A stretch of DNA of 45,405 nt from a virus: the IMG/VR virus record IMGVR_UViG_3300033388_002654, positions 1 through 45,405 of that record. One strand, given 5' to 3'. Below the pieces are notes generated by a model. The model saw nothing but the letters and a program-made list of their open reading frames with translations. It did no database searches and had not been told where the DNA came from. Positions within the stretch are counted from its first letter, which is position 1, and every line of letters starts with the position of its first letter. Below are positions 1-45,405 of this stretch, piece by piece. The position numbers and the translations under genes were made by a program.

Positions 1-111
1 AAACAGCGTTACGGTTTAACTTTGTTTGATAAGCACTCGAATAAGTGGGGGAAGCAATGGGCAAGAGCAAAATTTTATGAGGCGCTAGGCGTTGCTGCTT
101 TAGTTGCCTAA
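1..111 (+). CDS. 3' end of cassette ORF (duplicate of the end of the gene at 44923)
   Basis: Frame 1 reads through the C-terminal 36 residues of the 159-residue protein encoded at 44923-45402 and stops at TAA 109-111. It is a fragment only because the circular map was opened here; on the circle there is one gene. Its stop codon sits inside the R'' core (GCCTAAC) of the attC-like site that follows, a usual arrangement in integron cassettes. Confidence 0.9.
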   Translation, partial: KQRYGLTLFDKHSNKWGKQWARAKFYEALGVAALVA

Positions 112-114
112 CCA
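1..114. repeat. Terminal direct repeat, left copy
   Basis: These 114 bases are identical to the last 114 bases of the window. A perfect end-to-end repeat on a contig with a complete phage gene set indicates a circular assembly, or a circularly permuted molecule closed by the assembler, with a 45,291-bp unit. It need not be a real packaged terminus, because it lies inside a small cassette gene and not beside the terminase. Confidence 0.95.
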
Positions 115-189
115 TATGCCATAACCTGCCCTGTAGGATTTAACAGAAAACAGCGGCGGGTTCTGGTCAGGTTTATGTGGTTGTTAGGT
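106..189 (+). other. attC-like integron recombination site
   Basis: The site begins with GCCTAAC (106-112) and ends with GTTAGGT (183-189), which are complementary at 6 of 7 positions and match the attC R'' (RYYYAAC) and R' (GTTRRRY) cores. Inside them, CCATAACCTG (119-128) pairs with CAGGTTTATGTGG (168-180) with small bulges, as L'' and L' arms do. The length, 84 bp, is normal for attC. It lies between two small same-strand ORFs. No integron integrase is present in the window. Confidence 0.8.
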
Positions 190-212
190 TTTTTAATTTG
201 AGGATTGAGAAA

Positions 213-503
213 ATGAATGTATTAAAAAAACACGATAGAAACGGATGGATAACAGCAGTTATTTGTGGTCGCTGGTGTTGCGCAAAAGTATATGACATTG
301 GGTCAACTTTTGGAATTAATGAAGGCAGAGTAAGCAAGTTAAGCATAAGCAAAACAGACAAAAGAGATCCTGATAGTAATTTTTTTAAGCAGATGGATTT
401 TAATTATTGCAGGGGACACGATTTTAATAATTTGCCAGATGGAATACTTGATAAAATTGTTGGTGAATTAGAGAATTTACCTAAAGTGCCACAGGCAACC
501 TAA
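213..503 (+). CDS. Hypothetical protein, probable cassette gene (96 aa)
   Basis: The start at ATG 213 is chosen because GAGG lies about ten bases upstream; the longer reading from 177 would begin inside the attC site. The protein has no domain I can name with certainty. It contains a WITAVICGRWCCAKVYDIGS stretch, a GINEGRVSKLSI stretch and a C-terminal DGILDKIVGELENLPK helix, a pattern that resembles small accessory proteins carried by many phages. Its TAA stop (501-503) overlaps a second attC-like R'' core. The gene is flanked by an attC site upstream and a half site downstream, so it reads as one mobile cassette. Confidence 0.75.
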   Translation: MNVLKKHDRNGWITAVICGRWCCAKVYDIGSTFGINEGRVSKLSISKTDKRDPDSNFFKQMDFNYCRGHDFNNLPDGILDKIVGELENLPKVPQAT

Positions 504-520
504 CCCAGAGTTGAGGGGTT
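498..520 (+). other. Half attC-like site
   Basis: ACCTAAC at 498-504 matches the R'' core and contains the stop codon of the preceding ORF, as in the site at 106. It is followed by CCAGAGTTGAGGGGTTT, but no matching GTTRRRY core follows before the next ORF begins at 527. It may be a truncated attC, or AACCC/GGGTT may simply form a small hairpin. Confidence 0.4.
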
Positions 521-526
521 TGCGGA

Positions 527-883
527 ATGAACAAATTAACTAAAATAGAACTGAGAAACCACGCCATGACTGATAAAAGTAAAACTGAAAGTAACTCTAG
601 CAAATCCCGCTCGAACGTTTTGTTATGTGATTTTGTAGAGTACAGAGATCATTGTTTTTGTACGAATCAATTTGAAGTTGTTGAATTGCTCGATAAAGTA
701 CGAGACAGGCTAGAAAATGAAATAAAGTTAAAAGAATTACAGCATAAAACCGTAGTAGGTGATTTTAAATTGTGGAATGATGGAGAAAGAATAAATTTTG
801 TAAAAACGGATGGTGAAGGAGGTAGCTTTGATATTGATTTATTTGAGAGGTGTGTAAGTGATTTTTTTGATAAGAATTTTTAG
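527..883 (+). CDS. Hypothetical protein (118 aa)
   Basis: The ORF starts at ATG 527, seven bases after the half attC-like site, with a GCGG upstream that is only a weak ribosome site; ATG 566 (MTDKSKTESN) is an alternative. The first 40 residues are polar and serine/lysine rich. The rest is mixed alpha/beta, with a LLDKVRDRLENEIKLKEL helix and an acidic, aromatic C-terminus. There is no signal peptide or membrane segment. I do not recognise the family. It is closely followed by the next ORF in the same early transcript. Confidence 0.6.
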   Translation: MNKLTKIELRNHAMTDKSKTESNSSKSRSNVLLCDFVEYRDHCFCTNQFEVVELLDKVRDRLENEIKLKELQHKTVVGDFKLWNDGERINFVKTDGEGGSFDIDLFERCVSDFFDKNF

Positions 884-892
884 GTGATGGTT

Positions 893-1114
893 ATGAAAAA
901 GTTTTCATTAGCGTATTGGGAAGCGCTTTACCCAAAGAAGCTTGAATGTATGCGGAAGCATGTGCAAGAAGAAAAAAAGAAGTTTTTTACACCGTCACAG
1001 ATGCAGAGATTACACAAAATTGCATACAACCATGCTATGCACGTTATTGAATATGGTTTGTCTTCTGGAATTATTGTAGACCCTAAAGGCAACCATAGAT
1101 TTCAATACACATAA
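893..1114 (+). CDS. Hypothetical basic protein (73 aa)
   Basis: Three in-frame starts exist (GTG 884, ATG 887, ATG 893). The last is preferred because AGGTG sits at a good distance before it. The protein is rich in lysine, histidine and tyrosine (KKFSLAYWEALYPKKLECMR and QRLHKIAYNHAMHVIEYGL stretches) and looks like a small helical cytoplasmic protein. No family is recognised. It follows the previous ORF by nine bases, so the two are probably co-translated. Confidence 0.6.
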   Translation: MKKFSLAYWEALYPKKLECMRKHVQEEKKKFFTPSQMQRLHKIAYNHAMHVIEYGLSSGIIVDPKGNHRFQYT

Positions 1115-1172
1115 CCTTATTAATAACCTGACGGCATGAAGCGAAGCGTAAGGCCTATGTGAGCAAGATGTA

Positions 1173-1445
1173 ATGACACGAGTTTCAGTTGAAGAAAAAA
1201 GCGATGACGGATTGACCTGTCATGAGACTAAATTCTGGCTTGATGAAAGAGTGAATAAATTTATTCTTGACTCTTTTTATGTTTACACCAGAAAAACTAA
1301 ACGTCATGGCTATCTAGCAAAAACAATCTGGAATAGATTAGATAAAAGGCACAACACTATTGACAGGCCGTTTGTAACATCTGAAACAACTCAGAAGGCT
1401 CTTGAAAAATATGTTGCATCACTAACTTTTGAGGATGGACTCTAA
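1173..1445 (+). CDS. Hypothetical protein (90 aa)
   Basis: ATG 1173 lies directly after a 58-bp spacer. The protein is basic and has a DERVNKFILDSFYVYTRKTK segment that may form a helix followed by a positively charged strand, which could fit a small DNA-binding or adaptor protein, but no motif is decisive. Its TAA overlaps the ATG of the following gene (TAATG), so the two are translationally coupled. Confidence 0.6.
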   Translation: MTRVSVEEKSDDGLTCHETKFWLDERVNKFILDSFYVYTRKTKRHGYLAKTIWNRLDKRHNTIDRPFVTSETTQKALEKYVASLTFEDGL

Positions 1446-1768
1446 TGAATACAGATATTGAACAAACAAAATGGATGCTGGAAGAGCTGTCAAATCAAGA
1501 TGGCTCAGATATTGAATCAAATGAAATTGAAATCTATGGTGAAGACGAACAAGGTCATGAAGGTTGCTTCTCAGTCACAATCACTTCAATTGCTGAAAAC
1601 GCATTGAAGACAATTAAAGAAATTGAAAGCAAGAAAGATGATTTGATAAAAGATATTGCAACAGAATTCTTTTATCACTGGTTCAACACATCTGGAACAA
1701 ACACTGCTCAAGGCTTTGATGATTGGTGGAAAATAAATAAAGCAAGATTTATTTCAGATAAAGCTTGA
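1445..1768 (+). CDS. Hypothetical acidic phage protein (107 aa)
   Basis: The ORF begins in a TAATG overlap with the preceding gene. The protein is acidic in its first half. Its C-terminal half carries an aromatic stretch (ATEFFYHWFNTSGTNTAQGF, then DDWW) like that of small early proteins in many phages, for which no function is known to me. No membrane segment is present. It ends at the palindrome and promoter of the next transcription unit, so it is the last gene of the first early block. Confidence 0.65.
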   Translation: MNTDIEQTKWMLEELSNQDGSDIESNEIEIYGEDEQGHEGCFSVTITSIAENALKTIKEIESKKDDLIKDIATEFFYHWFNTSGTNTAQGFDDWWKINKARFISDKA

Positions 1769-1794
1769 TTGCTCTTCAGCAATGTGTGTATAAT
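1765..1794 (+). promoter_or_regulatory. Early promoter P1 (plus strand)
   Basis: TTGATT (1765-1770) and a perfect TATAAT (1789-1794) are separated by 18 bp. The promoter points at the DUF6948-like gene, whose ATG is 42 bases downstream with a clear AAGGA. A 16-bp palindrome occupies the spacer, so the promoter is very probably repressed by a dimeric regulator. Confidence 0.75.
1768..1783. promoter_or_regulatory. Operator O1 (ATTGCTCTTCAGCAAT)
   Basis: This inverted repeat has ATTGC and GCAAT arms around a six-base centre. Two relatives, ATTGCCGTTCAGCAAT at 35839 and ATTGCTGAACAGCAAT at 37491, occupy the same place between the -35 and -10 boxes of two minus-strand promoters. Three copies in the same promoter geometry argue for a specific repressor-binding site. 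Confidence 0.75.
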
Positions 1795-1835
1795 GTGTTT
1801 GCAGAATTTAAAAATAAATAATATAAGGATTAGTA

Positions 1836-2204
1836 ATGAAAGATAAAGAAATTAATGTGAACGGTATTGATTATGTTCGCGCTGACTCGATCAGTAATTT
1901 AGCGCCAAAAACGGACGACATGAACTATTGTGTTGTGCGTACTTATTCAGCGGGTGTGCATATTGGTTATGTTGAAGAGTTTGGAATTAAGCAGCCTCAA
2001 CACGCAAAATTAATTAATTCTCGTAGACTCCATTACTGGAATGGTGCAGCAAGTCTTTCTCAGGTTGCTATTGACGGTGTTGATGATACATCTCGTATAG
2101 CTGTAGAGCTTCCAGAAATTGAATTAACTGATGTTATCGAAATTATCCCATGTTCTGAAAAAGCTATGGAATTTTTCAAAGGCGCAAAGGCATGGAAAAA
2201 ATAA
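1836..2204 (+). CDS. DUF6948-like phage protein (122 aa)
   Basis: The sequence has a VVRTYSAGVHIGYVEEF segment, then RRLHYWNGAASLSQVAIDGV, then a LTDVIEIIPCSEKAMEFF ending. This order matches a widespread small phage family that I recall as DUF6948; its function is unknown. AAGGA precedes ATG 1836. It is the first gene behind the operator-controlled promoter and overlaps the start of the repeat-encoded ORF. The family call rests on memory of the consensus. Confidence 0.65.
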   Translation: MKDKEINVNGIDYVRADSISNLAPKTDDMNYCVVRTYSAGVHIGYVEEFGIKQPQHAKLINSRRLHYWNGAASLSQVAIDGVDDTSRIAVELPEIELTDVIEIIPCSEKAMEFFKGAKAWKK

Positions 2205-2500
2205 ACTTATGTAGCATGAAACATGCGAAGCCTGACGGTGACGGTGACGGTGACGGTTCCGGTTCCGGTTACGGTTCCGGTTCCGGTTACGGTGACGGTT
2301 CCGGTTCCGGTTACGGTGACGGTTCCGGTTCCGGTTACGGTTCCGGTTACGGTTACGGTGACGGTTACGGTTACGGTGACGGTGACGGTGACGGTGACGG
2401 TTCCGGTGACGGTGACGGTGACGGTTCCGGTGACGGTTCCGGTGACGGTGACGGTGACGGTTCCGGTTCCGGTTCCGGTTCCGGTTCCGGTTACGGTTAA
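2192..2500 (+). CDS. Gly-Asp/Ser/Tyr repeat protein (102 aa, may not be expressed)
   Basis: After about 14 ordinary residues the ORF becomes 44 consecutive two-residue units in which glycine alternates with Asp, Ser or Tyr, ending in TAA straight after the last unit. The start overlaps the end of the previous gene and has only a weak AAAGG upstream; ATG 2216 is an alternative. Of the frames through the array, this one gives the most protein-like composition, a low-complexity acidic and aromatic chain. It could be a disordered spacer-like protein, or the array could be non-coding DNA. Confidence 0.5.
   Translation: MEKINLCSMKHAKPDGDGDGDGSGSGYGSGSGYGDGSGSGYGDGSGSGYGSGYGYGDGYGYGDGDGDGDGSGDGDGDGSGDGSGDGDGDGSGSGSGSGSGYG
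2234..2497 (+). repeat. Hexanucleotide array, 44 units (GACGGT / TCCGGT / TACGGT)
   Basis: The 264-bp stretch consists only of 6-bp units that vary at two positions. Three variants occur, coding Asp-Gly, Ser-Gly or Tyr-Gly in the plus frame, and the fourth possible combination (GCC, Ala) never occurs. Several frames on both strands stay open across it. Higher-order blocks such as Ser-Ser-Tyr and Asp-Ser-Ser-Tyr recur near the 5' end, which suggests duplication by slippage or unequal exchange. Confidence 0.95.
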
Positions 2501-2654
2501 TAGTTTCAATCCTTGGTGATTGAGAATAGGGTGAACAGTTTTTAGCTAGGTTTTGAAAACACTCAAATAAATTAAAACCGCCCCTGATCTGCACCTGTTT
2601 CAATATGGTAGTTAGCAGGGTTAAGAATTCAATCAAAATAAAAGAGAGAACATA

Positions 2655-3881
2655 ATGAAAATCATATCTTTAAAAGCTGAAAACTTTAAACGCCTGACTG
2701 CTGTTCAAATCACGCCAAAAGTAAATGTTGTCAAAGTTACCGGCAAGAACGCAAACGGAAAGTCATCAGTTCTTGATTCGATCTGGTCTGCTCTTGGCGG
2801 CAAAGATAATGTTCCAGACAAGCCTATTCGTGATGGCGAAGAAAAAGGTAAAATCATAATTGATTTAGGTGATTTAATTGTCACTCGAAAATTCACTGAA
2901 AAAGGAACAACTCTCACTGTTGCAAATAAAGATGGCGCGTTATACCAAAAGCCTCAAAGCGTTCTTGATGAGCTGATTGGCCGATTATCATTTGACCCTA
3001 TGCATTTCATGCACATAAAGCCTGCTGAGCAATTTGAAACTCTGGCTTCTCATGCCGGTGTTGATTTCTCTGCTGTTGATGCTGAAAGAAAAACAGCGTT
3101 TGATGAGAGAACAATTGTCAACCGTGATGGAAAAGCAAAGGCCGCTGAAGTTGACGCTCTGAAAGAGGCTGTTCCTGAAAACGCACCTGATGAGGTTGTT
3201 TCTGTGACTGATTTGGTTGTTGAATTAAATGCGGCTCTTAAAAGCAATACGGATATTACAGAAGTAAAGCAATATATTACAACCGATGAAGAAATATTAA
3301 AAACAAAAGAAGCCGAAATAAAAGACATTGAAGATTATATTTCAAAAGTTAAAACCGCCATTAGCGTCCGTAAGAAAAATCTTGAATCAATGGTTGCAAT
3401 TGATGTGACTGAACTTCAAACAAAGGTTGCTAATTCTGAAAAGAATAATGAAGCAGCCAGAGCAAAAGCAAGATTTGTTGAAGAACGTTGCGCTCTTGAA
3501 ATACTTAGAAATAAAACAGAAAAACTTGTTGATACAATCAAAGCCTGTGATATTAAACGTGCAGATATGATTGCAAATTCAAAGCTTCCTGTTGAAGGCC
3601 TTGGCTTTGGTGATGGTTTTGTCACATTCAATAATATACCGCTTGAGCAGGCCTCATCTTCTGAGCAATTGAAGGTTTCAATCTCTGTTGCAATGTCTAT
3701 GAACCCAAAGCTCAAGGTCATTAGAATTCAGGACGGCTCATTGCTTGATTCAGACGCAATGAAAGTTATTGAAGACATGGCAAAAGAAGAAGACTTCCAA
3801 TTTTGGGTTGAGCAAGTTGATGAATCTGGTAAAGTCGGTGTTGTCATTGAAGATGGTTATGTTGCTTCTGATAATCAATAA
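2655..3881 (+). CDS. Rad50/SbcC/RecF-like ABC-type ATPase (408 aa)
   Basis: The N-terminus has the SMC-type layout: a short beta segment, then a Walker A motif TGKNANGKSS at residues 29-38. The middle (about 150-310) is rich in Lys/Glu and looks coiled-coil. Near the C-terminus are a signature-like SSSEQLKVSISVAM (334-347) and a degenerate Walker B LKVIRIQDGS. At 408 residues it is far shorter than true SbcC, and no SbcD nuclease partner is encoded nearby. It lies in the same operon as SSB and probably handles DNA ends in recombination or replication. GAGAG precedes the ATG. Confidence 0.8.
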   Translation: MKIISLKAENFKRLTAVQITPKVNVVKVTGKNANGKSSVLDSIWSALGGKDNVPDKPIRDGEEKGKIIIDLGDLIVTRKFTEKGTTLTVANKDGALYQKPQSVLDELIGRLSFDPMHFMHIKPAEQFETLASHAGVDFSAVDAERKTAFDERTIVNRDGKAKAAEVDALKEAVPENAPDEVVSVTDLVVELNAALKSNTDITEVKQYITTDEEILKTKEAEIKDIEDYISKVKTAISVRKKNLESMVAIDVTELQTKVANSEKNNEAARAKARFVEERCALEILRNKTEKLVDTIKACDIKRADMIANSKLPVEGLGFGDGFVTFNNIPLEQASSSEQLKVSISVAMSMNPKLKVIRIQDGSLLDSDAMKVIEDMAKEEDFQFWVEQVDESGKVGVVIEDGYVASDNQ

Positions 3882-3890
3882 GGATTGATC

Positions 3891-4079
3891 ATGGCTGAAG
3901 CAAATCACGGAATTGACGTGGGTCTTGCTGCTTTATGTAGAATAGCAAGACCTCATCAAACATTGACATCATTAGAGATTTCTAAAGTCTGTGGATGCGA
4001 AAGAAGCAGGATTGATCAAATCGCAAGAAGCGGATTAAAGAAATTAAAGCGCAATTTAAAAAAAGAAGATTACTTATGA
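3891..4079 (+). CDS. Sigma-70 region 4-like small HTH protein (62 aa)
   Basis: AAGGA before ATG 3891 decides this start. Residues after the N-terminal dozen read HQTLTSLEISKVCGCERSR, then IDQIARSGLKKLKRNLKK, the helix-turn-helix and recognition-helix pattern of sigma region 4 (the SRIDQIARSGLKKLK segment is typical). It could be a small DNA-binding regulator or sigma-like factor; at 62 residues it lacks the core-binding regions of a full sigma. Its TGA overlaps the next ATG. Confidence 0.7.
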   Translation: MAEANHGIDVGLAALCRIARPHQTLTSLEISKVCGCERSRIDQIARSGLKKLKRNLKKEDYL

Positions 4080-4240
4080 CAAAGAAAAAAACAAGTAACA
4101 AAAAGCGCGGCTATGGTAGCGGTCAAAAAAGGCGAAACATAAGCCTTGATGATGAGCGCGTTGAAAAGCTCAAGAAGATTGGTGGCGGCAACCTTAGTGA
4201 AGGAATTAGGGTTGCGACTGATAGCCATAAAAAATCATGA
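4076..4240 (+). CDS. Ribbon-helix-helix (CopG/Arc-like) protein (54 aa)
   Basis: This short ORF starts in an ATGA overlap with the HTH gene. A Lys/Arg-rich leader of about 20 residues precedes RRNISLDDERVEKLKKIGGG and then NLSEGIRVAT, which matches the beta strand, helix, turn and helix of ribbon-helix-helix DNA-binding proteins. The following ATG overlaps its stop. It is probably a small transcriptional regulator that works as a dimer. Confidence 0.7.
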   Translation: MTKKKTSNKKRGYGSGQKRRNISLDDERVEKLKKIGGGNLSEGIRVATDSHKKS

Positions 4241-4380
4241 CAATGCAATTCAAGAATGCTGAGGATTGCAAAACAATGGAATGGGCTGAACTAAGATATA
4301 TTTTTTCAGACTGGCCTGTTGAATGCGTAAATCAATTATATATTGACACTCTTGAGCTTCAAGATAACGGGTTTTATTAA
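4237..4380 (+). CDS. Hypothetical small protein (47 aa)
   Basis: The ORF is coupled by an ATGA overlap to the ribbon-helix-helix gene. It is a short, acidic peptide rich in aromatic residues (MEWAELRYIFSDWPVECVNQ stretch) with no membrane segment or metal motif. Function is unknown; the tight coupling is the main reason to accept it as a gene. Confidence 0.5.
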   Translation: MTMQFKNAEDCKTMEWAELRYIFSDWPVECVNQLYIDTLELQDNGFY

Positions 4381-4381
4381 A

Positions 4382-4510
4382 ATGATAAAAGAAAAACCAA
4401 ATAAACGCAAAAAAGAAACGTATGGTGAAATGAAAATGCTTGTGTATTCATTTATTTGTTGCGTTGTTGTGATTGGCGCATTGGCATTATGTTTTCTAAG
4501 TCTTGCTTGA
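4382..4510 (+). CDS. Small single-pass membrane protein (42 aa)
   Basis: A basic N-terminus (IKEKPNKRKKE) is followed by a hydrophobic helix, LVYSFICCVVVIGALALCFL, that reaches the C-terminus. This suggests a single inner-membrane segment with a cytoplasmic N-terminus. It begins one base after the previous stop and overlaps the next start (TGATG), so it belongs to the same row of coupled small genes. Function is unknown. Confidence 0.55.
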   Translation: MIKEKPNKRKKETYGEMKMLVYSFICCVVVIGALALCFLSLA

Positions 4511-4710
4511 TGCCTGATAATAAATATGATTATTGTTCCTTTTGCGGTGCTAAAGTTCATCCTTATGACTGGCGTGAACACATGCTTAAAAAGCATGGAA
4601 CAGTTTTGTCAGAAAGCCCAAAGAATAAAAATGGCTCTTGGAAAAAGCCAGAAAAATGCAAGCTTGCATCACTTAAATTGAACCATAAAGAATTACAAAA
4701 TATTAAATGA
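4510..4710 (+). CDS. C2H2-type zinc finger protein (66 aa)
   Basis: ATG 4510 is chosen because it overlaps the previous stop as TGATG; longer readings lie inside the membrane-protein gene. The protein contains [20 protein letters not shown] followed by H, a Cys-X2-Cys and His-X4-His zinc finger close to the classical spacing. The tail is basic. It may bind nucleic acid or mediate protein contacts. It sits immediately before ssb. Confidence 0.65.
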
Positions 4711-4720
4711 GGTTTTGATA

Positions 4721-5191
4721 ATGGCAAGAGGAATAAACAAGGTCATTCTAGTTGGCACATGTGGCAAAGACCCTGAAACTAGATACATGCCTTCAGGTGG
4801 CGCAGTAACTTCAATAAGTGTTGCTACAAACGAAAGCTGGAAAGATAAAACAACTGGTGAGAAACAAGAGCGCACTGAATGGCACAACATAACCTTCTTT
4901 AATCGCTTAGGTGAAATTGCTGGTGAGTATCTGAAGAAAGGCGCTCAGGTTTACATTGAGGGTTCATTAAGAACTGAAAAATGGACTGACAAACAAGGCA
5001 ATGACAGATACACAACAAAGATTATTGCAAATGAAATGCAAATGCTAGGCTCAAGAGGCCAGCAGGATTCATCAGGCTCTTCAGGTGGTCAACAACATAG
5101 CCAGCAGCAAAACTATCAACACCCACAACAACATGAACCAGCGCCAAATGCGCCGGTTGATGATGACTTCAATGATGATATCCCGTTCTGA
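4721..5191 (+). CDS. ssb: Single-stranded DNA-binding protein (156 aa)
   Basis: The N-terminal OB-fold begins [20 protein letters not shown] and includes [20 protein letters not shown] and [16 protein letters not shown], typical of bacterial-type SSB. A Gln/Ser/Pro-rich linker (about residues 110-145) leads to the acidic tip [10 protein letters not shown], which in SSB recruits partner proteins. GAGG precedes ATG 4721; the TTG six bases earlier is less likely. It protects single-stranded DNA in replication and recombination and probably works with the ATPases and exonuclease encoded elsewhere in the window. Confidence 0.95.
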
Positions 5192-5220
5192 CCTGTACCT
5201 TTTTAGTTTTTAATGTATAA

Positions 5221-5363
5221 ATAAAGCTTGCGAGTAATGCAATAGCAAAGGAAAGATTCACGGACATCATGATGATTATGCAAAGCCTTTAGAAGCTAGA
5301 TGGTTATGCACAAAATGTCATGAAGGCTGGCATTCTGAAAACGGTGAAGGCTTAAATTCATAA
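5221..5363 (+). pseudogene. Remnant of a zinc-binding HGHHDDY-family protein
   Basis: In the 190-bp gap after ssb, one frame (5238-5363) encodes KIHGHHDDYAKPLEARWLC followed by TKCHEGWHSENGEG, the conserved C-terminal half of a common small phage and bacterial zinc-ribbon family. It has no ATG, GTG or TTG start. A different frame just upstream (5221-5250) reads IKLASNAIAK, matching the family's usual N-terminal helix. The two parts are out of frame, and the first Cys-X2-Cys expected between them is missing. This looks like a gene broken by a frameshift and a deletion. Confidence 0.6.
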
Positions 5364-5381
5364 ACAAAATCAGGAAATACG

Positions 5382-5696
5382 ATGAGTGAAAATTTAAATA
5401 AAACAGACCCATTGAAAACACATGCTGCACAAATACCAAACTGTGACAGAGCAGGCTGCAATAAAATCGCATCATTCAAACCTGTTATTCAATTGAAATC
5501 AAGCACACTTGAAAAGCCTTGTGAATCATTCATGGATTTGAAAGTTTGCTCTTCATGCGCAACAAAAGAAAACGCTCTTGATTTGATTTCTGGTGATGAA
5601 GCAAGAACAATGTTTGAAAACATATTCAAAGTTCAGTCACAAGGAAAACAAGTTGACTGGTCTTGTTCTGGCGTTGCTTGGGTTTCAATTAATTAA
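5382..5696 (+). CDS. Hypothetical cysteine-containing protein (104 aa)
   Basis: AGGAAATACG precedes ATG 5382. The protein has six cysteines, including NCDRAGC and CSSC elements, which could form a zinc site: two pairs lie about 40 residues apart (residues 21-26 and 56-59). The C-terminus reads KQVDWSCSGVAWVSIN. No family is recognised. It follows the decayed zinc-ribbon gene and precedes a 71-residue ORF in the same operon. Confidence 0.6.
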   Translation: MSENLNKTDPLKTHAAQIPNCDRAGCNKIASFKPVIQLKSSTLEKPCESFMDLKVCSSCATKENALDLISGDEARTMFENIFKVQSQGKQVDWSCSGVAWVSIN

Positions 5697-5707
5697 GAGG
5701 TCTTGTC

Positions 5708-5923
5708 ATGAGTTTTTTATATATTGATTTATTGATTGATAACGGTGAAATAATCCGTATTGAATACAAAGATAAATACATGGATGAATTCACAGAGCAT
5801 TTAGATAATTGCATAAAAAGAAAAGACAGATGGAGCGCGTCAACTTATGAAGGAACAAAAGCTGAATACATGGGGATTAGGATTGAAAGCGTAAACACAT
5901 CAAAAGTTGTTGGTATATTATGA
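5708..5923 (+). CDS. Hypothetical protein (71 aa)
   Basis: AAGAGGTCTTGTC provides a good ribosome site before ATG 5708. The small protein has alternating beta-like segments (LYIDLLIDNGEIIRIEYKDK) and a central charged helix, with no membrane segment. The end overlaps the start of the ParB-domain gene by four bases (ATGA), so they are translationally coupled. Function is unknown. Confidence 0.6.
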   Translation: MSFLYIDLLIDNGEIIRIEYKDKYMDEFTEHLDNCIKRKDRWSASTYEGTKAEYMGIRIESVNTSKVVGIL

Positions 5924-6585
5924 AAATAGAAATGATACAGCCTGAAGATTTAATTCCCTATGATAAAAATCCAAGGGTTATTTCTCATGACGCTATTGAA
6001 GCAACAATGATGTCAATAAAAGAATTTAAGTTCCAGCAACCAGTTGTTGTCGAGCCTGATTTGACAATCATTGTTGGTCATACCAGAACACTTGCAGCAA
6101 TAGAACTTGGAATGAAAAAGATTCCAGTCATTGTTGCTCATGATTTAACTGAAGCGCAAATAAAACAATATAGAATCTCTGACAATAAGACCGGACAATT
6201 CAATGCATGGAATGTTGATCTTCTGAAGCTTGAGTTTAAAGAGCTTGAAGCCCTCGATGCTGATTTGACATTGACCGCATTCAGTGAAGATGAAATTGCA
6301 CCATTGCTGATAGATGATAAGCCGGTAAAGAAAAAAACATCAACATCATCTGCAACTGAAGAAAGCCCGTTCTCAAAGGTTCAGTATAATTTACACAATG
6401 ACCAAGCCTCAGTGATTAATGATGCAATTACACTTGCCAGAACAAGCCCGATTGTTGACACTGGATTGAATGACAGCGCAAACGCAAATGCATTGACGTT
6501 AATTTGTGAGCAATGGCTAATGGATAGAGATAAAAACAAAGCGGTTGTTGCTGTAGCAATTGATAGAGACTATTCAAAAGCATAA
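5920..6585 (+). CDS. ParB N-terminal (ParB/Srx-type) domain protein (221 aa)
   Basis: Residues 1-100 carry the ParB/sulfiredoxin-like domain: EMIQPEDLIPYDKNPRVISH, then a VEPDLTIIVGHTRTLAAIEL block with the GHTR phosphate-binding motif, then IPVIVAHDLTEAQIKQYRIS. In many phages this domain is joined to a DNA methyltransferase; here the rest is a linker and a short helical tail with no methylase motif. It sits directly before the terminase genes, where ParB-like proteins may have nuclease or CTP-switch roles. It ends the early plus-strand operon. Confidence 0.85.
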   Translation: MKIEMIQPEDLIPYDKNPRVISHDAIEATMMSIKEFKFQQPVVVEPDLTIIVGHTRTLAAIELGMKKIPVIVAHDLTEAQIKQYRISDNKTGQFNAWNVDLLKLEFKELEALDADLTLTAFSEDEIAPLLIDDKPVKKKTSTSSATEESPFSKVQYNLHNDQASVINDAITLARTSPIVDTGLNDSANANALTLICEQWLMDRDKNKAVVAVAIDRDYSKA

Positions 6586-6598
6586 AGAATAATTGCTC

Positions 6599-6627
6599 TT
6601 GAACATTCTCTGTTTGTCGCATATATT
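6599..6627 (+). promoter_or_regulatory. Promoter before terminase
   Basis: TTGAAC (6599-6604) and TATATT (6622-6627) are separated by exactly 17 bp. The predicted start of transcription falls at or within a base or two of the terminase small subunit ATG (6634), which has no ribosome-binding sequence upstream. It may start the structural-gene transcript, possibly giving a leaderless message. Confidence 0.55.
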
Positions 6628-6633
6628 ATAAGC

Positions 6634-7176
6634 ATGACCACTAAACCCAAAAAGAAAAAAGCCACTTTAAAAAAGGCTAGAAAAAAACAACATGTTGCAG
6701 GCTCAGGAACCACGGGCAGAGTCAATAAGAAAGTTACGCCTAAAAAAAAGGCTACAAAAAAAGGCGATAACAGAGGAAACAATAAGCTTGTTCTTTCTGG
6801 TGACCAGATCAAACAGCTTGAAGCTGCTGCTGCTGCTGGCTGTACTTATAATGAAATGGCGGCTCATATAAGCGTGACTCAGGACACGCTCAGGAGAATC
6901 AGAGAAGAGCAATCAGGCGTTCAAGAGGCAATCAATACAGGCAAGGCAAAAGGTGCTGTCAAGGCTAAGAATAGACTGTTTGAAGTGGGCGTAAATACAG
7001 CGCCATCAAAATTCAAGCAGGTTCATCTGAATGCCCTGATGTATTACCTGAATAACAATACTGAATTTTCAACACAGCTTGAACTGAATGAAGGCACTGC
7101 AATTCCAAAAGATGTTGATGTCAATGATGACGAAGCTGTTGCGACCTATTTGAAAATGATCAAGAAACCAACATAG
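6634..7176 (+). CDS. Terminase small subunit (180 aa)
   Basis: The first 55 residues are extremely Lys-rich. After them comes LSGDQIKQLEAAAAAGCTYN and then EMAAHISVTQDTLRRIRE, a helix-turn-helix of the kind used by small terminases to bind packaging sites. The C-terminal half is helical with an acidic end, as for oligomerisation and large-subunit contact. The stop overlaps the GTG start of the large subunit. Identification rests on the HTH and on position immediately before the large terminase. Confidence 0.8.
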   Translation: MTTKPKKKKATLKKARKKQHVAGSGTTGRVNKKVTPKKKATKKGDNRGNNKLVLSGDQIKQLEAAAAAGCTYNEMAAHISVTQDTLRRIREEQSGVQEAINTGKAKGAVKAKNRLFEVGVNTAPSKFKQVHLNALMYYLNNNTEFSTQLELNEGTAIPKDVDVNDDEAVATYLKMIKKPT

Positions 7177-8765
7177 TGTTTGATTTTAAAAACCCTGATT
7201 ATGCCTCTGTGTTTAATGATAGAGCGCACAATCTAGCGCGAATCAGAGAAGAACCTGAAAGCCTGACAGCATTAAAAAAATATTATGCAAAGAATTATGC
7301 AGACTTCATTGAAGACTGGATGATGACAAATGACCCTCGTATTCAGGGGCGTTCAAAATATATGCCTTTCCTGCTTTTTCCAAAACAGAGAGAGTTCATT
7401 GAGTGGCTTGAAGGATTAATAAAACAACAGAAAGACGGCCTTATTGAGAAAACTCGTGACTCTGGTTTTACTTATATGTGCGGAGCTTTTGCTATTTGTG
7501 AATGGCTGTTCAGTGCAGGCTCAAAAACTGGCTTTGGCTCAAGAAAGCAAGACCTTGTTGATAGGTCTGGTGACCCTGATTCCATCTTTGAAAAAATCAG
7601 GTTCATGATTAAAACTTTGCCTGAAGAATTCTTGCCTGATGACTTCAATGAAAAAAAGCACTTTGCTTTCATGCGAATTATAAACCCTGAAAACGGTTCT
7701 GCAATTACGGGTGAAGCTGGTGACAATATTGGAAGAGGAGGCAGAAGCTCCATATATTTTAAAGACGAAGCGGCTTTTTTTGAAAGGCCAAAGCTAATTG
7801 AAGCGGCACTTTCTGAAAATACAAATGTTCAAATAGATATATCAACCGTCAATGGTGTTGGAAATCCTTTTTTTATTAAGCGCCATTCAGGGAAAGTTGA
7901 TGTATTTATTTTTGATTGGCGTGATGACCCGCGAAAAGATCAAGCTTGGTATGACAATAAGGTTGCAACAAAAGACCCTGATGTTGTTGCTCAGGAAATT
8001 GACAGAGATTATTTTGCCTCAACTGAGGGCATCTGTATTCCTGCAAAATACGTGAAAGCCGCTGTCAACTTCTGTGAACGCTTTAAAATAAAACCATCAG
8101 GAATGACCATTGCAGGATTTGACCCCGCTGATGATGATGAGTCTTCAGATGGAAAAGGTGTCATCATTAGAAAAGGGATAAATGTTTATTATTGTGAAGC
8201 TTGGAAGGCTGGCAACGTCACTGAATCAACAAGAAGAGCTTATGGCCTTTGTCAAGATGAGCGTGTTGAATTATTGCATTATGATTCAATTGGTCTTGGT
8301 GCTGGCGTTAAAGGCGAGATTAAATCAATACAAGAAATTAATGCTGAAAAAGGCTCAAGGTATAAACTAAAGGCGCGTGGAATTAATGTGGGAAGACCAC
8401 CAACACCAGATGAATATTATGAAGAAGACAAGCTTTGTTCTGACATGTTTGCAAATCTCAAGGCAGAGCTATACACCAAATTATCAAGAAGATTCAGAAG
8501 AACTTATGAATTTGTTGAGGGAATAAAAGAACACCCAATTGATGATTTGATTTCAATTCCTAATGACTCGGAACTTATTTCTGAGTTATCATCATTTAAA
8601 ACAATGCACAATGAAGCTGGAAAAGTTGCCATTGAAAGCAAGGCAGCATTGAAGAAACGTGGTGTAATGTCACCAAACAAAGCTGAAGCTCTTGCTGTAT
8701 CATTGGACAAAATACAAACTACAACAGCAGAAGCAATGTCAAACTCTAAAGTGAGGATATTCTGA
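7176..8765 (+). CDS. terL: Terminase large subunit (529 aa)
   Basis: The gene starts at GTG 7176, overlapping the small-subunit stop. An unusual Walker A-like EKTRDSGFT lies at 91-99 and a Walker B DEAAFF at 197-202, giving the packaging ATPase. The RNase H-like nuclease domain begins with GFDPADDDES (314-323) and continues with HYDSIGLG (368-375) and a late acidic cluster near HPIDDLISIPNDSELISEL. The length is typical. It cuts concatemeric DNA and drives it through the portal encoded next, with which it overlaps by one base. Confidence 0.93.
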   Translation: MFDFKNPDYASVFNDRAHNLARIREEPESLTALKKYYAKNYADFIEDWMMTNDPRIQGRSKYMPFLLFPKQREFIEWLEGLIKQQKDGLIEKTRDSGFTYMCGAFAICEWLFSAGSKTGFGSRKQDLVDRSGDPDSIFEKIRFMIKTLPEEFLPDDFNEKKHFAFMRIINPENGSAITGEAGDNIGRGGRSSIYFKDEAAFFERPKLIEAALSENTNVQIDISTVNGVGNPFFIKRHSGKVDVFIFDWRDDPRKDQAWYDNKVATKDPDVVAQEIDRDYFASTEGICIPAKYVKAAVNFCERFKIKPSGMTIAGFDPADDDESSDGKGVIIRKGINVYYCEAWKAGNVTESTRRAYGLCQDERVELLHYDSIGLGAGVKGEIKSIQEINAEKGSRYKLKARGINVGRPPTPDEYYEEDKLCSDMFANLKAELYTKLSRRFRRTYEFVEGIKEHPIDDLISIPNDSELISELSSFKTMHNEAGKVAIESKAALKKRGVMSPNKAEALAVSLDKIQTTTAEAMSNSKVRIF

Positions 8766-10354
8766 TGACATCAGAAAACCAGTCAGTGAACCAAACAACT
8801 AATCAATCCGTGATTCTGGCTCAACGCCTTAACAAGCTGAGAAGTGATGCTAAACACAATGACAGATGGGTGAACGAAAAGAATAATTTCGGCACTTCAG
8901 CCGACCCGATGACAAGCACTAATTATTATAGAGAGAAGCAATTAACAAGGGCAGAGCTTGAAGCTTTATTTGTTCATGACTGGCTTTCAAGAAGGGTCAT
9001 CACAATTCCCGCTTATGACTCAACAAGAAATTGGATTTCATTGACTTCAGGTGATGACAATTCAAAAGCTGAAAAAGTTAGAAAAGAAATGGAGCGTCTA
9101 AACATACAAACAAAAGTTGCTGAATCAATAATTTTATCAAGAATGCACGGCGGGTCACTGCTGACCATTGGTGCTTTTGATGGTCAAGAAACGGACATGC
9201 CTCTTGGCAATGTTCGTTCTGTTGAATTCTTTGAGCCTGTTGATAGATGGCAGACATTCCCGCAAAGATATTATGCTGACGAAACAAAAATGAATTATGG
9301 TCAACCTGAAACATATTTGATTCATAGGGTTCAAGTTCGTGGTACGTTGACAGCGGTTGCTCATGAATCAAGAGTGATTCGTTTTAATGGTCATTACTTG
9401 CCACCACTTGAGAAGATGCGGAACCTTGGATGGAGCGCACCAATTCTTCAGAACTTCCATGAAGAGCTTAAAAGATTTGGTTCAATTCATCAGACAGTAG
9501 GCGCAATCATTCAGGACTTTATTACCAAGAAAGTTCAGATAAAAGGATTGAGAGAATTGCTTTCAAATGTTGAAGGCGAGCAACAATTGATGGCGCGTTT
9601 TGCAACTCTTGCTTATGGTATGTCTGTTCACAATATTGCTGTCTTTGGTGATGATGAGCAGTTTGAAAAAATGGGAACGCCTTTAACTGGCATTGATAAA
9701 ATTCTCACTCATTTTGTCGATATTGCTTCTGCTGCTTCAGAGATTCCCAAAGCAAGATTGTTTCATAATCAATCAGGTGTTCTTGGTGGTGATGCTGGTG
9801 AAAGTGATTTGCGCGTTCACTATGACAATATATCTTCATATCAAGAAACAGAATTAAGACCACACATCAGAAGAATAATTGATGTCATTTCTGATTCGCT
9901 TGGATACGCTGAAGGCGAAATTGAATTTGAATTCAATCCATTATGGCAATTATCAGAACTTGATGAAGCGAAAGCCAGAAAAGAAATTTCTGAATCAGAT
10001 ATTGCTTACATCAATGCAGGCGTTGTTGAACCTGAAGAAGTTGCTCTTTCTCGTTTCAGTGGCGAAGGCATTAATCTTGCTGACATGATTATTGATGTTG
10101 ATAAAAGAAAACGGTTTCTTAAGGCTCTATCAAAAGTGGAGCCTGACCTTGATGAAGGTGACCCAGATGAAGATGAGGAAGAAGAAGTTAAGATTGCAAA
10201 ACAAGATAATCTTGACAATTCATTGCCAACAAAAAACGAAGGCGAAATGAAATCTGCATTTGTAATTAGATGCATGAATGACCCTGCTATGAAGTCAGAA
10301 TTTCCAGATGACAAAAAGAGAAATGACGCTTGTCTTTCTCAATGGGAAAAATAA
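8765..10354 (+). CDS. Portal protein, DUF1073 family (529 aa)
   Basis: Residues about 50-100 (REKQLTRAELEALFVHDWLS, then RRVITIPAYDSTRNWISL) are the hallmark of DUF1073 portals, which form the dodecameric channel at one capsid vertex. The C-terminus has an acidic Asp/Glu run followed by an extra module ending FPDDKKRNDACLSQWEK that resembles a short tail motif found on other phage head proteins. Databases sometimes label this family anti-CBASS Acb1; no such domain is visible here. The stop overlaps the downstream gene's upstream region. Confidence 0.9.
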   Translation: MTSENQSVNQTTNQSVILAQRLNKLRSDAKHNDRWVNEKNNFGTSADPMTSTNYYREKQLTRAELEALFVHDWLSRRVITIPAYDSTRNWISLTSGDDNSKAEKVRKEMERLNIQTKVAESIILSRMHGGSLLTIGAFDGQETDMPLGNVRSVEFFEPVDRWQTFPQRYYADETKMNYGQPETYLIHRVQVRGTLTAVAHESRVIRFNGHYLPPLEKMRNLGWSAPILQNFHEELKRFGSIHQTVGAIIQDFITKKVQIKGLRELLSNVEGEQQLMARFATLAYGMSVHNIAVFGDDEQFEKMGTPLTGIDKILTHFVDIASAASEIPKARLFHNQSGVLGGDAGESDLRVHYDNISSYQETELRPHIRRIIDVISDSLGYAEGEIEFEFNPLWQLSELDEAKARKEISESDIAYINAGVVEPEEVALSRFSGEGINLADMIIDVDKRKRFLKALSKVEPDLDEGDPDEDEEEEVKIAKQDNLDNSLPTKNEGEMKSAFVIRCMNDPAMKSEFPDDKKRNDACLSQWEK

Positions 10355-10356
10355 AA

Positions 10357-10656
10357 ATGGATACGATAAAAAAAGACGGTGAGCATGAAGGTAAAACTTA
10401 TTGGATTTTTTATTGTGTTGGATGCAAAGGATTGCACAGAATAAACACAACAGGAAATAGACCAAAATGGACTTTCGACAACAACATGCAAAAGCCTACA
10501 ATTTCGCCAAGTGTTTTGGTGTCGTATAATCTTGATGGAAAACAAATCACTCAATGTCATTTGTTTATAAAGGCTGGAAAGATTCAATATTTGAATGACT
10601 GCAAACATGAGCTTGCTGGAAAAACAATTGACATGGTTGATATAAATGGCAAATAG
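10357..10656 (+). CDS. DUF6527-like protein (99 aa)
   Basis: The pattern FYCVGCKGLHRI, WTFDNNMQKPTISPSVLV, QCHLFIKAGKIQYLNDC and HELAGKTIDM matches the DUF6527 family as I recall it, with Cys and His residues that may bind metal. ATG 10357 is preferred, with GGGA upstream inside the end of the portal gene; ATG 10342 is an alternative. It sits between portal and MuF genes but is not a known structural protein, so it may be an inserted accessory gene. Its end overlaps the MuF gene by 11 bases. Confidence 0.7.
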   Translation: MDTIKKDGEHEGKTYWIFYCVGCKGLHRINTTGNRPKWTFDNNMQKPTISPSVLVSYNLDGKQITQCHLFIKAGKIQYLNDCKHELAGKTIDMVDINGK

Positions 10657-11452
10657 AAAAAAAAGAGTCCCAAGATTAAAAAGCAGCATTCCTGATGAAC
10701 ATAGATATGAAGCTTCAATCAAGTTAATTATCAATGAACTGAAAAAGATTGTCAGAAAACATGTTGAACCTGTTCTTGAGACTGTTGTCAATCAGGTTGA
10801 ACTCAGGGTTGATGATGATGCTGAAACTATAAAAACCGCACTTGGAAAAGTTCGCTTAGTTTTTGAAGGAAGCTTTCCTGAAGTTAGATATAAAAATGCC
10901 GCCAAAGAATCCGCTGACAGGGTAAACAAAACAAACAATCAAAATCATTCATTGCTGATGAAATCAATTGTTGGTGTTGACCCCGTTCAATATGAGCCTT
11001 GGCTAAAAGAAGAAGTTAATTTATTTGTTCAGAATAATGTTTCATTGATTGAGACTTTGCCAACTGAAGCGTTTTCCAAGATTGAGCAAATGTTGTACAG
11101 GGACGGAAGAAGGGGTTTGTCACCAAAAGAATTGAAGAAAAATATCAAGGAAATATTTGGTGCTACTGAATCACGAGCAGCCTTGATTGCTCGTGACCAA
11201 GTGAACAAGTTCAATGGCTCACTGACAGAGCTTAGACAGAAGAATGCAGGCATCACTAAGTATGAATGGCTGACTTCCCGTGATAGTCGTGTGAGGGATG
11301 ACCACAAGCGGCTTGATGGCACTGTTCAACGATGGGACAAACCGCCTATAACAGTGACAACAGGCAAAAGAGCCGGTGAAAGAAATCATCCTTCAGGTGA
11401 CATTCAGTGCCGATGTCAGGCAATACCCGTCATACCTAAAAAATCAAAATAG
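10646..11452 (+). CDS. MuF-like minor head protein (268 aa)
   Basis: The C-terminal half carries the MuF signature: ESRAALIARDQVNKFNGSLT, then YEWLTSRDSRVRDDHKRLDG, then HPSGDIQCRCQAIPV near the end (Cys255 and Cys257). MuF-family proteins sit near the portal and help head assembly; some have toxin domains, but this one is only 268 residues and has none. The N-terminal half is helical and basic. TTGACA just after the stop (11453) might be a weak internal promoter. Confidence 0.88.
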   Translation: MANRKKRVPRLKSSIPDEHRYEASIKLIINELKKIVRKHVEPVLETVVNQVELRVDDDAETIKTALGKVRLVFEGSFPEVRYKNAAKESADRVNKTNNQNHSLLMKSIVGVDPVQYEPWLKEEVNLFVQNNVSLIETLPTEAFSKIEQMLYRDGRRGLSPKELKKNIKEIFGATESRAALIARDQVNKFNGSLTELRQKNAGITKYEWLTSRDSRVRDDHKRLDGTVQRWDKPPITVTTGKRAGERNHPSGDIQCRCQAIPVIPKKSK

Positions 11453-11487
11453 TTGACATAATCAAATAAAGAGGTTAAATAGCACTC

Positions 11488-12678
11488 ATGGTACAAAGAA
11501 CTGACAAAATTCAACTAGATAGTTTTGCTCGTGATGGAAGCACAGGTTTCCTTGTTTTAGATGCAAAACCAACAAGAGCAGGCGTTTTCAAATATCGCAA
11601 TACAGACGGTTCAATCAGAAGCGAACTGAGACACCCTGACGAAGTTTTCAAAGCTGACTCAATGAACAGCTTAAAAAATAAACCATTAACAGACACACAC
11701 CCAATTGCCGGAAAAATAACAACTCAGAACTCAAAAAATCTTATGGTTGGAATGGTGACGGGTGACATCATAAAAACTGATGATGATTATCTTTCAACAA
11801 AAATCACTGTTACTGATGCAGAAACAATTTCAAAAATAGAATCTGGAAAGCAAGTTGAATTGTCTTGTGGTTATGACTTAGATTTGATTGAAGAATCTGG
11901 AACCTATAACGGCGAGCATTATGATGCAATTCAGAAGAATATAAAATATAATCACGTTGCTTCTGTTAAATCAGGCAGAGCAGGCGCAAAAGCAAGAATT
12001 TATTGTGACAGTGCAGATGATGCTGCAACAATTGATTTTGATATTAAACTCGATGAGGAAGAACCCATGACCATAAAAACACTTATTGCAATGTCTGTTG
12101 CCGCTGCAACTATTGGCAAAGACTTTAAAGTTGATTCAATTGATTTTAAAATTGATGAAGAACTACAGCCATTAATTAAGCCTTTACTTGATCGCAATGA
12201 CGCATTGCTTTCACATGCAATTAAATTGCAAGAAAACTTAGATGCTGCTCAAGGCACTATTGACGAATTGAAAACAAAAGCAGATGTGCAAATTGCACCT
12301 GAAGCAATGAACGCTCTTGTTTCTGAGCGCGCTGATATTCTTGGTGTTGCCGGTCATGTTGGCTTGAAAGATTTTGCAGGTAAAGACAACACGGAAATCA
12401 AGAAGCTTGTTGTTTGTGCAAAGAATGATGGTTTGAATCTTGATGAAAAATCTGATGCTTATGTTGAAGCTCGTTTTGATGCTGTTGTTGAGCAAATCAA
12501 ATTGGACACAAAAGGTTTCACGTCATTGGCTGTTTTGCAGGCAGTAACAAAACCACATGCTGAACCTAAAGATAAAAACAACAATGACGAAGGTGGTGAA
12601 GAAAAATCTCCCCGTCAAAATTATCTTGATGATGTTTCTGACATGCATCTTGAAACAGTTAAAACCAACCAAGCTTAA
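11488..12678 (+). CDS. DUF2213 prohead protease / scaffold protein (396 aa)
   Basis: The first about 175 residues match DUF2213: FARDGSTGFLVLDAKPTRAG, HPDEVFKADSMNSLKNKPLT followed by DTHP, then SGKQVELSCGYDLDL and IKYNHVASVKSGRAGAKARI. This is regarded as a capsid maturation protease-like domain. The C-terminal about 200 residues are acidic and helical, like a scaffold. The order protease-scaffold, cement, capsid supports the call. A strong internal ribosome site at residue 194 suggests separate production of the scaffold part. Confidence 0.85.
   Translation: MVQRTDKIQLDSFARDGSTGFLVLDAKPTRAGVFKYRNTDGSIRSELRHPDEVFKADSMNSLKNKPLTDTHPIAGKITTQNSKNLMVGMVTGDIIKTDDDYLSTKITVTDAETISKIESGKQVELSCGYDLDLIEESGTYNGEHYDAIQKNIKYNHVASVKSGRAGAKARIYCDSADDAATIDFDIKLDEEEPMTIKTLIAMSVAAATIGKDFKVDSIDFKIDEELQPLIKPLLDRNDALLSHAIKLQENLDAAQGTIDELKTKADVQIAPEAMNALVSERADILGVAGHVGLKDFAGKDNTEIKKLVVCAKNDGLNLDEKSDAYVEARFDAVVEQIKLDTKGFTSLAVLQAVTKPHAEPKDKNNNDEGGEEKSPRQNYLDDVSDMHLETVKTNQA
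12067..12678 (+). CDS. Putative internal-start scaffold protein (203 aa, in frame within DUF2213 gene)
   Basis: GAGGAAG at about 12055-12061 followed by ATG 12067 gives a well-spaced internal start in the same frame as the protease gene, producing the C-terminal helical part (MTIKTLIAMSVAAATIG onward). Lambda C/Nu3 and related phages make scaffolds this way. The sequence supports translation initiation; actual use is inferred. Confidence 0.5.
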   Translation: MTIKTLIAMSVAAATIGKDFKVDSIDFKIDEELQPLIKPLLDRNDALLSHAIKLQENLDAAQGTIDELKTKADVQIAPEAMNALVSERADILGVAGHVGLKDFAGKDNTEIKKLVVCAKNDGLNLDEKSDAYVEARFDAVVEQIKLDTKGFTSLAVLQAVTKPHAEPKDKNNNDEGGEEKSPRQNYLDDVSDMHLETVKTNQA

Positions 12679-12738
12679 CGCCATTTTAACAAAAGTTTAA
12701 AACTAAAAAACCTTTCTAATAATTTAGAGGAAAAGAAA

Positions 12739-13518
12739 ATGCAAACAAATTATGAAGATTTAGCCACTGCTGTTGAAGGCGGAATTGCTGACCTTGGTTT
12801 CATGCACAAAGCAAGCCGAACTGCTGGAACTAATGTTGCTCAAGTTGCAACTGTCACTGTTGACGCTGCAACAAATACAACTCTTTACACTGTTGTTGTG
12901 AACGGCGTTCCCGTTACTTATACTTCAGATGGCTCTGCAACTGTTGGTGAAATCCATGCTGGTCTTTTGGCTGCTGGTCAAGCAAATAGTTTCTTGGCTG
13001 GTCAGGTTACTTTCTCAGGTGCTTCCCCTGATTTAATTATCACGGCTGATGAAGCTGGTGTTCCATTTACTGCAACCGAAGCTGATGCTGATTTGTCTCT
13101 AGTGGCAACAACACCAAACACAACTTCAAGCCCAATTTTGTTTGGTCGCGGCTTAGCTCAAGTCTTAACTGATGCAGAAAAAGTTTCTTATCCAAGCCTG
13201 ACTGGGTTCTTATTTGCTGGCATTTCAATTCAGTCACAAATTGCGCGACCTAATGACGACGGCATTGCAAAATATGAAGACGGCACTTCAATTCCTACAT
13301 TGACTCAAGGCCGAATTTGGGTTCTGGCTGAAGATGTTATCAGTTCGCTTGATGACAGTGTTTATCTTCGTCATACGGCAAATGGTGCTGTCAATATAGC
13401 AGGCCGTTTCAGAACTGATGCTGACACAGCAAGAGCAGATCAAATTGCAAACGCTCGTTGGTTGTCATTGACAACTGCTGTCAATCAACTGGCTCTTCTT
13501 GAAATTAACATGCCTTAG
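12739..13518 (+). CDS. Capsid cement / decoration protein, Gp24-like (259 aa)
   Basis: The N-terminus MQTNYEDLATAVEGGIADLG and a later PILFGRGLAQVLTDAEKVSY block resemble the structural cement (Gp24-like) family found between scaffold and capsid genes. Residues about 35-125 form an extra beta-rich domain (NTTLYTVVVNGVPVTYTSDG) of the kind repeated in phage sheath and decoration proteins. It probably stabilises the expanded capsid. AGAGGAAAAG precedes the ATG. Confidence 0.75.
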   Translation: MQTNYEDLATAVEGGIADLGFMHKASRTAGTNVAQVATVTVDAATNTTLYTVVVNGVPVTYTSDGSATVGEIHAGLLAAGQANSFLAGQVTFSGASPDLIITADEAGVPFTATEADADLSLVATTPNTTSSPILFGRGLAQVLTDAEKVSYPSLTGFLFAGISIQSQIARPNDDGIAKYEDGTSIPTLTQGRIWVLAEDVISSLDDSVYLRHTANGAVNIAGRFRTDADTARADQIANARWLSLTTAVNQLALLEINMP

Positions 13519-13565
13519 TCTTTAGATTAAGAATTAACCCTTTTTAAAATTTGGAGCAATAAAAA

Positions 13566-14558
13566 ATGAAATCTAAATACTTAGTAAGTTGCATTCGAGC
13601 AGCATCAGAACTTGGCGTTGTTCGTCAAGATGGCTCTGAGCTGCATGAAGATGCCGGTGAATCTTTATTTTTAGAACGTCAACTTGAAACGGTTGAGTCT
13701 CGCTTATATGAAAAGAAATTACGCGAACTTAAATACCGTCAATATATTCCTGTGACGGGTGTTGCCGGTGCTGGCGCTGCTGTAATTACATACTATCTTT
13801 ATACAAAAATTGGCATGGCAAAAATCATTGCAAACCCTGCTGATGATTTGCCTCGCTCTGATGTATTCGCAGAACGACACACTCAGAATGTTCATAATGA
13901 AGGTACTAGCTTTGGTTATAGTACCCGTGATTTGCGCCAAGCAGTATTTGCAGGCGTTCCGCTTGACACTATGAAAGCTGATGCTGCTCGTCGTGGTATT
14001 CATGAGCTTGAAAACACGATTGCATGGACTGGCGATACTAATCATAATATGATTGGCTTGTTGGCTCATCCTAATATCCCAACTGTTCAAGCCCCGCTTG
14101 ATGCGACTACTACAACCCGTAACTGGTCTGGCAAGACAGCATCTGAAATCATTGAAGATATTACGTTAATGGTATCAGGAATTCGCCAAGTGACTCGCGG
14201 CGTTCATCAGGCAAATGTTTTACTGTTGCCTATTGCACAATATGACATTATTTCATTGTTGCCTCGTTCAGACTTGACCGACACAACCATTCTTGAATTC
14301 ATTACAAAGCCAAATAATAGCTTTGGTTTAAGCAAGGTTGATTGGTTGATTGAGCTTACAGGCGCTGGAACAGGTGGCTCAGATATGGCTTTATGTTATG
14401 AGCTTGATGACGAAATCTTACAGTTCCATATCCCTATGGAAATGCAGATGTTGCCACCACAGGCGCGAAACTTGGAATTCGTTATTCCTGTTGAAGCTGA
14501 AATTGGCGGCGTTGTTGTCCGTTACCCTCTTGCACTTCGTACTCTGTACGATATTTAA
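13566..14558 (+). CDS. Major capsid protein, DUF2184 family (330 aa)
   Basis: The order ERQLETVESRLYEKKLRELK, YRQYIPVTGVAGAGAAVITY, RDLRQAVFAGVPLDTMKADA and a final EAEIGGVVVRYPLALRTLYD agrees with DUF2184 HK97-fold capsids, which pair with DUF1073 portals and DUF2213 proteases. The length is normal. GGAGCAAT precedes the ATG. The gene stands alone between spacers of 47 and 70 bp, fitting a highly translated structural gene. Confidence 0.88.
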   Translation: MKSKYLVSCIRAASELGVVRQDGSELHEDAGESLFLERQLETVESRLYEKKLRELKYRQYIPVTGVAGAGAAVITYYLYTKIGMAKIIANPADDLPRSDVFAERHTQNVHNEGTSFGYSTRDLRQAVFAGVPLDTMKADAARRGIHELENTIAWTGDTNHNMIGLLAHPNIPTVQAPLDATTTTRNWSGKTASEIIEDITLMVSGIRQVTRGVHQANVLLLPIAQYDIISLLPRSDLTDTTILEFITKPNNSFGLSKVDWLIELTGAGTGGSDMALCYELDDEILQFHIPMEMQMLPPQARNLEFVIPVEAEIGGVVVRYPLALRTLYDI

Positions 14559-14628
14559 ACCCTGTTAAATGACTAAGCAAGGACGCTTGGTTGTTTACTT
14601 ACTCAAACCACTTAAAAGGTGAAGAAAC

Positions 14629-15132
14629 ATGTCTCAAAATAAAGATGTTGTCGTTATGTTCAACGGCGCTTGTCAACACTCATTCTCTGCTAAAAAAGAT
14701 TGTCTTGTGACGCTTAATGCGGGAACAAATGTTGTATCAATTGAAAAACTTGAGCGCCTTACGGGCAAAACAGGTGATGAAGAACTTGATGCGATGAAAT
14801 CACAGTCATTCATTAATATGCATGATACTGGCGAAATTGAAATTATCAATGATGAAGCGGTTGTTGAAGTCGTTTCAGCTCAAAAAGATAATGTAACTGG
14901 TATTAATGCAAATACTGCTGGCAATAAAGAAACCATCATAATTGACACCGTGAAGCTTGGTGCAAAAGATGCAATCACTGTCATTGGCGCTGAAATTGAT
15001 GCTGATATTATTCAAGGCTATCTTGACGCAGAAAACGCCGCTGATACGCCTCGTGTGACAGTCATCAAAGCATGTGAAGATGCAATCACTGCTCTTTTAG
15101 CTGAACCAGCAAACACTGGTGATGAGAAGTAA
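14629..15132 (+). CDS. Hypothetical head/neck protein (167 aa)
   Basis: AAGGTG precedes ATG 14629. The protein lies between capsid and the DUF4054 neck protein, so a head-associated role is likely. The N-terminal half includes LVTLNAGTNVVSIEKLERLT; the C-terminal half is acidic with VTVIKACEDAITALLAEPAN. The 70 bp before it includes a weak AAGC/GCTT hairpin. No family is recognised with confidence. Confidence 0.65.
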   Translation: MSQNKDVVVMFNGACQHSFSAKKDCLVTLNAGTNVVSIEKLERLTGKTGDEELDAMKSQSFINMHDTGEIEIINDEAVVEVVSAQKDNVTGINANTAGNKETIIIDTVKLGAKDAITVIGAEIDADIIQGYLDAENAADTPRVTVIKACEDAITALLAEPANTGDEK

Positions 15133-15134
15133 TC

Positions 15135-15497
15135 ATGTTACCAAGTCTTGATGACGTTCAAGCTGTTGCTCAAGATGATGACTTTATTCAGGGGCTAGTG
15201 GATGACACTGCCTCTGAATTTGTCTTAGTTGCCAGCTTTGTTGATTTGCTTGCACCTGAATCAAAATATGGTGCAAACACAAAGATGGCTCAATCATATC
15301 TTGCAGCTCATCTTTTGAGTGTAGCTGCAACTGATGCCGGTGGTCGAGGCCCTGTATCATCAGAATCAATTGGTGGTGTCACACGTTCTTGGACTCTTCC
15401 ATATTTAAATCAAACAACTGTCATTGCATCAACTCAATATGGTTTGATGTTTCTTGAAGTTCAAAACAGAACAATCCCGAATTTTTTAGTGGTGTAA
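15135..15497 (+). CDS. DUF4054 head-tail connector (120 aa)
   Basis: The protein has an N-terminal segment of short helices, then NTKMAQSYLAAHLLSVAATD and GPVSSESIGGVTRSWTLPYL with a final YGLMFLEVQNRTIPNF, matching DUF4054. These are small adaptors that dock under the portal. It starts two bases after the preceding stop region and belongs to the neck block. Confidence 0.8.
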   Translation: MLPSLDDVQAVAQDDDFIQGLVDDTASEFVLVASFVDLLAPESKYGANTKMAQSYLAAHLLSVAATDAGGRGPVSSESIGGVTRSWTLPYLNQTTVIASTQYGLMFLEVQNRTIPNFLVV

Positions 15498-15500
15498 ATC

Positions 15501-16100
15501 ATGCCTGCTTCAGTACAGTTTGAAGATAATGACAAAGGCATGAGGTCAATTATTGAAGAAATAGAATCTGAAGGCGGTTTTGTTGACATCGGCGTTCAAT
15601 CAGATGAAGAAGAAGAGCTTCTTGTTATTGCAGCAGCAAATGAATTTGGCGCAACCATAAAACATAAAGGTGGAACTTCATTTGGATTCAAAACAAAAAA
15701 AGATGCAATCAAAGGAAAAGTAAGGTTTCTAAAAAAAGGAAAAGGATTCATGGAGCTTGGCAAAACATCTGCACATGAAATAAAAATTCCTGCAAGGCCG
15801 TACATAAGAGGAACAATTGACAGCAAGCGTGATGAAATAAACGAGATGTCTGACTTCTTGTCTAATCAAATAATTAACGGTGACATAACAAAGCATCAAG
15901 CGTTGACAACATTGGGTCAGTTTATAGAAGGTGAAATAAAAAAATATATGGTGAATTTAAGAACGCCGCCAAATGCAAAATCAACGGTAAGAAAAAAAGG
16001 CTCTAACAATCCATTGATTGATAAAGGCTTTCTTATTGGTGCAATTCGTTATGCTGTAAAGTCAGGCGAGCCAGAAGCAACAAGTGAGGCAATATCATAA
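15501..16100 (+). CDS. Virion morphogenesis / tail completion protein (199 aa)
   Basis: The segments FVDIGVQSDEEEELLVIAAA, NEFGATIKHKG, KIPARPYIRGTIDSKRDEIN, and PLIDKGFLIGAIRYAVKSGE follow the pattern of Mu gpG / P2 gpS-like morphogenesis proteins that finish the neck or tail end (NEFG, IPARP and PLIDKG are the typical landmarks). The TAATG overlap couples it to the next gene. Confidence 0.75.
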   Translation: MPASVQFEDNDKGMRSIIEEIESEGGFVDIGVQSDEEEELLVIAAANEFGATIKHKGGTSFGFKTKKDAIKGKVRFLKKGKGFMELGKTSAHEIKIPARPYIRGTIDSKRDEINEMSDFLSNQIINGDITKHQALTTLGQFIEGEIKKYMVNLRTPPNAKSTVRKKGSNNPLIDKGFLIGAIRYAVKSGEPEATSEAIS

Positions 16101-16435
16101 TGGCTGCGGCAATGATAAAAACAATTAGAAGAAATGCAAAAACATATTCAATGAAACCTGCTGGCGCAAATGCTTTTGGTCTTGATGGATTTGCAACAAC
16201 TTCTGCAACTGTTTCATTTAATATAAGCGCACACATTCAGCCAATGGGTGCAAAAGAATTAAGGAATGTTCCTGAAGGCCAGAACACTTTGAAATGGATT
16301 GTGCTTTGGTCTGAAATAGATTTGCCTGAAAAAAATATTGTGACTTATGGCGGCGTTGAATTTACAATTCAAAAAACTGAATTTTGGGATGACGGTGGTT
16401 TTTATAAAGCTGCTGCTGTTCATGTGGAAGACTGA
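16100..16435 (+). CDS. Head-tail joining protein (111 aa)
   Basis: This gene overlaps both neighbours (TAATGG at its start, TGATGG at its end). The sequence has beta-rich segments such as TSATVSFNISAHIQPMGAKE and EKNIVTYGGVEFTIQKTEFW, which fit the small beta-barrel stopper or tail-completion proteins of this position. I cannot name a family with certainty; the call rests mainly on order. Confidence 0.65.
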   Translation: MAAAMIKTIRRNAKTYSMKPAGANAFGLDGFATTSATVSFNISAHIQPMGAKELRNVPEGQNTLKWIVLWSEIDLPEKNIVTYGGVEFTIQKTEFWDDGGFYKAAAVHVED

Positions 16436-17004
16436 TGGCATTAACAATAGTTACTAATTACACAGCAATGAAAAACTCTATTCTGCAATGGTTGAGAGAG
16501 AATTCAGGCGTTGACATGGGTGACACTATTTTTGTTAATCAAGTAACAAACAGACCGGCTTTACCTTATGCAACAATTCAAGTCATTGCTGATAACATCA
16601 AAACAGGTGATGATGACGTTCGGCCTGAATACGATGCTGGAACACCTGCTTTAAAATATAGAACTGTTGGCTTGAGAGAAATGACAATTCAAGTTGAAAT
16701 ATATACTAAACCAGCAGAAGCCGTTTCTGACATAGAAGCCGCTGACAGGCTTAATTTTGCTTTGATGGCCTTAGATCATCCTATATTAGTACAACAATTT
16801 AATGATGCAAATATCTCTATCTTAGGGCATACTCCAGTTATAAGGCTTGATGAGCAACTTGGCGAAAGATGGGAAAGAAGAGCCGTATCTGATTTAAGAA
16901 TTTTATATACTGCTGAAACTATTGATGATGGTGGTTTTGGAAATTGGGTTGATACCGTTGAAATCCCAACAGTAGAAAACAATAATTTAACTGTGAATAT
17001 ATAG
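16435..17004 (+). CDS. Tail terminator-like protein, LIC_12616 type (189 aa)
   Basis: The N-terminus reads LTIVTNYTAMKNSILQWLRE, followed by a LPYATIQVIADNIKTGDDDV strand and TVGLREMTIQVEIYTKPAEA; this is the pattern of the small neck/tail-terminator family (LIC_12616-like) that precedes DUF3383 sheath genes. A terminator ring stops tail polymerisation and docks the tail to the head. Position directly before the sheath supports it. Confidence 0.72.
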   Translation: MALTIVTNYTAMKNSILQWLRENSGVDMGDTIFVNQVTNRPALPYATIQVIADNIKTGDDDVRPEYDAGTPALKYRTVGLREMTIQVEIYTKPAEAVSDIEAADRLNFALMALDHPILVQQFNDANISILGHTPVIRLDEQLGERWERRAVSDLRILYTAETIDDGGFGNWVDTVEIPTVENNNLTVNI

Positions 17005-17014
17005 GTGAAATGTC

Positions 17015-18292
17015 ATGACTGAAATTGCTGATGTTGTTAATGTGACGGTAAATGTTGCAGACACTAAAATTACAAGAACAGGGTTTGGAGTTCCTTTAAT
17101 TCTTGCTACAATCGCGGCATCTGTATTTGCAGAACGTGTCAGATCATATCCAAATTTAACTTCTGTTGCAGATGATTTTGCAGCAACAACTAAAACTTAT
17201 AAAGCGGCGGCTGCAATATTTGCACAGAGTCGAGCGCCTACTTCAATAAAAATTGGCAGACATGAAACAGGTGATGCTTCAATCACAACTGCTCTTAATG
17301 TAATTGCCGCTGAAGACAATGCTTTTTATTGTGTTTTGACTCCATTAAAATCAAGTGCAGAAATTGTTGAAATTGCTGCATGGACTGAAACACAAAGCAA
17401 AATATTTCTTGCTCAATCATCTGATGCTGATGTTGTCACTGCTGTTACAACAGACATTGCTTCATTGCTTCAAGCATCTAGCTATGATCGAACTGGCTAC
17501 ATGTACCATCACCAAACAATTAACGATGAAACTGGCGTTGTTGTTGTTGTTGCTTCTGGTGTCGCAACCGTGGCAGATGCCCTGCATGGTCTGAGAGTTG
17601 GCGACCCGATAACATTTAGTAATTCAGCAACCGTTGCCGTTGATGGAAATTCTCTTGTTGCAACTGTTCCAACTGATGGAACATATACCTTCACAACAAG
17701 CGCACCTGATGCTTCAGGAACGGCTGATTATTTCTCTGGTTACAATTTCCCTGAAGCGGCTTGGGCTGGTTACATGTTGCCTTCTGATGCTGGCTCTGAG
17801 ACTTGGAAATTTAAAACGCTTGCTGGAATTCAAGTCACAACAACCGTTCATTTGTCACCATCACAAGAAGCAGTTGTTCTTGGAAAAGATGCAAACCTTT
17901 ATACTTTACTGGCTGGTGTTGGTCATACGCAACAAGGCAACATGGCTTCAGGAAAGTTCATTGATATTCAGCGCGGCTCTGATTGGATTGAAGCACGAAT
18001 TGAAGAAGGCATTGTGACGCTTCTTCTTAACGCTACAAAGATTCCATATTCAGACGCAGGCTTCACTGCATTTCATGGTGAGATTGCAGCGGTATTTGAA
18101 CAGGGAATCATAAACAATGTCATGGCTGAACTGCTTGATGGCTCTGGTGATTTTTATCGAATCAGCATACCAAAAGCGGCTGACCAATTAACAGCGGATA
18201 GAATAGCAAGGCACTTGCCAAACATAACTGCTGAAATTCAGCTTGCAGGCGCAGTTCACAGCACAACAGTTATTGTGAACGCGACAATATAA
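17015..18292 (+). CDS. Tail sheath protein, DUF3383 family (425 aa)
   Basis: The N-terminal VNVADTKITRTGFGVPLILA and the C-terminal part (ADQLTADRIARHLPNITAEI, then QLAGAVHSTTVIVNATI) are typical DUF3383. A mid-protein insert (about 165-235) carries a beta domain with VDGNSLVATVPTDGTYTFTT. DUF3383 is the contractile sheath of a group of myoviruses, so this gene establishes the tail type. AGGTGAAATGTC precedes the ATG. Confidence 0.9.
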   Translation: MTEIADVVNVTVNVADTKITRTGFGVPLILATIAASVFAERVRSYPNLTSVADDFAATTKTYKAAAAIFAQSRAPTSIKIGRHETGDASITTALNVIAAEDNAFYCVLTPLKSSAEIVEIAAWTETQSKIFLAQSSDADVVTAVTTDIASLLQASSYDRTGYMYHHQTINDETGVVVVVASGVATVADALHGLRVGDPITFSNSATVAVDGNSLVATVPTDGTYTFTTSAPDASGTADYFSGYNFPEAAWAGYMLPSDAGSETWKFKTLAGIQVTTTVHLSPSQEAVVLGKDANLYTLLAGVGHTQQGNMASGKFIDIQRGSDWIEARIEEGIVTLLLNATKIPYSDAGFTAFHGEIAAVFEQGIINNVMAELLDGSGDFYRISIPKAADQLTADRIARHLPNITAEIQLAGAVHSTTVIVNATI

Positions 18293-18320
18293 AAACAAAT
18301 AAACTTTAAGAGGAAAGATC

Positions 18321-18740
18321 ATGTCAGTTGAAACTTACAACCCTAAAGACATCAGTGTTCTTGTTGCTGGAATTGTTCTCTCTGGTTTTGCAGATGACAA
18401 GGTTCGCGTATTTCGTGACGCTGATGCATGGGAAGATGAAGTTGGCGCAGATGGTGAAGTTGTGCGCTATGCAACAAATGATAAGCGCGGTGAAATTGAA
18501 ATCACTCTTCAGCAAACATCCTCATCAAATCTTGTTTTATCTGGACTTGCAAAAGCTGATGAATTAACTGGTTCAGGAACTGTTCCTGTTATCGTAAAAG
18601 ATAATCGTGGAAATGATTTACACCTTGCGCCCACTTCATGGATTAAACAAATACCTGAAGGCAAGTATTCCAAAACACCTAACGCGCGTGTTTGGAGAAT
18701 TAGAACTGATAACCTGACAAACTTATTAGGCGGCTCTTAA
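18321..18740 (+). CDS. Tail tube protein, DUF3277 family (139 aa)
   Basis: The sequence YNPKDISVLVAGIVLSGFAD, FRDADAWEDEVGADGEVVRY, RGEIEITLQQTSSSNLVLSG and the final RVWRIRTDNLTNLLGGS is characteristic of DUF3277, which forms the inner tube in sheath-DUF3383 phages. AAGAGGAAAG is a strong ribosome site, consistent with abundant product. The stop overlaps the ATG of the tail chaperone gene. Confidence 0.9.
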   Translation: MSVETYNPKDISVLVAGIVLSGFADDKVRVFRDADAWEDEVGADGEVVRYATNDKRGEIEITLQQTSSSNLVLSGLAKADELTGSGTVPVIVKDNRGNDLHLAPTSWIKQIPEGKYSKTPNARVWRIRTDNLTNLLGGS

Positions 18741-19162
18741 TGCTTCAGCAAAAGACAATAAAAATTGGTGAAACTGAATATATTATTGAACAATTGCCAA
18801 CAACAAAAGGACTTGAAGTCACGTTTGCAATTGCTCAAATTTTAAAAGGTCTTGCTGAAGGGGCTAGTGAAGAATTTATTTTCAACTTGCTCGAAACAAA
18901 ACTAAATATTGGAAAATCAATTGCTGGTGTAATTTCTTGCACTGATGTAAAAGAAACGCCTATTTTTATCAAGGGCGTGATTTGTGACAGTGTAAAAAAA
19001 CCAGACATGGGTTCTGATGAAACTTTGTTTGATTTACATTTTGCTGGAAACTATGAAGAATTATCAGAGCTTTTTTCTGAAATAATCATGTTTAATAAAT
19101 TCCATGAATTAGTAAAAAAAAATCTCTTTCAACTTATAGAGCTGTTTCCTCCCAGCGAATAG
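18740..19162 (+). CDS. Tail assembly chaperone, short form (140 aa)
   Basis: The gene lies between the tube and tape measure genes, the position of gpG-type chaperones. The product is helical with ETEYIIEQLPTTKGLEVTFA near the start. A run of nine A residues (19114-19122) near the 3' end makes a classical A_AAA_AAT slippery site, from which a -1 shift extends the protein into the next open frame. The short form ends at TAG 19160-19162. Confidence 0.8.
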   Translation: MLQQKTIKIGETEYIIEQLPTTKGLEVTFAIAQILKGLAEGASEEFIFNLLETKLNIGKSIAGVISCTDVKETPIFIKGVICDSVKKPDMGSDETLFDLHFAGNYEELSELFSEIIMFNKFHELVKKNLFQLIELFPPSE

Positions 19163-19314
19163 AGTCATTTTCTATTCACCCCATTGTTGCTAGACCCGTT
19201 GCTTCAGGTATGGCAAAATATTATGAAGCAATGCACTTGATGTCTCTTGAAGAAGTTATTGCTTTGAATATTTTTCTTGATGAAATAGAAGGTTCAGAAA
19301 ATGCCAGTCCTTAG
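18740..19314 (+). CDS. Tail assembly chaperone, -1 frameshift fusion (gpGT-like)
   Basis: Slipping one base back at 19114-19122 continues in an uninterrupted frame to TAG 19312-19314. The added tail contains FSIHPIVARPVASGMAKYYE and MHLMSLEEVIALNIFLDEI, a protein-like sequence that no start codon otherwise explains and that ends 14 bases inside the tape measure gene. Long-tailed phages typically make a minor G-GT fusion this way. The sequence shows the site and open frame; use is inferred from the family. Confidence 0.72.
19114..19122 (+). promoter_or_regulatory. Slippery site for -1 ribosomal frameshift
   Basis: Nine consecutive A residues follow GT, read in the zero frame as GTA AAA AAA AAT. 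Both A_AAA_AAA and A_AAA_AAT heptamers are present, the ideal type for a -1 shift on lysine tRNA. Only a weak CTCT/AGAG hairpin is visible downstream. Confidence 0.7.
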
Positions 19315-20401
19315 AGAGCTTGTTTCAAGATTCAGCTTTGATGTAGACAAAAAATCAGTCAAGAACTATGATGCAACCATAGGCGGCATGAAAAAATCAG
19401 CCCTAAAGCTAGGGGCTGCTCTTGGTCTTTCGTTGGGTGGCAAGGCTCTATTTCAAGCAGGAACGCAAGCTTTAACAGCAGAAGAAAACCTCAAAAGAAT
19501 AGCTGGAACAAAATTCAGCTTATTAGAAAGCAATCTTGATTCAGTCAGAGTCAAACTTGACTCAATAAGACAGGGCGCAGGAAGCATTCTGACAGACAAA
19601 ACATTTCAAATGTTGGGCGCTGATTTCTTTAAGTCGTTTGATATATCAAATAAAACAATAAAGCAATTCACTACATTGCTGGAATCTGCATCTGTTCAAG
19701 CGATAAGCACAAAAGGTTCAATCTCTGAAATATTTTCTGGATTGCAAGCCGCTATTGAGACAGGTGATGTTGGAGCAATTAAAGATATTGGTGGATTCAA
19801 TCTTGCGCAAGTTAAATTCTTGCAGGCACAGTTGGCGCAAATAGACGCTGGCGAATTCGCGCAAGACATTTCAATGAAGAAAAGAGGTGAGGTAGTAACC
19901 AATCTTTTAAAGAAATTAAGACCCGCTCAGGAAAAGCAACTGAAAGCAATAGGCGGTGAATTTTTTGACATTCAGGTTGCCCAGAAAACAGTAGACCAAT
20001 TCACAGAACAAGCATCTGAAGCGGTCACTTCTTGGCTGGTTAGAAAATCAGCAAGTTCAATAGATATTTATAAGCGATTATTTGAAGGTGACATCAAAGG
20101 CATTTCTAGGGATGTTGGAAGACAGATCATGAGTGTTTTGCCAACTGATGAAGAGGAAATCAGGAAAGAAAAACCAAAAGAAAAAACAAATAGTCTTCTT
20201 AATTATCTTAGACAGCAACAAGCGGTTGATAAAACAGCGCGTGAACAATCCAAAAGAAATGTCGAAATAAATATGAACACAACAATTCATGTAAACGAGG
20301 CAACTGATGCAGCAGGCGTTGCAAAAATAGTTAAAAGCGAAGACCAAAGAAGATTACAAGAAGCTAGGGAGCAATTAATAAAAAGTGAGGACATGAAATG
20401 A
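19301..20401 (+). CDS. Short tape measure protein (366 aa)
   Basis: The protein begins LRELVSRFSFDVDKKSVKNY and has a Gly/Ala-rich hydrophobic stretch at about residues 33-50 (LKLGAALGLSLGGKALFQAG), followed by long helices, as in tape measure proteins. At 366 residues it is short for this role, which would imply a stubby tail. It overlaps the chaperone fusion at its start and the next baseplate gene at its end. Confidence 0.75.
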   Translation: MPVLRELVSRFSFDVDKKSVKNYDATIGGMKKSALKLGAALGLSLGGKALFQAGTQALTAEENLKRIAGTKFSLLESNLDSVRVKLDSIRQGAGSILTDKTFQMLGADFFKSFDISNKTIKQFTTLLESASVQAISTKGSISEIFSGLQAAIETGDVGAIKDIGGFNLAQVKFLQAQLAQIDAGEFAQDISMKKRGEVVTNLLKKLRPAQEKQLKAIGGEFFDIQVAQKTVDQFTEQASEAVTSWLVRKSASSIDIYKRLFEGDIKGISRDVGRQIMSVLPTDEEEIRKEKPKEKTNSLLNYLRQQQAVDKTAREQSKRNVEINMNTTIHVNEATDAAGVAKIVKSEDQRRLQEAREQLIKSEDMK

Positions 20402-20901
20402 GTTTTGGGAATTTATTTGTTGTCTTGTCTTCAATTGGCGACATTGAAATTGACGCTGTTCTAAATGAAGAGCATGTTTTGCCTGCTCGTGTAACAAGAA
20501 ACCCTGTTGAAGACGGCTCTGAATTTTCAGACAATATTGTTGTTCTTCCTGTTTCATTATCAATGACGGCTCGTGTTTCTGATGCGTCAATGACTCCAAT
20601 TATTCCTTCATTTGGTAGCAAATCAATTGATGCTTATAATGCGCTGGCTGAACTCCAAACAAATAAAGAACTTGTTGAAGTTGTTACTGGAATAAGAACC
20701 TATCAAAACATGTATATTGAAAATATGACAGTTCCAAGAACTGGCGCAGACGGAAGCTCATTGAGATTTGAATTATCAATGAGCGAACTGCTTATTGTTG
20801 GTGACAAAGCAGAAACAAATAGAGAATTGATTTCTGAAGATGTTGCGCACTCTGCATTGCCAGAATCAAATGCAGGAACAGTTCAGGCGGTTGAGATATG
20901 A
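20398..20901 (+). CDS. Dit-like tail/baseplate protein (167 aa)
   Basis: The ATGA overlap with the tape measure gene gives the start. The chain has ARVTRNPVEDGSEFSDNIVV, ARVSDASMTPIIPSFGSKSI, and YQNMYIENMTVPRTGADGSS, the layout of the Dit-like N-terminal domain found next to tape measure genes in this group. It probably forms part of the baseplate ring around the tail tip. Confidence 0.7.
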   Translation: MSFGNLFVVLSSIGDIEIDAVLNEEHVLPARVTRNPVEDGSEFSDNIVVLPVSLSMTARVSDASMTPIIPSFGSKSIDAYNALAELQTNKELVEVVTGIRTYQNMYIENMTVPRTGADGSSLRFELSMSELLIVGDKAETNRELISEDVAHSALPESNAGTVQAVEI

Positions 20902-21209
20902 GTTTATATAATATACCCGTTCAAAACAGAACCGATGCAAACTCAATGTCAATTTCTTTGTCTGGTGAATTGTTTGAATTAAAATTCAGATTCAACGCTA
21001 ATGAGCAAAAATGGTATATGAGCATTTTAAAAGAATCAGCCCGTGTTGTTTCAGGTGTTAAGCTTGTTGCGTCCGCTGACCTTCTTTTTCAATACGCTGC
21101 TTATAATATTCCAAGCGGAAAAATGTCAGTTGTTGATGTTGACGGGAATTATGCCGACCCTAATGAAACTAACTTTGGTGAATCTGTTTTTCTAAGGTAT
21201 GAAGACTGA
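20898..21209 (+). CDS. Baseplate plug protein, DUF6983-like (103 aa)
   Basis: The sequence YNIPVQNRTDANSMSISLSG, then LKFRFNANEQKWYMSIL, matches the small baseplate plug family (DUF6983-like) encoded between Dit-like and hub genes. It overlaps both neighbours by four and one bases. The family name is from memory of the pattern. Confidence 0.72.
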   Translation: MSLYNIPVQNRTDANSMSISLSGELFELKFRFNANEQKWYMSILKESARVVSGVKLVASADLLFQYAAYNIPSGKMSVVDVDGNYADPNETNFGESVFLRYED

Positions 21210-22114
21210 TGCCTTATTTCAATAGAGAAGTCAGGGTTGTTTTTGAAGGCATAGATATTGACCCTATAACAAAACTGCGCGTTCAATTTGATGCAGATAA
21301 ATCAGATGGTGAAGCAATAAACAGATGTACTATTCATATATTTAATATGAGGCCATCATCAAGAGCCGCGCTATCAGCAGCAAGACCTGCAAACACTATT
21401 TTGATTGAGCCTTTTATTAAAGTTTCTTTATTTGCTGGATATGACGGTGACACTAGAGAGCTAATGTCTGGAAATATTCACAACGCATTCAGTGTGAGAA
21501 ATGGAAGCGACTGGATAACAACAATTGTTTTGCATTCAGGATTGTCAAACGCAATAAATGCAAATGTTAATTTAAGCTTTGACGGAAAAACTGATGCTGA
21601 ACAAATTGCAAACGCACTGGTTGAGCCATTAGGCGTTTCGCTTGATTACACTGAAGAAGCTTTTGATATTTTAGTAAATAAAACATATACAGATTTTAGC
21701 GAATCTGGAATGTCATTGAGATCAATTACAACATTCTTGAACGCGCTTGATCTTGCCTTTACCATTGAAGAAAATGACGTTGGTTTGATTTATAAATTAA
21801 ATTCTCCAAGGGATGGAGTTCAACCAAGAACGCCAGAAAACTCATTTAATAAAAACAATGGTCTTGTTGGCGCACCAATAATCTCAAGAACAGGCGCAAG
21901 CTTTACAGCGCTACTAAGACCTGAAATAAAAATATTTCAAACTATATATATTGAGTCACAAACAATAATGGAAACGCTTCAAGGAAATGAAGAGCTGACA
22001 AATAAATATTTTGTTAAAAGCATAAGGCATTTCGGTGATACTCATGATGACTCGTGGTTCACAGAAATAGACGCAAGATATGCTGACATAAATGATGGGT
22101 TTTATGATGCCTGA
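21209..22114 (+). CDS. Baseplate hub protein (301 aa)
   Basis: Segments such as NREVRVVFEGIDIDPITKLR, RCTIHIFNMRPSSRAALSAA and FIKVSLFAGYDGDTRELMSG follow the gp27/gpD-like hub fold, and a long beta-rich C-terminal part follows. Position before the Gp138-like spike supports a hub that connects tube and spike. It starts in a TGATG overlap with the plug gene. Confidence 0.78.
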   Translation: MPYFNREVRVVFEGIDIDPITKLRVQFDADKSDGEAINRCTIHIFNMRPSSRAALSAARPANTILIEPFIKVSLFAGYDGDTRELMSGNIHNAFSVRNGSDWITTIVLHSGLSNAINANVNLSFDGKTDAEQIANALVEPLGVSLDYTEEAFDILVNKTYTDFSESGMSLRSITTFLNALDLAFTIEENDVGLIYKLNSPRDGVQPRTPENSFNKNNGLVGAPIISRTGASFTALLRPEIKIFQTIYIESQTIMETLQGNEELTNKYFVKSIRHFGDTHDDSWFTEIDARYADINDGFYDA

Positions 22115-22805
22115 TGATTTAACTTCGTTAATAAGAGAATCATTTAATGAACTCATGAATGACGTTCACGTTTGCTTGCCTGCTGAAATAATAAAATATG
22201 ACGCAGACACCATGACTTGTTCTGCACAACCATTAATTCAAAGAAGATTTTACAGAAGAGCAAACCCTGAAAAATATCCTGTTATTAATAGAATTCCTGT
22301 TGTGTTTTCAAGAACAGCAAATGCAATGATTAGGCTCCCTGTGAAAAATGGGGATATTGTGACGCTTGTATTTGCAGACCATGAGCTTTCAAATTGGGTG
22401 AATAGCAAAGGCGCTTCAAATGTTTACCTTGAAAATAGAAAGCATCACATCAATGATTGCTTTGCTTTTGTTGGTGGCTACCCAATAGGAAAACCGCACA
22501 CAGCAAAGAACCCTGATGCGCTTGAAATTATTGTTGCTGAAGAGACGAAAATCACGATAGGAAATGAATCTGAAGAGCTTCTTCAAATAGCATATAATGC
22601 ATTCACAGAGCTTAAAGCATTGACAGAGAAGCTATCTGACACGTTAACGAATATACAGGCGTTAACTGTCACCTCATCTGTAGGTGGAGGAGTAACATCA
22701 ACACCAATTAATGCTGGCGATTTTGCAACAACAAAAACTGCTGTAGACTCCATCACAACAGCGGTTCAATCAGAGCTTGATGACTTGGCAAAAATAAAGG
22801 TGTAA
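22107..22805 (+). CDS. Gp138-like membrane-puncturing spike (232 aa)
   Basis: Residues 17-110 carry the Gp138 N-terminal OB-like domain: HVCLPAEIIKYDADTMTCSA, then IPVVFSRTANAMIRLPVKNG and DIVTLVFADHELSNW. The C-terminus is a helical tail with Ser/Thr repeats. ATG 22107 is preferred, with GGG upstream and a small overlap with the hub; ATG 22092 is possible. The spike tip pierces the outer membrane on sheath contraction. Confidence 0.83.
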   Translation: MPDDLTSLIRESFNELMNDVHVCLPAEIIKYDADTMTCSAQPLIQRRFYRRANPEKYPVINRIPVVFSRTANAMIRLPVKNGDIVTLVFADHELSNWVNSKGASNVYLENRKHHINDCFAFVGGYPIGKPHTAKNPDALEIIVAEETKITIGNESEELLQIAYNAFTELKALTEKLSDTLTNIQALTVTSSVGGGVTSTPINAGDFATTKTAVDSITTAVQSELDDLAKIKV

Positions 22806-22806
22806 C

Positions 22807-23151
22807 ATGGATTTGAAACTAGACACAGGAACAAATGACTTATCAATTGCATCAGGTGATATTGAAACAATAACTGGCGCAGATGAAGCAGGTCAAAGAA
22901 TTCATGATAGATTGACAACATTCATTGGAGAGTGGTTTTTGAACTTATCTTATGGTGTCGATTACATTGGAAAAATTCTTGTTAAGAATCCAAGAACAAA
23001 TGTTGTTTCTGCTCACTTGCGTTCTGAAATCTTGAAGAGCGTGACGGGAAGAATAACATCATTCACTTCGACTATAAAAGACAGGGCTTTGACTGTTGAA
23101 TATTCTGTTTTTATAGAAGGCGAAACAATAACTGGTGAGGTTACGCAATAA
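22807..23151 (+). CDS. Baseplate wedge, gp25/Mu gp46-like (114 aa)
   Basis: The sequence GTNDLSIASGDIETITGADE, QRIHDRLTTFIGEWFLNLSY and GVDYIGKILVKNP is the typical beginning of gp25-like wedge proteins (GEWFLN and GVDY are landmarks). AAGGTG precedes the ATG at the end of the spike gene. It links the sheath initiator and baseplate J protein encoded next. Confidence 0.82.
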   Translation: MDLKLDTGTNDLSIASGDIETITGADEAGQRIHDRLTTFIGEWFLNLSYGVDYIGKILVKNPRTNVVSAHLRSEILKSVTGRITSFTSTIKDRALTVEYSVFIEGETITGEVTQ

Positions 23152-24527
23152 TGCCTTTTGGTTTAACTTCAAGCGGATTTATTACAAAAAGACTTGCTGA
23201 CTCAAAGTCAGAAATTGAAGCTATTTATCGTGCTGTTTTTGGTGCTGGAATAAAGACAACTGATGACACTGTTTTTGGGAAGCTTATAGGCATTCAAGCA
23301 GAACGTGAATCTGAAATATGGGAATTATTGGAGGCGGTCTATAATGCCTTTTATCCAGATTCAGCTTCAGACATTAGCCTTGATAGAGTTTGCGAAATAA
23401 CCGCTATTGTTAGAAATGCAGCAACAGTTTCAACTGTCACTGCTTACCTTGCCGGAACAACAGCAACAGCAATTCCAGCTGGAACTTTGTTTTCTGTTCA
23501 AGATTCAAACGAACAATTTAAATCATTATTGACAGTGAATTTGTCTGGTTCAAATTTTGCAATAAGCTCAATCACTTCAGCGGCAAGTATTGCAACAGCA
23601 AATTCAGTTGGTCATGGTCGGGCTATAAATAGCTTTGTATTTATCAATGATGCAGCCATAGATGAATACAACGGATTGGTTCAAATATTATCTGTTCCAA
23701 CCGCTGATTCATTTACTTATGCAATCACGGGTTCACCAGCGTCACCAGCAGGCGGAACAATCACTGCTGACCCCGCAACCGCTGTCAATTGTGAGTCGGT
23801 CAATACAGGCACGATTGAGGCGCTTGCAACAACCTTAAATAATATTGTCAACAACATATCTGGACTTGAAAGAGTTTCAAATTATATAGATGCAATAAAA
23901 GGCAACAATAAAGAAACTGATAGCGAATTGAGAATAAGAAGAATAAATACATTAACTGGAATTGCAGCGGCAAGGCTTGAAGGAATCAGAGGTTATTTAT
24001 TGGCTGTTGCAGACGTGTCAAGTGTGAGCGTTTTTGAAAACACAACGTTGACAGTTGACGTTGATAATAGACCACCAAAATCAATAGAATGCCTCGTTGT
24101 TGGCGGCACAAACCAAGATGTTCTTGATGCTGTTTTTGATAGAAAAGCAGCAGGCATTGAAAGCTATGGTGACATTTCAGGAACAGTTGAAGACAGTCAA
24201 GGCGAGTCACACACAACAAAATTTTCAAGACCATCTGCTTTGAATATATGGCTTGAAATTGACTTGACTATTGATGCAGATTTTCCTGCTGATGGTGATG
24301 ATTTAGTTGAGCAAGCCGTTCTTGATCATGCGGCAACACTTGAAATTGGTGAAGATGTTATTGTGTATCCTTATTTGTTATCTTCATTTAGTCACGTTGT
24401 AGGAATCACTGATGTTGTATTAAGAATAGGAACTTCAGCTTCACCAACATTAGACAACAACATTGTTGTTGATAGCACAGAGATTGCTTCATTTGATAGC
24501 TCAAGAATAACAATAGCGCACGTTTAA
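23151..24527 (+). CDS. Baseplate J-like protein (458 aa)
   Basis: The N-terminal GLTSSGFITKRLADSKSEIE and the central KETDSELRIRRINTLTGIAA, ARLEGIRGYLLAVADVSSVS and IECLVVGGTNQDVL segments are typical of P2 gpJ / Mu gp47 baseplate proteins. An extra beta module (about 155-215) includes VFINDAAIDEYNGLVQILSV. It forms the wedge arms around the hub. It starts in an overlap with the wedge gene. Confidence 0.88.
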   Translation: MPFGLTSSGFITKRLADSKSEIEAIYRAVFGAGIKTTDDTVFGKLIGIQAERESEIWELLEAVYNAFYPDSASDISLDRVCEITAIVRNAATVSTVTAYLAGTTATAIPAGTLFSVQDSNEQFKSLLTVNLSGSNFAISSITSAASIATANSVGHGRAINSFVFINDAAIDEYNGLVQILSVPTADSFTYAITGSPASPAGGTITADPATAVNCESVNTGTIEALATTLNNIVNNISGLERVSNYIDAIKGNNKETDSELRIRRINTLTGIAAARLEGIRGYLLAVADVSSVSVFENTTLTVDVDNRPPKSIECLVVGGTNQDVLDAVFDRKAAGIESYGDISGTVEDSQGESHTTKFSRPSALNIWLEIDLTIDADFPADGDDLVEQAVLDHAATLEIGEDVIVYPYLLSSFSHVVGITDVVLRIGTSASPTLDNNIVVDSTEIASFDSSRITIAHV

Positions 24528-24528
24528 T

Positions 24529-25686
24529 ATGACAATACAAGATAAACAAAATCACACAGAAAATGCACTGGCAAGATTGCCAGATCAATTTATTGATTCT
24601 ACAAATCTTAGAAATATAATTTCAATTGGCTCTGATAGATTTCAAGGACTAAATGATGATCTAATAAAAATACTAGATGGAACGTCTTTATCAACATCAT
24701 CTGGAAAGCAGCTTGATAATATTGCAACAATTCTGAATTTGATCAGAATTTCTGGTGAATCTGACGCGGATTTTAGAGCGAGAATTTTGACTGAAACGGG
24801 TTCTCTTGCAAGATCTGGTGAGGTTGAGCATGTTATTGAAACATATATTCTTTTATCATCTGCAACAAAGGCATTTTATGCTGAAACATATCCTGCTGGT
24901 TTTCAGATAACAGCTCATAAAACAGAATTAGAGAATTTATTAAAATACTCTGAACAGTTTGGTGACGCAATATGGGTTAAGTCAAATATTACAGTTTCTG
25001 ATGACGTTATTGACTCTCCTTGCGGGAGCGGAACTGGAGACAAGATTGTTGAAGATATAATTAATGGATTGCATTATTTTGGGCAATCCGTTTCATTAAT
25101 TGATAATACTGTTTATACGGTTTCTATTTATGCGAAAGCTGGAGAAAGAGATAAATTATTAGTCCAGCACACTGATAAAGCTGGTGTGAATATACGGGTA
25201 GATTTTGATTTGACTGCTGGTCAGATTACATACGAAGGCGCACTTGTTGTTGATTCATTCATAGAATTAATCGAAGATGATTGGTATCGTTGCAGCGTGT
25301 CTTATGACTCTAGGTCAGGAGGAAGCTCTACATCTATAACATGGTTTATTGAATTATATGGCTCGTATTTGGGTGATGGAGTTTCTGGGTTATATGTTTG
25401 TGGCGCCCAGATAACTAAAACAGATTATTTAACTGATTATATAAAAGCAACAAGCGCACCTGTTTTATTTGATAACAGCTTAGATGAGACGATTACAAGC
25501 GCAATGAACAGCACAAAAGCTGGTGGTGTCAGTATTATTTTAGTAATATCACCTGAAACAGATTATTTTATGTTTGATTCATCTGCCAATGTTGACGGTT
25601 CTGGAAACGGAACCTCAAGCGCTGAACATGGTTTTGGCAGTTCTTCAGATGTGGATGGTGGACAATTATCTAGGGTATTGAAATAA
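24529..25686 (+). CDS. DUF2612 baseplate protein with inserted carbohydrate-binding-like domain (385 aa)
   Basis: Residues 1-135 (NALARLPDQFIDSTNLRNII, RISGESDADFRARILTETGS) and the C-terminal about 70 residues (SLDETITSAMNSTKAGGVSI) are DUF2612, a tail protein I-like wedge usually near 200 residues. Between them, about 137-311 form a beta-sandwich-like domain with YSEQFGDAIWVKSNITVSDD, NTVYTVSIYAKAG and DDWYRCSVSYDS, the pattern of phage spike or CBM-like adhesin domains. It may bring receptor binding into the baseplate. A homing endonuclease gene follows at once on the other strand. Confidence 0.78.
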   Translation: MTIQDKQNHTENALARLPDQFIDSTNLRNIISIGSDRFQGLNDDLIKILDGTSLSTSSGKQLDNIATILNLIRISGESDADFRARILTETGSLARSGEVEHVIETYILLSSATKAFYAETYPAGFQITAHKTELENLLKYSEQFGDAIWVKSNITVSDDVIDSPCGSGTGDKIVEDIINGLHYFGQSVSLIDNTVYTVSIYAKAGERDKLLVQHTDKAGVNIRVDFDLTAGQITYEGALVVDSFIELIEDDWYRCSVSYDSRSGGSSTSITWFIELYGSYLGDGVSGLYVCGAQITKTDYLTDYIKATSAPVLFDNSLDETITSAMNSTKAGGVSIILVISPETDYFMFDSSANVDGSGNGTSSAEHGFGSSSDVDGGQLSRVLK

Positions 25687-25688
25687 AA

Positions 25689-26189
25689 TTAAGAGCCATG
25701 ATTTTTGTGGAATCCATATTCATATTCTGCCATGCATCTAGCGATAATAGCGTCATTTTTTTCTTTGTAAGAACCTAGATATAGCGTTTTATTATTTACT
25801 TTTATATTTGCTTTCCAGTTGCCGTTCTTATTTAAAAAAACACCTGTAACGCCTGATTTATTATTGACCTGCATTGATTTGTTTCTTCCATTATCTTTAT
25901 GCGTTACATCCCTAAGATTCATCCATTTATTATCATTGCGAATATGGTTTTTGTGGTCTATTTGCTCTTCTGGAAAGCTCCCTGTTACATATAGCCATGC
26001 TAATCTATGCGCCTTATACGGCTCCCCGTCTATTTTTATTTGAATATACCCCTTAGCATCTAAGCATCCTGCAATATCGCCTATCTGTGCGCGTGAATTA
26101 GTATATTTTATTCGTATAAATAACCCTGTTTCAGGATTATAACGGAGTAATTCTTTTAATCTTTTTTGTGTTAGTATTCGATTAGACAT
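25689..26189 (-). CDS. HNH homing endonuclease with AP2-like domain (166 aa)
   Basis: The gene is on the minus strand inside a plus-strand structural operon, as free-standing homing genes often are. The HNH core is AHRLAWLYVTGSFPEEQIDH (residues 60-79) followed by NKWMNLRDVTHKDNGRNK; residues 110-160 (SGVTGVFLNKNGNWKANIKV) resemble an AP2 DNA-binding domain. GGAG before the ATG supports expression. It probably cuts cognate phages lacking it. Confidence 0.9.
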   Translation of the reverse strand: MSNRILTQKRLKELLRYNPETGLFIRIKYTNSRAQIGDIAGCLDAKGYIQIKIDGEPYKAHRLAWLYVTGSFPEEQIDHKNHIRNDNKWMNLRDVTHKDNGRNKSMQVNNKSGVTGVFLNKNGNWKANIKVNNKTLYLGSYKEKNDAIIARCMAEYEYGFHKNHGS

Positions 26190-26222
26190 TTCAATACTCC
26201 AATATTGTTATGTTAGGTGAAG

Positions 26223-26256
26223 GGGGTATTGACGTACCCCATGCACCAACTATAAC
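26223..26256 (+). promoter_or_regulatory. Promoter with hairpin before tail fibre genes
   Basis: TTGACG (26229-26234) and TATAAC (26251-26256) are 16 bp apart and point to the fibre gene at 26287. The -35 box is the loop of a perfect GGGGTA/TACCCC hairpin (26223-26240), and the wider region has an imperfect GTTATGTT...AACATAA inverted repeat. It may restart transcription downstream of the endonuclease gene. Confidence 0.5.
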
Positions 26257-26286
26257 ATAAACAACTAATGAAAAGGCGATCAAGAC

Positions 26287-27252
26287 ATGAGCAGGCCGAA
26301 TGAAGAACCAAGCTGGACTGATGATGATGACCCGTCAAAAATAACTGAACCATCACCAACAAAAAAACTTGCTGGTTTTATTTATAAAGAGCGCCCTGCT
26401 TTTGATTACATAAATTGGCTATTTAGAAACCTTGTGAAATGGGTTTTGCATATTGATCTTTCGTCGAATCAATTTGACCCGCATGAAGCTTCAACACCAG
26501 ACATGACAGTTGAAATCACTGCTGGAAAAGTTCAGAACGGAACAACACTGACAAGCATAGCAGCTCAAGCAACAGCAACAATCACGGCTCCATCAGTAAA
26601 TCCAAGAATTGACAGAATTGTTATTGATAACGCAACTGGTGTTATCACAATTATTGCAGGCGCAGAAGCAGGAAGCCCTGTTGCACCAGATTTGACAATT
26701 GGAAAAATAGCTATTGCTCAAGTGTTGTTGCAAACATCAACAACAGAAATAACTAACAGTATGATTACTGATGAACGTGCATCTTATGCGGACACACCTT
26801 CGTTTGATGTTACAGAGCTTTCAAGCGCACTAACAAGGATTGAGGTCACTAGTCTTGATTTTGAAGCTGGCGAACCAATTGAAGCAGAAGGATATTTAAT
26901 TGCTACAGGGGCGGCGAATTTTTATATCGAATTAAACCAAGACGCAACAGCAACAAATTATTATAAAGCAACAGACAGAGACGGTGTTGCTGTTGTGAAA
27001 GCAAACAATAATCTTTTTGGCCCAACTATGGCTGCAAATGACGAATATAGTTTCAAGATTTTTATACATCCAAATGAGACAACTGGCGAAACATTAGTCA
27101 CGACTATTGGAACTCATTGGGATGACTCTGCTTCTGAAATGATCACTTTTCAATCAGCTCATAAATATACATCAACCGATGTTATCACTTCTATTGGTCT
27201 TTTTGCGAATGGCTCGACATTCAAAATCGGAAGTAAACTGAGAGTCAAATAA
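26287..27252 (+). CDS. Tail fibre protein (321 aa)
   Basis: The N-terminus SRPNEEPSWTDDDDPSKITE followed by ERPAFDYINWLFRNLVKWVL matches the baseplate-attachment domain of phage fibres. A beta-rich shaft follows (VEITAGKVQNGTTLTSIAAQ) and the last 150 residues contain a different globular part. Position after DUF2612 is standard for fibres. It may serve as adaptor to the following fibre and spike proteins. Confidence 0.72.
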   Translation: MSRPNEEPSWTDDDDPSKITEPSPTKKLAGFIYKERPAFDYINWLFRNLVKWVLHIDLSSNQFDPHEASTPDMTVEITAGKVQNGTTLTSIAAQATATITAPSVNPRIDRIVIDNATGVITIIAGAEAGSPVAPDLTIGKIAIAQVLLQTSTTEITNSMITDERASYADTPSFDVTELSSALTRIEVTSLDFEAGEPIEAEGYLIATGAANFYIELNQDATATNYYKATDRDGVAVVKANNNLFGPTMAANDEYSFKIFIHPNETTGETLVTTIGTHWDDSASEMITFQSAHKYTSTDVITSIGLFANGSTFKIGSKLRVK

Positions 27253-27253
27253 A

Positions 27254-27490
27254 ATGATTAGATTTTTAATATTATTATTTTTAACAGGCTGTCAAATGCA
27301 CGCAGGATTAGCATTGCACTCTAATGAATATGACAACCCAACATATAACGGCAATAATCCATTAGGCGTTATTAGATTGAGTCATGAAATAAATAATACT
27401 GAAATATTTTATGAGCATGTATCAAGCATTCCTGATAATGAAGAAGGCTATGGATTGAACATGACTGGAATATTAATAAAAATAAAATAG
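27254..27490 (+). CDS. Small lipoprotein (78 aa)
   Basis: MIRFLILLFLTGC is a short signal peptide ending in a lipobox (LTGC, Cys13). The mature part contains GLALHSNEYDNPTYNGNNPL and YEHVSSIPDNEEGYGLNMTG. Similar short proteins occur in other phages beside fibre or lysis genes; their role is not known to me. A phage-made outer-membrane lipoprotein could alter receptors or exclude other phages. It starts one base after the fibre gene. Confidence 0.65.
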   Translation: MIRFLILLFLTGCQMHAGLALHSNEYDNPTYNGNNPLGVIRLSHEINNTEIFYEHVSSIPDNEEGYGLNMTGILIKIK

Positions 27491-27530
27491 AAATATTTTA
27501 ATTTTTAACTAAAGTTAAAAGAGAAATAAA

Positions 27531-29090
27531 ATGCCTGACAATATAGACGTTGCACCATCAGAAGAAGCAACCGCTGTTTCAGTTTCAACTGATGAAATTG
27601 GCGGTGTTCATTATCCAATTTTTAAAATGTCTTATGGTGCATTAGGTGGGCAAACACCTGTTTCAAGTGCCGCTCCTTTGCCTGTTAAAACAGTACAATC
27701 AAACGGGGTTCCTGATTCATTTACAAAGGAGACAGGAAACACAGGTGAAGCAAGCATATCAAAAGGAAATCTAAATAAAATAGGCTTTATACCACGCATA
27801 TTAAATGAACAAGTTGAAAGCTCAAGAGAAGTGCAAGGCGTTGTGACAAGCTCAAATATAGTCGGTCAAGTATTTCAAGCAAGCAAGGATAATATTTCAG
27901 CATTAATGCTAACACTTGAAAGCGCGGCAGGCATATTGCTTGATAATTTTGAAAGCTATGCAAACAGTTCGGAACTGCAAGTTGAATGGGTGGAGTCTGG
28001 AATTGTTTTAGCCACTTTAGAAACTTTAATAGTGAAGACAGGCGAAAAATCAATGAGCCTTCCTTGTGGCACGGCAGCGCATGAATGGATTAACACAATA
28101 CCATCAACCGATTACGTTGATTTCACAGGAAGTTTTGATGCTTATTTCAGCAAAGAATATAACAAATGCAAGGTAAGTGTTTTTATTGGTGACGGAACTA
28201 ATACGAAAAGCACTCAGTTGATTCATTCAGCAAAAGATATATGGGAATCATATGAAGTTAATGAAAATATAATGATTGAAGATGGTGGTGGAACAACTAA
28301 TGTTTCCGCCATCACAGTTGTTGGATTTAGGATTGACGATGCTGAAAATAATCAGGTGTGCATTATAGATAATTTAATTGCTACGCCTCCACCTAATGAT
28401 ATTAGAATAAAATTGTGGGATATGGGTGAAACAATACCTGAGATTGGAGCAACCGCAATTAATAGTGGTGACCAGTATGAGCAAATAGGCGCAGCATTAG
28501 CTTCAAGTTTTGACTTGCCGCTGAAGGGTGGAAAGCGGCTATATCACATTCACATGTTTACGGCTGGAACAAATAAAGCAATCCCATCAAATGAAACATT
28601 GAATGCAGGCCATTATTATATTATCCAACTAGAATATATTGACACTGAAGTTAATGTTTATGGTGTAGATACTTCATTTGGAGTAAAACATTATACAAAT
28701 GGATTTGCATTTATTGCGCCTGATGAATCAACAGCAATCTCAGCTCCGACTGAGCCGTCCAATAATGCTTACAGTGACATAATGTTTGGTATATTTTCAA
28801 GTCAAGATGTTTATTATACTTCTATTGCATGGAGATTTGACGCAGAGCCAAATGGTGATTCTGGAATTCATGTGTTTATAGAAGATAAAAACATGAAAAT
28901 CACAGACATGGTTGTTGACCATGAAGTGAAGCCAGAACAAAACTTCACTACTGATTTGAGTTTAAGACCATATTATGCTGAAGACGGAACAAAGCTAGAG
29001 TTCTATTATAATGACGATCATTCCGACCAAGTTTCAAGCGTAATAGGTGAAGTAAGATTTTTATATGAGCCGCCAATGGCAAATGGATAA
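27531..29090 (+). CDS. Tail fibre-associated protein (519 aa)
   Basis: The N-terminal 50 residues (ATAVSVSTDEIGGVHYPIFK, then MSYGALGGQTPVSSAAPLPV) resemble the leader of many phage fibre or appendage proteins. The remainder is beta-rich; residues about 140-290 include LDNFESYANSSELQVEWVES, which looks like a galactose-binding or lectin-like fold, and a further part with GGKRLYHIHMFTAGTNKAIP. Its exact role is unknown; the location makes it a probable host-recognition component. Confidence 0.65.
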   Translation: MPDNIDVAPSEEATAVSVSTDEIGGVHYPIFKMSYGALGGQTPVSSAAPLPVKTVQSNGVPDSFTKETGNTGEASISKGNLNKIGFIPRILNEQVESSREVQGVVTSSNIVGQVFQASKDNISALMLTLESAAGILLDNFESYANSSELQVEWVESGIVLATLETLIVKTGEKSMSLPCGTAAHEWINTIPSTDYVDFTGSFDAYFSKEYNKCKVSVFIGDGTNTKSTQLIHSAKDIWESYEVNENIMIEDGGGTTNVSAITVVGFRIDDAENNQVCIIDNLIATPPPNDIRIKLWDMGETIPEIGATAINSGDQYEQIGAALASSFDLPLKGGKRLYHIHMFTAGTNKAIPSNETLNAGHYYIIQLEYIDTEVNVYGVDTSFGVKHYTNGFAFIAPDESTAISAPTEPSNNAYSDIMFGIFSSQDVYYTSIAWRFDAEPNGDSGIHVFIEDKNMKITDMVVDHEVKPEQNFTTDLSLRPYYAEDGTKLEFYYNDDHSDQVSSVIGEVRFLYEPPMANG

Positions 29091-29272
29091 TGGCTTTTAT
29101 TTCTCCAATGGGTTCAGGGTTTTTTATGTTCTTTCAAAGGAACACAAAATTGAACGTGAAAGAAGAAGTGAAAGAATTTGATTTATCAATTTCAAGAAAC
29201 AAAACAGTTGATCTTGGAATTGTTAGAAATAAAAATTATGATTTAGGAACAACAAGGTTGAAAGAATCATGA
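29090..29272 (+). CDS. Hypothetical small tail-region protein (60 aa)
   Basis: The start overlaps the previous stop (TAATGG). The protein has a short hydrophobic N-terminus (AFISPMGSGFFMFFQRN) then three near-repeats of the form Ile/Leu-X-Arg-X-Lys (ISRNKTVDLGIVRNK, then DLGTTRLKES). It may form a beta hairpin. The end overlaps the next gene by four bases. Function is unknown. Confidence 0.5.
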   Translation: MAFISPMGSGFFMFFQRNTKLNVKEEVKEFDLSISRNKTVDLGIVRNKNYDLGTTRLKES

Positions 29273-29580
29273 GCTGTCAAATACATGTTGATGATATTGG
29301 AACAATATTCAGAGTCACAATAATTGATTGTGAAACTGGATTGCCAATTGATTTGTCAGCAGCAACAACATTGATAATAAAATTCTTTTTACCTGACAAA
29401 TCAGTTATTGAAAAAACAGCAGTATTCACAACTGATGGAGCCGATGGAAAAATTCAATATATAACGGCTGCAGATGATATTTCTCAAGCTGGTCTTTGGA
29501 AGATTCAAGCATTTGCAATTGATAGTGGTTTTGAAAATAGTTCTGAAGTTAGCGAATTCAGGGTGTATAGTAATTTATAA
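29269..29580 (+). CDS. Small baseplate/fibre protein, BppU-N-like (103 aa)
   Basis: The protein reads VDDIGTIFRVTIIDCETGLP, then IDLSAATTLIIKFFLPDKSV and GLWKIQAFAIDSGF, an Ig-like beta fold similar to the N-terminal domain of upper baseplate proteins. It lies in the fibre block and overlaps the preceding gene. It probably adapts fibres to the baseplate. Confidence 0.6.
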   Translation: MSCQIHVDDIGTIFRVTIIDCETGLPIDLSAATTLIIKFFLPDKSVIEKTAVFTTDGADGKIQYITAADDISQAGLWKIQAFAIDSGFENSSEVSEFRVYSNL

Positions 29581-29597
29581 AATTTGAGGAAATTGTT

Positions 29598-30002
29598 ATG
29601 GGATTTGATCATATACAAGCTATTTTAGTTAATGCATTTAAAAATATGGCTGGCTGGTCTGTTGTAAATGGCGCAGCACGTGTGTTATCAGCAACAGCGC
29701 AAAGCTCTTATGGTGATATTAAAACATGCATAGCTGCACCCGCAGCAGGGGCACAAGTTCAAGCTTTTGCCATAGGTTCAGCAGAATTACGCGCTAAAAA
29801 TGGAAGTGCAACCGCTGCTGAATATGTGATTATTGGTTTTGGTGAATCAGAAACAGCAGCAGAAGCTAATCGTGATGGTACAAATATGCTAGTTGTTTTA
29901 GCTGGTGAGTCATGGGAAGACAGAAAATCAGCCAATGAAACTCACTATGCTTGGAAGTCAGCAACAGGAACACCTGTTTTATGGTTGGGTGAAGGGGCGT
30001 AG
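29598..30002 (+). CDS. Hypothetical fibre-region protein (134 aa)
   Basis: TTTGAGGAAATTGTT gives a good ribosome site. The protein is alanine-rich with ARVLSATAQSSYGDIKTCIA, ATAAEYVIIGFGESETAAEA and a final HYAWKSATGTPVLWLGEGA, suggesting a compact beta domain. I do not recognise the family. It is followed three bases later by the next small gene. The base composition around here begins to look less AT-rich than upstream genes. Confidence 0.6.
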   Translation: MGFDHIQAILVNAFKNMAGWSVVNGAARVLSATAQSSYGDIKTCIAAPAAGAQVQAFAIGSAELRAKNGSATAAEYVIIGFGESETAAEANRDGTNMLVVLAGESWEDRKSANETHYAWKSATGTPVLWLGEGA

Positions 30003-30004
30003 TC

Positions 30005-30331
30005 ATGGCTGATAGTGATGAAGTGACTGTATTGAAATTGCAAGTGCTTCAATTAAACAATCAAGTTATCGCGTTGGCTAGAGGGTTAAACCAAATGGAG
30101 CGCAGGCTAAAAAATAATCAGGAAGTCGCTCAGAAATCATACACTGCATTTTCTGATGCTTCGTCAGAGCTAACTAAAAAAGTTAATTCAATGCCAAGCC
30201 TTATTAAAAAAACTGTTAATTCAAAAGCGGCTCAGCTTGGTAAGATACAAAAAGATACTGTAGAAATAGTTGAATTATTTGATGAAAAGACACGCGATTT
30301 TATAGGTAAGAGGATTAAAGCTAATGCCTAA
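30005..30331 (+). CDS. Coiled-coil protein (108 aa)
   Basis: Most of the chain is predicted helical with heptad-like leucines (EVTVLKLQVLQLNNQVIALA, RGLNQMERRLKNNQEVAQKS) and a basic C-terminus. It could be a trimeric coiled-coil connector or chaperone for the spike encoded next, with which it overlaps by eight bases. No family is recognised. Confidence 0.6.
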   Translation: MADSDEVTVLKLQVLQLNNQVIALARGLNQMERRLKNNQEVAQKSYTAFSDASSELTKKVNSMPSLIKKTVNSKAAQLGKIQKDTVEIVELFDEKTRDFIGKRIKANA

Positions 30332-32066
30332 TTATAATGTACAAATAGATGGTACTCGCACAAGCGGTGAGTCTACAGATACCGGAAACGATATTTTAGA
30401 TTGGGCTGCTGATAATTGCTATGACAATCTGATGCTATTAGAGCCAATTGTAGCGGCTAATGATGCTGATATAAATTTTGATGACGGCATCAATACTATG
30501 GATGATGATATATCTGGCTTATTTTGGGAAGGTGATATTGTTTTAGTATCTAGGAATGGCGATAAGGATGCTTGTTCTTTGATTACCTCCGAACCTGAAA
30601 GAATGTTTGTAGGCAATACACCAAATGCCGGAACGCTCACAGTTAATAATATGTTTTTAGGCCGAGATCATGACGTAGCAGAGGGTGTGTTTTCAGCTAA
30701 CTATTCTTTGATTCAGGTGGGTGGAGGCCAAACTAACGTCGATTTTAATGGTTGTGGTTTTGGCGGATTTGATTGTGATGTAATTGCAAATCTAGGCACG
30801 GGGCTACTGCTTGCAAATGAATCCACAGCGGGCTGTCTTATCACTTATACGGATTGCGATATTGGAAATATGGCATTATCGGGTGCTGGGTGGAAAGCCC
30901 TAATAATGAACAAAGTTGGCACAGTGACGCTGGATACTTGCCATTTTCACGATATGATAAAGACGCATGATGTTGATGACCCTTGTGGATGGGTATGGAA
31001 TGTCCAAGCTAGTAACGGAATCATGGTTGTTAATGACTGTATAGTGACAGACGTTACAACCACCAATATAGCCACCAATCCTTTGCATGGTAATAGACCA
31101 TTCTTTTATAATGCTACATTTGCAGGCTTATTAGCCATAGCGAACCTAACAGCCTCCGGTATGCGATGGTCAGGCGGGGCAAGCGGTGTATTTTTAGCTT
31201 CAAGCACAAGCCCTTATACAGTTGACAGAATAACAGCAAATGATTGTACATCTATCCCAACAGGAGCAGTAAATGCTGTGGGTGGAGTGTTCTTATCATC
31301 TGGTAGTTCTGCATCAGGCCCAGCGAGACACATTAAAGTAACTAACTCACGGGCTAACTTTGGTCTTGCGTTCTATGGAACAAATGGTGGTGAGGGCGTA
31401 TTAGAGGATATTGTTTGCACTGATTCAATGGTTAAGCAGGGCGCTGTTTATTCGGGTGGTGATGGTGATATACAAGTTACAGGTTATTTGGCGGCCATAT
31501 TAACTTCTATAGATGATGGCACAGTAGATGAGAGCGATGGGCTAGCTTTTTATTCTCACATTCATCCAGTCAACGGCTCAAGAAACAAGACTACTATTCT
31601 AAGAAATATCACAATAGCCGGTTGTGTGAACTCAATAGCTGGCTCTGATGGCATTGTTGGCATGGTGCTTAAAAACCGTCATGATACTTATACTCACACG
31701 GTTACGATGGAAAACATAATTTGCCGTAACGATGCTGGTGCAGGGAAAGAGATTGAGTATATTGAGCTGGTAGCAGGAAAATTGACTGTTAATTTAGATA
31801 CGGTTAATACTAGCGGTGACATCAACGATATTAATGCCAATATAAATATTTCTAACTATATAGAAGATACAGGCACAACATTTGATAATACGGTTGATTA
31901 TTCACTACACAGTTCAAGTGATCTGAATGGTATTGGTGTTAAAGGCTGGACGGGTAGAAACCCAACAAGCGCGGGTGGTGAACCTATTTCTAATATAGAC
32001 ATTGATTGTGGCGGTGTTATGTCAACTAATGGCGCTTTTCATCCTGTAAACCTATCAAGATTTTAG
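30324..32066 (+). CDS. Right-handed beta-helix tailspike or fibre (580 aa)
   Basis: The chain has many short repeated strands ending in Asn or Asp (for example TVTLDTCHFHDMIKTHDVDD, MVVNDCIVTDVTTTNIATN, TVTMENIICRNDAGAGKEIE), as in beta-helix spikes that bind or cut surface polysaccharide. No catalytic pair can be assigned by eye. Codon choice is more mixed and slightly more GC-rich than in the baseplate genes, which suggests exchange with another phage. It is the last virion gene. Confidence 0.7.
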   Translation: MPNYNVQIDGTRTSGESTDTGNDILDWAADNCYDNLMLLEPIVAANDADINFDDGINTMDDDISGLFWEGDIVLVSRNGDKDACSLITSEPERMFVGNTPNAGTLTVNNMFLGRDHDVAEGVFSANYSLIQVGGGQTNVDFNGCGFGGFDCDVIANLGTGLLLANESTAGCLITYTDCDIGNMALSGAGWKALIMNKVGTVTLDTCHFHDMIKTHDVDDPCGWVWNVQASNGIMVVNDCIVTDVTTTNIATNPLHGNRPFFYNATFAGLLAIANLTASGMRWSGGASGVFLASSTSPYTVDRITANDCTSIPTGAVNAVGGVFLSSGSSASGPARHIKVTNSRANFGLAFYGTNGGEGVLEDIVCTDSMVKQGAVYSGGDGDIQVTGYLAAILTSIDDGTVDESDGLAFYSHIHPVNGSRNKTTILRNITIAGCVNSIAGSDGIVGMVLKNRHDTYTHTVTMENIICRNDAGAGKEIEYIELVAGKLTVNLDTVNTSGDINDINANINISNYIEDTGTTFDNTVDYSLHSSSDLNGIGVKGWTGRNPTSAGGEPISNIDIDCGGVMSTNGAFHPVNLSRF

Positions 32067-32103
32067 AGCTAAGACACATGCCAACGGAGATAAAAAATAA
32101 TAA

Positions 32104-32622
32104 ATGACTTACTTACCAAATAAAATTTTGCATGGAAACTTCAAAATGTATGAAGTTTGCAAATCATCAACCGCTGTGAGACTTGGCATTGACAACACGC
32201 CTTCAGATAAAATTCTTGAAGTTGCCGAACAAGTTGCAATTCATATTCTTCAGCCAGTGCGCGACCAGTTTGGCGGGTTCTCTCCGAACTCATGGTTTAG
32301 ATGTGAAGAGCTTGAAAAAGCAATTTGCAAATCTTCATTTGAACGCTGGCTTAAAAATATGAATTATGAAGCCATGACTGAAGACCAGCACGAAGAACAC
32401 TGGCAAGAATACTTCATTAGAAAATCGCACCCAAGAGGCGAAGCTGTTGACTTTGAGAAGGCCGGTGTTGATAATCGCACTATATTTAATTGGTGCAAAG
32501 AAAATCTTCCTGCTTATGATCAGTTAATTGCTGAGTTCATGAAAAAAGATGACCCCAATGCAGGCTGGATTCATGGCTCCTATTCTGATAATAATAGAAT
32601 GCAAATAAAAGAAATAAAATAA
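32104..32622 (+). CDS. Endolysin, peptidase M15 family (172 aa)
   Basis: The zinc site of M15 peptidases is visible: SHPRGEAVDFE (His109 and Asp116) and GWIHGSY (His157). Such enzymes cleave peptide cross-links of peptidoglycan. No signal peptide is present, so export would need the holin. An extra loop between residues 72 and 106 (CKSSFERWLKNMNYEAMTED) separates the SWFRCEEL element from the first zinc ligand. It is the first gene of the lysis cassette. Confidence 0.88.
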   Translation: MTYLPNKILHGNFKMYEVCKSSTAVRLGIDNTPSDKILEVAEQVAIHILQPVRDQFGGFSPNSWFRCEELEKAICKSSFERWLKNMNYEAMTEDQHEEHWQEYFIRKSHPRGEAVDFEKAGVDNRTIFNWCKENLPAYDQLIAEFMKKDDPNAGWIHGSYSDNNRMQIKEIK

Positions 32623-32631
32623 GGGTTAACA

Positions 32632-32940
32632 ATGGATTTCTCAGGCTTGGTTGATAAAGATTATATTGCAGGATTATCTGCTGGTTTAGGTGGCCTGCTC
32701 AGGATTCTTTTGAATGTAGATCCTGACATTCCAAAAACCAAACAATTTGTATTGCTATTTTTTGCCGCCCTTCCTGTAGGCTGGTCAACACATGCAATTG
32801 CAATTCATTATGGCTATGAAGTTTTTGCTTTTCCTGCTGGCTTCTTTTCTGGAATTATGGCCTTGTCAATTGTTTCTATAATTGCTCGTGATGGTGCTGG
32901 CGCATTGCTTGCAACACTATTGAAAAAAGGCGGCGGTTAA
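32632..32940 (+). CDS. Holin-like membrane protein (102 aa)
   Basis: Up to three hydrophobic segments are visible: GLSAGLGGLLRILLNV, FVLLFFAALPVGWSTHAIAI, and FAFPAGFFSGIMALSIVSII. The protein ends in KKGGG and follows the endolysin by nine bases. Size and order fit a class I holin that permeabilises the inner membrane. No family is certain. Confidence 0.7.
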   Translation: MDFSGLVDKDYIAGLSAGLGGLLRILLNVDPDIPKTKQFVLLFFAALPVGWSTHAIAIHYGYEVFAFPAGFFSGIMALSIVSIIARDGAGALLATLLKKGGG

Positions 32941-32942
32941 TT

Positions 32943-33197
32943 ATGCGAAAAGAAACAATCAATATCATCACAATTTATATGATCATAGGCGCTGTAATCA
33001 ATGCGGCTGTTTTATTTCTTATTGGTGATATGGACATCACATCATTTGAAAAACTTGCCACAATCATTGGCGTGAACGCTTGTTATATTGCAATAGCAAG
33101 AGACATTGCAAAAGCACATGAAATATCATGCAGTAAGAAAAAAATAAACAAACATGAAAAGCACCCGTCTGAAGGCGCTCATGCTCGTGGCGGTTGA
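32943..33197 (+). CDS. Second small membrane protein of lysis cassette (84 aa)
   Basis: Two hydrophobic helices (INIITIYMIIGAVINAAVLF and FEKLATIIGVNACYIAIARD) precede a basic, histidine-containing tail. It begins two bases after the holin-like gene. It may be an antiholin or a class II holin. TTGACA occurs at its stop, with a GTCAA 20 bases later, perhaps a weak promoter for the next gene. Confidence 0.65.
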   Translation: MRKETINIITIYMIIGAVINAAVLFLIGDMDITSFEKLATIIGVNACYIAIARDIAKAHEISCSKKKINKHEKHPSEGAHARGG

Positions 33198-33274
33198 CAT
33201 TTATAATAAAATAGTCAACTATCAAGACCTAGTTTGAGAAAGATTTTCTTTTAATTAAAACAAGAGGATTAAAA

Positions 33275-33850
33275 ATGAAATTTAAAACTTATCTATCAGG
33301 CTTCACAGTGATGTCAATGCTGGCAATTATAGTTGCGCTTTCTGCAACTCATGGCGCTGTTGGTGTTGCCTCATGCGATTATTGCCAGACAAAAGAGATT
33401 GTATCAATTCAATCTGATTCACTGGATAAAGTAGCAGTTGCTGAAAAAGCAAAAGCAGACATGGTGATTGCAGATAATGTGATTTTTATTAATAAAATTA
33501 AAACTGACAAAGTAATTATTCAAAGCTTTGTTGAATCCACTGAAAAGATGAAGACATATGCGAAAGTCACGGACAACAAAGAATCAACCGCTGAAGATAT
33601 TGCTGCTGCTGAACTTGATTTTTCTTACAGCCTGCTCAAAAGATTTGACCAGACAAAGCGAAACTATGAATTGGCATCCAATTCACTCATCAATGATGGT
33701 TCTGCCAGCATGGGAAGTGGAAAGGCCGGTAAACACAAACAGAGCATCACTTGGCAAGCTTGCAACACAGCTTCAGAAGCAACTGCTGAAAGTGACAAAT
33801 GGGTTTGTGGCTCTTGTCCTCGAAGTGCAGGAACGACAATCACCACCTAA
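33275..33850 (+). CDS. Exported or membrane-anchored protein, possible i-spanin (191 aa)
   Basis: MKFKTYLSGFTVMSMLAIIV and the following LSATHGAVGVA form an N-terminal signal or anchor. The rest is helical and charged, as in an inner-membrane spanin, with a Cys-rich end (CNTASEATAESDKWVCGSC). A lipoprotein-like ORF is nested in another frame, as in Rz/Rz1 pairs. The sequence is not close to any Rz I know, so function is inferred from position. AAGAGGATT precedes the ATG. Confidence 0.6.
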   Translation: MKFKTYLSGFTVMSMLAIIVALSATHGAVGVASCDYCQTKEIVSIQSDSLDKVAVAEKAKADMVIADNVIFINKIKTDKVIIQSFVESTEKMKTYAKVTDNKESTAEDIAAAELDFSYSLLKRFDQTKRNYELASNSLINDGSASMGSGKAGKHKQSITWQACNTASEATAESDKWVCGSCPRSAGTTITT

Positions 33851-33866
33851 AAAAGAACAGAATTGA
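33558..33866 (+). CDS. Possible nested o-spanin lipoprotein (102 aa, +1 frame)
   Basis: This ORF lies mostly within the preceding gene in another frame. Its N-terminus is basic (MRKSRTTKNQPLK), then ILLLLNLIFLTAC ends in a lipobox (LTAC, Cys26), which is what an Rz1-like outer-membrane spanin should have. GAAG lies close before the ATG. It is longer and less proline-rich than typical Rz1, so chance overlap cannot be excluded. Confidence 0.4.
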   Translation: MRKSRTTKNQPLKILLLLNLIFLTACSKDLTRQSETMNWHPIHSSMMVLPAWEVERPVNTNRASLGKLATQLQKQLLKVTNGFVALVLEVQERQSPPKKEQN

Positions 33867-33885
33867 CATAAGTCAAATTGATATT

Positions 33886-33919
33886 AAAAAAGCCTCTGAT
33901 TGATTTAGGGGCTTTTTTT
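33886..33919. terminator. Bidirectional rho-independent terminator
   Basis: AAAAAAGCC at 33886 pairs with GGCTTTTTTT across a short loop, and the T-run follows directly. The A-run on the other side would serve minus-strand transcripts too. It ends the structural and lysis transcript. Confidence 0.85.
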
Positions 33920-33932
33920 ATGCCTGAATATC

Positions 33933-34085
33933 ATGAAATTCACAAATCCTTGCATGGTAGCTGCTGTTTTAATTGATTTTAGGTGTCAGTATAGCGGGGC
34001 ATATGGTGAAAGCCGCTTAAAACGGCTTAGAATAAGCCTGAGTATATTTGTTGTTGCCGGAATTATTTACACTATAAACAATTAA
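33933..34085 (+). CDS. Possible small membrane protein (50 aa)
   Basis: ATG 33933 opens a 50-codon frame ending TAA 34083-34085. The C-terminal ISLSIFVVAGIIYTINN is a membrane helix preceded by a basic RLKRLR linker; a YSGAYGESRLKRL stretch resembles the loop of some small phage holins. There is no clear ribosome site and it lies after a terminator, so expression is doubtful. An AAGCCG/CGGCTT hairpin is embedded in it. Confidence 0.3.
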   Translation: MKFTNPCMVAAVLIDFRCQYSGAYGESRLKRLRISLSIFVVAGIIYTINN

Positions 34086-34174
34086 GCCCTGACAAATTGC
34101 CAAGGCTTAAAGGTGCTGATTCTGGCACTGCACAGCAAGGCAGTTATCAAGGTGAGAGAATCACCCCGCCATTT
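34086..34174. other. Intergenic region with several hairpins
   Basis: The stretch between the convergent plus and minus blocks holds TTAAGCC/GGCTTAA (around 34082-34110), GTGC/GCAC and GGTGA/TCACC (34151-34165) hairpins; the last is followed by a T-run on the plus strand. No gene is seen. These are probably transcription barriers between convergent operons. Confidence 0.5.
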
Positions 34175-34435
34175 TTACTTGCCTTTATCTGGAGCAGGCT
34201 TTTTCTTTACTGCTGGTTTTGCCGCTGGCTTTTCAGTCAGGTGCTTTGCAATATAATCTTTCACAACTTCAGTGTTTGTTTGCAGAAACGCTTTCACAGC
34301 ATCAGCATCTTGACCTGATTCTTTGCAGGATTCAATCAAGTCAATATCAGTCTGGTGTTTTACAGCATCAGCATGAACATCATGAACCGTTCCATCAGAT
34401 GTTGGATAGCCGCTAGTTTTTTTAATTTTCTTCAT
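34175..34435 (-). CDS. Hypothetical protein with Lys/Pro/Ala tail (86 aa)
   Basis: ATG at 34435 is chosen because AAGAGAATT lies before it. The protein has a central acidic helical part (HADAVKHQTDIDLIESCKES and DADAVKAFLQTNTEVVKDYI) and a basic AKPAAKPAVKKKPAPDKGK tail like those of nucleic-acid-binding proteins. Function is unknown. It is the last gene of the minus-strand recombination operon. Confidence 0.6.
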   Translation of the reverse strand: MKKIKKTSGYPTSDGTVHDVHADAVKHQTDIDLIESCKESGQDADAVKAFLQTNTEVVKDYIAKHLTEKPAAKPAVKKKPAPDKGK

Positions 34436-34465
34436 AATAATTCTCTTATAAGTTTCTAACAAATA

Positions 34466-34657
34466 TCAGGTGTTAGCTTCCTGTTTGAATTCGTGATTTT
34501 CACAATACTCAGGAAGAAGGATTTCATCAAAAAATTCAAACCATTCTTCATCAACATTGTTATTTGTGCATTTAGCTGATTGAACTGGAACACCAGCATC
34601 AAGACCTTTTGTTTCTTTGCTGTGACAGCAATTAAAGCAAGTTTTTTCATTTGTCAT
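34466..34657 (-). CDS. Small cysteine-rich, probable metal-binding protein (63 aa)
   Basis: The frame encodes MTNEKTCFNCCHSKETKGLD with a Cys-X2-Cys pair and a later KCTN and EYCENHE, so four or more Cys/His residues could hold zinc. The overlapping frame ending at 34456 is considered a shadow. Its start overlaps the stop of the upstream HTH gene. Function is unknown. Confidence 0.6.
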   Translation of the reverse strand: MTNEKTCFNCCHSKETKGLDAGVPVQSAKCTNNNVDEEWFEFFDEILLPEYCENHEFKQEANT

Positions 34658-34866
34658 TACATCACCATTTTATATTCAGCGTGAACTCTTCCTTTCGGAA
34701 TAGTTTTTGTTATGTTGTAGCCATCTTTTCTTAACTTGAAAATAATATCTGCAAGCCTGAAGCATTGAAATTGATTCAATGCCTCAATTGGCGTGATTGA
34801 TTCATTTGATTTCAAATGATCAAGTATTTTTTCTTTTTGAGTTGTTCCTTTGGTTTTTTTCGGCAT
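34657..34866 (-). CDS. Winged helix-turn-helix protein (69 aa)
   Basis: After a basic start (PKKTKGTTQKEKILDHLKS) the chain reads ESITPIEALNQFQCFRLADI and IFKLRKDGYNITKT, the pattern of a small winged HTH common in phages. GAAGG eight bases before 34866 supports this start, which lies inside the 3' end of the ATPase gene. It may be a regulator or a DNA-binding accessory of recombination. Confidence 0.72.
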   Translation of the reverse strand: MPKKTKGTTQKEKILDHLKSNESITPIEALNQFQCFRLADIIFKLRKDGYNITKTIPKGRVHAEYKMVM

Positions 34867-35800
34867 CTTCATTGCCTTCTTCAAGAAGTTGATTGTCAGA
34901 GTCGGCCTGAATTGCAATAGGCTTGAATTTTGAATCAAGATCATCTTTCATCATTGTTTTCATTTCCTTTGGAAGTGTTGACCAATGTTCTTGAAGTCTT
35001 TCCATCCCCATTGCAGAAACATCTTTGCATATTGTAAGTTGCTTTTGATATTCCTTGTCAAGTTCTTCTCCCGTCATTGCAACCCTAAGAAGATTTTGAC
35101 CGTGTTTAATAGTTAGAATTTCACCATCTTTTATATGAGTTAAAAATGGTTTTGGAACTTTTATAAATGCTGCTTTGTGTGTGTCAGGCTCTAGTCTGAC
35201 AGCAACCGTCATTTCAAAAATAAGATTCTTTTCACATACAGGAACATATAAAACCTTATCTTCTGGTTTTTTACGTTTCGCCTCTTCAGACATATCAGCA
35301 ATTACTTTTTCTCTGATGCAAAATATAACGTGAGCAGGAGCGCCAACTGCCGCTCTTATAAATCTGTTATGAGCCATTTTAGGCTTTACCCATTTTTGTA
35401 TATGTGCGCTTCTGCCTTTTATTCTTTGCTCTTCTTTTTCCGCAAAATCAATCATGCCTCCATCACCCTCATGAGAATGACTTACTGAATCAATTATGAT
35501 TGCATTAGCATCATTAAGAACGGCAGTCATAACAGCATCTTTATATCTTTCTGATGAATAAGGCATTTCAAAGTTCATATGCTCAAAACCATCAACATCA
35601 GGATCATCTGCATAAATTAAAGCGCGTTTACCTTCAGTATCAATCACAACAATTTTTCCGTCTTTACCGACAAGGCCACGAGCAAATAATAAAGCGCTAT
35701 ATGTTTTACCTGAACCTGATTGGCCGATTATTGCCATCGTCACAGGCGCGGCTTCTCTTGCTGCATGTTCAATTATGAATTTGTGTTTTAATTGAGTCAT
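34820..35800 (-). CDS. AAA_24 / Sak4-like RecA-fold ATPase (326 aa)
   Basis: Walker A is GQSGSGKT (26-33), a conserved VVIDTEG follows (51-57), and Walker B is AIIIDSVS (100-107). This is the phage nucleotide-binding family that includes Sak4 single-strand annealing recombinases. The C-terminus is polar and charged. It lies in an operon with a RecE-like exonuclease under a promoter with the ATTGC operator, so strand annealing in recombination, probably together with SSB, is the likely role. It could also be a different AAA_24 member. Confidence 0.78.
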   Translation of the reverse strand: MTQLKHKFIIEHAAREAAPVTMAIIGQSGSGKTYSALLFARGLVGKDGKIVVIDTEGKRALIYADDPDVDGFEHMNFEMPYSSERYKDAVMTAVLNDANAIIIDSVSHSHEGDGGMIDFAEKEEQRIKGRSAHIQKWVKPKMAHNRFIRAAVGAPAHVIFCIREKVIADMSEEAKRKKPEDKVLYVPVCEKNLIFEMTVAVRLEPDTHKAAFIKVPKPFLTHIKDGEILTIKHGQNLLRVAMTGEELDKEYQKQLTICKDVSAMGMERLQEHWSTLPKEMKTMMKDDLDSKFKPIAIQADSDNQLLEEGNEDAEKNQRNNSKRKNT

Positions 35801-35828
35801 ATTTTTCTCTCTTGTTTTTGATTAATTT

Positions 35829-35857
35829 ATTTTAATATATTGCCGTTCAGCAATCAA
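35829..35857 (-). promoter_or_regulatory. Minus-strand promoter with operator O2
   Basis: On the minus strand TTGATT (35857-35852) and TAAAAT (35834-35829) are 17 bp apart. Operator O2, ATTGCCGTTCAGCAAT (35839-35854, plus-strand reading), sits over the -35 and spacer. The promoter lies between the exonuclease and ATPase genes and drives the latter, so the ATPase can be made separately but under the same repressor. Confidence 0.7.
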
Positions 35858-35860
35858 CTA

Positions 35861-36937
35861 TTATTGAAACATCCACATAGGAAAATCTGAATCATCAAGA
35901 ATGTCAATTTCTCGCTGTTCAATCCAAGGGTTATTTTTTCCATGAGAATTCATAAACCGCTCATATTTTACGGTCATATTATTTATAATTTCTTGTGTAA
36001 AACCCCAGTATTCGTTGTCCATTCCATGAGTTATTTGAGCAAATTCTTTTGCTATGCAATTATTAACTTGACCGGACTCTTGAAAAACAAAAACAAAGTT
36101 CTGTTCATTTTTGGCTAGTGAATCAAGAAAGTTTGTCTTCTCTTTATTGAATGCGCAGTTGCTGTATATATCGCCAGAACCAATCATTTTTTTAATTGCC
36201 TTTAAGCCGTTCATATAATGCGTAGCTTGTACATTATAGCTTTCAAATGCAATTGCCTGATTAACACATACTGAAATGCTTTTTCTTTTAGAATTACTGA
36301 AGGTCTTTAAATCCGTTAGGGTTTCAGGCTTTAGATAATCAAGACGCGCTTTGCATTTAACGCCTGTATTTGGGCAAGTCCAAAGAAGAACAACTTCAGG
36401 GAACCCGCCTTGAAAATATTCACCAAGATTTGATTCTTCTAGTATTCCGGCTGACTTTTTAACTTCGTTATAAACAGCAGAAGAAATATGCTCTTGATTA
36501 AAATATTCTTTTTTGTGCGCTTCTTGAATTAAAGAAAATATTTTATCTTTCATTTCTGGGTCTGATTCAATAATTCTATCAGTAAGGATGGCCTTTGTTC
36601 CGCCAACCGCTAAGTCATTGCTTCTGCAATAATTTTTTAATTCTTCTTGTGAATCTAATGCATCAGGGCAAGCGGCTTTTTCTAGTTGAATAACGTAGGA
36701 TTCTTTAAAAGCATTAACGCCTTCAAGAATTCGCTTGTGATATACCTTGCCGCCATTCATAGCGCCTGAAGTTCTGCGCGTGTACATGGGGTCGAAATTT
36801 TCAGCATAAAACTGGAGCGCACTAATCATTAAGGTTTTAATTCCTGATGCGCTCAGTCTATCTAATGAAAAATACTGCTCTTCAGGCATGTTGAAATATA
36901 TTCCGTCTGCCAGTGGTTCGCTTTGATCTTCAGTCAT
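35861..36937 (-). CDS. RecE/PDDEXK-like exonuclease with SAP domain insert (358 aa)
   Basis: The N-terminus (EEQYFSLDRLSASGIKTLMI and GKVYHKRILEG) is typical of RecE-type DUF3799 nucleases. The active-site region has FPEVVLL (Glu181), ARLDYLK (Asp200) and TDLKTF (Asp209, Lys211), as in PD-(D/E)XK enzymes. Residues 96-124 (SQEELKNYCRSNDLAVGGTK) are a SAP DNA-binding motif inserted in the N-terminal half. It would resect double-stranded ends for the annealing ATPase. Confidence 0.8.
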   Translation of the reverse strand: MTEDQSEPLADGIYFNMPEEQYFSLDRLSASGIKTLMISALQFYAENFDPMYTRRTSGAMNGGKVYHKRILEGVNAFKESYVIQLEKAACPDALDSQEELKNYCRSNDLAVGGTKAILTDRIIESDPEMKDKIFSLIQEAHKKEYFNQEHISSAVYNEVKKSAGILEESNLGEYFQGGFPEVVLLWTCPNTGVKCKARLDYLKPETLTDLKTFSNSKRKSISVCVNQAIAFESYNVQATHYMNGLKAIKKMIGSGDIYSNCAFNKEKTNFLDSLAKNEQNFVFVFQESGQVNNCIAKEFAQITHGMDNEYWGFTQEIINNMTVKYERFMNSHGKNNPWIEQREIDILDDSDFPMWMFQ

Positions 36938-37217
36938 TTTTTAATACTCCATAATTGTTGTGTCTGCAATTTGTTTCTAAAAACTCAATTAGATATTCAA
37001 GCTCTTCAATTGCTTCGTTGTGTTTCTTGAAGTTGTCAATATTTCTGACATTGATGACAGCAGGAATCCTGTCAAGGAACGCCATCATTGATGTGACAAT
37101 ATATTGCTTTATTTCTTTGTCAGAATATTCAAAAGTGTCACACCACATTTTGATAAGCTGTTGCGTGAATATTTTATATTGTTCAATGTTTGCTTGTTGA
37201 TGAAAGTCAGTATTCAT
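36930..37217 (-). CDS. Hypothetical protein (95 aa)
   Basis: The gene overlaps the exonuclease by eight bases and the upstream gene by one, so it is part of the same operon. The protein is helical throughout (YKIFTQQLIKMWCDTFEYSD, EAIEELEYLIEFLETNC) with no known motif. A recombination or anti-host role could be imagined from context only. Confidence 0.6.
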   Translation of the reverse strand: MNTDFHQQANIEQYKIFTQQLIKMWCDTFEYSDKEIKQYIVTSMMAFLDRIPAVINVRNIDNFKKHNEAIEELEYLIEFLETNCRHNNYGVLKND

Positions 37218-37459
37218 TATTGCTTGCCTCTATTCTTGATCTTGTCGGCCATCAATTCACGCACTGCTCTATTCAAAGGCATTTCAGCGCCAACAAATTT
37301 TTCAGGCATGATGAAGTAATCAATCATTTCTTGTTTTTCTTTTTGTTGTTGTTCTGCTGCTTTTAATATGTGATTGCTGGCATGTGCTGAACTGCTGCCA
37401 GTTGGTGTGAATGTTTGCATTCCATCAGAATGCATTTTGTAAAAACCTGAACGATTCAT
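37217..37459 (-). CDS. Hypothetical protein (80 aa), first gene of minus operon
   Basis: ATG at 37459 has AAAGAGAG before it; the longer reading to 37516 would cross the operator. The protein has a polar N-terminal part (SGFYKMHSDGMQTFTPTGSS) and a basic helical end (LNRAVRELMADKIKNRG). Its function is not known. It lies directly behind the O3 promoter. Confidence 0.65.
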   Translation of the reverse strand: MNRSGFYKMHSDGMQTFTPTGSSSAHASNHILKAAEQQQKEKQEMIDYFIMPEKFVGAEMPLNRAVRELMADKIKNRGKQ

Positions 37460-37487
37460 GGTTGACTCTCTTTGTTTTGATGAGTGT

Positions 37488-37516
37488 ATTATTGCTGAAC
37501 AGCAATGATAAGTCAA
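37488..37516 (-). promoter_or_regulatory. Minus-strand promoter with operator O3
   Basis: On the minus strand TTGACT (37516-37511) and AATAAT (37493-37488) are 17 bp apart, with the palindrome ATTGCTGAACAGCAAT (37491-37506) between them. It drives the recombination operon and lies about 100 bp from the divergent HTH gene at 37594, the best candidate for its repressor. A half site (ATTCAGCAG) near 37550 lies closer to that gene. Confidence 0.75.
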
Positions 37517-37593
37517 GTTTGTGTGTATATTTTAATTCTTTTATTTTCAGCTATTCAGCAGACTAGAATTGCATAAAATAACAGAGAAAAACA

Positions 37594-37821
37594 ATGGCAA
37601 AAACAAACTGGAAAAAAATAATCACTAGTATTATGGACGCGAAACCACCAAAGGGAAAAGCTTCCTATACCTATGACATGATTAAATCCAAAACAGGTAT
37701 AAGCACATCAACCCTGTCAAGATTAATCAGCCAGCCAGATAGACGGCTTGAGTATGATTTAGGTGTGAAGCTTATTGCTTTATGTGATTTTCTGAAAGAA
37801 AAGGATAAACTGAAGAAATAG
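37594..37821 (+). CDS. Cro/XRE-like HTH regulator (75 aa)
   Basis: The sequence ASYTYDMIKSKTGISTSTLS, then RLISQPDRRLEYDLGVKLIA, has the five-helix order of small XRE repressors, with the recognition helix near STSTLSRLISQP. It is divergent from the minus operon and faces the O3 operator, as a Cro or CI protein would. AGAGAAAAACA precedes the ATG. Its end overlaps the convergent nuclease gene by 50 bp. Confidence 0.8.
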   Translation: MAKTNWKKIITSIMDAKPPKGKASYTYDMIKSKTGISTSTLSRLISQPDRRLEYDLGVKLIALCDFLKEKDKLKK

Positions 37822-38203
37822 ATTCTTCAGTCTTTAATTTTAAATATAATTCTGTTGTTTCAATTGCTTCACCTGAGCTGTAACAAGTGAAAACACAATA
37901 GCCTTCATTGACGTGATAGAGAGCAAATTCTTTTTGCTCGTCAGTCATTTTGTTTTTACCAAACTTCATTTCAATATATAGGCCGTGATAAATTCCACGC
38001 GCTTTTGGCAAGAAAATATCAAGCACACCTTTTTTCATTCCTTGAGCTTTCAATTTATTCATTTGAATAGCTCTTTGTTTTTTATCACCAGCAAGAAAAG
38101 CACCGTTCAAACTTGAGTGCATCCATTTCAATTCTTTGTTATAAGCAGCCCATTGAAAGAAAGCGGCTTGCTCATTTGCTTCATTGTTTTTATTTCTTGG
38201 CAT
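37772..38203 (-). CDS. VRR-NUC domain nuclease (143 aa)
   Basis: The chain has ANEQAAFFQWAAYNKELKWM, then KAQGMKKGVLDIFLPKARGI and YHGLYIEMKFG, giving the VRR-NUC active site (Glu11, Asp62 and the Glu78-X-Lys80 pair). In phages these act as structure-specific nucleases, perhaps as Holliday-junction resolvases. The 3' end overlaps the HTH gene. It is divergent from the wHTH gene at 38275. Confidence 0.85.
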   Translation of the reverse strand: MPRNKNNEANEQAAFFQWAAYNKELKWMHSSLNGAFLAGDKKQRAIQMNKLKAQGMKKGVLDIFLPKARGIYHGLYIEMKFGKNKMTDEQKEFALYHVNEGYCVFTCYSSGEAIETTELYLKLKTEESISSVYPFLSENHIKQ

Positions 38204-38205
38204 AT

Positions 38206-38238
38206 TGTCTTGACAGAATTAAATTACACAATTATATT
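38206..38238 (+). promoter_or_regulatory. Strong plus-strand promoter with TGTC/GACA palindrome
   Basis: A perfect TTGACA (38210-38215) and TATATT (38233-38238) are exactly 17 bp apart and precede the wHTH gene at 38275. The -35 box is half of the palindrome TGTCTTGACA (38206-38215), immediately upstream of the divergent nuclease gene. This could be a regulatory site different from the ATTGC operators. Confidence 0.7.
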
Positions 38239-38274
38239 ATATCAACAATTTATCATAAAACAGAAAACAACACT

Positions 38275-38580
38275 ATGAAAACAATCACTCTGACTGAGTT
38301 TGAGCAGCGAGCCTTGCGATGTATTGTCAACAATCCCAATATTATGATGAGCGACTTTACAAGGCGACTTCATGGAATGGGTGTCACCGACCAAGATGAC
38401 AGGCAGTTAATAATTGATGTTTTAAGAAGCGACAATAAATTGATTGAATTAAAAGCAGAACCTTTTGAGCTTGGCAAACGAGGAAGAAGAGCGCAAATAT
38501 TTTCAGCCACGAGAGCAGGCAAAGACCTCATAAAAACAATTATTAAAAACAATAAAAAAGCCGCTAATGAAAGCGGCTAA
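38275..38580 (+). CDS. Winged-helix DNA-binding protein (101 aa)
   Basis: ATG 38275 is chosen because it lies just downstream of the strong promoter; the frame is open further upstream but only through the divergent nuclease gene. The protein reads LTEFEQRALRCIVNNPNIMM, SDFTRRLHGMGVTDQDDRQL and RRAQIFSATRAGKDLIKTII, a small winged-helix pattern. It may regulate this region or act at the origin. Confidence 0.7.
   Translation: MKTITLTEFEQRALRCIVNNPNIMMSDFTRRLHGMGVTDQDDRQLIIDVLRSDNKLIELKAEPFELGKRGRRAQIFSATRAGKDLIKTIIKNNKKAANESG
38559..38578 (-). terminator. Possible minus-strand terminator
   Basis: AGCCGC and GCGGCT form a perfect six-base stem. On the minus strand a T-run follows the hairpin, so it would stop antisense transcription entering from the right. 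It overlaps the last codons of the winged-helix gene. Confidence 0.5.
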
Positions 38581-38634
38581 ATGGGGTCACATAATGAAGT
38601 TAGTATCAAAACATTTAATTGAGGCGGTGTCAAT

Positions 38635-39027
38635 ATGAATTCGCCTCCTGCTTGGCAATGCTACGCTCAAGACTTCTTAACTGATGTCGGTGAATGGTCT
38701 GATGAGGCTGTTGGAATCTATATTAGATTGTTGAATTATCAATGGGTAAATAGAAGCATACCTTCAGATATAGAAGATATTGTAAATTTATGCAACTCAG
38801 ATTTAGATGCTTTTACTAAGCATTGGGATAAATATATACAATATAAATTTAAGAAAAAAACAGAAGATGGAAGGCTTCAAAACAAAAGGCTTGAAGAATA
38901 CTGGTTGTACTTAATGGGCAACAGAAAAAAATGCTCTGGTGCAGGTAAATTAAGCGCAGAAAAAAGAAGATTAAAAAGTGAACTTGATAAATTAAATAAA
39001 CAAATAATTAAAGACAAGGAAATCTAG
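38635..39027 (+). CDS. DUF1376 replication-associated protein (130 aa)
   Basis: The N-terminal part PAWQCYAQDFLTDVGEWSDE, AVGIYIRLLNYQWVNRSIPS and IEDIVNLC matches DUF1376, found at the N-terminus of phage replisome organisers. The C-terminus is a basic helix with KKCSGAGKLSAEKRRLKSEL. It is short and lacks a loader domain. GAGGCGGTG precedes the ATG. It is the only clear replication-initiation type protein in the window. Confidence 0.78.
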   Translation: MNSPPAWQCYAQDFLTDVGEWSDEAVGIYIRLLNYQWVNRSIPSDIEDIVNLCNSDLDAFTKHWDKYIQYKFKKKTEDGRLQNKRLEEYWLYLMGNRKKCSGAGKLSAEKRRLKSELDKLNKQIIKDKEI

Positions 39028-39269
39028 TGCAGCAATCAGAAACAAATAAAAAGCCTGACAGCTCTGAAAAATATAAGCTTGAATGTAGCGCTAGATATTT
39101 GTTGAGAATGTCGTTAATCAAAAGAAGAGGCATTCTTGAAAGAATGGAAAAAAGACACGGAAAAATAGCTATTGATAAATTAAAAGAACATTTAAAAACT
39201 CAGAGCGCTTTAATCCAAAAAGCAAAAGAAAAAGCAAAAGAAGAATTAAAAAAGCTGCTTGGAAAATGA
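39027..39269 (+). CDS. Hypothetical basic coiled-coil protein (80 aa)
   Basis: The gene starts with GTG overlapping the preceding TAG. The protein is strongly basic and helical (ARYLLRMSLIKRRGILERME, QKAKEKAKEELKKLLGK). It may bind nucleic acid or extend the DUF1376 function. No family is recognised. Confidence 0.6.
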   Translation: MQQSETNKKPDSSEKYKLECSARYLLRMSLIKRRGILERMEKRHGKIAIDKLKEHLKTQSALIQKAKEKAKEELKKLLGK

Positions 39270-39403
39270 GAAAATACAAAGAAGACATTACTGTTGTTGC
39301 AGTAATTATCTTTTTTAGTTTATTTATTAAGACATGTAGTCAGGTTTTTTCTGATGAAAAACTTTCTCATCAACAAGAGATTCTTTCCACTTATCAACAG
39401 TGA
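39266..39403 (+). CDS. Possible small membrane protein (45 aa)
   Basis: ATG 39266 overlaps the preceding stop. After a short basic start comes a hydrophobic helix, DITVVAVIIFFSLFI, then CSQVFSDEKLSHQQ. The last 77 bases overlap the convergent HTH gene, which makes it less certain. It would be a single-pass protein. Confidence 0.4.
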   Translation: MRKYKEDITVVAVIIFFSLFIKTCSQVFSDEKLSHQQEILSTYQQ

Positions 39404-39602
39404 TAAATATTCCAAGATTCTTCGCAACAAGAGTGAATAAAACCGTGTACGGCATTTCAAGATTTGCCGCACCATCAGCAGTATATTTTCTGAATGTTCT
39501 GCTATTTTTCATGCCAGCTTGTTTTGCTGCTTCGCTTCCAGACAGATCAAAAGCCTTCAGAATTGTTCTCACTTCAATTGCTGTTGGTGCAGTATAAATC
39601 AT
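39327..39602 (-). CDS. HTH protein of a common phage type (91 aa)
   Basis: The sequence TAIEVRTILKAFDLSGSEAA, KQAGMKNSRTFRKYTADGAA and YTVLFTLVAKNLGI has a helix-turn-helix with SGSEAAKQAGMKNSRTFRKY as the core. Such proteins are found near phage control regions. It is the last gene of the second minus-strand block and overlaps DUF1643 by four bases. Confidence 0.68.
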   Translation of the reverse strand: MIYTAPTAIEVRTILKAFDLSGSEAAKQAGMKNSRTFRKYTADGAANLEMPYTVLFTLVAKNLGIFITVDKWKESLVDEKVFHQKKPDYMS

Positions 39603-40108
39603 GGTCTTAATCTCGCTTCTTTCAATAGCATTGGTTTTAAGGATTTTTTCAAGTATAGCGGGTGCGCTGGCATTCTGCTATTTCTATTTATTTTTAAGCA
39701 GTGAACGTCAATTCCATGATGAGCAAGTAGAAGCTCAACTTCATGGCCTCTGTTCATGTGTGAAGCATGATTTGACCATGCAGCCACAACCAGACCTGAT
39801 TGCTTACATGTTTCAATAATGTGTTTATTATTATCTATGCCAACAGGCTCATCTTGACACTTCATTTCAAGCGGGTCTGTTGCCCTGAAGCCAAATATAT
39901 TCAGCATTATAAATGCAGGGTAACCCCATTCTTGAGCATAATTAATGCACCTTCTCACAGTCGGATCATCAGTCGTTTCTGTTGCCGTTGATGGATTCAA
40001 GCAAATAAAAGTGCAAGCGCCTTCTTTTTCAAATCGCTCTTCATCAAATATTCTTCTGAGCGTGTATCTGTATTTCCTACAGGGTGAAAATATTGCATCT
40101 TTAATCAT
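39599..40108 (-). CDS. DUF1643 family protein (169 aa)
   Basis: The landmarks CTFICLNPSTATETTDDPTV, RRCINYAQEWGYPAFIMLNI and FGFRATDP are those of DUF1643, a family present in phages and bacteria with no firmly known biochemical role. ATG 40108 overlaps the upstream gene and is preferred over the longer start. Catalytic residues cannot be assigned. Confidence 0.82.
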   Translation of the reverse strand: MIKDAIFSPCRKYRYTLRRIFDEERFEKEGACTFICLNPSTATETTDDPTVRRCINYAQEWGYPAFIMLNIFGFRATDPLEMKCQDEPVGIDNNKHIIETCKQSGLVVAAWSNHASHMNRGHEVELLLAHHGIDVHCLKINRNSRMPAHPLYLKKSLKPMLLKEARLRP

Positions 40109-40383
40109 TGGTTTGCATATCCTATCCAAATAATTTCACATATAGCATCCCAAAATAATTTTGAAGATGATATTTTTTCATTCCCATTGAGCCATCCTTT
40201 CTCTTTCCATGTTTCAATAATTTCAGTCTCTTCATCATTTATCTTTGCTTCATCTATAAATCCGCCATTAATAATAATGTATTGGATATAAGGGAAAAGC
40301 CTTAATTCTCGAACTGTTAATGCATCTATAGACAGAAGTTCTTTTGCTTTTTCACTTATTTCATCAGTTAATATTCCACGCAT
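40105..40383 (-). CDS. Hypothetical protein (92 aa)
   Basis: GGAG before ATG 40383 decides the start; the longer frame runs into the zinc-finger gene. The protein is helical and acidic (LTDEISEKAKELLSIDALTV, IETWKEKGWLNG) with an aromatic end (LFWDAICEIIWIGYANQ). No family is recognised. Its end overlaps DUF1643 by four bases. Confidence 0.6.
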   Translation of the reverse strand: MRGILTDEISEKAKELLSIDALTVRELRLFPYIQYIIINGGFIDEAKINDEETEIIETWKEKGWLNGNEKISSSKLFWDAICEIIWIGYANQ

Positions 40384-40402
40384 TTTAATTTCTCCGGTTG
40401 GT

Positions 40403-40684
40403 TTATATGCAATGCCTTTCTCTAAGCTCTTCTTCTGTGTATTCACCTTTGTAGTAATTACACCACTTAGAGCCTTTTCTGTGAATGTGAAAAATACCAT
40501 CACATGTGCAATTATATTTTTTAGCTTCTCTTTTTGAGCTTCTAAAGCTATCAATAGCAAGCTCACCACCACATGCAACGCATTTTTTTTCTTTTAAATA
40601 CAATTCAATTGGCTTTTTAAATGTGACTCGCATTCTACAATAATTATCTTTGCCTCTGTTCTTGCATCTATAGCGGTAAATCAT
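40403..40684 (-). CDS. Zinc-ribbon phage protein (93 aa)
   Basis: From ATG 40684 the protein has RYRCKNRGKDNYCRMRV, then KKCVACGGELAIDS and CTCDGIFHIHRKGSKWCNYY, giving several Cys/His pairs suited to zinc binding. Similar proteins of about this size are often next to HNH genes in phages. The start overlaps the HNH gene by 17 bases. Confidence 0.68.
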   Translation of the reverse strand: MIYRYRCKNRGKDNYCRMRVTFKKPIELYLKEKKCVACGGELAIDSFRSSKREAKKYNCTCDGIFHIHRKGSKWCNYYKGEYTEEELRERHCI

Positions 40685-41057
40685 ATTGCTCAACCTTTTC
40701 AAACCTAAACAAATCAGGAATCTCAAAAGGGTGGTCAGGCCATCGTTTATTGCTCTTTTGAAGATTCTCTTTTGCGCTGATAATTTCTAAGTTCCAAGGA
40801 ACATGAAGACCGCAAACAATATCTGAACAAATTGGAATGATATGGTCAACATGAACATCACGCCCTTCTTTTCTCATCTGTTTTGCTCTGGCGTATATCT
40901 GCTTGAACCTAATGTCTTCAGCGCACCAATCAGGCCAAGCTTTATGCAATGCACGATAATACAAAACCGACCTTCTATAATTTCTATTCAAATTAGGGTC
41001 ATCAGGGTCTTGCTTTGTAAGCCAGCTCGGATTGTGTTTTTTAATTGGTGTTGATAT
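40668..41057 (-). CDS. HNH nuclease with apparent ATA start (129 aa)
   Basis: The HNH core reads VHVDHIIPI, CGLHVPWNLEIISAKENLQK. Homologous phage proteins normally start several residues before the KHNPSWLTKQDPDDPN region, which is present here in frame but lacks ATG, GTG or TTG; the only start-like codon at the expected place is ATA (41057-41055), overlapping the upstream stop. A TTG at 40991 would give 107 residues but lacks a ribosome site. It may use a rare start or carry a start mutation. Confidence 0.75.
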   Translation of the reverse strand: MSTPIKKHNPSWLTKQDPDDPNLNRNYRRSVLYYRALHKAWPDWCAEDIRFKQIYARAKQMRKEGRDVHVDHIIPICSDIVCGLHVPWNLEIISAKENLQKSNKRWPDHPFEIPDLFRFEKVEQYDLPL

Positions 41058-41323
41058 TATTCTTTCAACAGCTTTTTTGCAGCTTCATTAATAAACTTCT
41101 GAATCTTCTCTGAATTAAGAACAATATTCATACAGTCATGTTTTAAATAATTAGCACCATGCATTTCATTCATTGCCATTATTAAAGACAGAATCTTTGC
41201 TGATTGTTTTGGCAGGTAATCGGCCTCTTCGCATCGTTGATAATGCCTGAGACTCAAACAAAGCATATTTGCAAACTGAGTTTGCGTGAGGTTGTGTGTT
41301 GTTCTAAGTTTTTTTAAATGCAT
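41057..41323 (-). CDS. XRE-family HTH regulator (88 aa)
   Basis: From ATG 41323 the chain reads LKKLRTTHNLTQTQFANMLC, then LSLRHYQRCEEADYLPKQSA, a clear XRE helix-turn-helix with LTQTQFANMLCLSLRHYQRC as the DNA-binding core. The rest is helical. It could autoregulate this minus block. The stop lies at the HNH start. Confidence 0.78.
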   Translation of the reverse strand: MHLKKLRTTHNLTQTQFANMLCLSLRHYQRCEEADYLPKQSAKILSLIMAMNEMHGANYLKHDCMNIVLNSEKIQKFINEAAKKLLKE

Positions 41324-41324
41324 T

Positions 41325-41549
41325 TTATTTTCCAAATAATAATTCAATAAGTAGAGCAGGGAGTAATGCAATAAAAGCAAATACAATAGATATGCAAAAG
41401 CTACCGAGTATTAATACTGTAAATAATTTTATGATGTCGGTGTCAATCTTTGGTTTCATCAGTTTTTCCTCTGGTTTAGGTCTGGGAAGTTCCCGCCTGT
41501 TGAATACATAATATGACGCCAAGTCATAAAGATCAAGCATTAATTTCAA
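41325..41549 (-). CDS. Small membrane protein (74 aa)
   Basis: TTG 41549 has AGGTGAA at good distance; ATG 41540 is an alternative. A basic N-terminal part (NRRELPRPKPEEKLMKPK) is followed by one long hydrophobic region, LFTVLILGSFCISIVFAFIA and onward to the C-terminus. It may cross the membrane once or twice. Its function is unknown. Confidence 0.6.
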   Translation of the reverse strand: MKLMLDLYDLASYYVFNRRELPRPKPEEKLMKPKIDTDIIKLFTVLILGSFCISIVFAFIALLPALLIELLFGK

Positions 41550-41630
41550 TTAAATTCACCTTTATTCTGAGCAGGCATATCAGCATATTATTTGTCATCA
41601 TTTCAGGCCGCAACCCGCAACAGATATTTA

Positions 41631-41643
41631 AGGGCGTAGCCCT
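41631..41643. other. Perfect short hairpin AGGGC-GTA-GCCCT
   Basis: This hairpin lies between the HNH and membrane-protein genes; a T-rich stretch follows on the plus strand only. It could be a weak terminator or an RNA-processing signal. The surrounding 128 bp holds no gene. Confidence 0.4.
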
Positions 41644-41678
41644 CGATTTTATTTTTCAAGATAATCATATATATTGAA

Positions 41679-42080
41679 TTATTTTTTAGTTATTTTGTAT
41701 CTTGATTTGAAGTTGCACTTGCAATATCTATTGCCTTCACTTGTATATAAAACAACATTCTTTGCGTTATCAGTCGGCGTTAATAATCTTAAATTATCTA
41801 ATTTATTATTTAGGGTGTCGCCATCAATATGGTCTATTACAAGACCTTCTGGAGGCATATAACCATGGGTAAGAAACCACGCGACACGATGACATCCATA
41901 GGTCATGGATTTGTAATTAAGGACTCTATAGAAGCCGCTATATTTATTTTTACTTAGATTCCCTGCTATTGACATAGGCCATTGAAAGCCTTTTTTTGCT
42001 CTTGGTCTAAATATCAACCAATAGATAACGCCTGTTTCTGGATTGTATTCGAGAACTGTTTTTAATTCTTTTAAGCTCAT
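41679..42080 (-). CDS. HNH homing endonuclease (133 aa)
   Basis: ATG 42080 has AGGTGAAG close before it. The HNH core is GCHRVAWFLTHGYMPPEGLV, IDHIDGDTLNNKLDNLRLLT. It belongs to the same class as the enzyme at 25689 (both start with a LKELLRYNPETG-like segment), but the two differ in their C-terminal halves; this one ends after the HNH region with NRYCKCNFKSRYKI. It lies next to the origin candidate. Confidence 0.88.
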   Translation of the reverse strand: MSLKELKTVLEYNPETGVIYWLIFRPRAKKGFQWPMSIAGNLSKNKYSGFYRVLNYKSMTYGCHRVAWFLTHGYMPPEGLVIDHIDGDTLNNKLDNLRLLTPTDNAKNVVLYTSEGNRYCKCNFKSRYKITKK

Positions 42081-42220
42081 AACTTCACCTGAATCAATAT
42101 GCCCGATCATAAAAGATAGTTAGAAACCCGATCAGGTAAGGGCTGTCTCTGGGTAATTAATCCAGATAATCTAACTGGGCATTACTTTAGTTTAGACTAA
42201 AAACAATAGCAAGTTTTGAT

Positions 42221-42252
42221 TGTGGATAAACCCCATAACAACCTGTGGATAA
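42221..42252 (-). other. Pair of DnaA boxes
   Basis: TGTGGATAA occurs at 42221-42229 and 42244-42252, the reverse complement of the consensus TTATCCACA, both in the same orientation. Two perfect matches so close together in a non-coding area are unlikely by chance in a genome of this size. Confidence 0.75.
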
Positions 42253-42759
42253 ACCATAGACAGTTTTTTTGGCTAAAAACACATACTAAGAAAAAACGTA
42301 GAAACTTACGAAAAGTATGGATTTGTAGGCTATTGATAAATATAGATAATTGAACGAACGTACCAACGAACGTGGCAACTAAACGCCAACACTCCTTACT
42401 CCTTACTGGTTTATTAAATATAAATATAGTTATTAGAGGTAGACACAAAAATAACTTTAGACCATAAAAAAGCAGAATTATTGCTGTTACAAAACAAAGC
42501 TGTATGAATGGATGAAAAATAAGGGGAATGAAAAATAAGAGCCTCTAAGCAGACGATGGACACCATGCTAAACATTCACCCTATGAAACAAATAAAACCT
42601 TACAGAGCCTCTCAGATTTTGCCTAACGTGTATTTTTAACGGTAATTATTACTATTATTTTTAGTGCTGATATTGATATATTGATAATTTCTATCGTTAA
42701 TTTTGCTTTGATAGGTTTTTTCTATTGATGAAAGTAATTGAAAATAGATGTGTATATTG

Positions 42760-42788
42760 TTTGCTTTATCCTGAAAGGTGTGTATAAT
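42760..42788 (+). promoter_or_regulatory. Early promoter P0 (plus strand)
   Basis: TTTGCT (42760-42765) with 17 bp, or TTGCTT with 16 bp, precedes a perfect TATAAT (42783-42788) in a GTGTGTATAAT context like that of the promoter at 1789. It is the only evident start for the transcript that runs through the small early genes and the cassette-like ORFs. No ATTGC operator covers it. Confidence 0.6.
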
Positions 42789-42812
42789 TAAACCATCAGA
42801 GCAGCAAACAGC

Positions 42813-43085
42813 TTGACTCGAAACCAGATAGGACTGAAGAAAATAAACTCACCAGACAAACAAATTTTTGCAACACTTTCACAAATAGCAACAAACATTC
42901 AAATTGACGGTGCAACTGAAGCTTTCAACAAAGCCGATACTGAAACTCAAGTCAAAATGATTGAAGCTTATCTAAATGATATTTTTAGAAAGCAATCTCA
43001 GTTCCAAAGTAAATATCTAACCAATAACGAATTCAAGAAAGAATTTCAGAAACTTGTTTATCAAATGATTAAGGAAGAGCTATGA
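42813..43085 (+). CDS. Hypothetical helical protein (90 aa)
   Basis: The only usable start is TTG 42813, 25 bases after the -10 box, with no ribosome site upstream; the true start is uncertain. The protein is helical with GATEAFNKADTETQVKMIEA and EFKKEFQKLVYQMIKEEL segments. Its end overlaps the next ATG by four bases. It would be the first early gene. No family is recognised. Confidence 0.55.
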   Translation: MTRNQIGLKKINSPDKQIFATLSQIATNIQIDGATEAFNKADTETQVKMIEAYLNDIFRKQSQFQSKYLTNNEFKKEFQKLVYQMIKEEL

Positions 43086-43396
43086 ACAACCGTCAAAAAA
43101 TAATGCTAGCAGTTTTAAATCTTGGTAATAAATCATTGGATAGTGAAATTGTATGGTATATGGAATGTGAGCACGAAGACCATTATGATATTGCAGATGC
43201 CTTCGATGATGTTTTTGATTTAGCTGTAGATCATGGTCGGAGATATTTAATAAGACTTTGTTATCAAGTAATGATTGAAGCCGGTTATCTTGTAGAGCAA
43301 CCAATTAAACCAACATCATGCAGAGACATGAGAATTACTTTTAATAAAATTAAATATGATTATGTTTCTGGATGGTCAGCTTGGATTGAGGAATAA
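43082..43396 (+). CDS. Hypothetical protein (104 aa)
   Basis: The ATGA overlap sets the start. The sequence contains DSEIVWYMECEHEDHYDIAD and GRRYLIRLCYQVMIEAGYLV, a mixed alpha/beta pattern with an acidic middle. It ends with YDYVSGWSAWIEE. Function is unknown. Confidence 0.6.
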   Translation: MNNRQKIMLAVLNLGNKSLDSEIVWYMECEHEDHYDIADAFDDVFDLAVDHGRRYLIRLCYQVMIEAGYLVEQPIKPTSCRDMRITFNKIKYDYVSGWSAWIEE

Positions 43397-43398
43397 TT

Positions 43399-43776
43399 GT
43401 GAGCAATACAAAATCAAAAGCCATAAGAAAGCTTTAAGAAATGTTTGCTGCAAAAGAAGTAAGATTATTCAGTTCTGGTGATAGCTGGGAAGATACAGAC
43501 CCAGATGACATTATCAATGATTTAAACCAAGTCTTTGATGTAATTAAATATAAAACAACAAATGATTTAAGAGCTAAAGAAGCTGTATTTGTTGGCGTTG
43601 ATTTTGACTCAAGAGCGAGACAAGTTAAATGGGATATGTGTTTTTCCCCGAATACAAGAGCAGAGAAAACAATATATTGGTTTTTATATGGAAGGAAATA
43701 TTCACCATATCCACAACACCTAAATTGCAGATGTCAAAGTAATATTATTTTACAAAGTAAGGATGAATTGAAATGA
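43399..43776 (+). pseudogene. ORF interrupted by an in-frame TAA; C-terminus resembles a MuF end
   Basis: GTG 43399 with GAGGA upstream starts 12 codons that stop at TAA 43435-43437; the same frame continues one codon later with ATG 43441 to encode 111 residues (43441-43776). The downstream ATG has no good ribosome site, so the TAA looks like a nonsense mutation, error or recoding site. The last residues, YPQHLNCRCQ, match the His-X2-Cys-Arg-Cys ending of MuF-like proteins. Function is unknown. Confidence 0.55.
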
Positions 43777-44258
43777 AAGCACTGGCTATTATATTATTTA
43801 TTACTCTGGCTTCAGGCTGTGATGTTGAAGTTTCTAATGATGGTTATGTTCACAATACAAATGACTATGACTTAATTGATGACAACACAAAGCTGAGAAT
43901 TAAATTTGACCCTTCAATTGATGAAATATTTGAAATTGATTATTTCATTATGACTTGGGAAAGAATTCAAAAATGCAGTGGTCTTTCGATGTATCCAGCA
44001 CCATATGTTTTGATAGTTAAAACCATGACTGACAGAAAAGGCGCTTTCTATCATTCTAACCATGTGATTGAAATTGAAGTTGAGCAGGTATCAAGAACAA
44101 CAAGCGCAACTCTTTCTCATGAAATGCTTCACTATTTGCTCTATACAAATGGCCTGCATGAAATCAACAACAATCATGATCATTATCTTTTCAAGCGTTG
44201 CCCACAGGGTATCTTTCAATATGAGATTGATTATTATATTAATGGTGAATATAAATGA
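43773..44258 (+). CDS. Lipoprotein with zinc metalloprotease motif (161 aa)
   Basis: The signal MKALAIILFITLASGC ends in a lipobox (ASGC, Cys16), so the protein should be lipid-anchored in the envelope. SHEMLHYLLYTNGLHE (115-130) is a zincin-like HExxH site with further His at 129, 135 and 137 as possible third ligands. No known peptidase family is certain. Its place in the early region suggests early action at the cell envelope, for example superinfection exclusion or modification of a surface protein. Confidence 0.65.
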   Translation: MKALAIILFITLASGCDVEVSNDGYVHNTNDYDLIDDNTKLRIKFDPSIDEIFEIDYFIMTWERIQKCSGLSMYPAPYVLIVKTMTDRKGAFYHSNHVIEIEVEQVSRTTSATLSHEMLHYLLYTNGLHEINNNHDHYLFKRCPQGIFQYEIDYYINGEYK

Positions 44259-44307
44259 GCATTTCAGAGCAGGAACAAAAGAACCTTGATGACTTGAAGG
44301 TATAGAT

Positions 44308-44388
44308 ATGACTTTAAATATTTTTGAAGGCACTAAAAATCATATTATTAAAACAAACCCTAGCTACCAAAGAGGCACGCTTCAATAA
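44308..44388 (+). CDS. Possible very small protein (26 aa)
   Basis: GAAGG lies seven bases before ATG 44308. The ORF encodes a short basic peptide (NIFEGTKNHIIKTNPSYQRG). A 16-codon frame (44255-44305) overlapping the lipoprotein stop lies before it. Neither can be judged from the sequence alone. Confidence 0.3.
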   Translation: MTLNIFEGTKNHIIKTNPSYQRGTLQ

Positions 44389-44414
44389 ATATAACCCAAA
44401 GCTAAACTGAGAGC
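44389..44414 (+). other. Half attC-like site
   Basis: ATATAAC followed by CCAAAGCTAAACTGAGAG closely resembles the left half of the site at 44839 (ACATAAC, CTAAAGCATGACTGGAG). No matching right half (GTTRRRY) follows before the next ORF at 44420. It may be a fossil of a recombined attC. Confidence 0.4.
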
Positions 44415-44419
44415 GAATT

Positions 44420-44836
44420 ATGAATGAGAAAGGTGAAATTTACGAAACTGGTTTTTATGATGGACAAGCAGCAGAACAAAGCAGCAATAGCGAGTCAGAT
44501 TTGAGCGCCTTGTTATGTGTTGGCGACTTAGTGGTGCTAATTAGACGATTAGCCCATTCTTTAAATAAAGCCAGCCCTGACAACGTGTTAGTAAAGCAGG
44601 CAATGGGCTATTTAAGCAGAACCGATAAAAAAGGCTGCGTTACTCGTGAAGCAAGTATGTTTTCAGATTTTGAAATTAAGAGAATGGCAGTGAATCCTGA
44701 CGTTTTACGTGCTGTAGCAAATGAGCATGACTGTAGTGTATGTGAGGGTGAATCTATGGGTTACGACTGTAGCGGAAATATTAAAAGAGCAAAAGAGCTT
44801 GTAAAATTAGCCGATGAAATTGACGCTAATATTTAG
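44420..44836 (+). CDS. Hypothetical protein, possible cassette gene (138 aa)
   Basis: GAGAGCGAATT precedes the ATG. The N-terminal part is acidic and Ser-rich, and the middle reads LIRRLAHSLNKASPDNVLVK, then QAMGYLSRTDKKGC, a pattern I recall from small accessory proteins of several phages (the Asn-X-Leu-X3-Ala-X2-Tyr-Leu element). Its function is unknown. It lies between a half and a full attC-like site. Confidence 0.62.
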   Translation: MNEKGEIYETGFYDGQAAEQSSNSESDLSALLCVGDLVVLIRRLAHSLNKASPDNVLVKQAMGYLSRTDKKGCVTREASMFSDFEIKRMAVNPDVLRAVANEHDCSVCEGESMGYDCSGNIKRAKELVKLADEIDANI

Positions 44837-44838
44837 AC

Positions 44839-44904
44839 ACATAACCTAAAGCATGACTGGAGAGGCCGCTTTTTGGCCGAATCCGGTTTATGCAGTTGTT
44901 AGGC
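44839..44904 (+). other. attC-like integron recombination site
   Basis: ACATAAC (44839-44845) pairs with GTTAGGC (44898-44904) at five of seven positions; the arms around GCAT and GGA also pair, and the centre forms a perfect GGCC-GCTTTTT-GGCC hairpin. The 66-bp length and RYYYAAC/GTTRRRY-like ends fit attC, although R'' has one pyrimidine mismatch. The next ORF begins directly after it. Confidence 0.72.
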
Positions 44905-44922
44905 ATTTAATTGGAGAAATTA

Positions 44923-45402
44923 ATGAAGAATAAAGATCAAGGACCAGTAGAAGGGGAGAGTGTCGCTATATTTGTTGTATTCGTTAGCGTTCTCGTTGGT
45001 GAAATTGAAGTCATGATTGAGACAGAAAAAATGATTTCTCACGTAACAAACAAAGATGTATCTGACGAAGCAATAAAAGCATTAGAGTGCGTAAAAAATC
45101 TGTTAAGTATTAGTGATCGTGACGAATTAATAAATGCTTCAGCAGAGGCGCATAACGTAACTTATGTTCCAGATGAAGGCTCGTGCGATCACTACATAGA
45201 TATGCTTTCGTCATGTGTTTCAGCCATACGGTTTGGTTTGGCGCTGCCATGTCGATCACGCCACGCAGCAGAAGCCGCAGATCATGTTTGGAAACAGCGT
45301 TACGGTTTAACTTTGTTTGATAAGCACTCGAATAAGTGGGGGAAGCAATGGGCAAGAGCAAAATTTTATGAGGCGCTAGGCGTTGCTGCTTTAGTTGCCT
45401 AA
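44923..45402 (+). CDS. Hypothetical cassette protein (159 aa)
   Basis: ATG 44923 is preferred because GGAG lies before it; a TTG at 44911 is possible. The protein is helical and alpha-rich: EGESVAIFVVFVSVLVGEIE, a middle with SDEAIKALECVKNLLSISDR, and a C-terminal HAAEAADHVWKQRYG, FDKHSNKWGKQWARAKFYEA. A weak resemblance to DUF416-like helical proteins can be seen. It lies exactly between two attC-like sites on the circular map, as a promoterless integron cassette would. Confidence 0.75.
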   Translation: MKNKDQGPVEGESVAIFVVFVSVLVGEIEVMIETEKMISHVTNKDVSDEAIKALECVKNLLSISDRDELINASAEAHNVTYVPDEGSCDHYIDMLSSCVSAIRFGLALPCRSRHAAEAADHVWKQRYGLTLFDKHSNKWGKQWARAKFYEALGVAALVA

Positions 45403-45405
45403 CCA
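45292..45405. repeat. Terminal direct repeat, right copy
   Basis: Identical to positions 1-114. It marks where the circular assembly was cut and should be counted once. Confidence 0.95.

Follow-up and report, generated by a model that had tools for sequence, protein, structure and literature searches.

The window analysed here is the whole of the IMG/VR virus record IMGVR_UViG_3300033388_002654 (45,405 nucleotides). The record is circular: positions 1–114 are an exact repeat of 45292–45405, and this 114-bp end overlap leaves a circle of 45,291 bp. The phage genome has a G+C content of 37% and carries tailed-phage genes for a terminase, a portal and a ParB-like protein. The terminase is approximately 42% identical to those of Proteobacteria phages, its relatives reaching 43% identity at most. 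A spirochaete host, suggested by one arm of an attC-like site (S1, see below), was rejected because the phage genes look like those of Proteobacteria phages. Searches with TIGR02249 and PF00589 across the whole genome gave no match, revealing neither an integron integrase gene nor a tyrosine integrase gene. Between 42400 and 45405, promoter-like sites were not in excess and no terminator-like site was seen, which is compatible with, and no proof of, read-through from a phage operon. Positions 2193–2563 are densely filled by a tandem repeat spaced at 12 and 18 nt, with several open frames on either strand.

Scanning of the circularized genome for core sites revealed four attC-like sites in series, a lone terminal core and four gene units (Table 1). 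The unit boundaries coincide with the cleavage points of GTTRRRY, between the G and TTRRRY, and each unit consists of one attC and one or two small genes. The plus-strand motif TTGTTA[TG]G[CT] is found at 44510, 44896, 181 and 620, all within the 1.5-kb array; the rest of the genome has just two further occurrences.

The sequence-only reading had described a single integron-type cassette in a phage without an integron integrase, namely a 159-aa ORF that crosses the circle junction between two attC-like sites (S1 and S2) and ends within a core. This ORF (P0001), both flanking sites and the stop codon (a TAA that falls within GCCTAAC) are present in the sequence, and the reading as a cassette in a phage without an integrase is supported by the hexamer rule described below and by the lack of a TIGR02249 or PF00589 match. 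The cassette is not solitary, however: it is the second of four consecutive units, and the further sites S0 and S3 had been missed.

Table 1. Sites, cores and genes of the phage array on the circular record
Feature	Position	Strand	Basis and details
attC S0	44389–44518 (130 bp)	minus	R'' ACATAAC, R' GTTATAT; final array site when read in attC orientation
Unit C1 gene, 138 aa as called	44420–44836	plus	ORF list; called start inside S0
attC-like S1	44839–44904 (66 bp)	minus	R'' GCCTAAC, R' GTTATGT
Unit C2 gene P0001, 159 aa	44923–45402, ends at 111 on the circle	plus	Translation
attC-like S2	106–189 (84 bp)	minus	R'' ACCTAAC, R' GTTAGGC
Unit C3 gene, 96 aa, DUF7678	213–503	plus	Stop codon within ACCTAAC
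attC S3	498–628 (131 bp)	minus	R'' ACATAAC, R' GTTAGGT
Unit C4 first gene, 118 aa as called	527–883	plus	ORF list; called start inside S3
Unit C4 second gene, 76 aa	884–1114	plus	ORF list and sequence; stop codon within ACATAAC
Lone terminal core	1109–1115	minus	GTTATGT; outer boundary of C4; complements R'' of S3

A GGAGA ribosome-binding-like motif lies upstream of P0001. The protein had no relatives among phages, plasmids, IMG/VR, GTDB contigs and 198 genomes of the Alkalispirochaeta phylum, and a search of the PDB gave no notable match; a single-sequence fold (mean pLDDT of 45) was left unused. The C3 protein matched Pfam family PF24726 (E = 3.4e-9, above the family cut-off) and has phage relatives. 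The C1 protein showed a weak match to phrog_660 that is confined to the portion after the attC. Matches of the unit genes in PADLOC, NCBIfam and most of those in PHROG were weak and were treated as noise.

attC-like sites and the hexamer rule

To provide a reference, known attCs were gathered from a Vibrio phage integron, a Shewanella prophage integron, class 1 integron plasmids and spirochaete genomes with intI. Their arms aligned nearly without gaps and revealed an extrahelical base at position 16, often with another at position 20. From 23 known attCs, unrelated to the array, we built a covariance model (CM); because a MAFFT alignment of the full-length attCs misaligned the L boxes, the model was made from the true arms with N-filled loops. 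As positive controls unseen in training, the CALIN sites of phages TJE1 and H101, which have proved active in experiments (PMC9892861), were recovered at 33–43 bits, with one TJE1 site at 21 bits, compared with 12–24 bits in this array.

Genome-wide, the CM ranked S3 first (23.7 bits, E = 0.007) and S0 next (23.5 bits, E = 0.008), the background maximum being 15.4 bits. S1 and S2, each searched alone, scored 11.8 and 12.0 bits, under this maximum. The attC-model check proposed in the sequence-only reading, run here with our own model, was thus narrowly failed by the two sites that it had named, whereas their neighbours S0 and S3 passed. S1 and S2 would not pass if judged alone, and their support is their context. 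No Rfam family matching the sites was found, and a search for attC-end patterns in viral contigs returned only coincidences within coding sequence.

All four sites have R'' RYYYAAC and R' GTTRRRY cores 45–150 bp apart when one variable position is allowed to be A/T, and core deviations such as ACATAAC and GTTATGT occur in known attCs too. S0 and S3 have complementary L'' and L' boxes and extrahelical bases at positions 16 and 20 in the exact canonical register, on the minus strand only. At S1 and S2 the L boxes pair, with 3' spacers longer by 1 and 2.

Once a cassette has gone through a circular stage, its 5' TTRRRY complements its own R''. This hexamer rule holds in all four phage units and in 36 of 40 cases in known arrays, compared with 7% of random pairs, and it would hold in four of four by chance with a probability of approximately 3e-5. 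For the 159-aa unit, its weak flanking sites notwithstanding, the rule is the strongest argument that it is a cassette. Within approximately 1.5 kb there are two sites that exceed background and two that are weaker, a grouping that corresponds to a CALIN (at least two close attCs and no integron integrase); a complete integron would have intI with attI, and intI is absent. Together, these results indicate that the array is probably a CALIN, comprising four integron-type cassettes without an integrase within a rightward-oriented gene cluster of a tailed phage.

A homologous cassette in a second phage contig and the state of the array

The only IMG/VR relative of the C1 protein is borne by a second phage contig, IMGVR 3300033388_000956 (hereafter L075). 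Positions 1–407 of L075 hold a cassette homologous to C1 and C4, and the contig starts inside the attC of this cassette. The attC, which scored 22.1 bits while cut by the contig end, is on the minus strand and overlaps the start of a plus-strand gene. The first part of this gene has 89% DNA identity to C1 over 117 nt and its end is C4-like, resembling the end of the first C4 gene, which makes the gene a mosaic; it terminates in TAGACACATAAC, as C1 does. The L075 cassette is like C1 in its minus-strand attC, plus-strand gene and boundary cores; unlike the array, it is a single unit and stands at a contig end. Outside the cassette, L075 and this phage have in common one structural protein with approximately 51% identity. 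Cassettes that are homologous and agree in boundaries and polarity are thus present in two largely unrelated phages.

In C1, C4 and the L075 gene, the called ORF begins within the attC and runs through it in frame (the starts are as called, and putative). The attC right arm TTGTTATGT (44510–44521, 620–631 and L075 111–122) reads as a same-frame LLC in the three ORFs that start within an attC.

Single-strand folding of the sites, set against shuffles, gave z = −2.8 for S2, z = −0.7 for S1 and positive z for S0 and S3 on the minus strand; folding energy by itself does not discriminate these sites. With S0 and S3 no more stable than their shuffled versions, part of the array may be fossil, and these two poorly folding sites may be decayed. 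A rival and quite conceivable explanation is that the attC-derived cassettes are now fixed phage genes whose decayed sites no longer recombine, any exchange between phages being homologous or illegitimate. The poor folding of S0 and S3 and the long spacers and weak CM scores of S1 and S2 agree with such fixation, as do the mosaic of C1-like and C4-like parts in L075 and the called ORFs that start inside S0, S3 and the L075 attC, whose loops seem to have been co-opted as coding sequence. Decay of this extent is at odds with the hexamer rule, still intact in all four units, and recombination of the bottom strand, once injected, was little affected when the loop of a Vibrio attC was replaced (PMC2727003).

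Polarity of genes and attC sites

The CM favoured the minus strand at all four sites (11.8 versus 7.7 bits at S1 and 12.0 versus 7.1 bits at S2, with S0 and S3 detected on the minus strand only), and AACAA follows R'' on the minus strand at each of them, as in most of the training sites. It is mainly the first extrahelical base that sets the recombining strand (Bouvier et al. 2009, PMC2727003). Because extrahelical bases and the CM place every attC on the minus strand and all genes are on the plus strand, the genes are reversed relative to the attCs. This is a non-canonical arrangement, and the canonical cassette layout that had been claimed for the 159-aa ORF does not hold. A gene in the direction of its attC, a usual though not absolute trait of cassettes, is found in no unit of this array. 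With attC polarity opposite to the genes, the attC accompanying the 159-aa gene would be S1, so that this gene would travel with its upstream attC and not with the downstream one.

Canonical plus-strand cassettes, in which each gene is followed by its own attC and has its stop codon in R'', would explain why three of the four units have a stop codon inside a plus-strand RYYYAAC core and why genes start soon after the preceding site; S2, moreover, pairs well on the plus strand if the register may slide. We nevertheless consider this arrangement decidedly improbable, given that both the CM preference and the AACAA following R'' point to the minus strand at four of four sites and that extrahelical bases occupy canonical positions on that strand only. 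That short attC-resembling inverted repeats arose by chance in an A+T-rich phage is hardly credible: loose motif scans do yield one to three comparable matches per randomized genome, and S1 and S2 lie within the CM background, but the genome's two best CM matches share a strand and are 1.5 kb from each other, R'' and R' cores follow one another in alternation, every unit obeys the hexamer rule and the L075 phage repeats the arrangement.

Taken as a CALIN with reversed genes, the array can be set beside known systems. Phage CALINs have been published for TJE1, H101 (PH101) and P12002L (Qi et al. 2023, PMC9892861); like this array, they are attC clusters in phages without an integrase, and several of their attCs recombine with attI1 by IntI1. 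Genes of TJE1 run along the attC, whereas in this uncultivated and different phage all units are reversed. In Pseudoalteromonas phage H101 (L071 26420–28488, corresponding to 75919–77987 of the record), four attCs are on the plus strand and the annotated genes are on the minus strand, with one unit ambiguous; the portion of the PMC9892861 text covered makes no mention of this strand opposition.

Chromosomal integron arrays of Vibrio and Shewanella (here in phages, L059 and L060) have the same arm geometry, GTTRRRY cleavage boundaries and hexamer rule as this array. Unlike it, they have an integrase, and in 20 of 22 units the longest ORF runs along the attC. Polarity is mixed in spirochaete arrays, which often contain small ORFs only. 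In one spirochaete unit (L052 14307–14787), the longest ORF fills the unit opposite to the attC; reversed units thus exist outside phages. Of the first 20 minus-strand bases of S1, in its 5' arm, 19 are identical to an attC of Alkalispirochaeta alkalica (L024; CCTAACAACTGCATAAACC), but that attC belongs to a bacterial genome with intI and genes along the attC, and its other arm and cargo differ.

A limited literature search found no statement of a consistent reversal of genes against attCs. This consistent reversal is the unusual part of the array; the class of phage CALINs is itself already known (PMC9892861). Few phage CALINs have been described, and this one, from an uncultivated phage, is an addition to them. 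The reversal is seen in all four of its units, in the homologous L075 cassette and in most H101 units.

As no integrase gene was found in the phage, any recombination would depend on an IntI supplied in trans by the host. We propose that host IntI, acting on single-stranded phage DNA, would have inserted the units, and that the phage's own transcription would express their genes. Placed in a host integron, these units would be antisense to the promoter Pc and mostly silent. Carriage of cassettes by phage between host integrons, as suggested in the sequence-only reading, is possible. A more speculative reading, which we hold to be unlikely, is that these are phage-adapted reverse-polarity cassettes: the gene would start in or beside its own attC and read away from it, being expressed in phage operons and silent in a host integron, and host integrons would serve as a depot for gene exchange among unrelated phages via host IntI. 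If the reversal is systematic, polarity would separate phage-expressed cassettes from those expressed in host integrons, and phages would be making a distinct use of the integron system.

No empty-site relative was found, the terminase relatives of the phage (at most 43% identical) giving no attC match with the CM. Joining of the outer flanks (44358–44394 and 1115–1154) gives an implied empty site. In the joined flanks, a short inverted repeat (ACGCTTC/GAAGCGT) surrounds the implied cut and may be due to chance.
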